A DNA stretch of 64,000 bases. It comes from an uncultured Peptostreptococcaceae bacterium. GTDB taxonomy: Bacteria; Bacillota; Clostridia; Peptostreptococcales; Anaerovoracaceae. The notes under the pieces are model-generated. The model saw only the letters and a list, made by a program, of their open reading frames with translations. It was not told where the DNA came from and ran no database searches. Below, one piece after another: positions 1-64,000 of the stretch; the first letter of the stretch is position 1; the number at the start of each line of letters is the position of its first letter. The stretch is taken from the NCBI GenBank assembly GCA_905235115.1, contig CAJOKT010000010.1, forward strand, positions 1 to 64,000, written 5' to 3'. The position numbers were made by a program, and so were the translations under genes.

Positions 1-419
1 AAAATCGGCGCTCAGGCAGGGCAGAAAGCCAATTTCGCCCTGCCTGTGAGAAAAAATCGGCGCTCAGGCAGGGCAGAAAGCCAATTCCGCCCTGCCTGTG
101 AGAAAAAATCGGCGTTCAGGCAGGGCAGAGAGCCAATTCCGCCCTGCCTGTGAGAAAAAATCGGCGTTCAGGCAGGGCAGAAAGCCAATTCCGCCCTGCC
201 TGTGAGAAAAAATCGGCGCTCAGGCAGGGCAGAAAGCCAATTCCGCCCTGCCTGTAGAAAAAAATCAGCGCTCAGGCAGGGTCAAAACCCAATTCCGCCC
301 TGCCTGTAGAAAAAATCGTCGCTCAGGCAGGGCAGAAAGCCAATTCCGCCCTGCCTGTAGAAAAAAATCGGCGTCCAGGCAGGGCCAAACTCCAGTCCTG
401 CCCTGTCTGCAGAAAAAAA
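1..419. repeat. Eight tandem 52-bp hairpin repeats
   Basis: Eight head-to-tail copies with a period of 52 bp (one interval is 51). The stem left arms start at 13, 65, 117, 169, 221, 273, 324 and 376. Each copy carries a 10-bp inverted repeat, CAGGCAGGGC and GCCCTGCCTG, around a loop of about 14 nt, and an A6-A7 run lies between copies. An inner GAA/TTC pair can extend most stems. Copies 6 and 8 have diverged in the loop, and the arm change in copy 8 (GCCCTGTCTG) still allows a G-U pair. The array stops just before the rpsO promoter and may continue left of the window. There are no unique spacers, so it is not CRISPR. Function unknown. Confidence 0.95.
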
Positions 420-423
420 TCCA

Positions 424-452
424 TTGACATTAATCTTTTTAGGTGATAGTAT
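424..452 (+). promoter_or_regulatory. Sigma-A promoter of rpsO
   Basis: TTGACA at 424-429, a 17-bp spacer, then TAGTAT at 447-452. The -35 is perfect and the spacing ideal; the -10 matches 4 of 6. It sits directly after the hairpin repeat array and about 85 bp before rpsO. Confidence 0.75.
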
Positions 453-458
453 AAATCG

Positions 459-538
459 ATAATTTGTGCCTCAGGCTTAGTTGAGCGACACTCCGGCGCA
501 CGGCCCAGTCTAAGGTCTATGAAAGAAAAGGAGATAAA
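459..538 (+). promoter_or_regulatory. Possible structured rpsO leader with RBS
   Basis: The untranslated leader of about 80 nt has a possible long-range stem, CTTAG at 476-480 with CTAAG at 510-514, enclosing a GC-rich segment. The ribosome site AAAGGAG is at 527-533. S15 is known to autoregulate through leader structures in several bacteria, but these leaders differ between phyla and I cannot match this one to a described class. Confidence 0.35.
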
Positions 539-805
539 ATGATTACAAAAGAAAAGAAAGAAGAGATCATCAAAGAGTATCAGCTTAAGGAAGGCGACAC
601 CGGTTCCCCGGAAGTTCAGGTAGCCATCCTTACATACAGGATCAATGATCTCAACGAGCATCTCAAAGTCAACACGAAAGACCACCACTCAAGAAGAGGT
701 CTTTTGAAGATGGTAGGACAGAGAAGAAACATGCTTGCTTATCTTAAAGAGAAGGATCTTGAGAGGTACAGAAACCTCATTACTCGTTTAGGATTAAGGA
801 AGTAA
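539..805 (+). CDS. rpsO: 30S ribosomal protein S15
   Basis: Small-subunit protein of 88 aa that binds 16S rRNA in the central domain and helps form the platform. The length is typical. The conserved core is visible: GDTGSPEVQ near residues 20-28, the [15 protein letters not shown] segment around 48-62, and the C-terminal Y..LI..LGLR ending. The start ATG has a good AAAGGAG site 5 nt upstream. It is followed by a hairpin and then pnp, the conserved rpsO-pnp pairing. Confidence 0.99.
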
Positions 806-818
806 AAGTCCGAGACTT

Positions 819-850
819 AGGCGGGTAAATACCCGCCTTAAAATTTTGTT
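819..850 (+). terminator. Hairpin between rpsO and pnp
   Basis: AGGCGGGT (819-826), loop AAAT, ACCCGCCT (831-838), then TAAAATTTTGTT. The U-tract is interrupted, so it may be a partial terminator or an RNase entry structure that lets some transcription read into pnp. Confidence 0.6.
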
Positions 851-875
851 AAGAGCATTACAGGAGGTAGTTGCA

Positions 876-2993
876 ATGCCAAGATTCACAGATTACAAAA
901 CTTATAACTATCCTCTCGGAGGACGTCTGCTTCAGATCGAGATAGGGAAGGTTGCTGAGCAGGCCAACGGACAGGCATGGGTCAGATACGGAGATACAGT
1001 GGTATCCGTCACAGTCTGTTGCTCCAAGGAGCCCAGGGCGGGGATGGATTTCTTCCCCTTAAGCTGCGACTTCGAGGAGAAGATGTACTCCGTAGGCAAG
1101 ATCCCCGGAGGATTCATCAAAAGAGAAGGACGTCCCTCGGAACACGCCATCCTCACGTCAAGACTCATCGACAGACCTTTGAGACCGCTGTTCCCCAAGG
1201 GTTTCTATAACGACGTCGTGGTGGTAGCCACCTGTTTGTCAGCAGATAATGACTGCTCGCCGGAGATCACCGCCATGATCGGTTCATCCATCGCCATCGC
1301 CATTTCCGATATCCCCTGGGACGGTCCCACGGCGGCGGTAAAGGTGGGAAGAGTTGACGGTAAGTTCATCATCAACCCCACCCTGGAGCAGAGAGAAGTA
1401 TCCGACATTGATATGACAGTCGCCGGCACCAAGGAAGCCATCATGATGGTGGAAGCAGGAGCCAGGGAAGTTCCCGAGATGGACATGCTGGACGCCATCA
1501 TGTTCGCCCATGAGGAGATCAAGAAGATCGTTGAATTCATCGATCAGATCGTTGCCGAAGTGGGCAAGCCCAAGATGGAAGTGGAACTTTACAAGCCGGC
1601 TGAGGAGATCGATCAGGCAGTGAGAGAGTACGCGGTTCCCAGGATGAAGGAAGCCGTCATGACCTTCGACAAGCTTGAGAGACTTGAGAATATGGACAAG
1701 GTGGAGCAGGAGACCAAGGAGTATTTTGCTGAGACCTATCCTGAAGGGGATAAGGACATAGACGCTGTCCTCTACAACATCACGAAGGAATGTGTCAGAA
1801 ACATGATCCTGGATGAAGGCATCCGTCCCGATTCCAGAAAACTTGATGAGATCAGACCTGTATTCTGCGAGACAGGACTCCTGCCAAGAGTACATGGAAC
1901 AGGTCTTTTCAAGAGAGGACAGACACAGGTACTTTCTTCCTGCACACTGGCTCCGGCCTCTGAATCCCAGACCATCGACGGGATCACAGAGCAGACAAAG
2001 AAGAGATATATACATCACTATAACTTCCCGGGATACTGCACAGGCGAAGCCAAGGCTCCCCGTTCACCCGGAAGAAGAGAGATCGGCCACGGCGCGCTGG
2101 CGGAGAGAGCGCTTCTTCCCGTCATCCCCGATGAAGAGGAATTCCCCTATGCCATCAGAGTGGTCTCTGACGTGCTCTCATCCAACGGTTCCTCCTCAAT
2201 GGCCTCCACATGCGGCTCCTGCCTTGCGCTCATGGACGCGGGCGTTCCCATCAAGAGACCGGTGGCAGGCATCGCCATGGGGCTCATCGAGCGCGTCAGG
2301 GAGGACGGCACATCTCAGTTCGCTATCCTGTCCGACATCCAGGGAATGGAAGACTTCCTGGGCGACATGGACTTCAAGGTAACAGGAACAGAAGTGGGCG
2401 TTACCGCGATCCAGATGGACATCAAGGTCCACGGACTTGACAGGGAGATCCTTGAAAAGGCTCTCAAACAGGCCAAGGTCGGCAGGATGTTCATCATGGA
2501 CAAGATGCTTGAAGAGATCCCCGAACCCAGAAAGGAAATGTCACCATGGGCCCCCAGAGCACTCTCCACGAGAGTACCTGTGGACAAGATCAGGATAGTC
2601 ATCGGCAAGGGCGGAGAGACCATCAACGGGCTTACCGAGAAGTACGGCGTCAAGATCGATATCTCCGACGACGGACTGGTATCCGTGTACGGCACGGATG
2701 CTGCCATGACGGAGGCCTGCGTGGACGAGATCAAGACCCTTACCAAGGACGTGGTGGTGGGAGAGATCTACGAGGGTACTGTCACACGTATCCTTTCCAC
2801 AGCCAAGGGATCCGTGGGAGCATTCATAGAGATCCTTCCCGGCAAGGAAGGCCTGCTCCACATCTCCAGGATGGACAAGACCAGAGTCGCCAAGGTAGAA
2901 GACGTGATGAACGTTGGCGACAGAGTAACTGTCAAGGTAATAGAGATCGATTCTCAGAACAGGATCAACCTGTCCAGAAAAGAGCTCCTCTAA
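876..2993 (+). CDS. pnp: Polyribonucleotide nucleotidyltransferase (PNPase)
   Basis: Phosphorolytic 3'-5' exoribonuclease that degrades mRNA to nucleoside diphosphates; the family acts as a trimer. The 705 aa hold two RNase PH-type domains (about 1-220 and 310-540, with a helical segment between), a KH domain with GKGG around residue 570, and a C-terminal S1 domain (about 620-700, with the GAFIEILPGKEGLLHIS stretch). I chose ATG 876 because AGGAGG lies at 861-866 and the protein then begins MPRFTDYK. The frame also opens at a TTG at 846, but that lies inside the upstream hairpin tail and has no ribosome site. Confidence 0.98.
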   Translation: MPRFTDYKTYNYPLGGRLLQIEIGKVAEQANGQAWVRYGDTVVSVTVCCSKEPRAGMDFFPLSCDFEEKMYSVGKIPGGFIKREGRPSEHAILTSRLIDRPLRPLFPKGFYNDVVVVATCLSADNDCSPEITAMIGSSIAIAISDIPWDGPTAAVKVGRVDGKFIINPTLEQREVSDIDMTVAGTKEAIMMVEAGAREVPEMDMLDAIMFAHEEIKKIVEFIDQIVAEVGKPKMEVELYKPAEEIDQAVREYAVPRMKEAVMTFDKLERLENMDKVEQETKEYFAETYPEGDKDIDAVLYNITKECVRNMILDEGIRPDSRKLDEIRPVFCETGLLPRVHGTGLFKRGQTQVLSSCTLAPASESQTIDGITEQTKKRYIHHYNFPGYCTGEAKAPRSPGRREIGHGALAERALLPVIPDEEEFPYAIRVVSDVLSSNGSSSMASTCGSCLALMDAGVPIKRPVAGIAMGLIERVREDGTSQFAILSDIQGMEDFLGDMDFKVTGTEVGVTAIQMDIKVHGLDREILEKALKQAKVGRMFIMDKMLEEIPEPRKEMSPWAPRALSTRVPVDKIRIVIGKGGETINGLTEKYGVKIDISDDGLVSVYGTDAAMTEACVDEIKTLTKDVVVGEIYEGTVTRILSTAKGSVGAFIEILPGKEGLLHISRMDKTRVAKVEDVMNVGDRVTVKVIEIDSQNRINLSRKELL

Positions 2994-3023
2994 TTAACAG
3001 TCTTAAGGGACTTAAAGAGAAAG

Positions 3024-3884
3024 ATGCCTAACACAGCAAAAAACACAACTAAAAGAAAAAGCTCCGGTAGGAAAAAGTCGGGACTGAAGCTTACATGGCC
3101 GGAGGTATTAGCTTCGGCCATTGTTCTCCTTTCCCTGGGATTCCTTCTTGGCCGTTTCACCGGAAACAGTGACTCGTACAGCGGTCTTTCTCAGGAGCAG
3201 GATCTCAGGTATAACGACTACGACACCTCCTGCTACTACTATGACGATAGGGGGAGACTCCATTACGAGGACGAGAATTACAGGTCGGTCACGGTGATGG
3301 ACGTTTCCTATGTCCAAAAGGACATAGACTGGGATCAGATCAGGGATCAGGACATAGATATGGTGATGATACGGCTGGGATTCCGTGGCTACAACAGCGG
3401 GATCAACACCCTTGACGAGTTCTACGAGAGAAATGTGGAAGGTGCCCGGAAAGCCGGCATCAAGATCGGAGTATACTTTTTCTCTCAGGCCATCAGTCCT
3501 GAGGAAGCCATCGAAGAGGCGGACTTCGTTCTGAAGCACATCAAGGGCAAGCACATCGACGGACCCATCGCCTTTGATATGGAGCCACTTGAAAACGCAA
3601 ACAGGATCACACACCTTACTTCGGAGGAAAAGACCATGATCGCGGATGCTTTCCTCCAAAGGATCGAGAAGAAGGGCTACGAAGCCTTGCTTTACGGAAA
3701 TCCCACCTGGCTGGGCTCCAGCCTGTGGATGACCCGCCTCACCAGGTACGACGTGTGGCTGGCTCATTACACAGACTATACTCAGTGGCCCTACGAATAT
3801 GTGATGTGGCAGTACACCAGCACTGCCTCCGTTCCCGGAATCACCGGAAACGTGGACCTGAGCGTAAGGCTGATCAGGAAGTAA
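3024..3884 (+). CDS. Membrane-anchored GH25 lysozyme-like muramidase
   Basis: Probable peptidoglycan hydrolase of glycoside hydrolase family 25, 286 aa. A Lys/Arg-rich N-terminus precedes one membrane segment at about residues 25-45. An acidic, Tyr-rich linker follows, and the catalytic domain spans about 88-286. Family landmarks are VMDVSYVQ (Asp93), the GIKIGVYFFSQA strand and AFDMEP with the Asp185/Glu187 pair. The uncleaved-looking anchor implies an extracellular, membrane-tethered enzyme. It begins 30 bp after pnp and may be cotranscribed, although the two have no obvious functional link. The ribosome site is weak (AGAGAAAG). Confidence 0.88.
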   Translation: MPNTAKNTTKRKSSGRKKSGLKLTWPEVLASAIVLLSLGFLLGRFTGNSDSYSGLSQEQDLRYNDYDTSCYYYDDRGRLHYEDENYRSVTVMDVSYVQKDIDWDQIRDQDIDMVMIRLGFRGYNSGINTLDEFYERNVEGARKAGIKIGVYFFSQAISPEEAIEEADFVLKHIKGKHIDGPIAFDMEPLENANRITHLTSEEKTMIADAFLQRIEKKGYEALLYGNPTWLGSSLWMTRLTRYDVWLAHYTDYTQWPYEYVMWQYTSTASVPGITGNVDLSVRLIRK

Positions 3885-3970
3885 CAAAAGGCGTTTAAGC
3901 CTCGCGGTATATATGCGGTCCCCACCGCAAAAAAATCCGCTTCAGATCATTACGGAAGAAGGGTTTTGAT

Positions 3971-5074
3971 ATGGCGAAGGATACAACACTTATTCAAATG
4001 AAGGACATTTCCAAGTCCTACGACGGAGAGATAGTTCTTGATGAGTTTGACCTGAACATCAGAGAGAACGAGTTCATTACGCTCCTGGGGCCCTCAGGCT
4101 GCGGCAAGACGACGACCTTAAGGATCCTGGGGGGATTCACTAAACCGGATACGGGCAGAGTGATCTTCGAGGGCACGGACATTACAGACATGCCTGCCAA
4201 CAAGAGGCCGCTGAACACGGTGTTCCAGAAGTACTCGCTTTTCCCTCACATGAATGTGGCGGAAAACATAGCCTTCGGTCTCAGGATCTCCGGAAAGTCC
4301 GAGTCTTACATCAACGACAAGATCAAATATGCCCTTAAGCTGGTGAACCTGGCGGGCTACGAGAACAGGGCGGTAACGTCCCTTTCCGGAGGTCAGCAGC
4401 AGAGGATAGCCATCGCCAGAGCCATAGTGAACGAACCCAGAGTCCTCCTTCTGGATGAGCCTCTGGGGGCTCTTGACCTGAAGCTCAGGCAGGAGATGCA
4501 GTACGAACTGATCAGGCTCAAGAACGAACTGGGGATCACCTTTGTATACACCCATGACCAGGAAGAGGCGCTGACCATGAGCGACACCGTGGTGGTCATG
4601 AACAAGGGCTACATCCAGCAGATGGGAACACCGGAACAGATATATAACGAGCCGGAAAACGCTTTCGTTGCGGACTTCATCGGAGACTCCAACATCTTCG
4701 ACGGGATCATGATAGAGGACAGGGTGGTCGAGATATGCGTGCACAAGTTCCCCTGCGTGGACGAGGGCTTCGGCAGGAACAAACCTGTGGACGTGGTGAT
4801 CAGACCGGAGGACATCATCATAGATAAGCCCGGAAGAGGAGTGATCGACGGAGTAGTGACCTCCAACGTTTTCATCGGAGTCCACTATGAAATGTGTGTG
4901 GATGCCGGCGGATCCGAATGGCTATGCCAGAATACCAGAAGCTTCCCGGTAGGGACAGAGGTGTCCCTCAATGTGGATCCGGAGAACATCCAGATCATGA
5001 ACAAGCCTCAGTCTGAAGATGAGGAGGCCATCTCTCTGGAAGAAGTACTGGGAGAGGAGCTTAAGGAAGAATGA
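3971..5074 (+). CDS. potA: Spermidine/putrescine ABC transporter ATPase
   Basis: Cytoplasmic ATPase that powers polyamine import, 367 aa. Visible motifs are Walker A GPSGCGKTT near residue 40, the signature LSGGQQQR near 138 and Walker B VLLLDEP near 158. The TOBE-type C-terminal region follows. It is the first gene of a tightly packed potA-potB-potCD operon; its stop overlaps the potB start (ATGATGA). The 86 bp before it hold no convincing promoter, so readthrough from upstream is possible. Confidence 0.93.
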   Translation: MAKDTTLIQMKDISKSYDGEIVLDEFDLNIRENEFITLLGPSGCGKTTTLRILGGFTKPDTGRVIFEGTDITDMPANKRPLNTVFQKYSLFPHMNVAENIAFGLRISGKSESYINDKIKYALKLVNLAGYENRAVTSLSGGQQQRIAIARAIVNEPRVLLLDEPLGALDLKLRQEMQYELIRLKNELGITFVYTHDQEEALTMSDTVVVMNKGYIQQMGTPEQIYNEPENAFVADFIGDSNIFDGIMIEDRVVEICVHKFPCVDEGFGRNKPVDVVIRPEDIIIDKPGRGVIDGVVTSNVFIGVHYEMCVDAGGSEWLCQNTRSFPVGTEVSLNVDPENIQIMNKPQSEDEEAISLEEVLGEELKEE

Positions 5075-5856
5075 TGAAAAAACTATTCAGTGCTCCCTTC
5101 ATCTTTTTCATACTTGCAGGCACCCTGATCCCCATGGGGGTGGTGGCGTACTACGGCCTCACCGACAGGACCGGAGCCTTCACCGCAGAAAACATCCTTG
5201 CAGTATTTTCCGGCGATCATATGAAAGCTCTGATGCTCAGTCTTTTGCTGTCGCTGATCGCAACCTTACTGTGCCTTCTTATCGCCTTTCCGCTGGCACT
5301 GATCCTGAAGGACTCCAGGCTCGGTAAACAGGGTTTCATGATCTTCATCTTCATTCTTCCCATGTGGATGAACTTCGTGCTCCGCACCATGGCATGGCAG
5401 GTCCTTCTTGAAAAGAACGGAATGCTGGGATTCCTGGGGATAATCAATACCCCTGTGGCGGTGGTACTGGGCATGGTCTACGACTATCTGCCCTTCATGG
5501 TGCTGCCGGTATACAATGCCATGATCAGGATCGACGATTCCCTGATCGAGGCTGCTTATGACCTGGGAGCCTCAAAAAATACGGTGCTGAGCAAGGTGAT
5601 CCTTCCTCTCACGGTCCCCGGGATCGTGTCAGGCATCACCATGGTGTTCGTACCAAGCCTTACCACCTTCGCCATCTCAAACATGCTTGGCGGAGGCAAG
5701 GTGAATCTCATAGGAAATATCATCGAGCAGGAATTCACCACGGCTTCCAACTGGAACCTTGGATCGGGCCTGTCTCTTGTCATGATGGTATTCATCGTGA
5801 TCTCCATGGCCTTCATGGGCAAATTCGATAAGAACGGGGAGGGCACCATGATATGA
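5071..5856 (+). CDS. potB: Spermidine/putrescine ABC transporter permease PotB
   Basis: Integral membrane permease of 261 aa with about six hydrophobic helices. The cytoplasmic EAA-type loop that contacts PotA is visible as EAAYDLGASKNTVLSKVILPLTVPGI around residues 160-185. It overlaps potA by 4 bp and the next gene by 4 bp (ATGA), so the three are translationally coupled. Length and order match polyamine importers. Confidence 0.92.
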   Translation: MMKKLFSAPFIFFILAGTLIPMGVVAYYGLTDRTGAFTAENILAVFSGDHMKALMLSLLLSLIATLLCLLIAFPLALILKDSRLGKQGFMIFIFILPMWMNFVLRTMAWQVLLEKNGMLGFLGIINTPVAVVLGMVYDYLPFMVLPVYNAMIRIDDSLIEAAYDLGASKNTVLSKVILPLTVPGIVSGITMVFVPSLTTFAISNMLGGGKVNLIGNIIEQEFTTASNWNLGSGLSLVMMVFIVISMAFMGKFDKNGEGTMI

Positions 5857-7781
5857 AGAGATTCGCAAAGGCCCTCTACATCGCAATAATAGTGCTTTTC
5901 CTGTACCTGCCCATCGGTACTCTCATGGTCTTAAGCTTCAACGAGAGCAAGTCCATGACATCCTGGCAGGGATTCAGCGTCAGGTGGTACAGGGAGATGT
6001 TCAACAACCAGGAGCTCATGGAAGCTCTGGGGAACACCTTCACCATAGCCCTTTGGGCCAGCATCATTGCCACTTTGACCGGTGTACTGGCCTGCGTCGC
6101 CATGAATGCCATGACGGACAGGAAGAGAAATATCTTCATGGGGCTGAACAACATACCCCTTCTTAACGCTGACATCGTGACAGGCATATCCCTGATGATC
6201 AGCTTCCTTCTCTTCGGCATATCCCTGAACTACGGCACGGTGCTGTTCGCTCATGTCACATTCTGCATTCCATATGTGATACTCAGCGTAATGCCTAAGT
6301 TCAGACAGCTGGAGAACCACACCTACGAGGCGGCACTGGACCTGGGCGCAAGCCCGGCCTATGCGTTTTTCAAGGTGGTGCTTCCGGACCTTATGCCGGG
6401 TATAGCATCAGGATTCCTTTTAAGCTTTACCATGTCGGTGGACGATTTCGTCATCACCCACTTCACAAGAGGCGCGGGGATCAACACACTGTCGACGCTG
6501 ATCTACAGCCAGCTGAAGATCGGAGTCAGGCCCACACTTTTTGCGCTGTCCACGGTGATATTCCTGGTGGTGCTGGTTATCCTTCTTATCTCCAACTACG
6601 TAAGATCCGGTGAAAAGGACAAGAAACCGGGCAAGACGGGGAAGACAGGTGAGAAAGAGTACATCTACAGAAGCGGCCTTTCAACGGGACGCAAGGTCCT
6701 GGTGGGGATCCTTGCAGTCTTGATCATCGCAGCAGCAGTGAAGTTCACTCCGTCCACCCCGGGCGAGGTAGGGGAGAACGGCGTGGTATACGTCTACAAC
6801 TTCGGCGACTACATCGATCCGGAGCTTACGGAGCAGTTCTTTGAGGAAACAGGGTACACGGTGGTCTGCGACTACTTCGATACCAACGAGGAAATGTACC
6901 CCGTCATCAAGAACAACACCGCGGACTATGACGTGATCTGTGCCTCGGACTACATGATCGACAAGATGATCAGGGAAGATCTCCTGATGGAGATCGAGTT
7001 CGGGCAGATCCCCAACATGCAGTATCTTGCGCAAAACATCAGGGACTTCATGGAGGAGTTCGACCCGGGCATGTTCTATTCTGCCCCGCACACCTGGGGG
7101 ACCTACGGCATCATCTACAACACCGAACTGGTGGACGAGGAAGACTTTGAGGGAGACGTATCTTGGGGCATCCTCTGGGATGAAAAATACGCCGGTAAGA
7201 TCATCATGCCCAACTCCATAAGAGAGGCGGACATGGTGGCGGCCAAGCTCCTCGGATATTCCATGAATACCCTGGACGAAGAGGAGATGAAGGCCATCAC
7301 CCGGAAGCTCATCGACCAGAAGCCGCTGGTATATTCCTATGCCAACGATAACGCAAGAGACCTGATGATCGGCGACAACGCCTCCATGGCTGTGATCACC
7401 TCCGGAGACGTGCTCTACGCCCAGGAGGACAACGAGAACCTGGCCTACGTCATTCCCGTGGAGGGCACAGAGGTCTGGACGGACTGCTGGGCAGTTCCCA
7501 AGTCATGCAAAAACTTCGATGGCGCCATGGCATGGATCAATTTCATGTATTCCTATGACGCAGCCGTGGCAAACTTCGAATACCTGACCTACGCCATTCC
7601 CAACACCCAGCTGGACGATTATGTCTACGAGGACTATATCGAAGGCGAAACGATCCTCTCTGAGATCGAGATCGTAAATCCTTCCGAGGAGATCCTTGCC
7701 AGATGTGAGACCCTCAAAAATCTGGGCGCTGAAGGAGACGACATGTACTCCAGGTACTGGAAGGAATTCAAGTCGAGGTAG
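5853..7781 (+). CDS. potCD: Fused PotC permease and PotD polyamine-binding protein
   Basis: A single 642-aa protein. Residues 1-260 form the second permease subunit, with an EAALDLGASPAYAFFKVVLPDLMPGI coupling loop near 160-185. A Lys/Gly-rich linker (about 252-275) and another membrane helix (about 280-297) follow. Residues 300-642 form a PotD-like periplasmic-binding fold (VYVYNFGDYIDPELTEQFFEETGY, then the TWGTYGIIYN segment). The binding domain is therefore tethered to the translocator rather than anchored as a lipoprotein. The frame is continuous with no indel at the junction. A strong terminator follows, closing the operon. Confidence 0.92.
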   Translation: MKRFAKALYIAIIVLFLYLPIGTLMVLSFNESKSMTSWQGFSVRWYREMFNNQELMEALGNTFTIALWASIIATLTGVLACVAMNAMTDRKRNIFMGLNNIPLLNADIVTGISLMISFLLFGISLNYGTVLFAHVTFCIPYVILSVMPKFRQLENHTYEAALDLGASPAYAFFKVVLPDLMPGIASGFLLSFTMSVDDFVITHFTRGAGINTLSTLIYSQLKIGVRPTLFALSTVIFLVVLVILLISNYVRSGEKDKKPGKTGKTGEKEYIYRSGLSTGRKVLVGILAVLIIAAAVKFTPSTPGEVGENGVVYVYNFGDYIDPELTEQFFEETGYTVVCDYFDTNEEMYPVIKNNTADYDVICASDYMIDKMIREDLLMEIEFGQIPNMQYLAQNIRDFMEEFDPGMFYSAPHTWGTYGIIYNTELVDEEDFEGDVSWGILWDEKYAGKIIMPNSIREADMVAAKLLGYSMNTLDEEEMKAITRKLIDQKPLVYSYANDNARDLMIGDNASMAVITSGDVLYAQEDNENLAYVIPVEGTEVWTDCWAVPKSCKNFDGAMAWINFMYSYDAAVANFEYLTYAIPNTQLDDYVYEDYIEGETILSEIEIVNPSEEILARCETLKNLGAEGDDMYSRYWKEFKSR

Positions 7782-7802
7782 GGATAAAAATGAAATATAT
7801 AG

Positions 7803-7843
7803 ACCCGCACTTGTCAAAGTTTTTATGGCGGTGCGGGTTTTTT
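7803..7843 (+). terminator. Terminator of the pot operon
   Basis: ACCCGCAC (7803-7810) pairs with GTGCGGGT (7831-7838) and runs into T6. Confidence 0.85.
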
Positions 7844-7844
7844 G

Positions 7845-7853
7845 TGCTATAAT
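7845..7853 (+). promoter_or_regulatory. Extended -10 promoter
   Basis: TGCTATAAT, a perfect -10 (7848-7853) with the TG extension and no good -35. It lies immediately behind the pot terminator. An ATGAAAC/GTTTCAT inverted repeat follows at about 7852-7879. It would drive the E2-fold gene at 7907. Confidence 0.7.
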
Positions 7854-7906
7854 GAAACGTGTTTTTGTGTGTTTCATTTAAAAAGCGAGTAACAGAGGGA
7901 TCACAT

Positions 7907-8825
7907 ATGACAGAAAAAGTAAAAAAAGAGATGGGGCGACAGGCGTGACGGCAGGCTCATGAGGGACATCGATCCCATGCATGCCATCGTGCCATACGTT
8001 TACCCCAACAGGGCTGACAATGAAGCTTTCATTCAGGAATCCATAGAAATGGAGCCCATTTTCAGATATGTGGACAGGAAGAATGATGAGCTCAGAGCCA
8101 GAGTGGAAAGGGGAGAACTTCCCGGGAGCGCCCTGGATGATCCCTACAAGCCCTTCTATGTAATGCTTATGGCGCTTGTAAAGATCCTCTACTTAAGACC
8201 CGGGCTGAACCGTTTCGTGTGCAACATGAAACTTTATCAGAAGGATGATGTGAGCATAGGGTTCACCGTGAAGAAGAAATTCGCGGACAACGCCGCAGAG
8301 GGCCTGGCCTTCGAGTCCTTCGGCCCCGAGACCACCATGGACACTCTTTACGAAAAGATCGTAAAAGAGATCAATGCGGTAAAGGATGAGAACACCCTGG
8401 ATAATTCGGTGGACGTAATGGATAAGTTCATGAAACTGTCTCCGTTCATCTTAAGACCTGTGTTCAGATTCATCCGGTTTCTGGACAGGCACGGCAGAGT
8501 GCCATACGATTTCGTTAAAAAGGATCCCAACTATGCTTCAGCATTCATCACGAATCTGGGATCCATCCATCTTAGATCGGGATACCACCATTTGAGCAAC
8601 TGGGGGACCACATCCCTGTTCGTCATAATAGGCGAGAGGAAGATGAAGCCTTTCTATGACGAAAAGGGCAATGTTACCATGAAGATGGTAAACGACATAG
8701 GTCTCACCATAGACGAGAGGATAGCCGACGGGTTCTATTATGCCAGATCCGTAAGGCTTCTCAGAAAACTGGCTGAGAATCCCGAACTGCTGGAACTGAG
8801 AGCTGATGAGGAGGTTGAATATTAA
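7907..8825 (+). CDS. E2/CAT-fold acyltransferase-like protein (frame broken at A7 run)
   Basis: Resembles the catalytic domain of 2-oxoacid dehydrogenase E2 (chloramphenicol acetyltransferase fold) but has no lipoyl or E1-binding domain. Landmarks are FITNLGSI around residue 210 of the long open part, the SLFVIIGERKMKP strand, and a C-terminal DERIADGFYYA segment where E2 enzymes have the DHRxxDG active site, so the catalytic His appears replaced by Glu. The open frame from 7959 lacks the family N-terminus. Starting at ATG 7907 (site AGAGGGA) and removing one A from the A7 run at 7921-7927 restores KKRWGDRRDGRLMRDIDPMH, giving about 305 aa. It is followed directly by an acyl-CoA synthetase-like gene, which suggests a joint role. 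The reaction is unknown. Confidence 0.75.
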
Positions 8826-8826
8826 A

Positions 8827-10602
8827 ATGTCTTCAGGTAAGAAAGAGGAAAAAGAAAACGTCGCACAGGTAAAGACACCCTGGATAAAGAATCTTGGAGC
8901 GGTACCCGCGCATCTGGACTATTTTCAAGGCTCAATGTATGACAAGATAGCATACATCGCGGAACATTACCCCAATTATGTGGCTTATGACTTCATGGGC
9001 AGCAAGGTAAAATACAGGGACTTCAAGAAGAAGATCGACAACTGCGCAAGAGCGCTGGCCCTGATCGGAGTCAAGGAGGGCGAGGCGGTCACAATCTGCA
9101 TGCCTAATACTCCGCAGGCGATCATAATGTTTTACGCCGTAAACAAAGTGGGAGGCATCGCCAACATGGTGCATCCGCTTTCCAGCGAGAAGGAGATCGA
9201 ATTCTGCCTTAAGCTGAGCAAATCCGTAGTTTGTCTCACGCTGGACCAGTTCTACGGAAAGTTCGCCAACATCCGCCAGAACGTGGTGCTGAGAAGCTTG
9301 ATCCTTACATCAGTAAAGGACGCTCTCTCTCCGGTCAAAAAGAGAGGATACTATATTACTGAAGGCAGGAAGATCGCCAAGGTGCCCAAGACTGCCGAGG
9401 TCATCTGGTGGGAGAAGTTCTGCCTTGACGGCAGCGCTTACAAGGGGTCCAGCTATGTTCCCAGAAAATCCGACGATCCTGCGGTCATCCTGTATTCCGG
9501 CGGGACGACCGGAACCCAGAAGGGAATATCCCTTACAAACATGAACTTCAATGCGCTTGCTCAGCAGATCATCGCCACTAATCCGATGTTCAAGCCCGGC
9601 GACAAGATGCTGGCCGTAATGCCTGTGTTCCACGGCTTCGGACTGGGCGTGTCCATCCACTCCATGCTGGCCATGGGCGGCAGATGCATCCTGGTACCCA
9701 GGTTCACGGCTGAGTCTTACGCTAAACTCATCAAGAAAAAGAAACCCAACTTCATTGCGGGAGTGCCTACGCTCTACGAGGCGCTTCTGAGGATCGACAC
9801 CCTTGACGGAGTGGACCTGTCCTTCCTTAAGGGCGTATTTTCCGGAGGAGACTCACTTTCTGTGGAACTTAAGAAGAGAGTGGACCAGTTCTTAAAGGAC
9901 CACGGCGCTCAGATCCCCGTAAGAGAAGGATACGGCACCACAGAGTGCGTCACGGCATCATGCCTGACACCCTCCCACTGGTACAAGGAAGGGTCCATCG
10001 GTCTTCCTTTCCCGGACACCTATTACAAGATAGTCAAGCCCGGCACTGAGGACGAGGTGCCTTACGGCAAGGAGGGCGAGATCTGTCTGGCAGGTCCCAC
10101 CGTAATGAAGGGATACATAGACAACCCTGAGGAGACCGCACAGACCCTCAGAGTCCACAAGGACGGCCTCACATGGGTCCACACCGGAGACCTGGGAATG
10201 ATGGACGAGGACGGCTTCGTCTATTTCAGACAGAGGATCAAGAGGATGATCGTCACCTCCGGATACAACGTATATCCCTCACAGATCGAGAACGCCCTGG
10301 ATGCTCACCCCCTGGTGCACATGAGCTGCGTCATCGGCGTTCCTGATCCCTACAGAGTCCAGAAGGTGGTGGCCTTCGTGGTTCTGAAACCCGGCGTCAC
10401 CGTCTCTGAGGACGAAGCAAGGGAGGAGATCAGAAAGTATCTCGAGAAGCATGTGGCCAAGTACGAGATGCCCAGAGAGATCAATTTCAGAGAAGACCTT
10501 CCAAAGACACTGGTGGGTAAGGTCGCCTACAGGAAACTGGAAGAGGAGGTTCTTAAGGAATATGCCGCCGTGGATAAGGCCGGAGAGGACAGCGGTAAAT
10601 AG
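8827..10602 (+). CDS. AMP-forming acyl-CoA synthetase-like enzyme
   Basis: Member of the ANL superfamily (acyl/aryl-CoA synthetases), about 591 aa. Visible are the P-loop-like YSGGTTGTQKG, the EGYGTTECVT adenylate motif, HTGDLGMMDEDGFVYFRQRIKRMI, and the C-terminal PKTLVGKVAYRKL with the catalytic Lys. It would activate a carboxylic acid to an acyl-CoA; the substrate cannot be read from sequence. ATG 8827 is taken as the start, with AGGAGG 12 nt upstream; an in-frame ATG at 8806 inside the preceding gene is possible. It sits between the E2-fold gene and gltX. Confidence 0.85.
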   Translation: MSSGKKEEKENVAQVKTPWIKNLGAVPAHLDYFQGSMYDKIAYIAEHYPNYVAYDFMGSKVKYRDFKKKIDNCARALALIGVKEGEAVTICMPNTPQAIIMFYAVNKVGGIANMVHPLSSEKEIEFCLKLSKSVVCLTLDQFYGKFANIRQNVVLRSLILTSVKDALSPVKKRGYYITEGRKIAKVPKTAEVIWWEKFCLDGSAYKGSSYVPRKSDDPAVILYSGGTTGTQKGISLTNMNFNALAQQIIATNPMFKPGDKMLAVMPVFHGFGLGVSIHSMLAMGGRCILVPRFTAESYAKLIKKKKPNFIAGVPTLYEALLRIDTLDGVDLSFLKGVFSGGDSLSVELKKRVDQFLKDHGAQIPVREGYGTTECVTASCLTPSHWYKEGSIGLPFPDTYYKIVKPGTEDEVPYGKEGEICLAGPTVMKGYIDNPEETAQTLRVHKDGLTWVHTGDLGMMDEDGFVYFRQRIKRMIVTSGYNVYPSQIENALDAHPLVHMSCVIGVPDPYRVQKVVAFVVLKPGVTVSEDEAREEIRKYLEKHVAKYEMPREINFREDLPKTLVGKVAYRKLEEEVLKEYAAVDKAGEDSGK

Positions 10603-10605
10603 GAT

Positions 10606-12288
10606 ATGGATCACAAAAAATTAGCTGAACTGTTATTTCCGGAGCATCTGGAATCTCCGGAGTACTACGAAGCCATATACCCTGCGAGGGACCTTCCCGA
10701 GGGTGCCAAGGTCACCAGACTGGGACCTTCGCCTACAGGCTTCATCCATCTGGGGAACCTTTACGGCGCCTTTGTGGACGAGAGACTGGCGCACCAGTCA
10801 GGTGGAGTGTTCTTCCTCAGGATAGAGGACACCGATGACAAGAGACAGGTGGAGGGGGCAGTTGAGACCATTATCAACTCCCTCAGATTCTTTTCCATCA
10901 GCTTTGACGAGGGAGCGGGAATAGATGGGGACACGGGAGACTATGGTGATTACACTCAGTCGAAACGAGGTCCCGTCTACAGAGCTTTTGCCAAGAGGCT
11001 GGTCGCAGAGGGTAAGGCCTATCCCTGTTTTCTTACTGAAGAGGAGATATCCGAGATCAGGGAGAAGCAGCAGGAACTCAAGGTGAACCCGGGCATCTAC
11101 GGCAAGTGGGCCCGTTCAAGAGATCTGAGCCTGGAGGAGATCCAAAAGAAGATCAACATGGGCGAGGAGTTCGTCATCCGCCTCAAGTCTGACGGCGACC
11201 TTTCAAGGCCTGATGATCAGATCAGGCGGATCACCGTGAAGGACGCCATCAGAGGCGAGCTCTCCATGCCTGAGAACGATCAGGATGTGGTAATCCTGAA
11301 GAAGACAGGTATCCCCACATATCATTTTGCTCACGTCATCGATGACCATCTCATGAGGACCACCCACGTTGTGAGAGGCGCGGAATGGCTTCCGTCCCTT
11401 CCCATCCATGTGGAACTCTTCGAGAAACTGGGCTGGGAGCCTCCAATCTATTGCCACACCGCGCAGCTGATGAAGCTGGACGAAGAGGGAAACAAGAGGA
11501 AGCTTTCCAAGAGACTGGACCCGGAGCTCAGTCTGGACTATTACAGGCGTGAGGGCTACCATCCCAAGGCGGTGAGAGAATATCTCCTTACCATCCTGAA
11601 CTCAAACTTCGAGGAGTGGAGGATAGCAAATCCGGATGCAGACATAGATGAATTTCAGTTTACCCTGGAAAAGATGTCTAACTCCGGCGCATTGTTCGAC
11701 CTGAACAAACTGAACGATGTTTCCAAGGAAGTGCTGCTGAAGCTTCCGGCCTCCGAGATCTATGACTTCCTGAAGGCATGGGCGGACGAGTTCAGACCTG
11801 ATGATAAGGATGTTCAGATCATGCTCTCGGACAGAGAGTATATGGAGCGGGTACTGGATATCGGAAGAAACGCCGAGAGAAATCCCAGAAAGGATCACAT
11901 TTACGCCAGACAAATGGTGGAGAACCTTTCATATTTCTTTGACGAGACGTTTGAGATCACGGATCCAATGCCAGAAGAGGTGGAAGACGCAGGAGATGTG
12001 AGGACCATCCTGGAGAAATACCTTGAGACCTACGATCACTGTGATGACAATGAAGCATGGTTCAACAAGATCCGTCAGATCACGGATGAGCTGGGATATG
12101 CGGTGAAGCCCAAGGACTACAAGAAACACCCGGAGGAGTACAAGGGCCATGTGGGACATGTCTCCACCGTGGTCAGAGTTGCCATCATGGGCAGACAGCA
12201 GAGCCCGGATGTCTGGGAGATCCAGCAGATCCTGGGAGAAGAAAGAGTCAGGGAAAGACTCAGTAAGTATCTGGGGTCTTTAGACTGA
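10606..12288 (+). CDS. gltX: Glutamyl-tRNA synthetase
   Basis: Class I aminoacyl-tRNA synthetase charging Glu, 560 aa, longer than the common form of about 480. The HIGH-type motif is PSPTGFIHLGN (about 41-51) and the KMSKS-type motif is KRKLSKR (about 297-303). The FFLRIEDTD segment at about 70-78 is typical of GluRS. The C-terminal anticodon-binding region is long and acidic. It starts 3 bp after the acyl-CoA synthetase stop, so it is probably coupled. In glutamine-amidating Firmicutes such enzymes also charge tRNA-Gln. Confidence 0.95.
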   Translation: MDHKKLAELLFPEHLESPEYYEAIYPARDLPEGAKVTRLGPSPTGFIHLGNLYGAFVDERLAHQSGGVFFLRIEDTDDKRQVEGAVETIINSLRFFSISFDEGAGIDGDTGDYGDYTQSKRGPVYRAFAKRLVAEGKAYPCFLTEEEISEIREKQQELKVNPGIYGKWARSRDLSLEEIQKKINMGEEFVIRLKSDGDLSRPDDQIRRITVKDAIRGELSMPENDQDVVILKKTGIPTYHFAHVIDDHLMRTTHVVRGAEWLPSLPIHVELFEKLGWEPPIYCHTAQLMKLDEEGNKRKLSKRLDPELSLDYYRREGYHPKAVREYLLTILNSNFEEWRIANPDADIDEFQFTLEKMSNSGALFDLNKLNDVSKEVLLKLPASEIYDFLKAWADEFRPDDKDVQIMLSDREYMERVLDIGRNAERNPRKDHIYARQMVENLSYFFDETFEITDPMPEEVEDAGDVRTILEKYLETYDHCDDNEAWFNKIRQITDELGYAVKPKDYKKHPEEYKGHVGHVSTVVRVAIMGRQQSPDVWEIQQILGEERVRERLSKYLGSLD

Positions 12289-12356
12289 TCAGGATCTCTC
12301 AAATGAGATCACAGCTATTCTACACATAAACTACACAAAAAACTTTAAAAACCCTG

Positions 12357-12385
12357 TTGACATGTAATGCCGGCGGGGTTATATT
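12357..12385 (+). promoter_or_regulatory. Sigma-A promoter of the hrcA operon
   Basis: TTGACA at 12357-12362, a 17-bp spacer, TATATT at 12380-12385. The CIRCE operator begins 12 bp downstream, where transcription would start. No convincing gltX terminator precedes it; a GATCTC/GAGATC hairpin at 12293-12310 lacks a U-tract. Confidence 0.9.
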
Positions 12386-12396
12386 ATTATTGTAGG

Positions 12397-12423
12397 TTAG
12401 CACTCCAATGGTGCGAGTGCTAA
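12397..12423 (+). promoter_or_regulatory. CIRCE operator
   Basis: TTAGCACTC at 12397-12405, a 9-bp spacer, GAGTGCTAA at 12415-12423: an exact match to the CIRCE consensus bound by HrcA. It overlaps the expected transcription start, giving heat-inducible repression of hrcA-grpE-dnaK and downstream genes. Confidence 0.98.
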
Positions 12424-12447
12424 CACAGTAAGATAAGGAGAATGATA

Positions 12448-13551
12448 ATGGAATTAAGTGAGAGGAAACTTAAGATTTTGCAGGCCATTATCAGTGACTA
12501 TATCAAGACTGCCGAGCCGGTGGGATCCAGGACCCTTTCTAAGCAGGATGGCCTGAACTACAGTCCGGCCACCATCAGAAATGAGATGGCAGATCTTGAG
12601 TACATGGGTTATCTGACGCACCCCCACACATCTGCCGGCAGAGTGCCGTCGGACAAGGCATACAGACTTTACGTCAATGAACTCATGGACAAGTCCGAGC
12701 TCTCCATGGAAGAGAAGGCCATCATAGCCAGCAGGCTCCACGATACCGCAGTGGATTTTGAGGAGACCATACAGCATGCGGCTTCACTCCTTTCGGAGAT
12801 CACCAACCTGACCAGTTTCGCCATGACTCCCAAGAAGAATGAGGATGTGATCAAGTATATCAACCTTATTCCGGTGGATGAGGATACGGTGGTCATGATG
12901 ATAGTCTCAGAGTCCGGCAAGGTCTCAAACAGAGCCCTTAAGATGTCCGTGCCATACACGGAGGACAAGCTGGATCTTTTGGCAAAGACCATGACGTACA
13001 ACTACAAGGGCAAGACCGTGTCTCAGGCGCTGACCAACAACATCATCGCCAACTTCGAGACCGATGTGGTGGCAATGAGCGGCATGGCGGAGGACGTGAT
13101 GCCCAACTTCATGAAGACCCTGGAGGAGATGCTCAACGTCAATCTCTACATGGACGGACTTTCCAACATCTTCGACATTCCTGAGTACAGCGATGTGGCC
13201 AAGGCCAGGAGCTTCATCGAGATGATGACTCAGAAGGAGGAGATCACCAGGAAGCTCATCGAGCGTGACGACGGCATCCTCATCACCATAGGCGACGAGA
13301 ACAAGGACAGTGAGCTTTCGGATGTGAGCCTTATCACTGCCAGCTACTCGGTGGACGGAAAGCTTGTGGGCAAGATCGGCGTCATCGGCCCCACGAGGAT
13401 GAGATACAGCAAGATCACTTCCATAATGGAATATCTGACAGATAATTTATCAAGCAGTTTCAAACTCGAATCGGGAGATGAGGCGTCCCGGGAGGACGCA
13501 AAAAACTCAGACGGGGAAGCCGTTCCTGAAGAGGGTCTGCAAGATCAGTAA
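12448..13551 (+). CDS. hrcA: Heat-inducible transcription repressor HrcA
   Basis: Repressor of class I heat-shock genes that binds CIRCE. It is 367 aa, with an N-terminal winged helix (SERKLKILQAIISDYIKTAEPVGSRTLS, then YSPATIRNEMADLE) and the HrcA core. The CIRCE site is 25 bp upstream. I chose ATG 12448 because AAGGAG at 12435-12440 is 7 nt away; the in-frame ATG at 12442 would leave only 1 nt. An acidic tail of about 20 residues extends the C-terminus. Confidence 0.97.
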   Translation: MELSERKLKILQAIISDYIKTAEPVGSRTLSKQDGLNYSPATIRNEMADLEYMGYLTHPHTSAGRVPSDKAYRLYVNELMDKSELSMEEKAIIASRLHDTAVDFEETIQHAASLLSEITNLTSFAMTPKKNEDVIKYINLIPVDEDTVVMMIVSESGKVSNRALKMSVPYTEDKLDLLAKTMTYNYKGKTVSQALTNNIIANFETDVVAMSGMAEDVMPNFMKTLEEMLNVNLYMDGLSNIFDIPEYSDVAKARSFIEMMTQKEEITRKLIERDDGILITIGDENKDSELSDVSLITASYSVDGKLVGKIGVIGPTRMRYSKITSIMEYLTDNLSSSFKLESGDEASREDAKNSDGEAVPEEGLQDQ

Positions 13552-13562
13552 GGAGAATCAAA

Positions 13563-14144
13563 ATGAGCGAAGAAAACACCATTCCAATCGAAGAAGCCGA
13601 AGATACAGCGACGGGCGAGACTCCTATGGAGGAACAGGAAGCTGCTGTGGAGGAGACCGCAGAGACCCCCGGAGAGGAACCTCAGGAAGAATCAGAGAAT
13701 GACAAGGCCCTCGAAGAGGCAGAGAAGAAGTACAGGGAACTTAACGACAAGTACATGAGGCTGGCTGCGGATTTCCAGAATCAGAAGAAGAGATTCGAGA
13801 AGGAGAAGGCAGACCTTTACATGTATGCCGGAGAAGATATCATCAAGCAGATCCTTGAAGTCATGGACAATTTTGACAGAGCCATAGACATGGGAGGTGA
13901 TGCGGATCCCAAGTTCAGGGAAGGAATGGAGCTGGTATTCAAGCAGCTCATGGGAGTGCTTGAAAAGGCGGGAGTCAAGGAAATAGAAGCTCTCGGTGAA
14001 GATTTTGACCCCAACTTCCATAACGCCGTTGTAATGGAGGACACCGAAGAATACGAGTCCAACAAGGTGTCCGGCGTGATCCGGAAGGGTTACATGATGA
14101 AGTCAAAAGTATTAAGACCGAGCATGGTCAAGGTAGCTAAATAA
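13563..14144 (+). CDS. grpE: Nucleotide exchange factor GrpE
   Basis: Promotes ADP release from DnaK. It is 193 aa: an acidic, low-complexity N-terminus to about residue 50, then the long coiled coil (EAEKKYRELNDKYMRLAADFQNQKKR), then the beta wing with the GEDFDPNFHNAV signature near 145. It starts 11 bp after hrcA with an AAGGAG site and lies in the canonical hrcA-grpE-dnaK order. Confidence 0.97.
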   Translation: MSEENTIPIEEAEDTATGETPMEEQEAAVEETAETPGEEPQEESENDKALEEAEKKYRELNDKYMRLAADFQNQKKRFEKEKADLYMYAGEDIIKQILEVMDNFDRAIDMGGDADPKFREGMELVFKQLMGVLEKAGVKEIEALGEDFDPNFHNAVVMEDTEEYESNKVSGVIRKGYMMKSKVLRPSMVKVAK

Positions 14145-14197
14145 ATCAGCAAATAAAGTAAATCTTTGTAAATAATCTAATTTCAGGAGGAAATAAA

Positions 14198-16087
14198 ATG
14201 TCAAAAGTTATAGGAATAGACCTTGGAACCACCAACAGTTGTGTAGCCATTCTTGAAGGCGGCGAGCCTGTGGTAATCACCAACCCTGAAGGATCGAGGA
14301 CCACACCTTCCGTAGTGGGATTCAAGAAAGACGGTGAGAGACTGGTAGGAGAGACAGCCAAGAGACAGGCTGTTACCAATCCGGACAGGACCGTATCTTC
14401 CATCAAGAGACACATGGGAGAGAATTACAAAGTTACCATCGACGGAAAGGACTACACACCTCAGGACATCAGCGCCATGATCCTTACAAAGCTCAAGAAC
14501 GACGCTGAAGCCTACCTGGGCGAGAAGGTCACAGAGGCCGTCATCACAGTTCCCGCATATTTCTCAGATGCTCAGAAGCAGGCCACAAAGGATGCCGGCC
14601 GTATTGCAGGTCTGGATGTAAAGAGGATCATCAACGAACCTACAGCAGCATCCCTTGCTTACGGACTGGACAAGGAGATGGGCTCCCACAAGATCATGGT
14701 CTACGACCTTGGCGGAGGCACATTCGATGTATCCATCCTTGAACTGGGCGACGGTGTATTCGAAGTACTGGCCACCAACGGTGACACGCACCTGGGCGGA
14801 GATGACTTCGACGACGTGCTGGTAAACTGGCTGGCTGATGATTTTGCAAGAGAGCACGGTGTTGACCTCCGTCAGGACAAGATGGCAGCCCAGAGACTTA
14901 AGGATGCAGCGGAGAAGGCCAAGAAGGAACTCTCAAGCTCCCAGACGGCCAACATCAATCTGCCCTTCATCTCGGTATCACAGGACGGACCGCTCCATCT
15001 GAACGTGGACCTTACAAGACCCAAGTTCGATCAGCTCACAGAGCACCTGGTACAGAGGACTGTAGAGCCCATGAAGAAGGCCATGGCAGACGCCAAGGTC
15101 ACCACGGCTGATATTGACAAGGTCATCCTGGTAGGTGGTTCTACCCGTATCCCCGCTGTTCAGGCCATCGTACAGAAGGTCACAGGCAAAGAGCCTTTTA
15201 AGGGCATCAACCCCGATGAATGCGTAGCAGTAGGAGCTGCCATCCAGGCAGGAGTACTTACAGGTGAAGTACACGATATTCTGCTTCTGGACGTAACACC
15301 GCTTTCACTCTCCATCGAGACTCTGGGCGGAGTTGCCACCAAGCTCATCGAGAGGAATACCACCATCCCCACAAAGAAGTCACAGATCTTCTCCACCGCA
15401 GCCGACAACCAGACTGCAGTAGACATCCACGTAATGCAGGGTGAGAGACCCATGGCGGCCGGCAACACCACACTCGGAAGATTCCAGCTTACAGGTATCG
15501 CACCGGCTCCCCGCGGCATCCCCCAGATCGAGGTCACATTCGATATCGATGCCAACGGCATCGTGAACGTTTCCGCAAAAGACATGGGCACCGGCAAGGA
15601 GCAGAGAATAACGATAACATCCTCTACCAACCTGTCCGAGGAAGAGATCCAGAGGAAGGTCAAGGAAGCCGAGCAGTATGCTCAGGAGGACAAGCAGAGA
15701 GCTGAGGAAGTTGAACTCAGAAACAAGGCGGAGGCTCTGATCTACGATACAGAGAGATCACTGAAGGATCTGGAAGGCAAGCTTACAGACTCCGAGAAGC
15801 AGGAGATCACAGACGCAAAGGATCAGCTCAGCGCAGTGCTCAACAACGGTACAGCAGAGCAGATCAAGCAGAAGACGGAAGCTCTCACAGAGAAGTTCCA
15901 TATCATCTCCACCAGACTCTACGAGCAGGCTGCACAGCAGAATCAGCAGGCTCAGCAGAATCAGTACCAGCAGTATCAGGCAGGTCCTGACATGGGAGCT
16001 CAGAACATGGGCGGCCAGGATCAGGGGACTCAGGAAGCACCCAATGATGACAACGTAGTGGATGCTGACTACACGGTAGTCGACTGA
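14198..16087 (+). CDS. dnaK: Chaperone DnaK (Hsp70)
   Basis: ATP-dependent folding chaperone of 629 aa. The N-terminal [12 protein letters not shown] phosphate loop, the [12 protein letters not shown] motif near 170 and the [11 protein letters not shown] motif near 312 define the ATPase domain. The substrate domain and lid follow, ending in a Gln/Asn/Gly-rich tail with the Hsp70-type DADYTVVD ending. Site AGGAGG at about 14186. A hairpin terminator after it probably lowers dnaJ expression relative to dnaK. Confidence 0.99.
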
Positions 16088-16110
16088 TAGATACATAACT
16101 GAGATTACGG

Positions 16111-16142
16111 CTTCAAGGGGGTCTTGACCCCCTTGAAGTTTT
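16111..16142 (+). terminator. Hairpin terminator between dnaK and dnaJ
   Basis: A 12-bp stem, CTTCAAGGGGGT (16111-16122) and ACCCCCTTGAAG (16127-16138), loop CTTG, then TTTTG. The U-tract is short, so partial readthrough into dnaJ is likely. Confidence 0.8.
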
Positions 16143-16164
16143 GAACTGAAAGAGTTGATCGATA

Positions 16165-17331
16165 ATGGCAGAAAAGCGTGATTATTACGAAGTCCTGGGA
16201 TTGAAAAAGGGCGCGTCCGATGACGATATCAAGAAGGCTTACAGAAAGCTGGCCATGAAGTATCATCCGGACAAGAATCCCGGGGACAAGACCGCGGAGG
16301 AGAATTTCAAGGAGGTCAATGAGGCCTACTCAGTGCTTTCCGATGCGGACAAAAAATCCAAATATGACAGATTCGGCTTCGCAGGCGTAGATCCCAATGC
16401 AGGATTCGGCGGCGGCGGTCAGGGCTTCGGAGGCTTCGGAGGCTTCGGAGGCTTCGGTCAGGGCTTCGGCGGTTTCGAAGATATCTTCGACATGTTCGGA
16501 GGCGGCTTCGGCGGTCAGAGCCAGTCCCGCCGTGCCAATCAGCCAAGAAAGGGCAGGGACCTTCAGAAGGGCATATCCATAACCTTCGAGGAGGCAGCTT
16601 TCGGCTGCAAGAAGACCATAACCCTGACCAAGAATGTGACATGCTCCACCTGCAAGGGGGAGGGAGCAAAGCCGGGCACATCCAGGAGCACCTGTCCCAA
16701 GTGCGGCGGCTCCGGACAGGTAGCCACTACCCAGAGAACGCCCTTCGGGCAGTTCCAGACGGTGAACACCTGTGATCAGTGCGGAGGATCCGGCAAGATC
16801 ATCGATACACCATGCACGGACTGCGGAGGGAGCGGAAGAGTCAGAAAGAAGGTCTCCATCACTGTGGACATCCCTGCAGGAGTGGACAATGAGTCTGTCA
16901 TCCCCATCAGGGGACAGGGTGAGCCCGGATATAACGGAGGCTCCGCGGGAGATCTCTATCTGGTGCTCAGTGTGAAGCCTCACGCCATGTTCAGAAGAAA
17001 CGGTGCGGATCTCTACCTTGATATACCCATAACCTTCGACCAGGCGGCTCTGGGAGCTGAGATAACGGTTCCCACCCTGGACGGAAAGGTAAAGTACAAG
17101 ATACCCGCAGGTACCCAGCCCGGAACCAAGTTCAGGCTCAAGAACAAGGGCATCAAGTATCTCAAGAGGGAGGACAAGGGCGACCTCTATGTCACAGTCA
17201 ATCTGGAGGTACCCACCAAGCTCAGCGGCAAGCAGAAGAAAGCCATCGAGACCATGGCAGAGGAAGTGGGAGAAGGCTGCTATCAGTCACGCTCCAGTTT
17301 TTTGAGCAAGATCAAAGAGTGGTTTGAATAA
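16165..17331 (+). CDS. dnaJ: Co-chaperone DnaJ (Hsp40)
   Basis: Stimulates DnaK ATPase activity. It is 388 aa: a J domain with the YHPDK tripeptide near 33-37, a Gly/Phe-rich linker (about 75-118) with repeated GFGG units, four zinc-binding CxxCxG repeats (CSTCKG, CPKCGG, CDQCGG, CTDCGG; about 155-225), and the C-terminal substrate domains. Complete type I DnaJ. It starts 78 bp after dnaK behind a hairpin and ahead of mnmA. Confidence 0.98.
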
Positions 17332-17340
17332 AGAGAGCTC

Positions 17341-18405
17341 ATGAAGGCATTGATCGCAATGAGCGGCGGTGTTGATTCCAGCGTCGCCGCTCTTCTTACA
17401 AAAGAAAAGGGTATAGACTGCATAGGATGCACCATGAAGCTTTACGAGGCCGAAGATACAGACCTTCCTCCGGAGAACAGCAGGACATGCTGCAGTCTGG
17501 ATGACGCAGAGGATGCCAGAAGCGTATGCATGCGCCTTGGCATGCCTTTTTATGTCTTCAATTACAAGGATGAGTTCAGAGAAAAAGTAATGGGCAAGTT
17601 CGCTGCATGTTATGAGAGGGGAGAGACTCCAAATCCGTGCATCGACTGCAACAACTACCTGAAGTTCGGCAAGCTTCACGAGAGGGCGGAGGTCCTGGGC
17701 TGCGACCTGGTGGTCACGGGACATTACGCCAGGATCGTGAAGGAAGGGGACGGATATGTTCTCAAAAAGGCTCTGGATGGATCCAAGGACCAGAGCTACG
17801 TCCTTTACGGTCTCACCCAGGAAAAGCTGGCCCATACACTTTTCCCCCTGGGGGAGTTCACCAAGAAGGAGACCAGAGAGATCGCCGAGAAGTATGGCTT
17901 CAGGAACGCCGATAAGCCGGACAGTCAGGATATCTGCTTCGTTCCAAATGGTGATTACGCCATGGTGGTGGAGAAGATCACAGGCAGGAGCCCTGAACCC
18001 GGCGACTTCGTGGACAAGGACGGGAACGTCCTGGGGCGCCACCAGGGTATAATCAATTACACCATCGGGCAGCGCAAGGGTCTGGGTCTGGCCATGGGCC
18101 ACCCGGTCTTCGTCTGCGGCATCTGTCCTGAATGTAATCAGGTGGTCATCGGTGAGACCGAGGATCTGATGAAGAAGGTCTGTACCGCAAAAGACTTCAA
18201 CTGGATATCAGGTCATGCCCCTGAGGGCCCGCTGAGAGCTGCGGCCAAGACCAGATACCGCATGAAGGAGCAGCCCGGTACCGCATATCCTTCAGAAGAT
18301 GGAGTAAGGTTCGAGTTCGATGAGCCTGTGAGAGCCATAACCCCGGGCCAGTCTCTGGTCATCTACGACGGAGATGTGGTCCTTGGAGGCGGCGAAATAA
18401 TATAA
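17341..18405 (+). CDS. mnmA: tRNA 2-thiouridylase MnmA
   Basis: Installs the 2-thio group at U34 of Lys, Glu and Gln tRNAs. It is 354 aa, with an N-terminal PP-loop SGGVDSS (about 8-14), the catalytic Cys motif TPNPCIDCN near 97-105, and the second Cys in DSQDICF near 200. It starts 9 bp after dnaJ, so it probably shares the heat-shock transcript. The sulfur source would be a cysteine desulfurase such as the one at 34493. A strong terminator follows. Confidence 0.96.
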   Translation: MKALIAMSGGVDSSVAALLTKEKGIDCIGCTMKLYEAEDTDLPPENSRTCCSLDDAEDARSVCMRLGMPFYVFNYKDEFREKVMGKFAACYERGETPNPCIDCNNYLKFGKLHERAEVLGCDLVVTGHYARIVKEGDGYVLKKALDGSKDQSYVLYGLTQEKLAHTLFPLGEFTKKETREIAEKYGFRNADKPDSQDICFVPNGDYAMVVEKITGRSPEPGDFVDKDGNVLGRHQGIINYTIGQRKGLGLAMGHPVFVCGICPECNQVVIGETEDLMKKVCTAKDFNWISGHAPEGPLRAAAKTRYRMKEQPGTAYPSEDGVRFEFDEPVRAITPGQSLVIYDGDVVLGGGEII

Positions 18406-18420
18406 GCGAATTAATCTGAT

Positions 18421-18458
18421 ATCCGTTTCCGGAGTTGTGACCCGGAGACGGATTTTTT
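18421..18458 (+). terminator. Terminator of the heat-shock operon
   Basis: A 12-bp stem with one G-U pair, ATCCGTTTCCGG (18421-18432) and CCGGAGACGGAT (18442-18453), 9-nt loop, then T6. Confidence 0.92.
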
Positions 18459-18469
18459 GTGCAAAAAAC

Positions 18470-18500
18470 TTGACTATATGGTTACCATATACTTTAGAAT
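18470..18500 (+). promoter_or_regulatory. Promoter with 17-bp palindromic operator
   Basis: TTGACT at 18470-18475 serves as the -35; TAGAAT at 18495-18500 is the best -10 (19-bp spacer), or TTTAGA at 18493 with 17 bp. Between them lies the perfect palindrome TATATGGT-T-ACCATATA (18475-18491). A repressor bound here would block RNA polymerase. The regulator is not encoded next door, and its family cannot be told from the site alone. Confidence 0.85.
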
Positions 18501-18517
18501 CGAGGAAGGAGGTTGGC

Positions 18518-19888
18518 ATGAGCAGAAAGAAACTTTCATTCAGAAACAAGATATGCTACGGAATAGGCGGGATATGTGACAACACGCTGTACACTCTGAG
18601 CGGCACATATCTTTTACTTTTCCTTACCACAGTGGCGGGGGTATCGCCTGCAGTGGCCGGGACGATATCCGCTGTAGGATCCCTCTGGGAAGCCTTTGCG
18701 GGGCCTTACATAGGATACAGGTCGGATAACACGAAGAGCAGATTCGGCAAGAGGAGACCTTTCATGATGGCGGCATCGGTCCCCATAGCGGTGATGACCA
18801 GCCTCCTTTTCATGACCATCAACGCGGGACCCGCGGTTAAAACCGTGTACTATCTGGCTGTGATAGTGCTGTTCTGGACGTTTTTCAGCATGGACTTCGT
18901 GCCCTACGTCAGTCTGGGGGCGGATCTTACGGACGACTACCATGAACGCACGGTGCTCAGATCCTACGCCTACGTATTTAACCAGGTTGGCATGCTGATG
19001 GGTATGGTGCTTCCCACCCTCATAGTGAGCAGGGTGATGAAAACGGGAGCTGACGCCCAGAAAGGATGGCTTGCGGTTGGGATTTTCTGCGGCTTGATAG
19101 CAGGTGCATCTGCACTGATCTCCGCACTTACGGTCAGAACAGGAGATGGCGCAAAAAATATGCCTGAAGAAGCTCCCGGACCTAAGGGCAGGGCGGCAGG
19201 CGAGATCCTGAAGGAATATGCCTCTCTTCTAAAACTGAAGCCCATGAGATACATAGTTGTGGCTTCAGTGCTCTATCTGGTGGCCAACACCTTCTTCTCA
19301 TCTGACAGGGTATTCTTCATGACATATAACGCAGGCATGGGACAGGATAAGGTGTCCCTTGTGATGCTTGTGATAACTCTGTCGGGGATCGCCTTCGTGC
19401 CTGTCATAGAGAGGATGGCAGGGATGACTGACAAAACTTTGGCGTTCAGATACGGAATAGGCATTTCCGGGGCACTAATGATGGTACTCAGATTGTTCGA
19501 TGTGACTTCGCTTGCAGGAATTATTCTTGTGAGCCTGCTGTACTCTCTGGCAAACACCTGTTACTGGCAGCTGATGCCATCCATGATCTATGACATCACA
19601 GAGGTTGTGGAAGCTGAAACGGGAGAGTCCAGGACGGGAGCGGTCATATCCTTCCAGGCGCTGTCAGAATCCCTGTCAATTGCGGTGGGTCTTCAGGGAC
19701 TGGGTCTGATCCTGGGACTGGCAGGATTCGATGAGAGCATTGCGTTCAGTCTTCAGCCCGTATCTGCTCTTAACTGGATATCAAATTGCTTCACTCTTAT
19801 CCCCGGGCTCTTCATGGCCCTGGTATTCATAGTCATGCTAAAATATCCCATTAATAAAAGGACCATGGATGACATAAGGAAGTCATGA
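18518..19888 (+). CDS. GPH-type sugar/cation symporter (MFS superfamily)
   Basis: Integral membrane transporter of 456 aa with about 12 hydrophobic helices. The N-terminus (KLSFRNKICYGIGGICDNTLYTLSGTYLLLFLTTVAGVSPAVAG) and the loop GPYIGYRSDNTKSRFGKRRPFMM resemble the glycoside-pentoside-hexuronide:cation symporter family. The substrate is unknown. ATG 18518 is chosen for its AAGGAGG site; upstream in-frame codons lie inside the terminator and operator. Transcribed alone, under the palindromic operator. Confidence 0.8.
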   Translation: MSRKKLSFRNKICYGIGGICDNTLYTLSGTYLLLFLTTVAGVSPAVAGTISAVGSLWEAFAGPYIGYRSDNTKSRFGKRRPFMMAASVPIAVMTSLLFMTINAGPAVKTVYYLAVIVLFWTFFSMDFVPYVSLGADLTDDYHERTVLRSYAYVFNQVGMLMGMVLPTLIVSRVMKTGADAQKGWLAVGIFCGLIAGASALISALTVRTGDGAKNMPEEAPGPKGRAAGEILKEYASLLKLKPMRYIVVASVLYLVANTFFSSDRVFFMTYNAGMGQDKVSLVMLVITLSGIAFVPVIERMAGMTDKTLAFRYGIGISGALMMVLRLFDVTSLAGIILVSLLYSLANTCYWQLMPSMIYDITEVVEAETGESRTGAVISFQALSESLSIAVGLQGLGLILGLAGFDESIAFSLQPVSALNWISNCFTLIPGLFMALVFIVMLKYPINKRTMDDIRKS

Positions 19889-19908
19889 ACCTGACAATGA
19901 TATGAAGT

Positions 19909-20172
19909 TTGATTGAAGAGGGTGTGACAGAAAAAGGGGAAGACAGTTTATTGTTGATACATAAATCATATTACCCGAATGGGGACATCTCATTTTCCTA
20001 CATTCAACTGTCTTCAGTGGTGATTGCCACAGTGGCACCTTTGATGATCTACGGGGATAAAGGGCTTCAAGATATTTTCGGCGGCTGTCCGGGAATATGG
20101 ATAGCATTAGGATCGTTTGGACTGTTGTTGATATTACCGAAAATACGTAGGATCAAAGGAGATGGACAGTGA
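19909..20172 (+). pseudogene. Small membrane ORF, possible transporter remnant
   Basis: An 87-aa open frame beginning at a TTG codon with no clear ribosome site. The second half is hydrophobic (about residues 35-50 and 62-76) and ends IRRIKGDGQ, like the last helix and basic tail of an MFS-type permease. It follows the complete GPH transporter by 20 bp but is not a repeat of that protein's end. Base composition is more AT-rich than its neighbours. Either a small membrane protein or debris of a lost transporter gene. Confidence 0.35.
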
Positions 20173-20235
20173 CTCTGTCGAACATAGTTTTTCGCAAAAA
20201 CAGAAGAGCTATGCTTTATGTTTAGGTTAAAATAT

Positions 20236-20271
20236 AAAAGAGCAGATCTGAAACATCAGATCTGCTCTTTT
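20236..20271. terminator. Bidirectional terminator
   Basis: A perfect 16-bp stem (20236-20251 with 20256-20271), loop AACA, with A4 on one side and T4 on the other. It separates the plus-strand transporter region from the convergent minus-strand gene. Confidence 0.92.
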
Positions 20272-20284
20272 GGAATCAGCATTA

Positions 20285-20974
20285 TCAGTCTTCTTCAAAA
20301 TCTCTCATGCCCAGGATGTCTTCCTTTGTGACCTCCTGTCTTACTTCTTTTGGCCTGGAGGGGAAGACGTATCTCACCAGAGCATCTCTCACGTGGGAGG
20401 GTTCGATGCCCATGAGGGACGCGCAGCCGAATGCGATCACGGAGCGGAGAACATCTTCTATGTCCGTGGATCCTATGGTCACTCCTGCGAAAAGGTTTTT
20501 GTCATATCCAGGTATGAATCTGCTGATCATGCGGGACCCCGTGTCTGAAGCGGGCCTGTAGACCAGCTCGAAGCTGTAGCCTGAAGGGCCGGGTTTGATG
20601 TTCTGGGCGAAGAAATTTGCGTCCGGATCATCCAGGTCGAAGGTGAAGACCTTGGCGTCACAGGATGAAATGAGGTCCCTGAGAAGGGGATCCTTAAGCG
20701 GCGCCAGGACTCTGCCGCCCTTTGCCAGAAAGCGGACGTCCTCAGCACTGGTCTCCGTCAGGCCCTCGAAGGCCACGGATTCCGGCTTCGGATCTTTAGG
20801 GTCGGAGCCATCTACATCACGCTCTCCTCCGGTGAAGATCATGCTTCCGTCGGCGGACCTTCTGGATACCGGACTGATGGCCGTGTAATTAATGACGAAG
20901 TCGCAGAGAGGGACGCAGGAACCCTCTGACAGAGTTCTTTTGAGATATAGAGTTTTTCTGTCGCTTTTTGCCAT
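20285..20974 (-). CDS. Truncated Mur-ligase-like protein, function unknown
   Basis: A 229-aa protein. Residues about 88-215 follow the second half of a MurE/MurF-type central domain and the start of the C-terminal domain: LAPLKDPLLRDL, KVFTFDLDDPDANFFAQNIKPGPSGYSFELV, an RFIPGYDKNLFAGV segment in place of the usual GxHNxxNALAA, and the AFGCASLMGI helix. The ATP-binding GTNGKT loop and all of the N-terminal nucleotide-binding half are absent. The first 80 residues are not recognised. So it probably cannot ligate; it could be a regulatory or binding derivative. It lies just downstream of rpsT, beyond the rpsT terminator. Based on motif reading only. Confidence 0.5.
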   Translation of the reverse strand: MAKSDRKTLYLKRTLSEGSCVPLCDFVINYTAISPVSRRSADGSMIFTGGERDVDGSDPKDPKPESVAFEGLTETSAEDVRFLAKGGRVLAPLKDPLLRDLISSCDAKVFTFDLDDPDANFFAQNIKPGPSGYSFELVYRPASDTGSRMISRFIPGYDKNLFAGVTIGSTDIEDVLRSVIAFGCASLMGIEPSHVRDALVRYVFPSRPKEVRQEVTKEDILGMRDFEED

Positions 20975-20985
20975 GATATCTACCT

Positions 20986-21020
20986 AAAAAAAGAGCCCAG
21001 AGGAGACACATTCTCTGGGC
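20986..21020 (-). terminator. rpsT terminator
   Basis: On the minus strand GCCCAGAG and CTCTGGGC form an 8-bp stem with a 10-nt loop, followed by TCTTTTTTT. Confidence 0.9.
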
Positions 21021-21072
21021 CAGTTGCTCATTCTTACGCATTTAACTTATGCGCTGTGGGGACGGGTGAGAC

Positions 21073-21345
21073 TTATTTCGCAGCCTTTAAGTTATTGAGC
21101 CTTCCGGCCAGTCTTGAAGTTTTACGAGAAGCTGCATTCTTGGAAATAGTTCCCTTAGCGGCTGCCTGCATGAGCTCCTTTTCAGCGAGTCTGAAAGTCT
21201 CCTCAGCCTTCTCGAGGTCTTCCTCTGCGAGGGCGTTGTCAAAGTTCTTAAGGACGTCCTTAAGGTGACCCTTGATCCTTCTGTTCGTCGCTGTCTTCTT
21301 GTTGATTACCTGAATTCTCTTCTTCGCGGATTTAATGTTAGCCAT
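21073..21345 (-). CDS. rpsT: 30S ribosomal protein S20
   Basis: A 90-aa, Lys-rich helical protein binding the 5' domain of 16S rRNA. The N-terminus MANIKSAKKRIQV and the C-terminal NAASRKTSRLAGRLNNL are diagnostic. The ribosome site reads GGGGTGA upstream. It has its own strong promoter about 90 bp upstream and a terminator downstream. Confidence 0.98.
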   Translation of the reverse strand: MANIKSAKKRIQVINKKTATNRRIKGHLKDVLKNFDNALAEEDLEKAEETFRLAEKELMQAAAKGTISKNAASRKTSRLAGRLNNLKAAK

Positions 21346-21433
21346 AAAATTTTCACCCCACTTTATATTATTTTGTTTCTCGGCCCGGGGTTCGGGTTAA
21401 AAACCTCCGGAGCACAATAAATTCGCGACTATT

Positions 21434-21462
21434 ATTATATATGGCGACTCTCTAAAAAGCAA
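21434..21462 (-). promoter_or_regulatory. Sigma-A promoter of rpsT
   Basis: Reading the minus strand: TTGCTT (21457-21462), a 17-bp spacer, and a perfect TATAAT (21434-21439). The leader of roughly 80 nt to rpsT has GC-rich inverted segments (CTCCGGAG, CCCGGG) that could fold. Confidence 0.85.
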
Positions 21463-21598
21463 GGGAAATTTGCGTGATTTTGAAGGAATATTATCACGTC
21501 CGGATGGCCTGCTGCCTGCACGCAAAAAACGGGTTCAGGCCGTAAACTGCCGGCAGGGATGTCCCGCATCGTACGCGAACTGATCCCGCAAAATATAA
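21463..21598. other. Intergenic stretch without a recognised gene
   Basis: Together with flanking promoters, the interval 21346-21709 separates divergent rpsT and rmuC. In this central part I see no open frame with a ribosome site; it holds an ACGCAAAAAACG stretch near 21521 and GC-rich segments without a convincing hairpin. Confidence 0.6.
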
Positions 21599-21631
21599 GT
21601 GCTTTATTTGAAAGCACAAAAGTGGTATGAT
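21599..21631 (+). promoter_or_regulatory. rmuC-deoB-pdp promoter with inverted repeat
   Basis: Extended -10 TGGTATGAT with TATGAT at 21626-21631. The inverted repeat GTGCTTT-ATTTG-AAAGCAC (21599-21617) covers the -35 position (TTTATT, weak), so a regulator could compete with polymerase. A further CCGCAA/TTGCGG pair (21650-21675) lies in the leader. Confidence 0.6.
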
Positions 21632-21709
21632 GTATTCGTGAAAAGTTGACCGCAAGAGGGCAGAAGGTTTTGCGGCTTTATTCAAAGGGTATTTTGCAAA
21701 GGGGACATC

Positions 21710-22873
21710 ATGGATAGTATTATGAACGTTCTTGACACGAACACGCTTTTAGTACTGGTAATGATAACATCGGTGGCGGCCCTCATCGCCATCATCGCCC
21801 TGATCATCTCCAACAGGGGGCTTTCCAGGGAGCTGGACGTCCTTTCAAGGGCCTACACGGAAGTGGGCAGCAGGACCGGCGAACTGATGGACGCCAGACT
21901 GTCTGACATGAACCGCAGGATCTCGGACATGGCCATTCAGAACGAGGCCAGCCTGGAGAAGATGCGGCTGACTGTGGACGATAAACTGCAGAAGACTCTG
22001 GACGACAGGCTGACCAACTCTTTCAGCCAGGTCAGCGACCGGCTTGAGCAGGTCTACAGGGGTCTGGGCGAGATGCAGACTCTGGCTCAGGGAGTAGGGG
22101 ATCTCAAGAAGGTGCTCTCCAACGTGAAGACCAGAGGGACTCTGGGCGAGGTACAGCTGGGAGCGATCCTGAGAGAGATACTCTCAAAAGACCAGTACTC
22201 CGAGAACATAGCCACCAAGCCGGGTTCCTCCGACAGGGTGGAATTCGCAGTCAAACTTCCGGGAGACGGAGAGAGGCCGGTGTACCTGCCCATAGATTCC
22301 AAGTTCCCGGGAGAGAGATACGCCAGGCTGAGGGACGCCTCCGAAAGCGGCTCAAGAGAGCTGGTAGAAGCTGCCTGGAAGGCCCTGGAGCAGGTGATCA
22401 AGGCAGAGGCAAAAGACATATCGGACAAGTACATCGCACCCCCTTACACCACGGATTTTGCGGTGATGTTCCTTCCTTTTGAGGGACTTTATTCCGAGGT
22501 GGTGAACAGAGGTATGATAGAGGTCCTTCAGAGGGACTATCACGTGAACATAGCAGGCCCCGCCACTATGGCTGCTCTTCTGAACAGCCTTCAGATGGGC
22601 TTCAGGACTCTGGCCATAGAGAAACATTCCAGCGAGGTCTGGGAGATACTGGGAGCTGTAAAGACCGAGTTCTCCAGCTTCTCAGAAGTCCTGGCCAGCA
22701 CCAGGAAGAGGCTGAGGCAGGCAGATGAGGATCTGGACAAGCTGGTTGGAGCCAGGACCAGGGCCATCGAAAGGAAGCTCAGGTCCGTGGAGGCCTGGAG
22801 TCACGGGGATAAGGATGAGGACCCTCTTATGACGGAAGCCCTTTACGGGGACTCCGAAGACGAAGATCATTGA
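21710..22873 (+). CDS. rmuC: DNA recombination protein RmuC homolog
   Basis: RmuC family, 387 aa; the E. coli member limits inversions at short repeats and has a PD-(D/E)XK-type nuclease fold. Seen here: an N-terminal membrane helix (about 13-33), a coiled-coil segment (about 35-135), and the RmuC core (LKKVLSNVKTRGTLGEVQLGAILREIL, then LPIDSKFPGERY and FLPFEGLYSEV). The Asp and Lys of the PIDSKFP motif are likely catalytic. It leads an apparent operon with a phosphoesterase, deoB and pdp. The acidic C-terminus is short. Confidence 0.93.
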   Translation: MDSIMNVLDTNTLLVLVMITSVAALIAIIALIISNRGLSRELDVLSRAYTEVGSRTGELMDARLSDMNRRISDMAIQNEASLEKMRLTVDDKLQKTLDDRLTNSFSQVSDRLEQVYRGLGEMQTLAQGVGDLKKVLSNVKTRGTLGEVQLGAILREILSKDQYSENIATKPGSSDRVEFAVKLPGDGERPVYLPIDSKFPGERYARLRDASESGSRELVEAAWKALEQVIKAEAKDISDKYIAPPYTTDFAVMFLPFEGLYSEVVNRGMIEVLQRDYHVNIAGPATMAALLNSLQMGFRTLAIEKHSSEVWEILGAVKTEFSSFSEVLASTRKRLRQADEDLDKLVGARTRAIERKLRSVEAWSHGDKDEDPLMTEALYGDSEDEDH

Positions 22874-22891
22874 TACAGGAAAACATACAGA

Positions 22892-23629
22892 ATGAGATTT
22901 TTTGCGATCGCTGACCCTCATCTCTCCTTCGATGAGGAGGGGGTCATGCAGAAACCCATGTCGGTCTTCGGACCCATATGGGATGATCACTGGCAAAAAC
23001 TGAAGAAATGCTGGACGGAGACGGTCACCGGCGATGACTGCGTAATTGTGGCGGGGGACATCTCCTGGGGCATGAAGCTGGAGGAGGCCAGGGTGGACCT
23101 GGACCACCTGAGGGAACTTCCCGGGATCAAGGTGTTCTTCAAGGGAAATCATGATCTTTGGTGGATCTCCCAGAAGAGCCTGGACATGCTTTACGCCGAA
23201 GAGGATGAGAACGGTGTGATGGTGCCGGATCCCAGGATGAGGTTCATAAAGAATGACGCCTTCGTTTCCGACGGAGTCGCGGTCTGCGGCACCAGAGGAT
23301 GGGTCTGCCCGGGCTCCGACGAGTTCACCGAGCACGACATGAAGATATATCTCAGGGAAGCCGGAAGGCTGGAGAGGTCCCTTCAGGCAGGCAGGGACAG
23401 CGGGGCGGAGACCCTCATAGGAGTGCTCCATTACCCGCCCACCAATGACATGCATCAGCCCTCGCTTTTCACCCGGCTCATGGAGGAGTACGGGGTGAAG
23501 ACCTGCGTATACGGGCATCTGCACAAGCAGGAGAATTTCAAAAGAGGCATCAAGGGTGTCTTAAACGGCGTTGAATACAGGCTGGTGAGCTACGACTACG
23601 TGGAAGGTCAGCCGGTCAGGATAATTTAG
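22892..23629 (+). CDS. Calcineurin-like metallophosphoesterase
   Basis: A cytoplasmic two-metal phosphoesterase of 245 aa. Ordered metal-binding motifs are DPHL (residues about 8-11), GDISWG (about 53-58), GNHDLWW (about 86-92), H near 185 and the C-terminal YGHLHKQ (about 208-214). The substrate is not evident. It sits 18 bp after rmuC and 12 bp before deoB, suggesting a nucleotide-related role, but that rests only on position. Confidence 0.88.
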   Translation: MRFFAIADPHLSFDEEGVMQKPMSVFGPIWDDHWQKLKKCWTETVTGDDCVIVAGDISWGMKLEEARVDLDHLRELPGIKVFFKGNHDLWWISQKSLDMLYAEEDENGVMVPDPRMRFIKNDAFVSDGVAVCGTRGWVCPGSDEFTEHDMKIYLREAGRLERSLQAGRDSGAETLIGVLHYPPTNDMHQPSLFTRLMEEYGVKTCVYGHLHKQENFKRGIKGVLNGVEYRLVSYDYVEGQPVRII

Positions 23630-23641
23630 GAGGAACAAGCA

Positions 23642-24814
23642 ATGAAGGTTTTGATAGTGGTAACAGATTCTCTGGGCGTGGGAGCAATGCCGGACGCACC
23701 CAACTACGGGGACTATGATGTGGATACCTTCGGACACATCTGGAAGTTCAACGGAGGACTCCACATCCCCAACATGCTGAAGCTGGGGTGGGGAAACATA
23801 GAAGGCATTCTGGACGGTGAGCTCAAGACGGAGGATCCCATCGGCTCTTTCGGCAGGATGGCTGAAGCTTCAAAGGGAAAGGACACCACTACCGGTCACT
23901 GGGAGATCGCAGGACTGAAGACGGAGGTGCCCTTCAAGACCTATCCTGACGGATTTCCCAGGGAATTCATGGACAAGTATGAAGAGGCCATAGGCATCCG
24001 ATGCCTGGGGAACTGCACGGCTTCCGGCACGCAGATCATAGAGGACTACGGAGACGAGCATGAAGCCACTGGAAAGCCCATTGTCTATACATCTGCCGAT
24101 TCCGTATTCCAGATCGCAATGAACGTTCAGAAGTTCGGCCTGGACACTCTCTACAGATACTGCGAGACCGCTCGTGAGATGCTGGTGGGCGAGTTCGCCT
24201 GCGGACGGGTCATTGCAAGGCCTTACATCGTAAATGAGGACGGCGAGAGGGAGAGGACCTCCGACAGGAGAGATTACTCGGTAACACCTTTTGCGGAGAC
24301 CATCCTGAACAAGGTGGAGCAGGCAGGCCTCACGGTCTATGCCGTGGGCAAGATCAGCGACATCTTCAACGGCTGGGGCGTGACGGAATCGGTCCACAAC
24401 ACGGACGACATGAACGGTGTGGACAACACTCTGGAGGCTCTTGACAAGGACTTCAACGGATTCATCTTCACCAATCTGGTGGACTTTGATTCCAAGTACG
24501 GACACAGACGTGACCCCAAGGGCTACGGAGAGAACATCGAGAGATTCGACAGAAGACTTCCCGAGATCATAGAACATCTGGGAGATGATGACATACTGTT
24601 CATCACCGCCGACCACGGAAACGATCCCACCTACACAGGCACGGATCACACGAGAGAATACGTCCCGCTCATCGCTTACGGCAAAAAAGTCAAGGCCGGA
24701 GTGGACCTGGGCACCAGAGCAAGCTTCGCTGATCTGGGAGCCACGGTCTGCGACCTGCTTGGCGCCGGGCAGACGGGATTCGGAACTTCGTTCAAAGAGG
24801 AGATACTCAAATGA
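23642..24814 (+). CDS. deoB: Phosphopentomutase
   Basis: Interconverts (deoxy)ribose 1- and 5-phosphates in nucleoside salvage. It is 390 aa, of the alkaline phosphatase superfamily, with metal ligands in VVTDSLGVGAMPDA (about 6-19) and TADHGNDPTYTGTDHTRE near 320-337. The catalytic Thr is in KGKDTTTGHWE near 78-88. An AGGAGG site precedes ATG 23642. It overlaps pdp by 4 bp, matching the chemistry: pdp releases the pentose 1-phosphate and deoB isomerises it. Confidence 0.98.
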   Translation: MKVLIVVTDSLGVGAMPDAPNYGDYDVDTFGHIWKFNGGLHIPNMLKLGWGNIEGILDGELKTEDPIGSFGRMAEASKGKDTTTGHWEIAGLKTEVPFKTYPDGFPREFMDKYEEAIGIRCLGNCTASGTQIIEDYGDEHEATGKPIVYTSADSVFQIAMNVQKFGLDTLYRYCETAREMLVGEFACGRVIARPYIVNEDGERERTSDRRDYSVTPFAETILNKVEQAGLTVYAVGKISDIFNGWGVTESVHNTDDMNGVDNTLEALDKDFNGFIFTNLVDFDSKYGHRRDPKGYGENIERFDRRLPEIIEHLGDDDILFITADHGNDPTYTGTDHTREYVPLIAYGKKVKAGVDLGTRASFADLGATVCDLLGAGQTGFGTSFKEEILK

Positions 24815-26124
24815 ATTTCAACATGAATGATCTGATAATCAAGAAGAGGGACGGCAAGCCCCTCTCCACGGAAGAGATCAACTGGATCATAGACGGCACG
24901 GTAAAGGGCACTATCCCAGATTACCAGCTGTCGGCCCTTCTCATGGCCATATTTTTCCGCGGACTGGACAGGGATGAGACTTACGCTCTCACCGCAGCCA
25001 TGAGATATTCCGGAGACATCGTGGATCTCAGCGCCATAAGAGGCATCAAGGTGGACAAGCATTCCACCGGTGGAGTAGGGGATAAGACCACCCTTGTGGT
25101 AGCTCCGCTCGCCTCAGCCTGCGGAGTTCCCATCGCCAAGATGTCCGGAAGAGGACTTGGATTCACAGGCGGCACCGTAGATAAGATGGAATCCATTCCG
25201 GGATTCAGGATCGAACTGGAGCCGGAGGAGTTCCTTGCCCAGGTGAGAGATATAGGCATGGCGGTCATCGGGCAGAGCGCCCACATCGACCCTGCTGACA
25301 AAAAACTCTACGCTTTGAGGGACGTCACGGGCACGGTGGATAACTTCGGTCTCATCGCGTCATCCATCATGAGCAAAAAACTTGCTGCCGGCTCCGATGC
25401 CATCGTCCTTGACGTGAAGTGCGGCGAGGGAGCCTTCATGGAAAACATCGAAGACGCGGTGACACTGGCCGATCTCATGGTGGACATAGGCTACGACGCG
25501 GGACGGAGGACCGTGGCCTGCATAACTGACATGAGCCAGCCTCTTGGTAAGGCAGTGGGAAATGCCCTTGAGGTCATGGAAGCCATAGATACCCTCTACG
25601 GAAGAGGGCCTGAGGACATCACCGAACTTTCAGTGAAGCTTGCGGGTATCATGATCTACCTGGGCGGAAAGGCGGAGACCCCAGAGGACGGCCAGAAACT
25701 GGCCGGGGAGGCCCTTACCAGCCGCACAGGACTTACTCAGATGAGGATGTTCATCGAAGCCCAGGGAGGAAACGGCGACGTGATCTACGATTACAGTCTG
25801 TTCCCCCAGCCTGCTCACTCTCTTGAACTGAGAGCTTCATGCTCCGGATACGTGGCGAAGATCAATGCGAGACAGATCGGGCTGGCCTCTCAGCATCTGG
25901 GCGCGGGCAGAGCTTCCAAGGAAGATAAGATAGATCTTTCTGCAGGAATCGTCCTCAACAAAAAAGTAGGAGACCGGGTGGAGGAAGGAGAGCTTCTCCT
26001 CACGCTTCTCGGAAACGACCAGACCAAGCTTGAGGCAGGACAGAGACTGGCGGAGAGGGCATTCCGGTTCTCGGATGAGCCGGTGGAGAGACCTGAGCTC
26101 ATAAAGGAGATCATCGGGCTTTGA
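24811..26124 (+). CDS. pdp: Pyrimidine-nucleoside phosphorylase
   Basis: Cleaves uridine, deoxyuridine or thymidine with phosphate to base and pentose 1-phosphate. It is 437 aa, with the family signature KVDKHSTGGVGDKTTL near 82-97 and KMSGRGLGFTGGTVDKMES near 110-128. ATG 24811 forms an ATGA overlap with deoB; an in-frame ATG at 24823 is an alternative start. It ends the rmuC-phosphoesterase-deoB-pdp run; no terminator was found before the next promoter. Confidence 0.97.
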   Translation: MNFNMNDLIIKKRDGKPLSTEEINWIIDGTVKGTIPDYQLSALLMAIFFRGLDRDETYALTAAMRYSGDIVDLSAIRGIKVDKHSTGGVGDKTTLVVAPLASACGVPIAKMSGRGLGFTGGTVDKMESIPGFRIELEPEEFLAQVRDIGMAVIGQSAHIDPADKKLYALRDVTGTVDNFGLIASSIMSKKLAAGSDAIVLDVKCGEGAFMENIEDAVTLADLMVDIGYDAGRRTVACITDMSQPLGKAVGNALEVMEAIDTLYGRGPEDITELSVKLAGIMIYLGGKAETPEDGQKLAGEALTSRTGLTQMRMFIEAQGGNGDVIYDYSLFPQPAHSLELRASCSGYVAKINARQIGLASQHLGAGRASKEDKIDLSAGIVLNKKVGDRVEEGELLLTLLGNDQTKLEAGQRLAERAFRFSDEPVERPELIKEIIGL

Positions 26125-26135
26125 TGTTTTGCGCC

Positions 26136-26164
26136 TTGTTGAGGGCAGGATGTTGTGTTATAAT
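26136..26164 (+). promoter_or_regulatory. Promoter of the BMP-type gene
   Basis: TTGTTG (26136-26141), a 17-bp spacer and a perfect TATAAT (26159-26164) with TG extension. One copy of the recurring octamer TTTTGCGC lies just upstream at 26127. Confidence 0.85.
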
Positions 26165-26206
26165 ACTCAAGGTCATCTTCAAATCTGAAGGAAAAGGATA
26201 TTACAT

Positions 26207-27343
26207 ATGAAAAAAAGCATATCCCTGATCCTGGTCATGGTGGTCATAGTGGGGACGCTGTCCCTCATAAGTTACAGGAGCAAGTCTTTTGCCTCTGATC
26301 TTAAGATCGCCATACTGACAGCGGATGTTTTTGAAGACAATTACACAGGACAGACTATTCTGGATGCTTCTCAGACTCTTAAGTCTGAAGGTATCACTGC
26401 CGATCTCATAGAGTGCAAGGGCGACAGCTTCAGGCTGCGTATGACCGAAGCCGCTTCCTCCCATGAGATGGTGGTATGCGTAGGCAAACAGTTCTGGGAG
26501 ATAGGGGAAGTTTCAAGGGAATATCCGGGGGTGAAATTCGTCTGGATGAACAACACCGTGGAGAACCCCGAGGATTATCCCAATCTGGAGAATGTGACGT
26601 TCTATGAGAATCAGGGCGCATATCTTGCGGGATATGTGGCTGCTGCGCTTACGGAGACCGGAGTGATCGGGATCATCATGCCTGAGAAGAACAGCTCCTT
26701 CACGAGATATGCTGCAGGATTCATTCAGGGCGCCAGATCCGTCAACTCCAGCGTGGACGTGGTCACCGTCATTGCAAGCCCCGGAAACAGCGGGGACAGT
26801 TCGGCTCCGGCCATGACCGCGATCGGAAATGATGCGGACGTGATCCTGGAGGTGGGATTCGGAACGGACACCGGAGTTTATGAGGCCGCAAAAGATAAAG
26901 GTGTATTCATCATTGGGACAGAGACCGACAAGAAGATCACCTTAAGAAAATACGACGAACAGATCCTTTGCTCAGTGAAGAAGGATATCGGAAGGGCCAT
27001 CGTGAGAGTGGTCACACGCTACGATGACTACGATCAGTTCAGCGGCGGAAAGAATATTTCTGTCGGGATCAACGAAGGTTACGTGGACATTTGCTATGGA
27101 GACGAGTACTCTGTGAATCTGGTGGACGAGAATCTGGTGACTCAGATCAGATACCTCAGGGACAGCATAATCAATAATGTGATCGCTGTCGACACTCAGA
27201 CAGAAGAACTGGATAACGCCATCCAGCTGGAAGACACCAAGGCCGCGGACGTGGATGAGACAGAAGCCGGTCCGGATCCCGGCGGCGGACAGACCGAAAC
27301 GGGCGGAGACTATTTGGAAGGACGCATCGTCCCTGATAAATAG
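26207..27343 (+). CDS. BMP/PnrA-type substrate-binding protein
   Basis: A 378-aa exported protein of the basic membrane protein family, whose members bind nucleosides for ABC import. The signal segment is residues 1-27, with possible cleavage at SFA-SD; there is no lipobox Cys, so it is not an obvious lipoprotein. Core landmarks are GKQFWEIGEVSREYPGVKFVWMN, YENQGAYLAGYVAAALTETGVIGIIMP and EVGFGTDTGVYEAAKDKGVFIIGTETD. The C-terminus has an acidic, Gly-rich tail of about 50 residues. No ATPase or permease gene is adjacent. It follows deoB-pdp, which fits nucleoside uptake. Confidence 0.82.
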   Translation: MKKSISLILVMVVIVGTLSLISYRSKSFASDLKIAILTADVFEDNYTGQTILDASQTLKSEGITADLIECKGDSFRLRMTEAASSHEMVVCVGKQFWEIGEVSREYPGVKFVWMNNTVENPEDYPNLENVTFYENQGAYLAGYVAAALTETGVIGIIMPEKNSSFTRYAAGFIQGARSVNSSVDVVTVIASPGNSGDSSAPAMTAIGNDADVILEVGFGTDTGVYEAAKDKGVFIIGTETDKKITLRKYDEQILCSVKKDIGRAIVRVVTRYDDYDQFSGGKNISVGINEGYVDICYGDEYSVNLVDENLVTQIRYLRDSIINNVIAVDTQTEELDNAIQLEDTKAADVDETEAGPDPGGGQTETGGDYLEGRIVPDK

Positions 27344-27382
27344 AGAGTTCAGCAAAAGCTTACAGAAAGGAAATACAGGAAA

Positions 27383-28495
27383 ATGAAAAAAACTATAGCG
27401 GTACTTCTGGTACTTGTTATGACAGCGGTGATGCTTACGGGCTGCGGCGCGGAGTATAAGATCAACATCAGCCCCTATGACACATATAACTATGATGAGT
27501 ATGTGGTCCTTCCGGACTACTCCGGATACACGGTCAGCGTGGAGGAGGTCGTAGTCACGGATGACGATGTTCAGTTCGAGATCAACTCCAGACTGGCTGC
27601 CGCTTCGACCCAGGAGGAAGTCACCGAGGGACAGGTGGGAGAAGGAGATACTGTAAACATTTCATACAAGGGGACCCTTGAGGACGGTTCCACCCTTGAC
27701 GGAATGAATGCGGAGAACCAGAGCCTGGAACTTGGTTCGGGTGTCTATATCGACGGCTTTGAGAAGGGACTTTACGGTCATGAGATCGGGGAGACCGTCA
27801 CACTGAACCTTAATTTCCCGGACCCTTATCCCAACAACACGGATCTTTCGGGAAAGGGCGTGGTCTTCGAGGTCACCATCAATTCCAAGACTGAGACTAA
27901 GCAGGCTGAACTGAACGAAGAGTTCATGTCATCTGACAGCGACGGAGAGGCCGGGACTGAAGAGGAGTACAGAGAATTCATAAGAAAGACCCTTCAGGAG
28001 GAAGGGGAGGAGCAGGCGCTCTATGATGCAGAGACATCTATCTATGAGCAGATCCTTGACAACGCTGAGATCCTTAAATATCCGGAGGATGAGATCGAGG
28101 CACAGATCCAGAAAGGACTGGAGCAGTATCAGGGTTATGCCACTCAGAGCGGCATGAGCTGGGAGGACTTCGTGACATCATACTTCGGAGATGAAGCCAC
28201 ATTCAACTCACAGCTCCAGAGCTATGTGGAAAGCCAGGTCGGCAGCAAGATGGTGATCTTCGCCCTCTGCGAGAAGGAAGGCATCAAGGTGTCTGACAAG
28301 GAGTATTCAGACCAGATCGCCGAGTATCTGGAAGGCTTCGGAGTGAAAGACGCTGAGGAATTCGAGTCATACTACGGAACTTCAGTTCAGGAGTACATGG
28401 AGATGTATGAAGTGCCCACCAACATGTACCTTGAAAAGGTGCTGGATAAGCTTTGTGAACAGCTGAAAGGAAACAGCGAGACTGCTGAACAGTGA
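27383..28495 (+). CDS. Exported FKBP/trigger-factor-like lipoprotein
   Basis: A 370-aa predicted lipoprotein with lipobox LTGC and Cys21. An FKBP-type peptidyl-prolyl isomerase domain at about 86-172 (GDTVNISYKGTLEDG, then GFEKGLYGHEIGET) is followed by a long helical region (about 175-360) rich in Glu, similar to the C-terminal arms of trigger factor. The N-terminal ribosome-binding domain of true trigger factor is absent. The family logic suggests an extracytoplasmic folding factor, like the PrsA role, but that is inference. It starts 39 bp after the BMP gene and ends in a terminator. Confidence 0.8.
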   Translation: MKKTIAVLLVLVMTAVMLTGCGAEYKINISPYDTYNYDEYVVLPDYSGYTVSVEEVVVTDDDVQFEINSRLAAASTQEEVTEGQVGEGDTVNISYKGTLEDGSTLDGMNAENQSLELGSGVYIDGFEKGLYGHEIGETVTLNLNFPDPYPNNTDLSGKGVVFEVTINSKTETKQAELNEEFMSSDSDGEAGTEEEYREFIRKTLQEEGEEQALYDAETSIYEQILDNAEILKYPEDEIEAQIQKGLEQYQGYATQSGMSWEDFVTSYFGDEATFNSQLQSYVESQVGSKMVIFALCEKEGIKVSDKEYSDQIAEYLEGFGVKDAEEFESYYGTSVQEYMEMYEVPTNMYLEKVLDKLCEQLKGNSETAEQ

Positions 28496-28533
28496 TCATT
28501 CAGAGGACAGATCAGCTCAATTGAAAACAACGG

Positions 28534-28574
28534 CGCAGGCACGAGGCGGTATTCTGCCTGCGTCTTTATTTTTT
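28534..28574 (+). terminator. Terminator after the FKBP lipoprotein gene
   Basis: CGCAGGCA (28534-28541) and TGCCTGCG (28555-28562), then TCTTTATTTTTTT. Confidence 0.9.
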
Positions 28575-28586
28575 TGCGCGGATGGA

Positions 28587-28615
28587 TGGACGGAGACCAC
28601 AAAATATGGTAATAT
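28587..28615 (+). promoter_or_regulatory. Promoter of nrdR-cmk
   Basis: TGGACG (28587-28592), a 17-bp spacer, TAATAT (28610-28615) with TGG extension. Confidence 0.65.
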
Positions 28616-28653
28616 GACTGTAAGATCTGTAATGGGTTGTGTTTTTTGTAGGA

Positions 28654-28676
28654 AAAGGGACTGGAAATGTCCCTTT
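28654..28676 (+). promoter_or_regulatory. Leader hairpin ahead of nrdR
   Basis: AAAGGGAC (28654-28661), loop of 7, GTCCCTTT (28669-28676), ending about 6 nt before the GGGAGG ribosome site. It could affect translation; no U-tract follows, so it is not a terminator. Confidence 0.55.
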
Positions 28677-28693
28677 CTTGTGGGAGGAACGAA

Positions 28694-29155
28694 ATGAAGT
28701 GTCCATATTGTGACAACATCGATACCAAGGTGATCGACTCCAGACCGACAGAAGACGGTCACGCTATCAGAAGAAGAAGGGGCTGTGATAAGTGCGGCCG
28801 CCGCTTTACCACCTACGAGAAGGTGGAGGAATCTATCTTAATGGTGATCAAGTCTGACGGAAAGCGCAGAGAGGCCTTCGACCGCGATAAGCTTTTCAGA
28901 GGCATCGCCAGGGCCTGCGAGAAGAGACCGGTTTCTGCCGAGACCATGGAGAACATCGTAAACAATGTTGAACGTGAACTTAACAACATGATGGTGAAGG
29001 AAGTGGAGTCCAAGTACATAGGCGAACTGGTCATGGAGGAACTGAAGAAGGTGGACGAGGTGGCATATATCAGATTTGCCTCCGTCTACAGACAGTTTAC
29101 GGACGTCAATACCTTCATCACTGAGGTGGAGAAACTGGTGGGGAAGAAGAAATGA
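28694..29155 (+). CDS. nrdR: Transcriptional repressor NrdR
   Basis: Represses ribonucleotide reductase genes in response to ATP/dATP. It is 153 aa: an N-terminal zinc ribbon (MKCPYC with a second CDKC pair near 30-34, then RRFTTYE) and an ATP-cone domain (about 46-136). ATG 28694 gives the canonical MKCPYC start behind GGGAGG; the frame opens earlier at 28667, but that would add nine residues not seen in the family. It overlaps cmk by 4 bp. No NrdR box was noticed here. Confidence 0.96.
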
Positions 29156-29811
29156 GCGAAACTTACCGTATAGCCATTGACGGTCCCAGCGGCGCGGGTA
29201 AATCCACTGTCGCAAAACAGGTGGCCGCCAGACTGGGTATCGAGTACATAGACACCGGCGCCATGTACAGAGCTATAGGCCTCAAGATGCTGAGGCTGGG
29301 TCTTGCCATGGAGGAGAATGATGATCTTCAGAAAATGCTGGACCAGACAGATGTGGACTTCGAGAAGGAGAGGATATATCTGGACGGTGAGGACGTAAGC
29401 GACCTGATCAGGACCCAGGAGATCTCCAAGGCCGCGTCGGACTGTTCTGCTTTCAGGATCGTCAGGGAAAAGCTGGTGGAGCTTCAGAGAGCCATGGGTG
29501 AGAGAAAGTCCATCATCATGGACGGACGAGACATAGGCACCGTGGTGCTGAAGGACTCAAAGCAGAAATTCTACCTCACTGCGACTGCGGAGGAGCGGGC
29601 CATGAGGAGATATCTGGAGCTTAGGGAAAAGGGCTCAGATGAGGGTTACGAGCAGGTGCTCCTGGACGTGATCAGGAGGGATCACAACGATTCCCACCGC
29701 GACGTATCGCCTCTCAGACAGGCAGAGGATGCGGTGCTCATCGACAGCACCAACATGACCGTGGAACAGGTGACAGACTTCATAATCGAAAGCGTTACTT
29801 CCGGCAAATAA
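29152..29811 (+). CDS. cmk: Cytidylate kinase
   Basis: Phosphorylates CMP and dCMP. It is 219 aa, with the P-loop GPSGAGKST (about 9-17), the [16 protein letters not shown]-binding segment and the [11 protein letters not shown] motif near 123-133. It overlaps nrdR through ATGA, so the two are translationally coupled; both touch nucleotide supply. Confidence 0.97.
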
Positions 29812-29817
29812 AGTCAC

Positions 29818-29838
29818 GCGGGGCAAGGGGAGCCCCGC
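29818..29838 (+). terminator. Hairpin after cmk
   Basis: GCGGGGC (29818-29824), loop AAGGGGA, GCCCCGC (29832-29838), followed by CTTAAAAGG. No real U-tract, so at most a weak terminator before radC. Confidence 0.45.
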
Positions 29839-29868
29839 CTTAAAAGGAAAGGGGAAAAAGGATAAGAG

Positions 29869-30552
29869 ATGAACATCAAGGAACTGCCTTCGGACGAAAG
29901 GCCGGTGGAGAAGCTGCTCCGGTACGGAAGCGGCTCGCTTTCCAATTCCGAGCTTCTGGCGGTGCTTCTTGGTTCAGGCATAGGCGGCACCTCCGCCATC
30001 GGCCTGGCTGAGAAGGTGCTGGCCTCAGCGGGAGGCCTTGCAGGTCTATGGGATATCGCCGCGGAAGACCTTATGGATCTGCAGGGTGTGGGACCCAAAA
30101 AAGCCGCCACCATAATGTGCGCCATGGAACTGGGGAAAAGAGCTTCCTCCCCGGGAGGGAAGAAGCGGAGAAAGATAAGTACCCCCGGAGAGCTTGCGGA
30201 TTTTTTCATGGAAGATATGAGACACCTGAAGAAAGAATACTTCAAGGTGCTGCTGCTTAATGTAAGGCTGGAAGTCATGGGCCTTGAGACTGTATCAGTC
30301 GGGGATATAGCCGGGGCTCCGGTACATCCCAGGGAGACCTTTGAACCGGCCATAAGAAAGGGAGCCGCCGCAGTGTGCTTCGCCCACAATCATCCATCAG
30401 GGGATCCTGAACCTTCTGACGATGACATCAAGGTGACCAGAAGGCTCATGGAGTGCGGAGACATACTGGGGATCAGAGTTCTGGATCACATAATCATCGG
30501 GGACGGCACCTTCAGAAGCCTTAAACAGGAAGGCTTCATGAATCGTGCTTGA
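29869..30552 (+). CDS. radC: RadC-family JAMM-domain protein
   Basis: A 227-aa protein of the RadC/UPF0758 family. The N-terminal helix-hairpin-helix region includes LMDLQGVGPKKAATIM (about 66-81). The C-terminal JAMM metal-binding motif is CFAHNHPSGDPEPSDDD (about 170-186). The old DNA-repair assignment of the family is doubtful and the true reaction is unsettled. It lies between cmk and the MinD-like gene, close to where radC often sits near division genes. Confidence 0.92.
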   Translation: MNIKELPSDERPVEKLLRYGSGSLSNSELLAVLLGSGIGGTSAIGLAEKVLASAGGLAGLWDIAAEDLMDLQGVGPKKAATIMCAMELGKRASSPGGKKRRKISTPGELADFFMEDMRHLKKEYFKVLLLNVRLEVMGLETVSVGDIAGAPVHPRETFEPAIRKGAAAVCFAHNHPSGDPEPSDDDIKVTRRLMECGDILGIRVLDHIIIGDGTFRSLKQEGFMNRA

Positions 30553-30586
30553 AAAAAGTGTCCGGTAGTAATACAATACACTTGCT

Positions 30587-31309
30587 ATGGGTAAAACTAT
30601 CGTCATATGTTCCGGCAAGGGCGGAACAGGCAAAACAATGTTTGCGGCAAACCTCGGGGCAATGCTCGCCAAGAGGGAGAACCGTGTATGTCTTATAGAC
30701 ATGGACACGGGGTTGAGGAATCTCGACCTCTATCTTGGTTTGGAAAACAATGTGGTCTATGACGTGTCCGATGTGCTTTCAGGGGTCTGCCGCATCAAGC
30801 AGGCTCTGATCAAGCATAAGTCCTTCCCGGGACTTTACTTCATGGCTGCAAGCCCCAAGCCGGACGAGGGTGAGTTCACGCCGCTTCACATGCAGGTCCT
30901 CTGCAGCAAGCTGAGCAAAAAATTCGACTATGTAATAGTAGACTGCCCAGCAGGTCTGGACGACGGACTTCAGATCGCCACGGGCGGAGCGGACCAGGTC
31001 ATAATGGTCATAACCCCTGAGTATTCCTCCATAAGGGACGCGGAGGCGGTGACAGCCAATCTTATGGACCAGAGGATAAGCAAGATCCATTACGTACTGA
31101 ACAAGGTGAACGTGGACCTGGTGAAGCTGGGGTATGAGCTGTCTCTGGAGGAGATGCCGGAAGTGATAAGAAGAAGGCTGATCGGCATAGTGAAAGAGGA
31201 CGTGAACATCCATATCTCCACCAATCTGGGGATGCCTGCGGTGTTCCAGCCTGACACCTACATCTATCACAACTTCTATAAGATCGCGGGACGTGTGATG
31301 GGACTGTAG
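30587..31309 (+). CDS. minD: MinD-like ParA-family ATPase
   Basis: A deviant-Walker ATPase of 240 aa: GKGGTGKTMFAANLG (about 10-24), DMDTGLRNLDLYLGL (about 38-52) and VIVDCPAGLDDG (about 118-129) match MinD, which positions division-site inhibitors. It is shorter than usual and ends KIAGRVMGL, without the basic amphipathic helix that anchors MinD to membrane. No minC or minE lies nearby. The assignment to MinD rather than another ParA member is likely but not certain. Confidence 0.75.
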   Translation: MGKTIVICSGKGGTGKTMFAANLGAMLAKRENRVCLIDMDTGLRNLDLYLGLENNVVYDVSDVLSGVCRIKQALIKHKSFPGLYFMAASPKPDEGEFTPLHMQVLCSKLSKKFDYVIVDCPAGLDDGLQIATGGADQVIMVITPEYSSIRDAEAVTANLMDQRISKIHYVLNKVNVDLVKLGYELSLEEMPEVIRRRLIGIVKEDVNIHISTNLGMPAVFQPDTYIYHNFYKIAGRVMGL

Positions 31310-31330
31310 ATGGGATATTTTGCGGAAATT

Positions 31331-31363
31331 GCTCTCTGCTTTCTGGCGGAGAGCTTTTTATTT
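31331..31363 (+). terminator. Terminator after minD
   Basis: GCTCTCTGC (31331-31339) and GCGGAGAGC (31346-31354) with one G-U pair, then TTTTTATTT. Confidence 0.88.
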
Positions 31364-31377
31364 AGTGCAAGATCTCA

Positions 31378-31407
31378 TTGACAATTTGTCAACGAATATA
31401 ATATAAT
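31378..31407 (+). promoter_or_regulatory. rny promoter with palindrome over the -35
   Basis: TTGACA (31378-31383) and TATAAT (31402-31407) with an 18-bp spacer; an overlapping TATAAT begins at 31397. The -35 is part of a perfect 15-bp palindrome, TTGACAA-T-TTGTCAA (31378-31392), a plausible operator. Confidence 0.8.
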
Positions 31408-31480
31408 CAATTGCGTATGAGTCTGTACGTAAATATTTTGAGATTACGCTTTCATATACAAAATTGAATAAGGAGGAAAA

Positions 31481-33031
31481 ATGCATATGGATCCAATGGT
31501 TTTGACTGTTATCATCGCGGTCATTACGCTGATACTCGGCGTTCTGATCGGTTATATATACAGAAAGAATGTTGGCGAGAGAACGATCGGTTCTGCGGAG
31601 CAGGTAGCTAAAAATTTGATACTGGACGCAGAAAACAAATCCGAAAGCATCAAGAAAGAAGCACAGAAAGAGGCCAGAGAAGAGGCCAAAAGGATCAGAT
31701 CTGAAGCGGAAAAAGACGCCCGTGAGAGAAGGGATGAGGCCAAGAGGACCGAGCGCAGACTGGTTCAGAAGGAAGAAAACTTAGACCGCAAGACAGAGAG
31801 CATCGAGAAAAAAGAGGAGAGCATTACCCAAAAGGAACAGGGACTGATAACAAAGCACAAAAACCTTGACAAGATCATAGCCGATCAGACCGCTGAGCTG
31901 GAGAGGATCTCCGGCTACACTCAGGAGGAGGCCAAGCAGATCCTTCTGCAGAATGTGGAGAAGGACGTGAGACACGATGCCTCCGTCATGATCAAGGACA
32001 TCGAGGCAAAGGCTAAGGAAGAGGCTGACAAGAAGGCAAGATATATCATCGTGAATGCCATCCAGAGATGCGCGGCGGATCAGGTAGCAGAGTCCACTGT
32101 GTCAGTGGTCAGCCTTCCCAATGACGAGATGAAGGGACGTATCATCGGCCGTGAGGGAAGAAACATCAGAGCCATCGAGACTCTGACCGGAGTGGACCTG
32201 ATCATTGATGATACACCTGAGGCAGTCATCCTTTCCGGATTCGATCCGGTCAGACGTGAGGTGGCCAGGATCGCTCTGGAAAAGCTCATCGTCGACGGCA
32301 GGATACATCCCGCAAGGATAGAGGAAATGGTCAACAAGGCCGAAAAGGAAGTCAACCAGATCATCAAGGAAGCGGGAGAGAACGCAGCCTTCGAGTGCGG
32401 CATCCACAACCTCCATCCTGAGCTGGTGAAGATCCTGGGAAGACTTAAGTACAGAACCTCCTACGGACAGAACGTGCTCCAGCATTCAGTGGAGGTGTCT
32501 CATCTGGCAGGCCTCATGGCCGGTGAGCTGGGACTGGACATCAAGCTTGCCAAGAGGGCAGGTCTTCTCCACGACATCGGAAAGGCTCTGGACCACGAGT
32601 ACGAGGGAACTCACGTCGATATCGGAATCGACATCCTAAAAAAATACAAGGAATCCCAGGCTGTCATCGACGGCATGGCATCCCACCACGGGGACTATGA
32701 GCCCAAGAGCATGGAGGCGGTGCTCATAGCCGCGGCGGACGCACTTTCAGCTGCACGTCCCGGCGCGAGAAGAGAGACTCTGGATGTTTACGTGAAGCGT
32801 CTTGAGAAACTTGAGGAGATCGCCAACAACACACCGGGCGTTGAGAAATCCTTCGCAATCCAGGCGGGCCGTGAGATCAGGATCATCGCCAAGCCGGAGG
32901 AGATCAAGGATGACGAGATGGCATATCTTGCCCGTGAGATCTCCAAACAGATCGAGTCTGAGCTGGAATATCCCGGCCAGATAAAGGTAAACGTCATCCG
33001 CGAGACCAGGGCCATAGACTACGCAAGGTAA
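31481..33031 (+). CDS. rny: Ribonuclease Y
   Basis: The membrane-bound endoribonuclease that starts much mRNA decay in Firmicutes. It is 516 aa: one N-terminal helix (about 4-25), a long charged coiled coil (about 40-185), a KH domain with [15 protein letters not shown] near 214-228, and an HD domain with [12 protein letters not shown] near 363-374. AGGAGG at 31470-31475 supports ATG 31481; ATG 31487 is close behind. It has its own promoter and a terminator. Confidence 0.98.
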
Positions 33032-33081
33032 AGGGGCGCAGGTCTTTTGCGGCGGACAAAGCAATCAAGAAACAGATCATG

Positions 33082-33110
33082 AGGGACAGCTATTCTGTCC
33101 CTTGTGTTTT
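33082..33110 (+). terminator. Probable rny terminator
   Basis: AGGGACAG (33082-33089) and CTGTCCCT (33095-33102), loop CTATT, then TGTGTTTT. It lies only 10 bp before the MATE start. Confidence 0.7.
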
Positions 33111-33119
33111 CCTGAAGTA

Positions 33120-34490
33120 ATGGAAGAGAGCATCATTTCAAAAGGGAACAAAGCTTTTTATACGGAGGCATTGAGGATCGGCTTTCCCATAATGATACAG
33201 CAGCTTATCATTTTCGCCGTCGGGCTTTGTGATACGATCATGGTGGGCAAGCTTTCCACTCAGGCTCTGGCTGCAGTGGGGTCCGCCAACCAGGTCACCA
33301 TGGTATATCTGAACACCGTGTTCGGATTCCTGTCCGGGGTAGGAGTGTTCACCGTGCAGTACTGGGGAATCAGGGACATTAAGACCCTGAGGAAGCTTCT
33401 GGGCGTGGCCTACTCGGTGGTGCTGGCGGCGGGGATCCCCATGACAGCTCTGGCCTTCGCTTTTTCGCCTCAGCTGATCTCCGTCTTTTCCAAGGATCCG
33501 GAGGTGGTGGCTCTGGGGACTCAGTATCTGAGGATTGCGGTATTCACCTTCATTCTGACGGGACTTACATTCACCATATCATATAATTCGAGAGCCATAG
33601 CCATGCTGAAATGGCCCACCGTCTTCAACGCGGTGACAGTGGCGCTGAATATCATACTGAACTGGGTGCTCATATTCGGAAAGTTCGGCATGCCTGCCAT
33701 GGGAGTGAGGGGCGCGGCTCTGGCTACGCTGATCTCCAGGGTGGCGGAACTTTTGTTACTGCTGATCTACATTTACATGTCCAAGGACCATCCGCTCAAG
33801 GCCGGTCTTAATGAACTGAGGTATGAGAAGGAACTTCTGACAAGGGTGGTGAAGACAGCATATCCGGTGGTGCTCAACGAGTTCCTGTGGATACTGAGCT
33901 TTACCGCGGTCTACGCCATATACGGGCACATCGACACAGACGGCACTGCGCTGGCAGTGTCACAGATATCAATGACCGTATCTGATATTTTCATGGCCAT
34001 ATTCTGCGGCATAGCCAACGCCTGCATGGTGATCGTCGGACAGGAACTGGGCAGGGGCAATATGGAAGCGGCGTTCCTCAGCGCCAAAAAATGCCTGACC
34101 CTGGTCTGGATCGCAAACATCATCTGTACAGCAGGGCTGATCATGGCAAGAGGGTTCATTGTCGGGATATATGACTACGATCCCGCGGTAAACAAGATGA
34201 TCATGGATACACTTCTGGTGTCTGCCCTGACCATGTCCCCGAAGATGTTGTCCTACACATTCATCTGCGGCATCCTTAGACCCGGAGGAGACACCATATG
34301 GGGGTTCTTCGTGGACGCCGGACTGAACTGGTTCCTGAATGTGCCCCTGGCCTTCGTGTCCGTGTACATACTCAAATGGCAGCTGGCGCCCTGCATGGCC
34401 ATGGTGGCCATAGGTGAGCTGGTAAAGACCATTCTGAGCTACAGAAGATTCTATTCCAAAAAATGGATGAACATATTCACAGGGAGATAA
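33120..34490 (+). CDS. MATE-family efflux transporter
   Basis: A 456-aa multidrug/sodium antiporter-type membrane protein with about 12 helices. The family pattern is visible in both halves (GFPIMIQQLIIFAVGLCDTIMVGKLSTQALAAVG at the N-terminus and YPVVLNEFLWILSFTAVYAIYG after the midpoint). The substrate is unknown. ATG 33120 begins MEESIISKGN; no good ribosome site precedes it, and the stretch is occupied by the rny terminator. It ends 2 bp before the cysteine desulfurase, so the two are probably cotranscribed. Confidence 0.9.
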   Translation: MEESIISKGNKAFYTEALRIGFPIMIQQLIIFAVGLCDTIMVGKLSTQALAAVGSANQVTMVYLNTVFGFLSGVGVFTVQYWGIRDIKTLRKLLGVAYSVVLAAGIPMTALAFAFSPQLISVFSKDPEVVALGTQYLRIAVFTFILTGLTFTISYNSRAIAMLKWPTVFNAVTVALNIILNWVLIFGKFGMPAMGVRGAALATLISRVAELLLLLIYIYMSKDHPLKAGLNELRYEKELLTRVVKTAYPVVLNEFLWILSFTAVYAIYGHIDTDGTALAVSQISMTVSDIFMAIFCGIANACMVIVGQELGRGNMEAAFLSAKKCLTLVWIANIICTAGLIMARGFIVGIYDYDPAVNKMIMDTLLVSALTMSPKMLSYTFICGILRPGGDTIWGFFVDAGLNWFLNVPLAFVSVYILKWQLAPCMAMVAIGELVKTILSYRRFYSKKWMNIFTGR

Positions 34491-34492
34491 AA

Positions 34493-35680
34493 ATGATCGC
34501 GTACCTGGATAATTCAGCGACCACCAGACAATACGACCAGGTCACGGACCTCATGTCTGAGACCGCAAAAAATTCATACGGCAACCCTTCATCCCTTCAT
34601 GCCATGGGTTTTGAAGCAGAAAAGGCGGTAAAGGAGGGCAGGGCTCGGGTGGCCGGCGCCATTGGATGCAGCCCGGAGGAGGTGTTTTTCACATCCGGAG
34701 GGACCGAATCGGATAACACGGTGATCATGGGATGCGCCGGCCCGTCCAGAAAGCCCAGGGGGAACCGCAAAAGGATAATCTCAACGGAAGTGGAGCATCC
34801 CGCGGTGCTGGAGCCCCTGGCGGAACTGGAAAGACTGGGCTTCGAAGTGGTTCGCCTCAAGGTGGACGGAAGCTGCAGGCTGGATCCTGAAGCGGTGAGA
34901 AATGCCCTGACAGAGGACACCATCCTCATATCAGTCATGACGGTGAACAACGAGACAGGAACCGTAATGCCTATCGGAGAGATCGGCAGGATAAAGGCGG
35001 AGTTCAACAAATCACATGGCACGTCGGTGCTGCTTCACACCGACGGAGTCCAGGCCTTCGGAAAGATCCCCATCAACATGAGCGGAAACTTCAGGGACGT
35101 TGACATGATGTCCCTGTCTTCCCATAAATTTCACGGACCAAAGGGCATGGGCGTGCTTTACGTCAGGAAAGGCACCAAGGCTTCACCCTTCATGCTGGGC
35201 GGCGGACAGGAAAAAGGCTTCCGCTCCGGCACGGAGAATGTGCCGGGTATCGCCGGGACCGGCCTGGCTGCGGAAATGTCCGTCAGGGACCTTGAGGCAC
35301 GGTCCGCTTCCATGAGAGAGCTCAGAGACCGGCTGAAGGAAATGATAGTTTCCCAGATACCGGACATAAGGATCAACTCCCCGGAAGACGGAGTCTGCTC
35401 CGTGCTGAACGTGAGCTTCCTTAAGACCAGAGGCGAGGTGATACTTCACAGCCTCGAGCAGCAGGGAGTCTACGTATCTACAGGGTCCGCCTGCTCATCG
35501 AACCACAGCTCGAAAAAGGGCTCCCACGTGCTGAACGCCATGGGCCTCAAGCCCGCAGAGACCGAGGGTGCCTTAAGGTTCAGCCTGAGCGAGTTCACCA
35601 CATACGATGAGATCGACCACGCTTTTTCTGCTCTTAAAAGCGCGGTGGAGACCTTCAGAAGGCTGGGAAGCTTCAGATAA
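34493..35680 (+). CDS. Cysteine desulfurase (NifS/IscS family)
   Basis: A PLP enzyme releasing sulfur from cysteine for Fe-S clusters and tRNA thiolation, 395 aa. It shows AYLDNSATTR at the N-terminus, FTSGGTESDN near 64-73, the PLP Lys in SLSSHKFHGPKG near 204-215, and the active-site Cys loop STGSACSS near 325-332. ATG 34493 (site AGGGAG) gives the canonical MIAYLDN start. ThiI, the usual partner of such enzymes in Firmicutes, lies about 2 kb downstream on the other strand. Confidence 0.94.
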   Translation: MIAYLDNSATTRQYDQVTDLMSETAKNSYGNPSSLHAMGFEAEKAVKEGRARVAGAIGCSPEEVFFTSGGTESDNTVIMGCAGPSRKPRGNRKRIISTEVEHPAVLEPLAELERLGFEVVRLKVDGSCRLDPEAVRNALTEDTILISVMTVNNETGTVMPIGEIGRIKAEFNKSHGTSVLLHTDGVQAFGKIPINMSGNFRDVDMMSLSSHKFHGPKGMGVLYVRKGTKASPFMLGGGQEKGFRSGTENVPGIAGTGLAAEMSVRDLEARSASMRELRDRLKEMIVSQIPDIRINSPEDGVCSVLNVSFLKTRGEVILHSLEQQGVYVSTGSACSSNHSSKKGSHVLNAMGLKPAETEGALRFSLSEFTTYDEIDHAFSALKSAVETFRRLGSFR

Positions 35681-35698
35681 ATCAATATATGTGCAGAG

Positions 35699-35724
35699 AC
35701 CCCTTCGGAGACGGAGGGGTTTTT
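35699..35724 (+). terminator. Terminator after the cysteine desulfurase
   Basis: ACCCCTTCG (35699-35707) and CGGAGGGGT (35712-35720) with a GAGA loop, then T5. Confidence 0.9.
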
Positions 35725-35904
35725 GGATGGGGTGAGCAGGCCATTTCTGTCAGCGGACACTATTTTGCGCCGCAGCAGACGCCGGCGGTCAAAAATACAT
35801 GCTGCAACATAAACGCCGCAATGCATATTGAGCGATACTCAACTTTTAGCACATTGTAAAGCCTGCCCGGAAGAGGAAAAATCATATTCACCAATTCAAA
35901 GGGG
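35725..35904. other. Intergenic stretch, small inverted repeat only
   Basis: No gene is supported here. A short inverted repeat TTGAG-CGATA-CTCAA lies at 35828-35842, and the octamer TTTTGCGC at 35763. A ribosome-site-like AAAGGGGGTG at about 35898 precedes the decayed frame. Confidence 0.5.
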
Positions 35905-36210
35905 GTGATTATTATCTTTTGTGATCTGGAAAAATGTTTTGAGGGAGGAACAGGCCACAGATCCCAGGGCCATCCGGTTCAGGCAGTTCAAGTACAACGA
36001 GGTCCTGAGGGCGGTGCTGAAAAAAGAACAGAAAGCTTCTCAAGCGCTTCATCCGCGCTCTTGAGAAGAGCTGATACCGCTATGATCCGGAGGCCATCGA
36101 CCGCCTGCATAGCCCCACCAACGTGGGTCAAACGGGCATGGTCAACAAGTATCCCGGGGTGATCTCGCCCAGGGACTGGCTTAACATGCTTCGCATGCTA
36201 TTCATGCACT
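35905..36210 (+). pseudogene. Decayed gene of unrecognised product
   Basis: Protein-like sequence is spread over three frames. From a GTG at 35905: IIIFCDLEKCFEGG. In the next frame from about 35942: EEQATDPRAIRFRQFKYNEVL and onward to ALHPRS and a stop. In the third frame from about 36046: LLKRFIRALEKS, a stop, then YRYDPEAIDRLHSPTNVG and NKYPGVISPRDWLNMLRM. At least two frame changes and one stop break it. The Lys/Arg/Asp-rich mix resembles real protein, but I recognise no family. It sits between convergent genes. Confidence 0.45.
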
Positions 36211-36213
36211 CAC

Positions 36214-36240
36214 AAAAAAAGCCCCGCGTCTGCGGGGCTT
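36214..36240 (-). terminator. pepD terminator
   Basis: Perfect 9-bp stem AAGCCCCGC/GCGGGGCTT with a 4-nt loop; on the minus strand it runs into T7. Confidence 0.92.
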
Positions 36241-36256
36241 CACTGTGGATTTGATC

Positions 36257-37708
36257 CTATTTCAGCGCTTTGAGAACTTTGAGCAGGTAATTCCATGTCC
36301 TCTGGGTGGAGGGGATGGAAAGTTTTTCGTTGGGGGAGTGGACATCGAACATGTCCGGGCCTATGGAGACAGCGTCGAAGTCCGTGCCCATTTTGCCTGC
36401 GAAGAAGCCGCACTCCAGGCCTGCGTGAGTTGCCACCACCTCCGGATCTTTGCCGTAAACTTCCTTGTAGACTGCCACACAGGTGTCTCTCAGAGCCGAA
36501 TCCGGCTTGTACTCCCATCCGGGATAGAAGAGCTTGTGCTCCACCGTGCCTCCGAAGAGGAGATAATAGCTGGTGAGCCTCTTCTGGAGGGATCTGAGCC
36601 TTGATTCCACGGAGCTTCTCAGTCCGTGCAGGGTTCGGAATTCCAGATCTTTGAGCTCGCATACACCCAGGTTCAGGCTGACCTCGGGAAGTCCCTTGAT
36701 GTCCATGCTCATATTGATGATCCCATTTGGTACGTTCAAAAGATATGCGATGATCCTGGAAGTGCTCTCGCTGTCGATGGGGTCGCAGCCGGGAGCCTCA
36801 AGCTTCGTGAGCTCCAGGTCGACGTCCGGATCGGATGCGTGGAATTCATTGTGAAGCTTCGTCCTTAAGTCTGCCACCATCTCATCAAGAAATTCTTTTC
36901 CGGAAGAGACCAGGATCTCAGCAGTGGTTTCCTTGGGAATGGCGTTGTCGAAAGTGCCTCCCCTGAAGTTCACCAGCTTGAATATGACCCTGGAGGACAG
37001 ATCGGAAAGAATCCTGCCCATGGTGATGTCGGAGTTTGCTCTTTCTTTATCGATCTCCATTCCGGAGTGACCGCCCAGAAGGCCGCTCAGGCGCAAAACA
37101 TACGCGTCCCCCTGCGCCTTTACTCTGCTGACGGGAATATGCCCCTCAGCGGCGGAGCCGCCGGCGCAGCTTACGGTGAAGATCCCTTCCTCTTCGGAGT
37201 CGATGTTGATCATCCTCTTTCCGTGAAGGTTGCTTACATCGATGCCCTCGGCGCCTTCAAGTCCGGTCTCCTCATCCACGGTGAACACGCACTCAAGAGC
37301 AGGGTGCTTGTATTCCTTTGAATCGAGGAGAGCCAGCATCATGGCCACGGCGATGCCGTCATCTCCGCCGAGAGTCGTTCCGTCAGCTGTAAGGAAATCG
37401 CCGTCCAGCATGAGCTTAATGGCTTCATTCTTCATATCGATATCAAGACCGGTCTCTTTTTCACAGACCATGTCCATGTGGCCCTGAAGAATCACGGGCT
37501 CCGCGTTCTCATAGCCCTCCGACGCGGGGCAGTAGATTATGACGTTTTCGATCTCGTCCTGAACATACTCAAGACCGCGCTCTTTTGCGAAGTTTGCCAG
37601 ATAGCTGCTGATCCGGGTGGTGTTGTAGGATCCGTGGGGGATCGCAGCTATCTCCTCAAAAAAGCGGAAAACATCACCTGGCTCAGGTCTTTTATATTCT
37701 GTCATCAT
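36257..37708 (-). CDS. pepD: Aminoacyl-histidine dipeptidase PepD
   Basis: An M20-family zinc dipeptidase of 483 aa that hydrolyses Xaa-His and other dipeptides. It shows the metal-binding QGHMDMVCEK near 75-84, TLGGDDGIAVAM near 112-123 with the bridging Asp, and DEETGLEGAEG with catalytic Glu near 144-154. The dimerisation insert occupies about 210-400. An AGGAGG-like site precedes the start. It lies downstream of thiI on the same strand with a 72-bp gap. Supports a peptide-using metabolism. Confidence 0.94.
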   Translation of the reverse strand: MMTEYKRPEPGDVFRFFEEIAAIPHGSYNTTRISSYLANFAKERGLEYVQDEIENVIIYCPASEGYENAEPVILQGHMDMVCEKETGLDIDMKNEAIKLMLDGDFLTADGTTLGGDDGIAVAMMLALLDSKEYKHPALECVFTVDEETGLEGAEGIDVSNLHGKRMINIDSEEEGIFTVSCAGGSAAEGHIPVSRVKAQGDAYVLRLSGLLGGHSGMEIDKERANSDITMGRILSDLSSRVIFKLVNFRGGTFDNAIPKETTAEILVSSGKEFLDEMVADLRTKLHNEFHASDPDVDLELTKLEAPGCDPIDSESTSRIIAYLLNVPNGIINMSMDIKGLPEVSLNLGVCELKDLEFRTLHGLRSSVESRLRSLQKRLTSYYLLFGGTVEHKLFYPGWEYKPDSALRDTCVAVYKEVYGKDPEVVATHAGLECGFFAGKMGTDFDAVSIGPDMFDVHSPNEKLSIPSTQRTWNYLLKVLKALK

Positions 37709-37780
37709 AACACCTCCTTGTGGTAAACAGACATTATTGACATGATTGGAACAGGCGGGGCAGGGATGCCCGTATCGCCT

Positions 37781-38998
37781 TTACATCTCCGGAAGCCTTC
37801 CGGGTGTGATGATCACGGTCTCGCCGGATCCCACCGCTCTCTCCACCAGCCCTTCAACGTCCAGGCGGGATTCGCTCTCCAGTATCCTGTCCAGCTTTGG
37901 CTTTGTGGCGGGGTGCTTCGGAAGAAATACCGTGCAGCAGTCCTCATAGGGCTCTATGGATTTCTCGTAGGTGCCTATCTCCATGGCCCTGTCCATGATC
38001 TCGATCTTGTCCATTCCGATGAGGGGACGGAACACCGGCATGGTCACGGAGTTGTCGGTGACCACCAGGGCTTCGGCAGTCTGGGATGCCACCTGGCCCA
38101 GATCCTCTCCGGTGATGAGGGCCTGACAGCCGTTGGCCATGGCCAGACGCTCTGCGATCATCATCATGAAGCGTCTGACGTGGATGGTGGTCTCCTCCTC
38201 GGGACAGTTCTTAACGATCTCCTCCTGTATGGGAAGGAGATTGATTATGTGCATCCTGAACTTTCCTGTGTAGGCCGCCACCAGTCCCGCAAGCTCGATG
38301 ACCTTCTCTCTGGCTCTCTCAGAAGTGTACGGATAGGAATGGAAGTGCACCGCCTCCAGCATCATGCCGCGCTTTGCCATCATCCAGGCCGCCACAGGAG
38401 AATCAATGCCTCCTGAAAGCAGGATCATTCCCTTGCCGTTGGTACCCAGAGGAAGTCCGCCCAGGCCGTTGACCTTGGAATCGTAGATATAGGTGCGATC
38501 GTGCCTCAGGTCCACCTTAAGCAGCACGTCCGGATCGTGCACGTCAACCTTGAGGACCTTGCAGCCTATGAGTACTTTGGCCCCGATGATCCGGCCGATC
38601 TCAGGCGACTTCACCGGAAATGTCTTGTCCGCCCGCTTGGCCTCCACCTTGAAGGTCTTCACGCCTTTTTCTTGGATCAGGCGGTTCATGTACTCCACGG
38701 CTTCCGCCCCGATGGCGTCCAGGCTGGATTCCGCCTCAACGGCTTTGGATACAGAGGCCACGCCGAAGACTCTGACTGCAGCGTTTACGATCCTGTCGGG
38801 ATCGATGTTCTTTGAGGCTCTCACAAAGATGAGGCCTTCGTTTCTGGTTATATCCAGATCCTTGCCTCTTCCTACTTCTCCCAGTTCTTTCAGAGCTGAC
38901 TTCACTCTGTCCAGGAGCATGCGCTCGAAATAGGGCTTGTTCATGCCCTTTAAGGCGACTTCGCCCGTTCTTACGATGAATATGTTCTTTTCGTTCAT
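37781..38998 (-). CDS. thiI: tRNA 4-thiouridine / thiamine sulfurtransferase ThiI
   Basis: Adenylates U8 of tRNA for 4-thiouridine formation, and in some species feeds sulfur to the thiazole of thiamine. It is 405 aa: N-terminal ferredoxin-like and THUMP domains (about 60-165) and the PP-loop domain with LLSGGIDSPVAAWMMAKRG near 190. The C-terminal rhodanese domain of the E. coli form is absent, as usual in Firmicutes. It has its own promoter at 39059-39087. Confidence 0.95.
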   Translation of the reverse strand: MNEKNIFIVRTGEVALKGMNKPYFERMLLDRVKSALKELGEVGRGKDLDITRNEGLIFVRASKNIDPDRIVNAAVRVFGVASVSKAVEAESSLDAIGAEAVEYMNRLIQEKGVKTFKVEAKRADKTFPVKSPEIGRIIGAKVLIGCKVLKVDVHDPDVLLKVDLRHDRTYIYDSKVNGLGGLPLGTNGKGMILLSGGIDSPVAAWMMAKRGMMLEAVHFHSYPYTSERAREKVIELAGLVAAYTGKFRMHIINLLPIQEEIVKNCPEEETTIHVRRFMMMIAERLAMANGCQALITGEDLGQVASQTAEALVVTDNSVTMPVFRPLIGMDKIEIMDRAMEIGTYEKSIEPYEDCCTVFLPKHPATKPKLDRILESESRLDVEGLVERAVGSGETVIITPGRLPEM

Positions 38999-39043
38999 TT
39001 TTCTCCTTCGGACCGGCAGGTATAGTTGGCGCCGGTAAACTGT

Positions 39044-39087
39044 ATTTTTTGCGCTTTCATTATATAGTCATGACGCAAAAAATGCAA
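39044..39087 (-). promoter_or_regulatory. thiI promoter flanked by inverted repeat
   Basis: Minus strand: TTGCAT (39082-39087), a 17-bp spacer, perfect TATAAT (39059-39064). The -10 sits between the arms of a perfect 10-bp inverted repeat, ATTTTTTGCG (39044-39053) and CGCAAAAAAT (39074-39083), which are 20 bp apart. The leader also has ACCGGC/GCCGGT arms. Confidence 0.65.
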
Positions 39088-39150
39088 CTGAGAGGGAAGG
39101 GGACATCTCAGGGAGGGGCGGCAAGTACTTAAAAAAGAACCATATAGGGG

Positions 39151-39179
39151 TTGAAAAATGCACAAAAAGATGCTTTAAT
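39151..39179 (+). promoter_or_regulatory. Promoter of the acyl-CoA dehydrogenase/ETF operon
   Basis: TTGAAA (39151-39156), a 17-bp spacer, TTTAAT (39174-39179); each box matches 5 of 6. The leader of about 80 nt ends in AAGGAGG before ATG 39264. Confidence 0.88.
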
Positions 39180-39263
39180 GTTACTGTATGATTTTATGAC
39201 TTATCGTGGGGGCGTATGGCTCGACGTAAGCATATAACTAGTATTTTTTAAGGAGGCTTTTAA

Positions 39264-40406
39264 ATGAACTTTCAACTGACGAAAGAGCAAGAATTCGTAA
39301 GAAAAATGGTCAGAGAATTCGCCAAGACCGAAGTTGAGCCCATTGCTGCTGATATCGACAAGGAACACAGATTCCCTGAAGAGAATGTCAAGAAGATGGC
39401 TGAGCTTGGAATGATGGGAATTCCTTTCCCTACAGAGTACGGCGGAGCAGGCGGAGATCATATCGCTTATGCTATCTGCGTTGAAGAACTTGCCAGAGTC
39501 TGCGCATCAACAGCAGTTATCGTTTCCGCTCACACTTCTCTCTGCGCATGGCCCATTTTCAACTATGGTACCGAAGAGCAGAAGAATAAATACCTTCCTG
39601 ACCTTCTTTCCGGAAGGAAGCTTGGTGCATTCGGACTTACAGAACCCAACGCAGGCACCGATGCATCCGGACAGCAGACAAGAGCAGAGCTCGTTGACGG
39701 ACAGTGGATCCTTGACGGAGCCAAGTGCTTTATCACAAACGGCGGATATGCTGATACTTTCGTAGTATTTGCGATGACCGACAAGAAGAAGGGAAACCAC
39801 GGCATCACCGCTTTCATCGTAGAGAAAGGTGACGAGGGATTCTCTATCGGCAAGACAGAGGACAAGATGGGTATCTGCGCTTCCTCCACAACAGAGCTTA
39901 TTTTCCAGCACTGCGCTATTCCTGAGGACAGACTTCTCGGCGAGATCGGCGGCGGATTCAAGATCGCCCTTTCGACACTGGACGGCGGACGTATCGGGAT
40001 CGCATCCCAGGCTCTCGGGATCGCACAGGGAGCTTTCGACGTAACAGTGGAATACATGAACGCCCGTAAGCAGTTCGGTAAGAAGCTGTCACAGTTCCAG
40101 GCACTTCAGTTTGAAATGGCTGACCTGAAGACAAGGATCGAAGCCGCAAGACTTCTGATCTACAGAGCAGCAGACCTTAAGGACAAGCACCTTCCTTACT
40201 CTGAAGCAGCTGCAATGGCCAAGTTATATGCCGCTGAGACTGCTATGGCTGTTACCACCAAGTGTGTACAGTATCACGGTGGTTATGGTTACACAAAGGA
40301 CTATCCTGTTGAGAGAATGATGAGAGATGCCAAGATCACTGAGATCTATGAAGGAACTTCAGAGGCTCAGAGAATGGTTATCTCGGCTCATACGTTCAAG
40401 AAATAA
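39264..40406 (+). CDS. Acyl-CoA dehydrogenase
   Basis: A 380-aa FAD enzyme of the butyryl-CoA dehydrogenase class that reduces or oxidises an acyl-CoA with ETF as partner. It shows GAFGLTEPNAGTDASGQQT (flavin/substrate contact, about 125-143), MGICASSTTELIF, QYHGGYGYTKDYPVERMMRDAKI, and the catalytic Glu363 in IYEGTSE. It has a strong promoter and optimised codons compared with flanking genes. Followed by etfB and etfA, but no crt, hbd or thl lies here, so whether the substrate is crotonyl-CoA, an aryl-acrylyl-CoA or another acyl-CoA cannot be told. Confidence 0.95.
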   Translation: MNFQLTKEQEFVRKMVREFAKTEVEPIAADIDKEHRFPEENVKKMAELGMMGIPFPTEYGGAGGDHIAYAICVEELARVCASTAVIVSAHTSLCAWPIFNYGTEEQKNKYLPDLLSGRKLGAFGLTEPNAGTDASGQQTRAELVDGQWILDGAKCFITNGGYADTFVVFAMTDKKKGNHGITAFIVEKGDEGFSIGKTEDKMGICASSTTELIFQHCAIPEDRLLGEIGGGFKIALSTLDGGRIGIASQALGIAQGAFDVTVEYMNARKQFGKKLSQFQALQFEMADLKTRIEAARLLIYRAADLKDKHLPYSEAAAMAKLYAAETAMAVTTKCVQYHGGYGYTKDYPVERMMRDAKITEIYEGTSEAQRMVISAHTFKK

Positions 40407-40425
40407 AGAGTAGGAGGAAACAAAT

Positions 40426-41228
40426 ATGGCATTTAATATTATTGTTTGTGCAAAGCAGGTTCCTGATACGAACGTTATCAAGATCAATCCCAAGACAGGA
40501 ACACTTATAAGAGACGGCGTTCCGTCGATCCTTAACCACGACGACAACAACGCTCTCGAAGAAGCATTAAAAATCAAAGACAAATATGATGACGTACACA
40601 TCACAGTCATCTCCATGGGACCTCCTCAGGCATCTGACCTTCTTTTTGAATGTATCGCCAAGGGAGCTGACGAGGGCATCCTCGTATCCGACAGAGCAGT
40701 CGGCGGTTCCGATACATGGGCAACTTCCAACACACTTGAAGCTGCTGTAAGAAAATGGGAAAAAGAGAATGGCCCTTACGACATCATCTTCACAGGCCGT
40801 CAGGCTATCGATGGAGATACCGCTCAGGTCGGACCTCAGCTTGCTGAAAAGTTGAACCTGCCCCAGGTATCCTATGTTGAGGAATTCGAGATGGCAGAAG
40901 ACCGCAAGACCATCACGGTAAAGAGACAGTTAGAGGACGGATATGAGCTCATTGAACTCCAGACTCCCTGCCTTCTTACAACGATCAAGGAATTGAATAC
41001 TCCGAGATACATGAGCGTTAACGGTATCTTCGGCGCAAAGGACATCAAGGTCTGGAACGCGAAGGATATCGAGGTCGACCTGACAAAGGACTTGAAGCTT
41101 CCCCGACTAACGTATTCAGATCATTCACACCCGCACCCAAGGCTCCCGGCATGAAGGTGGAGGGCGACACTGAAAACGAGCAGGCAAAGAACCTTCTGAT
41201 CAACCTTAAAGGTAAGCACATCATCTAA
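40426..41228 (+). CDS. etfB: Electron transfer flavoprotein beta subunit (frame broken near 41088)
   Basis: Binds FAD/AMP and passes electrons between the dehydrogenase and EtfA. The open frame runs to 41154, but its last 14 residues are not EtfB-like. In the -1 frame from 41088 the normal ending follows: GLEASPTNVFRSFTPAPK, then a conserved tail to KHII and TAA at 41226-41228. One missing base, most simply G3 read as G2 at 41088-41089, accounts for it; the repaired protein is 267 aa, the usual length. Upstream landmarks are IIVCAKQVPDT at the N-terminus and FTGRQAIDGDTAQVGP near 127-142. Confidence 0.9.
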
Positions 41229-41245
41229 TTTGAGGAGGAAATATA

Positions 41246-42550
41246 ATGGCTATTGAAATAATTAAAGAAAAATGTACAGGCTGCGGACTGTGCTTCAAGT
41301 CCTGCCCTTATGACGCATTTGAATTTGAGCCCTATGACGGAAACAAGCTTGGCAGAGTTGCCAAGGTAAACGCTAAGTGCTCCTTCTGTAACCAGTGTCT
41401 TACCGCCTGCAGGTTCGGAGCCATCAAGGAAGTCCAGACAGCTTCCGACGATGACAGATTCGCAGATTACAAGCACATCTGGGTATATGCAGAGCAGAGA
41501 CACGGCAAGATCCAGAACGTAGCTCTCGAGCTCATCGGAGAAGGCCGCAAACTTGCGAAGGACATCTCCGCAGACACACAGGTATGTGCAGTTCTCGTCG
41601 GCGACAACATCGACCACCTTGCTCAGGAGTGCTTTGAGTACGGCGCGGAGAAGGTATACATGATCCAGGATCCTCTTCTCGAGCAGTACACCACAGACGG
41701 ATATACAAAGGTCATCTATGACGCTATCCAGGAATACAAGCCTGAGATCGTTCTCTACGGCGCTACACACATCGGCCGTGACCTTGCTCCCCGTATCGCT
41801 GCAAGATGCAACACAGGTCTTACAGCTGACTGCACACACCTTGATGTAAAGGTCTCCAAGTACATCGAATTCGCCAAGGCAAACACCACACTTGATACCT
41901 CCACACTGGACCCCAACGATCCTTCAACAGGCATCAAGCAGACACGTCCCGCATTCGGCGGAAACCTGATGGCTACCATCATCTGCCCCAACACCAGACC
42001 TCAGATGTCAACTGTACGTCCCGGCGTTATGCAGAAGCTTGAGAGAGTTCCCGGCGCAACAGGCGAGATCGTAAATGTCAAGCCTTCCATCACAAAGGAC
42101 GACATCCACATCACAGTCAAGGACGTCGTCAAGTCCGCCAAGGAACTTGTTTCCCTGACAGACGCCAAGATCATCTGCTCCGGCGGACGTGGTCTCGGCG
42201 GTCCCGAGGGATTCGAGCTCATCAAGGAGTTCGCTGACAAAGTCGGCGGAGTCGTTGGATCCTCCCGTGCAGCAGTAGACGCAGGCTGGATCGATCACTC
42301 TCACCAGGTAGGACAGACAGGAACCACCGTTAAGCCGGAGATCTACTTCGCCTGCGGTATTTCCGGAGCTATCCAGCACCAGGCCGGCATGTCCGGATCC
42401 AAGATCATCGTTGCCATCAACAAGGATCCCGACTGCCCGATGATGGAGATCGCCGACTACGGTATCGTAGGAGACCTGTACAAGGTCATCCCCGAGATCA
42501 TCAAAGAGTGGGACAACGCAGAAGATCTTTACGACGCTTCCACAAGGTAA
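41246..42550 (+). CDS. etfA: Electron transfer flavoprotein alpha subunit with ferredoxin domain
   Basis: A 434-aa subunit. The first 60 residues form a two-cluster 4Fe-4S ferredoxin domain with Cys10, 13, 16, 20 and Cys45, 48, 51, 55. The EtfA body follows, ending in the FAD domain ([52 protein letters not shown]). EtfA with an added ferredoxin is known in CarE of the caffeyl-CoA reductase and in some lactate dehydrogenase complexes that bifurcate electrons. Gene order here matches carC-carD-carE. A terminator follows. Confidence 0.97.
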
Positions 42551-42593
42551 GATACGACCTTAAAAGTATCAGTTGAAAGTTAATAGCTATATT

Positions 42594-42623
42594 GAGGCCC
42601 CCGGCTCTGCGGGGGTCTCTTTT
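42594..42623 (+). terminator. Terminator of the ETF operon
   Basis: GAGGCCCCCG (42594-42603) and CGGGGGTCTC (42610-42619), loop GCTCTG, one G-U pair, then T5. Confidence 0.9.
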
Positions 42624-42647
42624 AATGTAGCGGGACTGGATTATCTG

Positions 42648-42656
42648 TGCTATAAT
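42648..42656 (+). promoter_or_regulatory. Extended -10 promoter, start codon 7 nt away
   Basis: TGCTATAAT, with a perfect TATAAT at 42651-42656 and no recognisable -35. ATG 42663 lies 7 nt after the -10, where transcription would begin, so the mRNA may be leaderless. Confidence 0.6.
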
Positions 42657-42662
42657 CAGGTC

Positions 42663-43524
42663 ATGGGATCAGAAGATGCTCTTAAGCGCAAAAAACTATA
42701 CCTGCTGGACCTGGACGGTACCCTGTACATCGATGACCGGCTCATAGACGGGGCGGCGGATTTTTTGCGCGATGCGGGATCGAAGGGGAGAGTGGTCTAT
42801 CTGTCCAACAACTCCTCGAGAGGTACGGACAGCTACCTGAAGAAGTTCAGGAGGCTGGGGATCGATGCCGATGCTGATGACTTTCTGACATCGGCGGACG
42901 CGCTCATTCATTACCTCAAAGTCAGCTACGGTCCCGGACTAAAAAAGGAAAAGATCTACGTCATGGGTACCGGGTCGTTCAGGAAACAGCTGGAGGACTC
43001 GGGATACGTCCTCTGGGATGAGGACCGGGACGGCGGAAAAGATCCCTCCATGGTGATCCTGGGTTTCGACAGGGAACTGACCTTCAGGAAACTGGAGATC
43101 GTATCCAGGCTCGGTCTACCCCCGCATGCCTTACATCGCGACCAACCCGGACTGGGTCTGCCCGGCGGCCTTCTATCCTGATCCCGAAACGGTGAAGGCG
43201 GGGGAGAAGATCGGCCACGTGCGTGGTTCGGTGCCGGACTGCGGCTCTATGGCCGAGATGCTGAGGACCGCAACGGGGAGGAGCCCGAAGTTCATAGGCA
43301 AACCAGAGCCGCTCATGATCGAGATGGCAATGAAAAGATACGGGTATTCCGCAGAGGAGACCCTTGTGATCGGCGACAGGATATACACCGACATAGCCTC
43401 CGGCTCAAACGCCGGGGTGGATACCGCCTTCGTCCTGAGCGGCGAGGGGACGGAAGAAGACATAGTCAGATACGGCGTCAAGCCGACCTATATATTCAAC
43501 AGCATTAAGGAGATACCGGTATGA
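42663..43524 (+). CDS. NagD-type HAD hydrolase (frame broken near 43113-43123)
   Basis: A HAD-superfamily phosphatase of the NagD/PNPPase type. It shows LYLLDLDGTLYIDD (motif I), LSNNSSRG (motif II), the cap domain, and VIGDRIYTDIASGSNAGVDTAFVLSGE (motif IV). The frame changes between SRL and MPYIATNPDWVCPAAFYPDPE. Removing one base from GG at 43113-43114 or from C5 at 43119-43123 joins the parts into 286 aa, the normal size. The likely substrate is a small sugar or nucleoside phosphate, unknown. ATG 42663 has no ribosome site. It overlaps the MFS gene by 4 bp. Confidence 0.85.
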
Positions 43525-44816
43525 AACTGAATTACAAGCGGACTATACTCATAGGCTTCGCGTTCCTGGCAATCAGCGCTTTCTGGCAGATGTATGACAA
43601 CATCATTCCGCTGATACTCAAGTATTTCTTCGGAGTCAAGGACACCATGTCCGGCGTGATAATGTCCCTGGACAATATCTTCGCCCTGTTCATGCTGCCG
43701 ATCTTCGGCGCGCTGAGCGACAGAGTCTCCACCTCGAGGGGCAAGCGTACTCCCTTCATATTCGTGGGAACCATACTGGCAGTGGTCTTCATGATCTTCC
43801 TGCCCATCGCCGCGAACATGAGGAACATGGCGCTCTTCATCGTGATGCTGCTCCTTACGCTTCTCGCCATGAGCATCTACAGATCGCCTGCTGTATCCCT
43901 GATGCCTGACGTGACTCCCAGTCCTCTGAGATCAAAGGGAAACGCCATCATCAACCTGATGGGCGCGGTGGGAATAATCATCGTGCTGGGTCTGACCATG
44001 GTGCTCTCGGGAGAGAAGGAGAACAACACACCCAACTACCTTCCGCTTTTCCTCTGCGTTGCGGCCATCATGATAGCTGCACTTCTGGTGATCCTCTTCA
44101 AGGTGGATGAGAACAGATTCGTGGCTGAAAGGATCGCGACAGAGAAGGAGTTCGGCATCACAGATGAAGCGGAGGACGACGGATCCGGAAGCGACAGACT
44201 GGCGCCGGAAGTGAAGAGATCGCTGATCTTCCTGCTGCTCTCCGTGGCCTTCTGGTTCATGGCCTACAACGGCGTGACCACCGCTTTCTCAAAATATGCC
44301 ACTGAGATGTGGGGCATGGGCGGAGGCTCCTACGCCGGAGCCATGATGCTGGCTTCCATAGGCGCACTTGTAGCCTTCATCCCCGTGGGAATCATTTCGT
44401 CCAAGCTGGGACGCAAGAAGGTGATCCTCTTCGGAGTCATCCTTCTGGCTGTTTCCTGGTTTGCCGCATTCTTCTTCAAGAGCCCCAACGCAGGCATCTA
44501 CATTGTGTTCATACTGGTAGGCATCGCGTGGGCGTCCATCAACGTCAACTCCTATCCCATGGTAGTGGAGATGTGCAAAGGCTCCGACATCGGCAAATTC
44601 ACCGGATACTATTACACATTCTCCATGGCCGCTCAGGTCATCACCCCGATAATCTCGGGATTCTTCCTGGAGCACGTGGGATACTGGACGCTTTTCCCAT
44701 ATGCCACCATTTTCACCATAGTCGCTTTCATTACCATGCTTCAGGTGAAGCACGGAGATTCAAAGCCTGAGGCACCCAAGAAGGGCGTAGAGGCTTTCGA
44801 AGCCCTTGACATGTAA
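43521..44816 (+). CDS. MFS transporter, SLC45/sucrose-transporter-like
   Basis: A 431-aa permease with about 12 helices. It shows the MFS loop motif GALSDRVSTSRGKRTPFIF after helix 2, an RSPAVSLMPDVTPSPLRSKGNAIINLMGA segment like that of the sucrose-transporter-related MFS group, and a charged central loop (about 195-235). The substrate is likely a sugar, inferred only from the subfamily resemblance. Start overlaps the HAD phosphatase through ATGA, suggesting that uptake and dephosphorylation are paired. Confidence 0.82.
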   Translation: MKLNYKRTILIGFAFLAISAFWQMYDNIIPLILKYFFGVKDTMSGVIMSLDNIFALFMLPIFGALSDRVSTSRGKRTPFIFVGTILAVVFMIFLPIAANMRNMALFIVMLLLTLLAMSIYRSPAVSLMPDVTPSPLRSKGNAIINLMGAVGIIIVLGLTMVLSGEKENNTPNYLPLFLCVAAIMIAALLVILFKVDENRFVAERIATEKEFGITDEAEDDGSGSDRLAPEVKRSLIFLLLSVAFWFMAYNGVTTAFSKYATEMWGMGGGSYAGAMMLASIGALVAFIPVGIISSKLGRKKVILFGVILLAVSWFAAFFFKSPNAGIYIVFILVGIAWASINVNSYPMVVEMCKGSDIGKFTGYYYTFSMAAQVITPIISGFFLEHVGYWTLFPYATIFTIVAFITMLQVKHGDSKPEAPKKGVEAFEALDM

Positions 44817-44830
44817 AGGAAACGCAAAAA

Positions 44831-45685
44831 ATGGAAAAAGCTGAGATAATAGAAGAACTCAGAAAGTATCGTTACGCTCACAGGGGGCTTTTCACAAAGC
44901 CCACCTGTCCTGAGAATTCGCTCATGGCTTTCGGGAAGGCCGCTGAACTTGGGTTTGGCATTGAGTTTGATGTTCATCTCACCTGCGATGAAAAACTTGC
45001 TGTCATCCACGATTCCGGCCTGAAGAGGGTGACCACAGTCAGGGCTGATCACAAGCCGGTGACACCGGCCACCGCCTCCATACCCACCGAGACAGATGTG
45101 GGATGTTCGGGAATCATCGAATACATGACTCTGGCGGAGGCAAAGGCATTTAACCTTGAAGAGTCCCGGGAGCACATCCCGGAGTTCAGAGAGGTGCTCG
45201 ACCTGATCGGCGGAAGAGTTCCGATGATCATTGAGCTCAAGCCCAGAGACGGAAACCATGAGGAGCTGACGGATGCTGTGGTCAGGGCTCTTCATGGCTA
45301 CGAGGGGCTTTACTGCATAGAGAGCTTCAATTCCTTCGCGGTGCTCTGTCTTAAGAACAAATATCCCCACATCGTCAGGGGACAGCTGGCTTCAGACCTG
45401 AAGCGGGATGCCTCCCTCATGATGCCCAACGACCCAAGAGAGCACTTCAAGACCAACACCGGCACTTCTCTCATGGTGAGGGACATGATGATGAACCCTC
45501 TGACGAAGCCGGATTTCGCCGCCTACAACATTCTGGACAGGCAGAACAAGGTGTTCAGAAGATACGGCGGCATGAAGGTCATATGGACAGTGAAGGATCC
45601 GCTGGACCTGGAGATCTGTGAGAAGTCCGGGGCAACCTGCATTTTTGAAGGATTCGTTCCGGATGGGGCGTTCAGGGCGGATTAA
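44831..45685 (+). CDS. Glycerophosphodiester phosphodiesterase family protein
   Basis: A 284-aa GDPD (GlpQ/UgpQ) domain protein. The N-terminal RYAHRGLFTKPTCPENSLMAFGKAAELGFGIEFDVHLTCDEKLAVIHD carries the catalytic HR, PENS, EFD and H residues. MIIELKPRDGN gives a later metal ligand. No signal peptide, so it acts in the cytoplasm, releasing glycerol 3-phosphate from glycerophosphodiesters. It starts 14 bp after the MFS gene and is followed immediately by EamA. Confidence 0.92.
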   Translation: MEKAEIIEELRKYRYAHRGLFTKPTCPENSLMAFGKAAELGFGIEFDVHLTCDEKLAVIHDSGLKRVTTVRADHKPVTPATASIPTETDVGCSGIIEYMTLAEAKAFNLEESREHIPEFREVLDLIGGRVPMIIELKPRDGNHEELTDAVVRALHGYEGLYCIESFNSFAVLCLKNKYPHIVRGQLASDLKRDASLMMPNDPREHFKTNTGTSLMVRDMMMNPLTKPDFAAYNILDRQNKVFRRYGGMKVIWTVKDPLDLEICEKSGATCIFEGFVPDGAFRAD

Positions 45686-46576
45686 ATGGGAAGACTTAAG
45701 TTATTCATCCTGCTGATACCCATGTCGCTGACCTGGGGACTGTCGTTTCTGGCCACATCGATGACGGTCAAAGCGGTGGATCCGGTGCCGCTTCTCGCCA
45801 TGAGGTGGGGGACGGCAGGGCTCTTGTGCCTTTTGCTGATCATATTCGGCGTCATCAGGATAGATATTAGAAAGCCTGCATTCAAATGGATGGTCTTTAC
45901 GGGGATACTGGAACCCTGCGCGTATTTTTTGTTCGAGACCAACGGTGTGGCCCTTTCGACCACTTCTGTTTCGGCCATCATGATCGCGCTTATCCCATGT
46001 ATGACCATGATCATCGGGGCAGTGTTCTTTCACAAAAAAATAGGCAGAAAAGTGGCGTTGGGCATCGCTCTGGCTCTTGCGGGCGTGGTGCTCAGCACAG
46101 CTCTCGGCCAGGGAAACGGAGGAGGCGGCAGCCCTGAGGGCATAGTATTCCTGTTCCTGGCCATAGTCATAGGCGGCCTCTACGGTCATACGTCTCAGAA
46201 GGTGACCGCGAGTTACACGCCCATGGAGCTCACATGCTGGATGGCCATTACGGGAGCAGTATTCTTCAACGCACTGAACTTCGCAATGGGCTACGGGTTC
46301 AGCGGCTACAGAACGGCGCTTTCGGACATGCACGTCCTGGGAGGCGTGCTGTTCCTGGGAGTGGGTTGTTCCTTCGTGTGCTACGTGATACTTAACTACA
46401 TCCTCTCCAAGATGGATGCTGCGGGGGCCAACAACATATCAGCCAGCGCGACGACCATGGTGGGCGTGATATCCGGCATAGTCATCGCGGGGGACCCCTG
46501 GGGGTGGTATACCATAGCGGGACTTATCCTCACGGTGGCCGGAGTTTGGATCACCTCAAAGGAGGCGGAAGGATGA
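45686..46576 (+). CDS. EamA/DMT-family transporter
   Basis: A 296-aa membrane protein with ten predicted helices in two EamA repeats (about 10-145 and 155-292). The first includes SLTWGLSFLATSMTVKAVDPVPLLAMRW; the second includes GGLYGHTSQKVTASYTPMELTCWM. It would export an amino acid or metabolite, identity unknown. Its ATG follows the GDPD stop with no gap and its stop overlaps the next start (ATGA), so translation is coupled throughout. Confidence 0.9.
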   Translation: MGRLKLFILLIPMSLTWGLSFLATSMTVKAVDPVPLLAMRWGTAGLLCLLLIIFGVIRIDIRKPAFKWMVFTGILEPCAYFLFETNGVALSTTSVSAIMIALIPCMTMIIGAVFFHKKIGRKVALGIALALAGVVLSTALGQGNGGGGSPEGIVFLFLAIVIGGLYGHTSQKVTASYTPMELTCWMAITGAVFFNALNFAMGYGFSGYRTALSDMHVLGGVLFLGVGCSFVCYVILNYILSKMDAAGANNISASATTMVGVISGIVIAGDPWGWYTIAGLILTVAGVWITSKEAEG

Positions 46577-47488
46577 TAATCCAGACGGGACAGCGCACTG
46601 ACATCCCCGCATTCTACTCTGAATGGCTGGTGAACAGGCTTAAGGAGGGCTTCGACATGGTGAGGAATCCCTTCGATCCCGGTTCGGTGACCAAATATTC
46701 CCTGGACCCATCGGTGGTGGACGTCATGGGCTTCTGCACCAAGGACCCGTCGCCCTTGCTCCAGAAAATGGATGCTCTCAGGAGCTACAAGACATACTGG
46801 CACGTGACCATCACTCCCTACGGAAGGGATATCGAGCCCAACGTTCCCGGAAAGGACGAAGTGATAAGGTCATTCAGGACCCTGTCGGACATGGTGGGAC
46901 CGGAAAGGATCGCCTGGAGGTACGACCCGATCCTTCTGAACGATACATACGACGCCGGGACTCACATCAGGGAGTTCACCCGGATGGCGGAGGCGCTGGA
47001 AGGCTATACCAGGGTCTGCATTATAAGTTTCCTGGACATGTACGACAAAGTCAGGGAGAATTTCCCGGAGGCAAGGACGGTCCCGAGGGAAGTCAGGATC
47101 GAACTGGGGAAGGCCATGACAGAGACAGCAGGGGAGAAAGGCATGATCCTTAGACCCTGCGCGGAGGGAAATGAACTTGCCCCATACGGGGCGGACTGCC
47201 GGGGATGTATGACAAAAGAGATCTGGCAGCAGGCAGCCGGCACGAAACTGAGGTTCCCTGCAAGGAAGAACATGCGGGAAGGCTGTCATTGTTTCCTTTC
47301 GGGAGATATCGGGCAGTACGATACCTGCGGACATATGTGCAGGTACTGCTATGCTAACGCCAGCCGGGAGAGGGTACTTAGAAACATATCCGGATTCACC
47401 GCTCCTTGTGGGACACGTCAGGCCAAAAGACAGGATCCATGAGGCGCCCGCGGTGAGCTGGGCTGACAGGCAGCTCAGCATGTTCTGA
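46573..47488 (+). CDS. DUF1848-type Cys-rich protein (frame broken near 47385)
   Basis: Resembles the DUF1848 family of unknown function. It has an N-terminal IIQTGQRTDIPAFYSEWLVNRLKEG segment, SLDPSVVDVMGFCTKDPSPLL, WHVTITPYG, and a C-terminal cysteine cluster CGHMCRYCYAN (CxxxCxxC) that could hold a Fe-S cluster. After RVLRN the frame changes; dropping one A near 47384-47386 restores the expected ending, NYPDSPLLVGH to WADRQLSMF with TGA at 47486-47488, giving 304 aa. Starts by ATGA overlap with EamA. The reaction is unknown; a radical-SAM-like role is only inference. Confidence 0.8.
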
Positions 47489-47558
47489 ATACAAAACAGT
47501 CAGTCAGTACCGTCCGGGATCAAGGGCGGTCATGGATTATTAATTAAAAGGAGGAAGC

Positions 47559-48779
47559 ATGGGAAGAGGAATCTACAACTATTCTGAGATCGGCAAGCTG
47601 AACAAAGCCCTTCTCCACAGACCCGGGGCTGAGCTTGAGGCGCTCACGCCGGATACCCTTAAAAAGATGCTGTTCGAGGACATACCGTTTCTAAAGGTAT
47701 CCAAGAGGGAACACGATGATTTTGCGAAACTTTTGAAGGACAACGGGGTACAGGTGATGTACTACGCGGACGAGGCTGCCAAGGCCTTGAGCGATCCCGG
47801 GGTCCGCAGGGAGTTCTTTAACGATCTCTTTGATCTTTCCAAGATCACATCACAGGGAATGAGAGAGGCTCTTGAAGAGTATCTCATGGCCATGGAGCCC
47901 AAGGACATGGTGGAAAAGGTGATCTCCGGCATCAAAAGAGCCGAGATAAGCACGGGCAAGGTCACGTCTCTCATGGATCTCATCGAGGGAGAGGACAATT
48001 ACATTTCCGAGCCCATGCCGAACCTTTACATGACCAGGGACCCCGGTGCCTGCGTAGGCGAGGGGATCAACATCCATCATATGCACTTTGAGGCCAGGCA
48101 CCGTGAGGCGCTGATACTCAAGTACATCTATAAGTACAGTCCGGACTTCGCAAAAGACGGAGACCAGATCTGGTATGACCTGTCCGACAGCTTCTCCATC
48201 GAGGGAGGCGACGTGATGGTGCTCTCCAGGGACGTGGTAGCCGTAGGCATATCCATGAGGACCACCATACTGGGTGCGGAGAACTTCGCCAGAAATCTTT
48301 TGCTCAGATCCGGCTTCAAGAAGGTCCTTGCCATAGACCTGCCAAAGTACGGAGTTTTCAGCCACCTGGATACGGTGTTCACAATGGTGGACTATGACAA
48401 GTTCACCATAGATCCGATGATAGAGGGACCGCTGCCTGCCTATGAGATGACCCTTTCCGGAAAGGGCGAGCTCCAGTTCAGAGACATGAAGGACAGCCTG
48501 AACAAAATACTGGCAAAGGAACTGAAACTTCCCGCGGTGGACATGATAAGATGCGGCGGGTCCGACGTCCTGGTGTCACAGAGAGAGCAGTGGAACGACG
48601 CGTCCAACACTCTGGCCATTGCGCCGGGAGTGGTGGTCACCATCGACAGGAACTATGTGACCAACGAGCTTCTCGCCAGGCACGGGCTTGACGTGAAGAC
48701 CATCTCGCTTTCGGAACTTTCCAGAGGAAGAGGCGGTCCGAGGTGCATGGTATGCCCCGTTGACAGGGATGATATCTGA
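47559..48779 (+). CDS. arcA: Arginine deiminase
   Basis: Converts arginine to citrulline and ammonia, the first step of the ATP-yielding arginine deiminase route. It is 406 aa, with the TRDPGACVGEG segment near 154-164, IHHMHFEAR, SIEGGDVMVLS near 210-220, VFSHLDTVFTMVD near 265-277 and the catalytic Cys396 in RGGPRCMVCP. A strong AAGGAGG site precedes ATG 47559. No arcB, arcC or arcD lies within the window. It ends in TGATG, opening a 23-codon frame. Confidence 0.97.
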   Translation: MGRGIYNYSEIGKLNKALLHRPGAELEALTPDTLKKMLFEDIPFLKVSKREHDDFAKLLKDNGVQVMYYADEAAKALSDPGVRREFFNDLFDLSKITSQGMREALEEYLMAMEPKDMVEKVISGIKRAEISTGKVTSLMDLIEGEDNYISEPMPNLYMTRDPGACVGEGINIHHMHFEARHREALILKYIYKYSPDFAKDGDQIWYDLSDSFSIEGGDVMVLSRDVVAVGISMRTTILGAENFARNLLLRSGFKKVLAIDLPKYGVFSHLDTVFTMVDYDKFTIDPMIEGPLPAYEMTLSGKGELQFRDMKDSLNKILAKELKLPAVDMIRCGGSDVLVSQREQWNDASNTLAIAPGVVVTIDRNYVTNELLARHGLDVKTISLSELSRGRGGPRCMVCPVDRDDI

Positions 48780-48850
48780 TGAGTAATCAAAAGGAAGCAT
48801 ATGCCCCGACAGGCGGCACAGATCCTGCCCCAGGTAAGATCATTCCATAA
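48779..48850 (+). CDS. Tiny ORF coupled to arcA
   Basis: A 23-aa frame (MSNQKEAYAPTG and onward to GKIIP) whose ATG overlaps the arcA stop as TGATG. A terminator follows within 12 bp. It has no recognised family. Either a small protein made by reinitiation, or chance; the overlap geometry is the only argument for it. Confidence 0.25.
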   Translation: MSNQKEAYAPTGGTDPAPGKIIP

Positions 48851-48861
48851 TAGATGACGAT

Positions 48862-48899
48862 CCTCCTGAGGAACCCGGAAGGAACCTCAGGGGGTTTTG
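48862..48899 (+). terminator. arcA terminator
   Basis: CCTCCTGAGG (48862-48871) and CCTCAGGGGG (48885-48894) with one G-U pair, then TTTTGTTTTG. Confidence 0.9.
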
Positions 48900-48920
48900 T
48901 TTTGCCAAAAAACGGTAAAA

Positions 48921-48989
48921 AGTGGCTGATATACCCAAAAAAGTGGGGGAAAAGGCTTGCAAAGTGGTGCCGAGTGGTGTATAGTGGTG
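48921..48989 (+). promoter_or_regulatory. mraZ promoter with five AGTGG boxes
   Basis: AGTGG boxes begin at 48921, 48942, 48963, 48973 and 48983, so spacings are 21, 21, 10 and 10 bp, all on one helix face. The last three extend to AGTGGTG. The promoter is TTGCAA (48957-48962), 17 bp, TATAGT (48980-48985), and boxes 3-5 lie on it. MraZ is known to bind direct GTGG-type repeats upstream of its own gene; this layout predicts autorepression of the whole cluster. Confidence 0.85.
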
Positions 48990-49094
48990 TCAAGATGTTC
49001 TCTGGAATAGGGTCTTTACGCCCCAAAATCCGGAAAACGTCTCCTAATCAACCACATCTGTTAGCTTAGAGGCAGCCGAGCCGGGAGAACAGAA

Positions 49095-49526
49095 ATGTTC
49101 ATGGGAACGATCTACAATTCCATAGATGATAAGAACAGGATGATCGTTCCGTCCAGGTTCAGAAATGAGCTGGGCAGAAGCTGCGTCCTCACCAGAGGCC
49201 TTGACAGATGCCTCTACATCTACACGATGGAGGACTGGCAGAAACAGATGGAAAAGATCGATAGGCTTCCGGAATCGGATCCTAAAGTCAGAGCGTTCAT
49301 AAGGCACTATTTAGGCAATGCAGCCGAGTGCGAATTCGACAAACAAGGCAGAATAGTCATCCCCCAAGAATTAAAGTCGTATGCCGGAGTCGGAAAAGAA
49401 CTTGTGACCATAGGAGCCAGAAGTAAGATCGAAGTCTGGGCCAGAGAAGTCTGGGAGGATCCTTCGAATGACAGTAAGATGGAGACCGCGGACTTCGGAG
49501 AAGCACTCAGGGAGTATGGCTTCTGA
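49095..49526 (+). CDS. mraZ: Transcriptional regulator MraZ
   Basis: A DNA-binding regulator of the division and cell-wall cluster, 143 aa. It has two AbrB-like SpoVT/MraZ repeats: [23 protein letters not shown] (about 4-26) and [22 protein letters not shown] (about 77-98), each with the DxxGR-type core. It lies 100 bp after the repeat operator and 11 bp before rsmH. Confidence 0.97.
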
Positions 49527-49537
49527 GGAGGTATCCA

Positions 49538-50485
49538 ATGGAGTTCAGACACGCCTCAGTACTTTTCAATGAAGTAATGGACGGACTTGATCCAAAGCCG
49601 GACGGGATTTATTTAGACGGCACATTGGGCGGCGGAGGCCACTCCAATGGAATCTGCAGCAAATTGGGAGAGAACGGACTCTTGATCGGGATAGACCGCG
49701 ATAATGATGCACTGAAAGCGGCCCGCGAGAGGCTCTCCCAATGGCAGTGCCGAAAGGAATATGTTCACGCCAAATTTTCGGAAGTAAAAAGCGTTCTTGC
49801 AGGGCTTGGCATAGACAGCATAGACGGAGCCCTGCTGGACCTGGGAGTAAGCTCTTTTCAGCTTGACAACCCTGACAGAGGTTTCAGCTATATGAGGGAT
49901 GCTCCCCTGGACATGAGAATGGACCAGACAGCTAAGTTCACTGCCTACGACGTGGTGAATGACTATACAAAGGAGCAGCTCACCGACGTGATCCGGACCT
50001 ACGGAGAGGAGAGGTGGGCGTCAAGGATCTCCGAATTCATTGTGAAAGAAAGGCGGCGCAAGCCCCTTGAAACGACCACAGAACTTGTGGACGTCATTAA
50101 AGCCGCGATCCCCGCGTCGGCGAGACGCGAAGGACCGCATCCGGCCAAGAGAACGTTCCAGGCCATAAGGATCGAGGTGAACGATGAGCTTACGGAGCTC
50201 AGAAACGCCGTGGACGATTACCTGGACGTCCTGAAGCCGGGAGGAAGGCTGGCGATCATAACCTTCCACAGCCTGGAAGACAGGATCGTCAAGGAAGCCT
50301 TCAGGACCCGATATGATCCCTGCATCTGTCCGCCCGGACTTCCGGTATGCGTTTGCGGCAGAGTAGGAGATATCGAGAGACCGGGCAAGCCCATAGTGCC
50401 CGGAGAGGAAGAGTTGGAAGAGAATCCCAGATCCAGAAGCGCCAAGCTTCGCATAGCGGTCAGGAAACAGATCCCGGGTGTATGA
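49538..50485 (+). CDS. rsmH: 16S rRNA (cytosine1402-N4)-methyltransferase RsmH
   Basis: Methylates N4 of C1402 in the ribosomal P site. It is 315 aa, with the N-terminal [18 protein letters not shown]-binding [12 protein letters not shown] near 25-36, [12 protein letters not shown] near 100-111, and C-terminal [19 protein letters not shown] near 235-253. GAGGAGG precedes ATG 49538. Standard second gene of the dcw cluster. Confidence 0.98.
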
Positions 50486-50518
50486 GGCACCGGGAGATCA
50501 GAAGATATTGGAGATAAA

Positions 50519-51070
50519 ATGGCACCCAGTTCGTATGCCCAGGAATACCTGGACAGCCTTGCAAAAAAGGGAAAGACCCTGACAAATATGTCTGCGGTCT
50601 CCGGTTCACAGGCTCTTGCTCTGGAGGAACCGGAGCCTGCTGAAGTTCCTGCGGTCGTCCCTTCCAGGTCAGCTGTAAGGAAGCAGGAGAGACAGCTCAG
50701 GAGAAGACTTGAGGCAGTGCCTCAGGCTGGGCAGCGGTTCATGACCGCGCCTGTCATGGCACGCTCTGCTTTTCTGGTGTTCTTCATCAGCACGCTTCTG
50801 ATACTGTCCGTATGGATGGGGGCTCAGGCCACTGCCATTCAATACAGGATCAATACCATCACAAAGCAGAATATCCAGCTTGAGGATGATATCGCCAATC
50901 TTGAGATCCAGATCGAAGGGGCGGTAAGTTTCGAGACCATCGAAAAATACGCCATCGACGATCTGAAGATGGCATATCCGAAGGAAAGTCAGTGCGTCTA
51001 CATCGAGGATGGGATGGAGGTAACTCCCGGACTCGCCGGCACGATAAGGAGCAAAGTTTACGGTAATTAA
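50519..51070 (+). CDS. ftsL: FtsL-like division protein
   Basis: A 183-aa bitopic protein: a Pro/Glu-rich cytoplasmic region (about 1-78), one membrane helix (about 80-104) and an extracytoplasmic coiled coil (RINTITKQNIQLEDDIANLEIQIEG, about 108-132). Size, topology and its place between rsmH and a penicillin-binding protein fit FtsL, which with FtsB/DivIC activates septal FtsW-PBP. Sequence conservation in this family is low, so topology and position carry the call. Confidence 0.85.
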   Translation: MAPSSYAQEYLDSLAKKGKTLTNMSAVSGSQALALEEPEPAEVPAVVPSRSAVRKQERQLRRRLEAVPQAGQRFMTAPVMARSAFLVFFISTLLILSVWMGAQATAIQYRINTITKQNIQLEDDIANLEIQIEGAVSFETIEKYAIDDLKMAYPKESQCVYIEDGMEVTPGLAGTIRSKVYGN

Positions 51071-51132
51071 CAGGGGTAGTTTATATATGAGCAGCCGGAC
51101 GAAAGTTCGGCTCATTTTACTAAAAGGCGAAA

Positions 51133-53133
51133 ATGAAAGATATACGTCCGGGAAAAATGAATAAGTCAAGGATAGTCATGGGATTTGCGATAATCGCCAT
51201 TCTTTTCCTCGCTCTGACGCTGAGGCTGTCAAAGGTCATGATCATCGATGCGGACGAACTTTCGAGAATGGCTGTGTCTCAGCAGACCAGGGATACCACC
51301 ATCGCAGCCAAAAGAGGCGTGATCTACGACAGAAACGGCAAGGAACTGGCCACCTCCAAGATCTGCTTTACGCTGTACGGCTTTCCTCAGACATTCAGGG
51401 GTGAAGACGAGGATGAAAAGGTCGACCGCAACATAGAAGATCTCATGGATGCCATCGAACTTACCGGAGAAGAGGAGAGGACCGCCTTCTACGACAAGAT
51501 GAAGAACGGCACATCCATCGTGACTCTTGCCAAGTATCTCACAAAAGAGCAGGCCCAGGCCATAAGGGCTCTTAAACTGAAAGGACTGGATATCGCGGAG
51601 TCTACCATGAGATATTATCCTCTGGGGAACTTCGCGTCACAGGTCCTGGGCTCAGTCAACGATGACGGTGAGGGCCGGACAGGGCTGGAACTTGAGTATG
51701 ACGATCTTCTTTCAGGCGTCAACGGCCGCTGGGTCACAAACACGGACGTTTCCGGAAACGAACTGGTCGAAGGCACGGATAAACTCTATGAGGCCATGGA
51801 CGGTCTGAATGTGGTGACGACTATTGACGAAGCCATTCAGTACTACTGCCAGAAGGAAGCGGAAGCAGCCTACAACAAATGGAAAGCCAAGAAGGTGGAA
51901 GTGCTGGCCATGGACCCCAAGACGGGAGAGATCCTGGCTTCCGTTGTATGGCCGGGGTTCGACCCCAACGACCCGTTCACTCCCCAGGACATGAACGAGG
52001 ATCAGGCCAAGGCCTACGCTGAGATGACCGAGGACGAGAAGCTGGCATATCTTTACCAGACCTGGAGGAATCCAGTCATATCTGATACCTACGAACCAGG
52101 CTCCACATTCAAGCTCATAACCGCGTCCGCAGGACTGGATTCAGGCGTCATAGGCATGAACGACACATTCTACTGTGACGGAGACTTCGACGTTGCGGAC
52201 TATACTCTGAACTGCTGGTACCTGGCAGGTCACGGAACGCAGAATATCACTCAGGCCATAGGCAATTCCTGCAACCCGGCCCTTGCTGAGGTAGGAAGAC
52301 GCATGGGAGCCCAGAGATTCAAGAATTATATCCAGTGCTTCGGATTCGGTTCAGGCACCGGAGTTGACTATCCGGGAGAAGCTACGGGTCTCATTCAGTC
52401 CACCATAGGTCCTGTGGAGCTGGCGAACATGAGCTTCGGACAGGGCATCGCCATCACACCCGTGCAGCTGGTGTCCGCCATCAGCGCCATCGGAAACGGC
52501 GGCAATCTTCTTTTGCCCCACTATGTGAAGGCCCTGGTAAACGATGACGGCGAGGTGGTGCAGGAGTTCGGCACGACCGTTGTGAGACAGGTGATCTCCA
52601 AGGAGACGTCAGATCTCATGAAAGGGATCATGGAGTACGAGGTGGCGGAGTCCGGCGGAAATACCGCCAGGATCCCCGGATACCGCATCGGAGGCAAGAC
52701 CGGTACGGCTGAAAAAGCCGAGAACGGCGCCTATTCCAAGACAGACTACTACAGTTCATTCATCTGCATGGCCCCCATAGACGACCCGCAGATCACACTT
52801 CTGGTGGTGGTGGATTCTCCCAGGGGACAGATCTACGGATCGGTGGTAGCGGCTCCTGCAGCAAAAAATATACTTACGAACGTTTTGAGATACATGGGAA
52901 TAAGCCCCTCTGAGGAAACGGAAGCGAGCTCGCAGACCGCCGCGCAGGTGACTGTGCCTGATCTGTCGGGCAAGACCTACGCAAACGCTGCCGCAGTCCT
53001 GACGGATCTGGGACTCACCATAACCAGGCCCTCGAGTGCGGAAGGAAACGATGACTGGATCATCGTGGACCAGTATCCAAAGGCAGGCACCAGCGTTGCC
53101 AAGGGCACCATGGTATACGTATACAAGGAGTGA
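51133..53133 (+). CDS. Class B penicillin-binding protein with one PASTA domain
   Basis: A septal transpeptidase of the FtsI/SpoVD type, 666 aa. It has an N-terminal anchor (about 13-33), the dimerisation domain (about 55-190) and a transpeptidase domain with SxxK in PGSTFK near 322, SCN near 378 and KTGTAEK near 521. One PASTA repeat occupies about 605-665. In spore formers this slot often holds spoVD beside pbpB; with one copy only, a vegetative division role is more likely. Start ATG 51133; ATG 51157 is possible. Confidence 0.93.
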   Translation: MKDIRPGKMNKSRIVMGFAIIAILFLALTLRLSKVMIIDADELSRMAVSQQTRDTTIAAKRGVIYDRNGKELATSKICFTLYGFPQTFRGEDEDEKVDRNIEDLMDAIELTGEEERTAFYDKMKNGTSIVTLAKYLTKEQAQAIRALKLKGLDIAESTMRYYPLGNFASQVLGSVNDDGEGRTGLELEYDDLLSGVNGRWVTNTDVSGNELVEGTDKLYEAMDGLNVVTTIDEAIQYYCQKEAEAAYNKWKAKKVEVLAMDPKTGEILASVVWPGFDPNDPFTPQDMNEDQAKAYAEMTEDEKLAYLYQTWRNPVISDTYEPGSTFKLITASAGLDSGVIGMNDTFYCDGDFDVADYTLNCWYLAGHGTQNITQAIGNSCNPALAEVGRRMGAQRFKNYIQCFGFGSGTGVDYPGEATGLIQSTIGPVELANMSFGQGIAITPVQLVSAISAIGNGGNLLLPHYVKALVNDDGEVVQEFGTTVVRQVISKETSDLMKGIMEYEVAESGGNTARIPGYRIGGKTGTAEKAENGAYSKTDYYSSFICMAPIDDPQITLLVVVDSPRGQIYGSVVAAPAAKNILTNVLRYMGISPSEETEASSQTAAQVTVPDLSGKTYANAAAVLTDLGLTITRPSSAEGNDDWIIVDQYPKAGTSVAKGTMVYVYKE

Positions 53134-53138
53134 CAGCC

Positions 53139-54617
53139 ATGAAGACACTTACACTCAGCGAAATTACTTCGGCCGTCAAAGGTACTGTGATCGCAGGACC
53201 TTGCGATGTACAGGTGGACGGCATTTCAACGGACTCAAGAACAGTTAAGGAAGGAGATCTTTTCGTAGCTCTATTAGGGGCAAGAAGCGATGCCCACGAC
53301 TATATCGGGCAGGTGGCGAAGTCCGGCGCGAAGGCTGTGATCGTCTCAGATGAGCAAAAGACTCTGGACGCTCTGAAAGATGAGAAAAATGTCGCGGCCA
53401 TCCTGGTGGAGGATACCCTTCAGGCCCTTCTTGACCTTGGAGGATATTATCTCAGGAGCCTGGGCCTCAAGCACGTATTCGGCGTCACCGGGTCCGTGGG
53501 CAAAACTTCCACAAAGGATTTTCTGGGAAGCGTTTTAAGTGAGAAATACAGGACGGTATGCTCCACCAAGAACCATAACAGCGTATACGGCCTGCCTCTC
53601 TGCATCTTTGAACTGGACCCCGGGGCCGAGGCCGCGGTCCTGGAGATGGGCATCACCGACAGGGACTCCATGTCAAAACTTGCTGATATGGTTAGACCTG
53701 AGGCCTGCGTGATCTCAAACATAGGCATCTCTCACATGGAATTCTTCCCTGAGGAAAAGAGGGAGGGGATACTGAAAGCCAAACTTTCCGTGACCAGATA
53801 TTTTGATGAGGATTCCGTACTTGCGGTCAATACCGATAACGACATCCTCCGCGAACTGGATCTCAGGGAAAGGGGGATCAAGGGACGTCTCCTTAAGGTG
53901 GGGACCGGGCCCGGATGCGACTTCCTGATCTCCGGCGTGACGGACAGGGGTACAGAGGGAATAGAATTCTCTTTGACATATGAAAAAAAGACATATAACA
54001 TCAAACTGGGGATCCCCGGTGCGCATAACGCGCTGAACGGAAGTCTGGCCGTCGCCCTTGGGGTAAGCTACGGACTTACCATGGAGGAGGCCATCCGCGG
54101 ACTGGAGAAGACCGAGATCACGGAGCATAGACTGGACGTGAAGGAAGTCAGAGGGATCAAGATCATAGATGACTCCTATAACGCTGCTCCGGACTCCATG
54201 TTCAGCGCCATGAATACCCTAATGAACACTCCCGTAACAGAGGAGGGCAAGCACATCGCCGTCCTGGGAGACATAGGGGAACTGGGTACTGAGCGGGAGG
54301 CCGGCCACAGAGCAGTCGGCGCTTATGCCTTCACAAAGAGGATAGGAACGGTGCTGGCTGTGGGCAAAGACTCCAAGTACATCTTTGACGGATGGATGGA
54401 CGCAGGACTTAAAGAGGGACATCACTTAAAGAAGGTGAATGAAGTTCCCCTGATCCTTGTGGATAATGACACCGGGTGCGCCGTGGAATATTTTGAGACG
54501 GCAGATATGGTGATAAACGGCATAAGGGATCATGTAAGCCCGGGAGACTGCGTTCTGGTGAAGGCGTCTCACTTTATGGGATTCGACAGGATCGTTGCAC
54601 GGCTCACGGAAGAATAG
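53139..54617 (+). CDS. murF: UDP-MurNAc-tripeptide:D-Ala-D-Ala ligase MurF
   Basis: Adds D-Ala-D-Ala to UDP-MurNAc-tripeptide. It is 492 aa, with DGISTDSRTVKEGDLFVAL near 27-45, the ATP loop GVTGSVGKTSTKDFLG near 109-124, and the domain-3 IDDSYNAAPDSM near 341-352. ATG 53139 is preferred because AAGGAG at 53125-53130 is 8 nt away; an in-frame GTG at 53130 overlaps the ribosome site. murE, which normally sits between the PBP gene and murF, is absent here. Confidence 0.96.
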   Translation: MKTLTLSEITSAVKGTVIAGPCDVQVDGISTDSRTVKEGDLFVALLGARSDAHDYIGQVAKSGAKAVIVSDEQKTLDALKDEKNVAAILVEDTLQALLDLGGYYLRSLGLKHVFGVTGSVGKTSTKDFLGSVLSEKYRTVCSTKNHNSVYGLPLCIFELDPGAEAAVLEMGITDRDSMSKLADMVRPEACVISNIGISHMEFFPEEKREGILKAKLSVTRYFDEDSVLAVNTDNDILRELDLRERGIKGRLLKVGTGPGCDFLISGVTDRGTEGIEFSLTYEKKTYNIKLGIPGAHNALNGSLAVALGVSYGLTMEEAIRGLEKTEITEHRLDVKEVRGIKIIDDSYNAAPDSMFSAMNTLMNTPVTEEGKHIAVLGDIGELGTEREAGHRAVGAYAFTKRIGTVLAVGKDSKYIFDGWMDAGLKEGHHLKKVNEVPLILVDNDTGCAVEYFETADMVINGIRDHVSPGDCVLVKASHFMGFDRIVARLTEE

Positions 54618-54622
54618 GGGGA

Positions 54623-54659
54623 GGCGCCGACGCGCCGAAGGGCAGGCCTTTGGCCGCCC
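54623..54659 (+). promoter_or_regulatory. Double hairpin between murF and mraY
   Basis: GGCGC-CGAC-GCGCC (54623-54636), then GGGC-A-GGCC-TTT-GGCC-GCCC (54640-54659). Only GGATCTTTTAAGG follows, so it may be an attenuator or an mRNA processing or stability element inside the operon. Confidence 0.55.
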
Positions 54660-54688
54660 GGATCTTTTAAGGAAGGAAAGGCTGTCAC

Positions 54689-55705
54689 ATGAACAATTAT
54701 TTACCAATACTTCTCGCATTCGTGATCAGTATTTTGCTCAGCGCGGTACTTACCGGAAGGCTCATACCCTTTCTCAAAAAACACCAGTTCGAGCAATTCA
54801 CAAAGGAGATAGGACCCACCTGGCACCAGGTGAAAAACGGGACCCCATCCATGGGAGGCATCGCCATACTCACAGCCGCGGTGGTGACTGCCCTTTTCAT
54901 CGCGGCATGCTTCCACGTGCTCACCATATCCATGGCGTGCGTGGCGTTTACAATGATAGCCTTCAGCTTAATAGGCTTTCTGGATGACTATGAGAAAGCC
55001 ATCAGAAAGAACAACAACGGACTTTCCGCCAAGCAGAAGCTGGCTCTTCAGCTGGGCTTCGGTCTGGCATTCGCCGTCATGGCGTATTTCTTCAGCGGCA
55101 ATTTCATAGCGGACGGCTCCACTCAGCAGTTCGCGTCACATTCCGCCATCTGGATCCCCATCTGGGATCACTACATAGATCTCGGGATATTCTACATCCC
55201 ATGGGTCATGTTCATCATGGCTGCCTTTTCCAACTCCGTGAACCTTACGGACGGACTGGACGGGCTGGCATCGTCTGTGACAGCTCTGGTTGCCATGTTC
55301 ATGGCTCTCATGGCCCAGGGTCTTTCGATCTATGACAGTTCGGTGTTCTACGCGGCTATTTCCGGAGCATGCGTAGGATTTCTGGTATACAATCACTATC
55401 CTGCCAAGGTCTTCATGGGAGATACAGGCTCTATGGCCCTGGGATCGGGGATCGCAGCCTTAGCCGTCATGATGAAGATGGAGTTCATACTGGCCATCGC
55501 GGGATTCATTTACATCATGGAGTCGGGCAGCGTCATCATCCAGGTGACGTACTTCAAGAAGACCCACGGAAAGAGGATCTTCAGGATGTCGCCCATCCAC
55601 CATCATTTTGAACTCGGAGGCATGCATGAGACCAAGGTGGTGAGGCTGTTTGTGACACTCACACTGATCTTCTGCCTCATCGCGTTCGGCGTATCCCTTA
55701 TCTAG
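54689..55705 (+). CDS. mraY: Phospho-MurNAc-pentapeptide transferase MraY
   Basis: Membrane enzyme making lipid I from UDP-MurNAc-pentapeptide and undecaprenyl phosphate, 338 aa with about ten helices. It shows GPTWHQVKNGTPSMGGIAI near 43-61, FLDDYEK near 97-103, NSVNLTDGLDGLASS near 177-191, GDTGSMALGSGIA and the PIHHHFELGGMHETKVV ending. Preceded by an AAGGAAGG site. Confidence 0.98.
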   Translation: MNNYLPILLAFVISILLSAVLTGRLIPFLKKHQFEQFTKEIGPTWHQVKNGTPSMGGIAILTAAVVTALFIAACFHVLTISMACVAFTMIAFSLIGFLDDYEKAIRKNNNGLSAKQKLALQLGFGLAFAVMAYFFSGNFIADGSTQQFASHSAIWIPIWDHYIDLGIFYIPWVMFIMAAFSNSVNLTDGLDGLASSVTALVAMFMALMAQGLSIYDSSVFYAAISGACVGFLVYNHYPAKVFMGDTGSMALGSGIAALAVMMKMEFILAIAGFIYIMESGSVIIQVTYFKKTHGKRIFRMSPIHHHFELGGMHETKVVRLFVTLTLIFCLIAFGVSLI

Positions 55706-55715
55706 AGGAGGACCA

Positions 55716-57071
55716 ATGAGAGCGATAATCGTAGGAATGGGAAGAAGCGGCAAGTGCGCCCTTTACGCCCTCGGCGACCTGGGATATAAACTTGCGGTCC
55801 AGGACTCAAAGACCGCAGATAAGGCCGATCCCGAAATAAGAGAGTACTGCAAAAAACACAACGTGGAAGAGTTCTACGGGACCATTCCGGAAGATTTCAG
55901 CAGATTTGATCAGATGATCATCTCCCCGGGAGCGGACCCTGAGCAGGACTTCGTCGTGATGGCCAGGTCCCAGGGCTGTGAGGTCATCGGAGAGCTTGAA
56001 CTCGCATACAGGCTCAGTAAGGGGACCTTCATAGGGATCACCGGGACCAACGGCAAGACCACCACCACATCCCTTACCGGTGAGATGTTCAAGGCTTCCG
56101 GCAGGAAGTCCACGGTCGCCGGAAACATCGGCATCCCTGTGGTACAGTTCGCCGCTCAGAGCACCCCGGAAGACTGGATGGTCACGGAGGTGTCCAGCTT
56201 CCAGCTCCAGACCGTGTCCACCTTCAGGCCCAAAGTCGCAGCGATCCTGAATCTTACACCGGATCACCTGAACCGCCATCACACCATGGAGAACTATGGT
56301 TTGACCAAGGCTCAGATCTGGAAGAACCAGACCGAGGATGACTATCTTATCCTGAATGCGGACGACCCTGTGCTTCTGGACCTGTGCCTGGCAAAGACGG
56401 GCATGGAAAGGAAAGCAAAGCTTGCTCTGTTCAGCAGAAAGAGGGACGTGGAACTTGGAGCCTTCCTTAAGGGAGACCTTCTCCTGATCAGGGATGAGGA
56501 GGGCACTGAACATCCTCTGGTGGACAGAAATGAACTTGAGATATTGGGAGACCACAATGTGGAGAACGCTCTGGCGGCATCTGCCATAGCCTTCTTCAGC
56601 GGCATAGACACTCAGGTCATAAGCAGGGTTTTAAGAGAATTCCCCGGGGTGGAACACAGGCTGGAATTCGTTGAGGAGATCGACGGAGTGAAGTACTACA
56701 ACGACTCCAAGGGGACCAACGTGGATGCCACCCTCATCGCTCTGAACGCTCTCAGGGAAAATATAATACTCATCGCAGGCGGAGACGCCAAGATGCAGGA
56801 TTTCGGGTCACTTGCGGCCGGGCTCCCGGGAAGGGTGAAGAAGGTCCTTCTATTCGGAAGAGACCGTGGAATGATCAGGGAAGCCATGGACAGGGAAGGC
56901 TTCGCAGAGTACGTGGAACTCAATGATCTGGAGGAATGCGTGAGATACGCAAAAGACATGGCTGTTCCCGGAGACAAGGTGCTCCTGAGTCCTGCCTGCG
57001 CCTCATGGGACATGTATAAAGATTTCGAAGCGAGAGGACGCCATTTCAAGGAATGCGTCGGAAGACTTTAA
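55716..57071 (+). CDS. murD: UDP-MurNAc-L-Ala:D-Glu ligase MurD
   Basis: Adds D-Glu to UDP-MurNAc-L-Ala. It is 451 aa, with an N-terminal Rossmann-like domain (IIVGMGRSGKCAL), the ATP loop GITGTNGKTTTTSLTGEM near 107-124, NLTPDHLNRH, and HRLEFVEEIDGVKYYNDSKGTNVDAT near 312-337. The stop shares its last A with the ftsW start (TAATG). Confidence 0.97.
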   Translation: MRAIIVGMGRSGKCALYALGDLGYKLAVQDSKTADKADPEIREYCKKHNVEEFYGTIPEDFSRFDQMIISPGADPEQDFVVMARSQGCEVIGELELAYRLSKGTFIGITGTNGKTTTTSLTGEMFKASGRKSTVAGNIGIPVVQFAAQSTPEDWMVTEVSSFQLQTVSTFRPKVAAILNLTPDHLNRHHTMENYGLTKAQIWKNQTEDDYLILNADDPVLLDLCLAKTGMERKAKLALFSRKRDVELGAFLKGDLLLIRDEEGTEHPLVDRNELEILGDHNVENALAASAIAFFSGIDTQVISRVLREFPGVEHRLEFVEEIDGVKYYNDSKGTNVDATLIALNALRENIILIAGGDAKMQDFGSLAAGLPGRVKKVLLFGRDRGMIREAMDREGFAEYVELNDLEECVRYAKDMAVPGDKVLLSPACASWDMYKDFEARGRHFKECVGRL

Positions 57072-58309
57072 TGAAGACAGCAAAGACGGAAAAAATCAAT
57101 ATCGCCCGTAGCTTCAAGGGCAGCCGGAACGGGGACCTGACCATGGTGCTCATCGTGCTCGGGCTGTGCCTTTTCGGCATAATCATGGTATTCTCGGCCA
57201 GCTACTATGACTCCATCTCGGAGACCGGATCACCTTATGCATACCTTATAAGGCAGTCCATGTGGTTCGCCATGGGACTTGTGACCATGATCCTCTTCTC
57301 CAGGATAGACTATCATCTCTGGGGAAAGGTCTGGCTTCTGGCCTATGTGATAGGCCTGGTGCTTCTGGTGGCGGTGCTGATCCCGGGGATCGGCGTGAAC
57401 ATCAACGGAGCCACCAGGTGGATCAATGTGGGACCCATCACGATCATGCCCGGAGAGATCGCCAAGATCTGCCTGATCTTTTACGTCTCCGGTCTCTACG
57501 CAAGAAGCCCCGAACTTCCCAGACAGTTCAGCGGACTGATGGCGATCATCGTTCTTACGGGCATATATGCGGCTCTTATCCTTAAGCAGCCCAACATGTC
57601 CACAGCATTCACCATCATCTTCATCTGCGGAGGAATGCTTCTGGTAGGCGGCGCGAAGCTCTACCAGCTGGGACTTTTGGCGGGGGTCGGCGCGGTGGCA
57701 GGCGTTGCTCTGATAGTCACTTCGGATTACAGGCGAATGAGACTTCTGAGCTTTCTGGACCCCTTCGAGGATTCCCTCGGAAGGGGATATCAGGTAGTGC
57801 AGTCCCTGCTGGCTCTGGGAACAGGCGGATTCAAAGGGCTGGGACTTGGAAACAGCGTTCAGAAATTCCTGTATCTTCCTGAATCCCAGAATGACTTCAT
57901 CCTTGCAATAATCGGCGAGGAGCTGGGATTTGCGGGCATCGTTGTACTGCTCATAGTATATCTGGTACTGATCTGGAGAGGCTGCAGAGCCGCCATGAGA
58001 GCAAAAGATCTCTATGGCATGATGCTGGCCTCCGGAATAACAATAATGATCGGCGTGCAGGTGGCCATCAATGTGGCCGTTGTGACATCATCCATGCCTC
58101 CTACGGGAGTCATCCTTCCCTTCGTGAGCTATGGAGGAAACGCTTTGCTCCTTCTTATGGGCCTCATAGGCATATTGTGGAACATCACCAGACAGTCTGA
58201 GCAGGCAGAGGAGGAAATGGCTCTGGAAAGGCTCAGACTGGAAGAGGAAGAGTCAAAAATGATGGTCAAAAGGAACGTGGCTGTCCAGCCAGATAAGAGT
58301 TACAGATAA
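57071..58309 (+). CDS. ftsW: SEDS peptidoglycan polymerase FtsW
   Basis: A septal glycosyltransferase of the SEDS family, 412 aa with ten helices. It shows FGIIMVFSASYYDS in helix 1, the NGATRWINVGPITIMPGEIAKI segment near 113-134, and the C-terminal VVTSSMPPTGVILPFVSYGGNALLL signature. ATG 57071 overlaps the murD stop and has no ribosome site of its own, so it depends on coupling. An acidic cytoplasmic tail closes the protein; its stop overlaps murG. Confidence 0.95.
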   Translation: MKTAKTEKINIARSFKGSRNGDLTMVLIVLGLCLFGIIMVFSASYYDSISETGSPYAYLIRQSMWFAMGLVTMILFSRIDYHLWGKVWLLAYVIGLVLLVAVLIPGIGVNINGATRWINVGPITIMPGEIAKICLIFYVSGLYARSPELPRQFSGLMAIIVLTGIYAALILKQPNMSTAFTIIFICGGMLLVGGAKLYQLGLLAGVGAVAGVALIVTSDYRRMRLLSFLDPFEDSLGRGYQVVQSLLALGTGGFKGLGLGNSVQKFLYLPESQNDFILAIIGEELGFAGIVVLLIVYLVLIWRGCRAAMRAKDLYGMMLASGITIMIGVQVAINVAVVTSSMPPTGVILPFVSYGGNALLLLMGLIGILWNITRQSEQAEEEMALERLRLEEEESKMMVKRNVAVQPDKSYR

Positions 58310-59427
58310 TGAAGACGGTCATAACAGGCGGAGGTTCGGGAGGACATGTTTATCCCGCTCTGGCCATTGCGGAAAAGTTCAGAGAGAAGGACCCACAGGG
58401 CAAGATCATATACGCCGGGTATCCCGGAGGATTCGAGCACGGGGTGGTGCCCGGGTACGGTTACGAAATGGTGGATATCGACACCAGGTGGTACGAAAGG
58501 GGCAGTCTGAAGGAACTCATCAAGTTCGGCTGGCACGTGACAAACGGCATCAGGCAGGCGAATAAGTTCCTTAAGGACTTCAGACCGGATATCATAATCG
58601 GGACCGGCGGTTTCGTGTGTTTTCCCGTAATATTCGCAGGGCACAGACTGGGCATCAAATGCTATGTGCACGAGCAGAACGCCTTTCCGGGACTTTCCAA
58701 CAGAAAACTTGAGAAATATGTAAGGAAGATATTCCTCGGCTTCAAGGAGGGCGGGGAGTATTTCAATGATAAGGATAAGCTGGTAGTAAGCGGCAATCCG
58801 GTGAGGCAGGAGTTTTTTACCCTGGACAAGGGGTCTGCAAGGCAGAGACTGGGCCTCGCAGAAGATGACTTCGTGGTGCTGATCTTCGGCGGATCCCTGG
58901 GAGCGGAGACCATCGACAGGATCGGTGTGGAATTCACTTCCGTCATGAACGGAAAGTCAAAAGAAGTACTTATATTCGGCACAGGAAAGTGGTATTATGA
59001 CAAGGTGTGCGGGGAGCTTCGTGAAAAGGACATCGATATCCAGGAGAATATCCGTCTCACAAGCTACATCGACAACATGCAGGACTGCCTGGCAGCCTGC
59101 GATGTGGTGATCTCCAGGGCAGGAGCGCTGTCCATGGCTGAGGCCATGGCACAGGGCAAGGCTTCCATACTGATCCCTTCACCTAACGTATCCGCCAACC
59201 ATCAGTATTTCAACGCCAAGGCTGCGGCAGACGCCGGAGCAGCTTTCATGATCGAAGAGAAGGACGTGACGCCTGAGAAGGTCCTGGAGATGGTAAAGGA
59301 ACTCAAGGAGGACCCCGAAAAGGCGGAAGAGATGGGCAGGCTGGCCAGAACACTGGCAGCATCTGACGCCACGGATATAATATATAACGAGATAATGAAG
59401 GATGCCGGGCTGAGCAGCAGACAGTGA
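58309..59427 (+). CDS. murG: UDP-GlcNAc:lipid I transferase MurG
   Basis: A peripheral-membrane GT-B enzyme making lipid II, 372 aa. It shows ITGGGSGGHVYPALAIAEKF near 4-23, GTGGFVCFPVIFAGHRLGIKCYVHEQNAFPGLSN near 95-128, GGSLGAETID near 188, and ISRAGALSMAEAMAQGKASILIPSP near 267-291. The start overlaps the ftsW stop (TAATG). Confidence 0.97.
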   Translation: MKTVITGGGSGGHVYPALAIAEKFREKDPQGKIIYAGYPGGFEHGVVPGYGYEMVDIDTRWYERGSLKELIKFGWHVTNGIRQANKFLKDFRPDIIIGTGGFVCFPVIFAGHRLGIKCYVHEQNAFPGLSNRKLEKYVRKIFLGFKEGGEYFNDKDKLVVSGNPVRQEFFTLDKGSARQRLGLAEDDFVVLIFGGSLGAETIDRIGVEFTSVMNGKSKEVLIFGTGKWYYDKVCGELREKDIDIQENIRLTSYIDNMQDCLAACDVVISRAGALSMAEAMAQGKASILIPSPNVSANHQYFNAKAAADAGAAFMIEEKDVTPEKVLEMVKELKEDPEKAEEMGRLARTLAASDATDIIYNEIMKDAGLSSRQ

Positions 59428-59448
59428 CGGACTGAGCCGGATCGGATA

Positions 59449-60201
59449 ATGGCAAAAGAAGACAGAGAAGCAAAAAGACAGATAAGGAGATTCAGAGGTT
59501 ATATCATCCTGATCATCGTACTGGCGATCATAGGCACCGTGATCTACGGCTTGAGGTCGCCCCGTTTTGACGTAGCCACATATGAGGTGGAGGGCAATAC
59601 CTACTATAACGATGAGGAGATCATCAACATGGGTGACTGCACCACGGGAGTGAACATTTTCACAGGCTTCAAGTCCTCCAGCATCAAGAAACAGCTTTTA
59701 AAGGACCCGTACATGGAAAAGGTCAGGATCTCCAGAAAACTTCCTTCCACTGTGGTGATCCGCATAACCGAGAGAAAGCAGACCGCAGCCGTGGTATACG
59801 GCGAGAGATTCGTGGTCATAGATGACGAGGGCATAGTGCTCAGGATGACTTCCGTGGACCCCAGGGTCACCATCATCCGGGGCCTCAGCATCAAAAAAAT
59901 GACTCTCGGTGAGCCTCTCGAAGTGGAGGAGACAGTGCTTTACAGGCAGAGCATGGAGATAATCTATGCCATGCTTGCCAATGACATGTACTTCAGGGCC
60001 ATAGACATCTCAGACGCGGGGGTCAGCGCATATGTGCTGGACAACCTGGTGGTGAAGGGCCTTTCGAATAACATAGTGGACGCACTTAAAAACAAGGACA
60101 TCCAGCTGGTGGTCCAGGATCTTTTCGGAAAGGGGATAGAGAGAGGCACCATCAAGGTCACAGGCGAGAATTACGTATCCTTTGACCCTGCGCTGGACTG
60201 A
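59449..60201 (+). CDS. ftsQ: FtsQ/DivIB division protein
   Basis: A bitopic septal protein of 250 aa: a basic cytoplasmic stretch, a membrane helix (about 15-36), a POTRA domain (FDVATYEVEGNTYYNDEEIINM and onward, about 42-112), then the FtsQ beta domain with VVYGERFVVIDDEGIVL. It closes the cluster; ftsA and ftsZ, often next, are not here. Confidence 0.93.
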   Translation: MAKEDREAKRQIRRFRGYIILIIVLAIIGTVIYGLRSPRFDVATYEVEGNTYYNDEEIINMGDCTTGVNIFTGFKSSSIKKQLLKDPYMEKVRISRKLPSTVVIRITERKQTAAVVYGERFVVIDDEGIVLRMTSVDPRVTIIRGLSIKKMTLGEPLEVEETVLYRQSMEIIYAMLANDMYFRAIDISDAGVSAYVLDNLVVKGLSNNIVDALKNKDIQLVVQDLFGKGIERGTIKVTGENYVSFDPALD

Positions 60202-60228
60202 TACGGCGCAAAACATCATAGATTCATG

Positions 60229-60250
60229 AGCCGGCATTGCCGGCTATTTT
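60229..60250 (+). terminator. Probable terminator of the division cluster
   Basis: AGCCGGC (60229-60235), loop ATT, GCCGGCT (60239-60245), then ATTTTG. The U-tract is weak. Confidence 0.6.
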
Positions 60251-60290
60251 GATGGGCGGGAATAGTTTGTCTTACAGCGGACCTTATGCG

Positions 60291-60328
60291 TTCTTTGCAG
60301 TTCTTACGTAATTCTTAAACGATTCTTA
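60291..60328 (+). promoter_or_regulatory. Direct repeat boxes, response-regulator type
   Basis: TTCTTA at 60301, 60312 and 60323 with exact 11-bp steps, preceded by TTCTTT at 60291. OmpR/PhoB-family regulators bind direct repeats with this period. The array ends 17 bp before the -35 of the glycosyltransferase promoter, the position of an activator, and an OmpR-family regulator is the next gene but one. Confidence 0.75.
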
Positions 60329-60345
60329 AATGTGATCCGTAAGCA

Positions 60346-60375
60346 TTGAAACCAGCTGATACCCGGTGATAAACT
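60346..60375 (+). promoter_or_regulatory. Glycosyltransferase promoter
   Basis: TTGAAA (60346-60351), an 18-bp spacer, TAAACT (60370-60375). The -10 is poor, consistent with need for an activator. Confidence 0.55.
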
Positions 60376-60409
60376 GATCTCATCAAGGGGGATTTGAGAT
60401 CGATTTATC
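60368..60409 (+). repeat. Imperfect palindrome before the glycosyltransferase
   Basis: Fifteen-base arms (60368-60382 and 60395-60409) match except for two adjacent bases: GATAAA-CT-GATCTCA against TGAGATC-GA-TTTATC. It spans from the -10 to the ribosome site AGGGGG at 60410, so it could be an operator or, in RNA from upstream, a hairpin hiding the ribosome site. Confidence 0.65.
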
Positions 60410-60422
60410 AGGGGGTATTTTA

Positions 60423-61646
60423 ATGGTTTTAGAGTATTCAGCTTTAATTGCGGGCATCATCAAGGCCGCCAGCCTGTATTTCATTGTGATGTGCCTTTTC
60501 TTCCTGAGAAGAAGACCGGCGGAGGAAAACCACGGACCGAAGACCAGATTTGCCTGTCTGATCCCGGCAAGAAACGAGGCGGCAGTCATAGGCGAACTGG
60601 TGCGGAGTCTAAGGGAGCAGGACTATCCTTCCGAACTGGTGGAGATCTATGTCATACCCAACAACTGTACGGATGACACTGAGCGCATGGCCTGCAGGGC
60701 AGGGGCAAAGATCATAAATGTCAGGGGACCTGTCCGGAACAAGGGAGATGTGCTTCACCAGGCGGTGGACGAGCTCATCCAGAGAGAGGACATAGACTGT
60801 TTCATGCTCTTCGACGCTGACAACGTGGCGGACCGGGGGTATCTCAGGGCAATGAATGATGCTTTTCTGAACGGCGCGGATGTGACCAAGTCCCGGATCG
60901 AAGCCAAGAATCCGTATGATTCCTGGGTCTCCGGCTGCTACGGCCTGTATTACAACATATTCAACTTGTTTTTCAATGAGTCCAGAGCGAGGATCGGCAT
61001 CGCGCCGAAACTCATCGGAACCGGTCTTGGAATAAGGCGAGAGGTGCTTCTCAGCATGGGCGGGTGGAATACCGTTACCATTGCGGAGGATACCGAGTTC
61101 AATGCGCTCTGCGTGAATAAGGGATACAAGATCTGCTGGGTCCCGAAGGCGGTGACCTATGACGAGGCGCCGGAGGATCTGCCGGTCTCTCTCAGACAAA
61201 GAAGACGCTGGGTGGGCGGCATCATGGCTGTTTCGAAAAAGTACAGCGGGGATGTTTTGAGGGAAGTCTTAAAGGGGAAAAGGATCCTCCAGCTCATGGA
61301 CATGCTCATGATACTGTCTCTGCCTTACATCCAGGTCACATCGCTGATACCGCTGGCGCTCACCATAGCAAACGGAATATTTTTCGGAAGCGCAGCCTCG
61401 TTGTTTCTGATCCTCGGCGCAGGCCTCGCCGCATCATGGGCCGGAACCGTGTGCTTCGCTCTGATACTTGCGGTGATGTCCCCCTTAAGGTTGAAGAGCA
61501 TGTCTAAGGCGATCCTGATGTTCCCGGTATTCACCTTATCTTGGATGCCTCTTGCGGTCATAGCTTTCTTCAGGGGGACGGGAACCTGGGAGCAGATCCG
61601 GCACAAAAGGATCGTGAAGACAGGCGAACTGAAATATATCCGATAG
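60423..61646 (+). CDS. Family 2 processive-type glycosyltransferase
   Basis: A 407-aa membrane GT2 enzyme similar to poly-N-acetylglucosamine and hyaluronan-type synthases. It has an N-terminal helix (about 5-26), a GT-A domain with LIPARNEAAVIGELVRSL near 42-59, CFMLFDADNVADRGYL near 126-141, an acidic AEDTEF motif near 221, LRQRRRWVGGIM near 257-268 (the QxxRW signature), and four C-terminal helices (about 295-390). It probably builds or modifies a surface polysaccharide; the sugar is unknown. It sits under the 11-bp repeat boxes and just before the two-component genes. Confidence 0.88.
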   Translation: MVLEYSALIAGIIKAASLYFIVMCLFFLRRRPAEENHGPKTRFACLIPARNEAAVIGELVRSLREQDYPSELVEIYVIPNNCTDDTERMACRAGAKIINVRGPVRNKGDVLHQAVDELIQREDIDCFMLFDADNVADRGYLRAMNDAFLNGADVTKSRIEAKNPYDSWVSGCYGLYYNIFNLFFNESRARIGIAPKLIGTGLGIRREVLLSMGGWNTVTIAEDTEFNALCVNKGYKICWVPKAVTYDEAPEDLPVSLRQRRRWVGGIMAVSKKYSGDVLREVLKGKRILQLMDMLMILSLPYIQVTSLIPLALTIANGIFFGSAASLFLILGAGLAASWAGTVCFALILAVMSPLRLKSMSKAILMFPVFTLSWMPLAVIAFFRGTGTWEQIRHKRIVKTGELKYIR

Positions 61647-61676
61647 AATTACAGAGTTAATAATTTCTTAATCATT

Positions 61677-61700
61677 TTGTCAGCTGTTTTGTAATATAAT
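61677..61700 (+). promoter_or_regulatory. Possible promoter of the two-component genes
   Basis: A perfect TATAAT at 61695-61700 lies in an AT-rich stretch. TTGTCA at 61677 is too close to pair with it but could serve TAATGA at 61700 with 17 bp. A single TTCTTA at 61665 resembles the boxes at 60301. Confidence 0.4.
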
Positions 61701-61729
61701 AATGATATAACATATTACGAAAAGGGGAA

Positions 61730-62455
61730 ATGGAGCATATGCCGAACGATTCCAATGACAAGATCAATATACTGGTGGTGGATGATGACCGTGAGATCGC
61801 GCAGGCCATAGAGATATACCTTAAGAATGAGGGGTATAATGTTTTTAAGGCGTACGACGGACTGGAGGCGGTCGATATCGCCGGCAAAGAGGAACTGCAC
61901 CTGATCATCATGGACATAATGATGCCCAGGATGGACGGGATGCAGGCCACCATGAGGATCCGCGAAGAGAAGAACATCCCGATCATCATGCTTTCCGCCA
62001 GGTCGGAGGACTATGACAAGATCACAGGACTCAACGTGGGGGCTGACGATTACATCACCAAGCCCTTCAGCCCGCTGGAACTCATAGCCAGGGTCAAGTC
62101 GCAGATCAGGCGTTACACCAACCTTGGGAGCATCGCAAAAGACTCCGGGAAGGACGTGTATCAGACGGGGGGTCTGGTCATAGACGACAGCCTGAGGCAG
62201 GTTACGGTGGACGGAGAGGAGGTCCGGCTGACTCCTACGGAGTACGGCATACTGAAGTTTCTGACAAAAAACGCCGGCAGGGTATTCTCCATAGGGCAGA
62301 TCTATGAGAAGGTCTGGGACGAGCCTGCCTTCAATCCTGAGAACACGGTGGCGGTCCACATCAGAAGGATACGGGAAAAGATCGAGATCGATCCGAAGAA
62401 TCCCCGTTACCTGAAGGTTGTATGGGGAGTAGGGTATAAAGTCGAGAAGCACTGA
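61730..62455 (+). CDS. OmpR/PhoB-family response regulator
   Basis: A 241-aa regulator: receiver domain (about 10-125) with the acidic pair VDDDRE, phospho-acceptor Asp62 in IIMDIMMPRMDG, and Lys in DDYITKPFSPLEL; then a winged-helix DNA-binding domain (about 143-241) with LTPTEYGILKFL and ENTVAVHIRRIREKIE. Start ATG 61730 or 61739 (both with imperfect ribosome-site spacing). It is 14 bp from the kinase gene. A likely target is the glycosyltransferase upstream, with the TTCTTA repeats. Confidence 0.95.
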   Translation: MEHMPNDSNDKINILVVDDDREIAQAIEIYLKNEGYNVFKAYDGLEAVDIAGKEELHLIIMDIMMPRMDGMQATMRIREEKNIPIIMLSARSEDYDKITGLNVGADDYITKPFSPLELIARVKSQIRRYTNLGSIAKDSGKDVYQTGGLVIDDSLRQVTVDGEEVRLTPTEYGILKFLTKNAGRVFSIGQIYEKVWDEPAFNPENTVAVHIRRIREKIEIDPKNPRYLKVVWGVGYKVEKH

Positions 62456-62469
62456 TAGGAGGCTGCCTT

Positions 62470-64000
62470 ATGCGGCCAAGCGTCAGTGCTTCGGAAGTTC
62501 ATAAGTCAAAAGGGGTTTTAAGGTATAGTGTTATGGAAAGAAAGAGTTTAAAGGAATTGAAGCCGGTAGCGGCGGTGCTGTGGATACTGGGTCCGGCGCT
62601 GGGTGCAGCCTGCGGGTATTTCGGGTCCAGAGCGGTATCGGTCGCTCAGATGATCGACGTAAATTATGTCTTTAAGGACACGGAGATGTCTATCGAAGAG
62701 TATCGGCAGAATTACGGCAGCTACTGGGCGGTTTTGTTCGAAGGCGAGCACACGCAGGCGGACCTGGTGAGCAGATATGTGCTGTTTGCCGCAGTTTTGG
62801 GGATATTGTCTGCAGCGTGCATGGTGGGGCTCATGGTCATGACCGGCAGGTTCAGGGAATATGCGGACGGGAAGCCTCAGCTGAACTGGTTTGACAGGAT
62901 ATGGACCGAGCTTCATCTGGCCCTTATGATCGCGGCTCTGGGCGGAGCAGTCGGATGTTACATTCCCGTGGCGGAGATATGGCCGGCAATGCCGGGACAG
63001 GCAGGTTATGAGCCTGTGATGCCAGACGCATACCGTTTCGGAGTTCCTGATACCTCTGTGATATATCTATGCACTGCGGGCAGTTTCCTGTGCCTCATGG
63101 CAGCTCTGGCAGCGGCTTTAGCCATGGTCAAGAAGCTTAAGGCAGGGACTTTCCTGAGAGGCTCCCTGATCGGGATAGTGTTGACGTCCATAGCGAGAGC
63201 CGTGAGCTACGCAACAAGGACGGTCTTCAGATCCGACAAATATATGAGAAAATATATTCTGATAGGGATCGGCATGATCATCCTGGCCATGACCTGGATA
63301 GGCGCCATCGCGGATCTGGTGCTCCTTTTGATCTTCGTGCCCCGCCTTGTGAAGAAATACCGCGCAATTCAGACCGGCGTCACCGAGGTGAAGTCCGGCA
63401 ACCTGACATACCGGATCGACGTCGAACGGGACGAAAAGGGCCCGCGCACAGGTTTCGACCGGCTGGCGGAGGACATCAATGAGATATCCCAGGCTACCGA
63501 TCTGGCAGTGCAGAATGAGCTTAAGAATCAGAGACTGAAGACCGATCTGATCTCCAACGTGTCCCACGATCTCAAGACGCCGCTTACGTCTATGATAACC
63601 TATGTGGATCTTTTGAAGACGGAGGGGCTGGATTCGGAGAGAGCACCGGAGTATCTGGATATAATCGATGAGAAGACCAGGCGCCTGAAGAGCCTGACGG
63701 AGGATCTTTTCGAGGCTGCAAAGGCCTCATCCGGCAATATCCCCTGCGAGATCGCGGACGTGGACATTCTGACCATAGTGGAACAGGCGCTGGCTGAGAT
63801 GGACGACCGGCTGGCGGAAAGAAACCTCAATATGATCGTAAAAAACGATCTTGAGAGCACCATGGTGAGGGCCGACGGGCAGCTCCTGTGGCGTGTCATA
63901 GAGAATCTTCTCTCAAACGTATCCAAATATGCTCTTGAGGGGAGCAGAGTCTACATCAATCTGAGCGATGCAGCAGGAGGAGCCTCAACGGGGAAGGGGC
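62470..64000 (+). CDS. Sensor histidine kinase (truncated by window edge)
   Basis: An open frame of at least 510 codons, cut by the right edge. AGGAGG at 62457-62462 supports ATG 62470. Several membrane helices with an outer segment fill about residues 38-300, a HAMP-like linker (VKSGNLTYRIDVERDEKG) follows near 315, and the dimerisation domain carries the phospho-acceptor His366 in NVSHDLKTPLTSM. The N-box of the ATPase domain begins with VIENLLSNVSKYA near 477. It is the partner of the response regulator 14 bp upstream. The signal is unknown. Confidence 0.93.
   Translation, partial: MRPSVSASEVHKSKGVLRYSVMERKSLKELKPVAAVLWILGPALGAACGYFGSRAVSVAQMIDVNYVFKDTEMSIEEYRQNYGSYWAVLFEGEHTQADLVSRYVLFAAVLGILSAACMVGLMVMTGRFREYADGKPQLNWFDRIWTELHLALMIAALGGAVGCYIPVAEIWPAMPGQAGYEPVMPDAYRFGVPDTSVIYLCTAGSFLCLMAALAAALAMVKKLKAGTFLRGSLIGIVLTSIARAVSYATRTVFRSDKYMRKYILIGIGMIILAMTWIGAIADLVLLLIFVPRLVKKYRAIQTGVTEVKSGNLTYRIDVERDEKGPRTGFDRLAEDINEISQATDLAVQNELKNQRLKTDLISNVSHDLKTPLTSMITYVDLLKTEGLDSERAPEYLDIIDEKTRRLKSLTEDLFEAAKASSGNIPCEIADVDILTIVEQALAEMDDRLAERNLNMIVKNDLESTMVRADGQLLWRVIENLLSNVSKYALEGSRVYINLSDAAGGASTGKG

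Follow-up and report, generated by a model that had tools for sequence, protein, structure and literature searches.

The palindromic repeat array that precedes rpsO at the start of the window (the whole 64,000-nucleotide stretch of DNA that was analysed) is, with somewhat better than an even chance, one of the loci of an intergenic tandem-repeat family that is dispersed, species-specific and similar to STAR and BIME elements, and in which the stem arms and the repeat period are kept. On this explanation, nothing ties the array to rpsO in particular, and its position just upstream of the promoter is an accident of insertion. The repeat looks like a fast-evolving DNA repeat family rather than a switch for a ribosomal-protein gene.

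An earlier reading made from the sequence alone (the sequence-only reading) had described eight 52-bp hairpin units abutting the rpsO promoter, and this layout was confirmed. Positions 1-419 are filled by eight 52-bp units, which follow each other at a spacing of 52 bp with one exception of 51 bp. TRF reported a period of 52 with 7.4 copies and 93% matches at positions 1-385, which becomes eight units once the degenerate last unit is counted. In each unit, the stem CAGGCAGGGC/GCCCTGCCTG encloses a loop of 14 nt, and an A-tract and TC.GC come next; the stem is nearly invariant across the array in the window. The features of this region are:

1..419, + strand, right-hand part of the 52-bp palindromic tandem array, eight units in the window
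13..46, no strand, unit 1 stem-loop, CAGGCAGGGC-AGAAAGCCAATTTC-GCCCTGCCTG
65..98, no strand, unit 2 stem-loop
117..150, no strand, unit 3 stem-loop
169..202, no strand, unit 4 stem-loop
221..254, no strand, unit 5 stem-loop
273..306, no strand, unit 6 stem-loop with the other loop type, CAGGCAGGGT-CAAAACCCAATTCC-GCCCTGCCTG, innermost pair T-G
324..357, no strand, unit 7 stem-loop, 51 bp after unit 6
376..409, no strand, unit 8, degenerate edge unit with right arm GCCCTGTCTG
413..419, + strand, A-tract before the rpsO -35 box, probably native since an A-tract is found at the same place in relatives that lack the array
424..452, + strand, rpsO sigma-70-type promoter TTGACA-17-TAGTAT, outside the repeat
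539..805, + strand, rpsO (S15), downstream neighbour, outside the repeat

The source assembly (G000) is a draft of 65 contigs and 1.97 Mb with 94% completeness, and position 1 of the window is the first base of contig C10, so that the array is cut by the contig edge. The end of contig C40, where lysA is followed by a terminator-like hairpin and then by three complete units, overlaps exactly with the first 99 bases of the window; two of these units make up the overlap. A 99-bp overlap is of the kind left by assemblers between adjoining contigs, and the array therefore probably lies between lysA and rpsO and contains at least nine units, which extends it leftward, as the sequence-only reading had proposed to do, and places lysA on its far side. 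The orientation of the array, with the A-tract 3' of the stem, is the direction of both lysA and rpsO. A coding role of the arrays was rejected: the unit length of 52 bp is not divisible by three, and the open frames that cross the arrays are short, contain interruptions and were taken as incidental. Two short tandem repeats further into the window (15935-15979 and 16401-16477, of 18 and 39 bp) are possibly coding, since their periods are divisible by three.

The stem of the array was found in about 76 units at seven loci of G000, beside unrelated genes. The pattern CAGGCAGGG-N4..24-CCCTGCCTG gave 66 matches in the 1.97-Mb genome versus none for the reversed control, which means that the repeat is present far beyond chance. 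When split contigs are joined, the loci are C40/C10, C20/C34, C20 (7.6 kb), C3, C43, C14 and C46. The neighbouring genes are lysA/rpsO, acyltransferase/rpsR-ssb-rpsF and HD protein/transporter at three loci, and a metQ-like gene, cls/amidohydrolase, 3-keto-5-aminohexanoate cleavage enzyme/whiA and nuclease-like/ECF protein at the other four; some of these names come from the reading of translations only, while lysA (diaminopimelate decarboxylase) was named by a search match. The right-hand gene is directed into the array at four of the seven loci (the left gene at C43 is unassigned), both flanking genes are codirectional with the array at three, and none of the seven loci is a divergent promoter region. 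Three loci have a left flank in common, and four a right flank.

The data showed that this family is restricted to one genome of those compared. The stem pattern was found in none of 60 relatives, and a covariance model of the unit, a search that the sequence-only reading had put forward as a check, detected arrays in G000 only among 297 family genomes, the other matches being weak and numbering one or two per genome. The stem pattern together with the A-tract had no match in 84,980 genomes, a set which may omit the genome itself or near ones. There was no phage or plasmid match to the stem, and three matches in viral contigs consisted of one palindrome each. At two of the G000 sites, the lysA-rpsO gap and the HD-protein/transporter gap, the array is absent in comparable relatives, and the divergence of the relatives' intergenic regions is too great for insertion-site duplications to be read. 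The relatives identified by pnp are, where named, uncultured Clostridia or Bacillota MAGs, several of them of ruminant origin. A terminator-like palindrome (GAGAGGGTGTCTCTCAAGG...) occurs in similar form at C29:34710, C38:20665, C12:58922, C17:37027, C3:80134, C39:148 and C19:26284 of G000, and looks like a dispersed terminator repeat.

The comparison of the seven array consensuses showed no variation at the 18 sites that make up the outer nine bases of the two stem arms, versus variation at 24 of 34 sites elsewhere (Fisher p=5e-7), which agrees with the earlier observation that the stem is kept while the loops change. When arrays are compared with each other, 1.8% of sites differ in the arms and 41% in the loops, and the innermost stem pair (10/25) is variable. 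Arm mismatches number 4 in 62 interior units versus 16 in 14 edge units. Loop types are common within an array, and are mostly near copies of each other. No stem pair is altered on both sides, and hence the conservation is shown for the arm sequence and says nothing for the fold beyond that. The suggestion of selection on the fold as such was thus not upheld; the arm GCCCTGTCTG of copy 8, from which it had partly been drawn, would indeed allow a G-U pair, but as a single change it provides no evidence for such selection. Recent homogenisation, which had been offered as the other explanation, is insufficient alone, because the arms are constant between arrays with diverged loops.

Genomes of the same genus have their own dispersed hairpin arrays, with other stems and a period of mostly 50-54 bp, the exceptions being single cases of 47 and 56. 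These are the TGGGTCA (53 bp, seven loci read) and TTGCGTC (54 bp) arrays of G003, the arrays with AGTAGGA arms of G004 and G005 (mostly 50-53 bp), and the array with TTGGGTC arms of G001 (54 bp). G000 itself contains a second family with arms TTGGGCC/GGCCCAA and a period of 53-55, at two loci, C2:56476-56946 (L213) and C25:26801-27360 (L215). One of these adjoins an IS200-like transposase (Y1_Tnp) remnant and a run of tRNA genes. The loops of the G003 TGGGTCA family share 39% between loci; adjacent spacings in G003 are exactly 53 bp in 28 of 31 cases, and the 53-bp spacing is kept in 14 of the 17 pairs with loop identity below 60%. Samples of other genera of the family, about 0.58 Mb in all, and 0.31 Mb of pnp neighbourhoods contained no hairpin array of period 50-54; the samples were mostly contig starts, possibly repeat-enriched inside and outside the genus alike, and the genus genomes were draft MAGs read in part. 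The array that lies behind parB in G003 is absent behind parB in G000. The EF-Tu comparison between these two genomes matched only fragments or paralogues.

The retention of the arms and of the period probably reflects recognition at the level of the DNA, and a protein-binding array is the mechanism that we favour, although the analysis identified neither a binding protein nor a mobilising enzyme. Successive arms point in opposite directions and follow each other about 22-32 bp apart, and the period as a whole is near 52-54 bp. One turn of B-DNA takes 10.4-10.5 bp, and the period corresponds to about five helical turns, a match that does not prove an exact helical phase given the variation over 50-54 bp, with 47 and 56 as extremes. 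Inside each array, slipped-strand or unequal recombination would change the copy number; new loci would arise by rare dispersal of units, sometimes together with flanks, and the arms and phase would be kept by a candidate binder recognising the sequence of double-stranded, or perhaps extruded, DNA. In BIME arrays, the DNA is recognised by sequence. The near-constant period could also be partly inherited via tandem duplication. A broader proposal, which we advance tentatively and regard as unlikely, is that the arrays form a class of helically phased dyads found across the genus, serving as platforms about five turns apart for a putative chromosome-architecture or topology protein whose changing sequence preference would set the arms in each species, and even in each family within one genome. 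For short dispersed repeats of the STAR or BOX type, which were discovered decades ago, no function has been agreed upon. In the present case, one genus offers several families in which the arm sequence differs and the period is nearly common, so that what is kept (arms, spacing) can be separated from what is free (loops, spacers, location), and this separation makes protein binding, RNA structure and neutral repeat directly testable against each other.

Among known kinds of repeats, the best match in design is STAR of Staphylococcus. STAR elements, whose function is unknown, occupy intergenic, species-specific loci. Their short motif, T(G/A/T)TGTTG(G/T)GGCCC(C/A), is conserved between loci, and their spacers of 40-44 bp are distinct at each locus, giving a period of about 54-58. 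An S. aureus genome contains 62-90 of these motifs; a "start signature" marks one side, and the last spacer is distinct (PMC3532100). Similarly, the arrays described here are found at several intergenic loci with locations differing between species, their motif is conserved between loci while the spacers are locus-specific, and they have a 52-bp period, about 76 units, a left flank common to three loci and degenerate edge units. They differ in having two inverted 9-bp arms per unit and another motif, longer arrays (up to 17 units), fewer loci (seven), and other arms in sister species. The STAR motif is absent from the unit sequences read directly, and the array is therefore not a STAR element.

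The resemblance to BOX of Streptococcus pneumoniae, which has a left flank, a variable number of tandem central modules and a right flank (PMC3049150), is in the modular layout only. Here the flanks are found at some loci only and the sequence is unrelated; no terminal inverted repeats of the kind that belong to boxA/boxC flanks were seen by eye at the flanks (left at three loci, right at four). CRISPR arrays likewise alternate evenly spaced conserved segments with variable ones, but the conserved parts here are two separate inverted 9-mers, and the loops are near copies within an array. No cas gene was recognised among the neighbours read at the seven loci. A CRISPR-like array is present in G003 (L189:4239-6719, about 26-37 units of 66 bp, repeat GTTTGATCATCCTATGAAATTACACTACTCTCAAAC), and is unlike the hairpin arrays. 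By sequence, the array is neither BOX nor REP, and these comparisons are in accord with the sequence-only reading, in which it was not CRISPR and was unlike BOX/REP elements.

The arrays could instead be transcribed by read-through from the upstream gene and act as RNA hairpins at 3' ends, contributing to stability or serving as a roadblock or decoy, an explanation that we find unlikely. Each unit is predicted to fold well (-16 to -23 kcal/mol, z -3.9 to -6.4), and the array orientation is the direction of transcription at all three codirectional G000 loci. On the other hand, the stem has no compensatory changes, a terminator-like hairpin is located before several arrays, and the near-constant total period is unexpected for RNA hairpins, since loops and spacers could vary independently. 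The transcribed structured RNA that had been suggested earlier is also not supported by any terminator-like site within window positions 1-900, or by an Rfam family at the gathering threshold on the arrays.

A neutral satellite, which spread once and was then homogenised by slippage and gene conversion in the absence of selection, would explain the greater degeneracy of units at the edges than of those in the interior, the loop types held in common within arrays, and the break of the assembly at the array. We consider it quite unlikely, because the whole unit should then be homogenised, yet the arms are constant between arrays whose loops differ at about 41% of sites, and because the 53-bp spacing in G003 is mostly kept between adjacent units with dissimilar loops.

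BIME/REP elements are palindromic, extragenic, dispersed, arrayed and located mostly behind genes (PMC3733652), and at four of the seven loci here the right-hand gene is also directed into the array. The palindromic, dispersed and extragenic character of the repeat, and the Y1_Tnp remnant at one locus of the second G000 family, would be consistent with a REP/BIME-type element mobilised by a Y1 (RAYT or IS200-like) transposase. This origin is improbable, however, as the units are here strict direct tandem repeats of near-constant length, and the REP tag GTAG/CGTC is not conserved at the hairpin foot, where the 3' side reads GTAG, GTGA, GTGG or GCAG. Moreover, no transposase was seen beside any of the seven arrays, and no intact RAYT gene was found in the 94% complete genome, where its absence is not certain, but only two short Y1_Tnp remnants, the better of them IS200-like by our own reading.

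A cis-regulator or roadblock of the rpsO-pnp operon, the latter already proposed in the sequence-only reading, could be suspected since no more than a few bases separate the end of the array from the -35 box, but is very improbable, because the six other same-stem arrays lie at unrelated loci beside unrelated genes, and because equivalent rpsO promoters with a preceding A-tract are found in G003, G004 and G005, all without an array, so that the last unit merely abuts the promoter. The lysA gene is located immediately before rpsO in G003 and G004 as well. The lysA-rpsO gap of G003 (L047, about 1080-1400) contains a stretch resembling the C-terminus of riboflavin kinase (ribF), an apparent gene remnant, whose putative identity comes from a reading of the translation.

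The longest of the arrays, on C3, begins 12 bp after the stop codon of a gene for a 283-aa nuclease-like protein (L011:2744-3595). This protein has no Pfam or NCBIfam match and no solved relative, while its last third resembles the end of the PADLOC candidate PDC-S68. Its relatives are found in stretches of G004, G005 and G006, and because no palindromic array was noticed beside them, a dedicated neighbour gene was rejected. In G003, an Rfam DUF3800-XI RNA at gathering score (L218:104-153) is located 1.3 kb before an array, with an enoyl-CoA hydratase gene between them.
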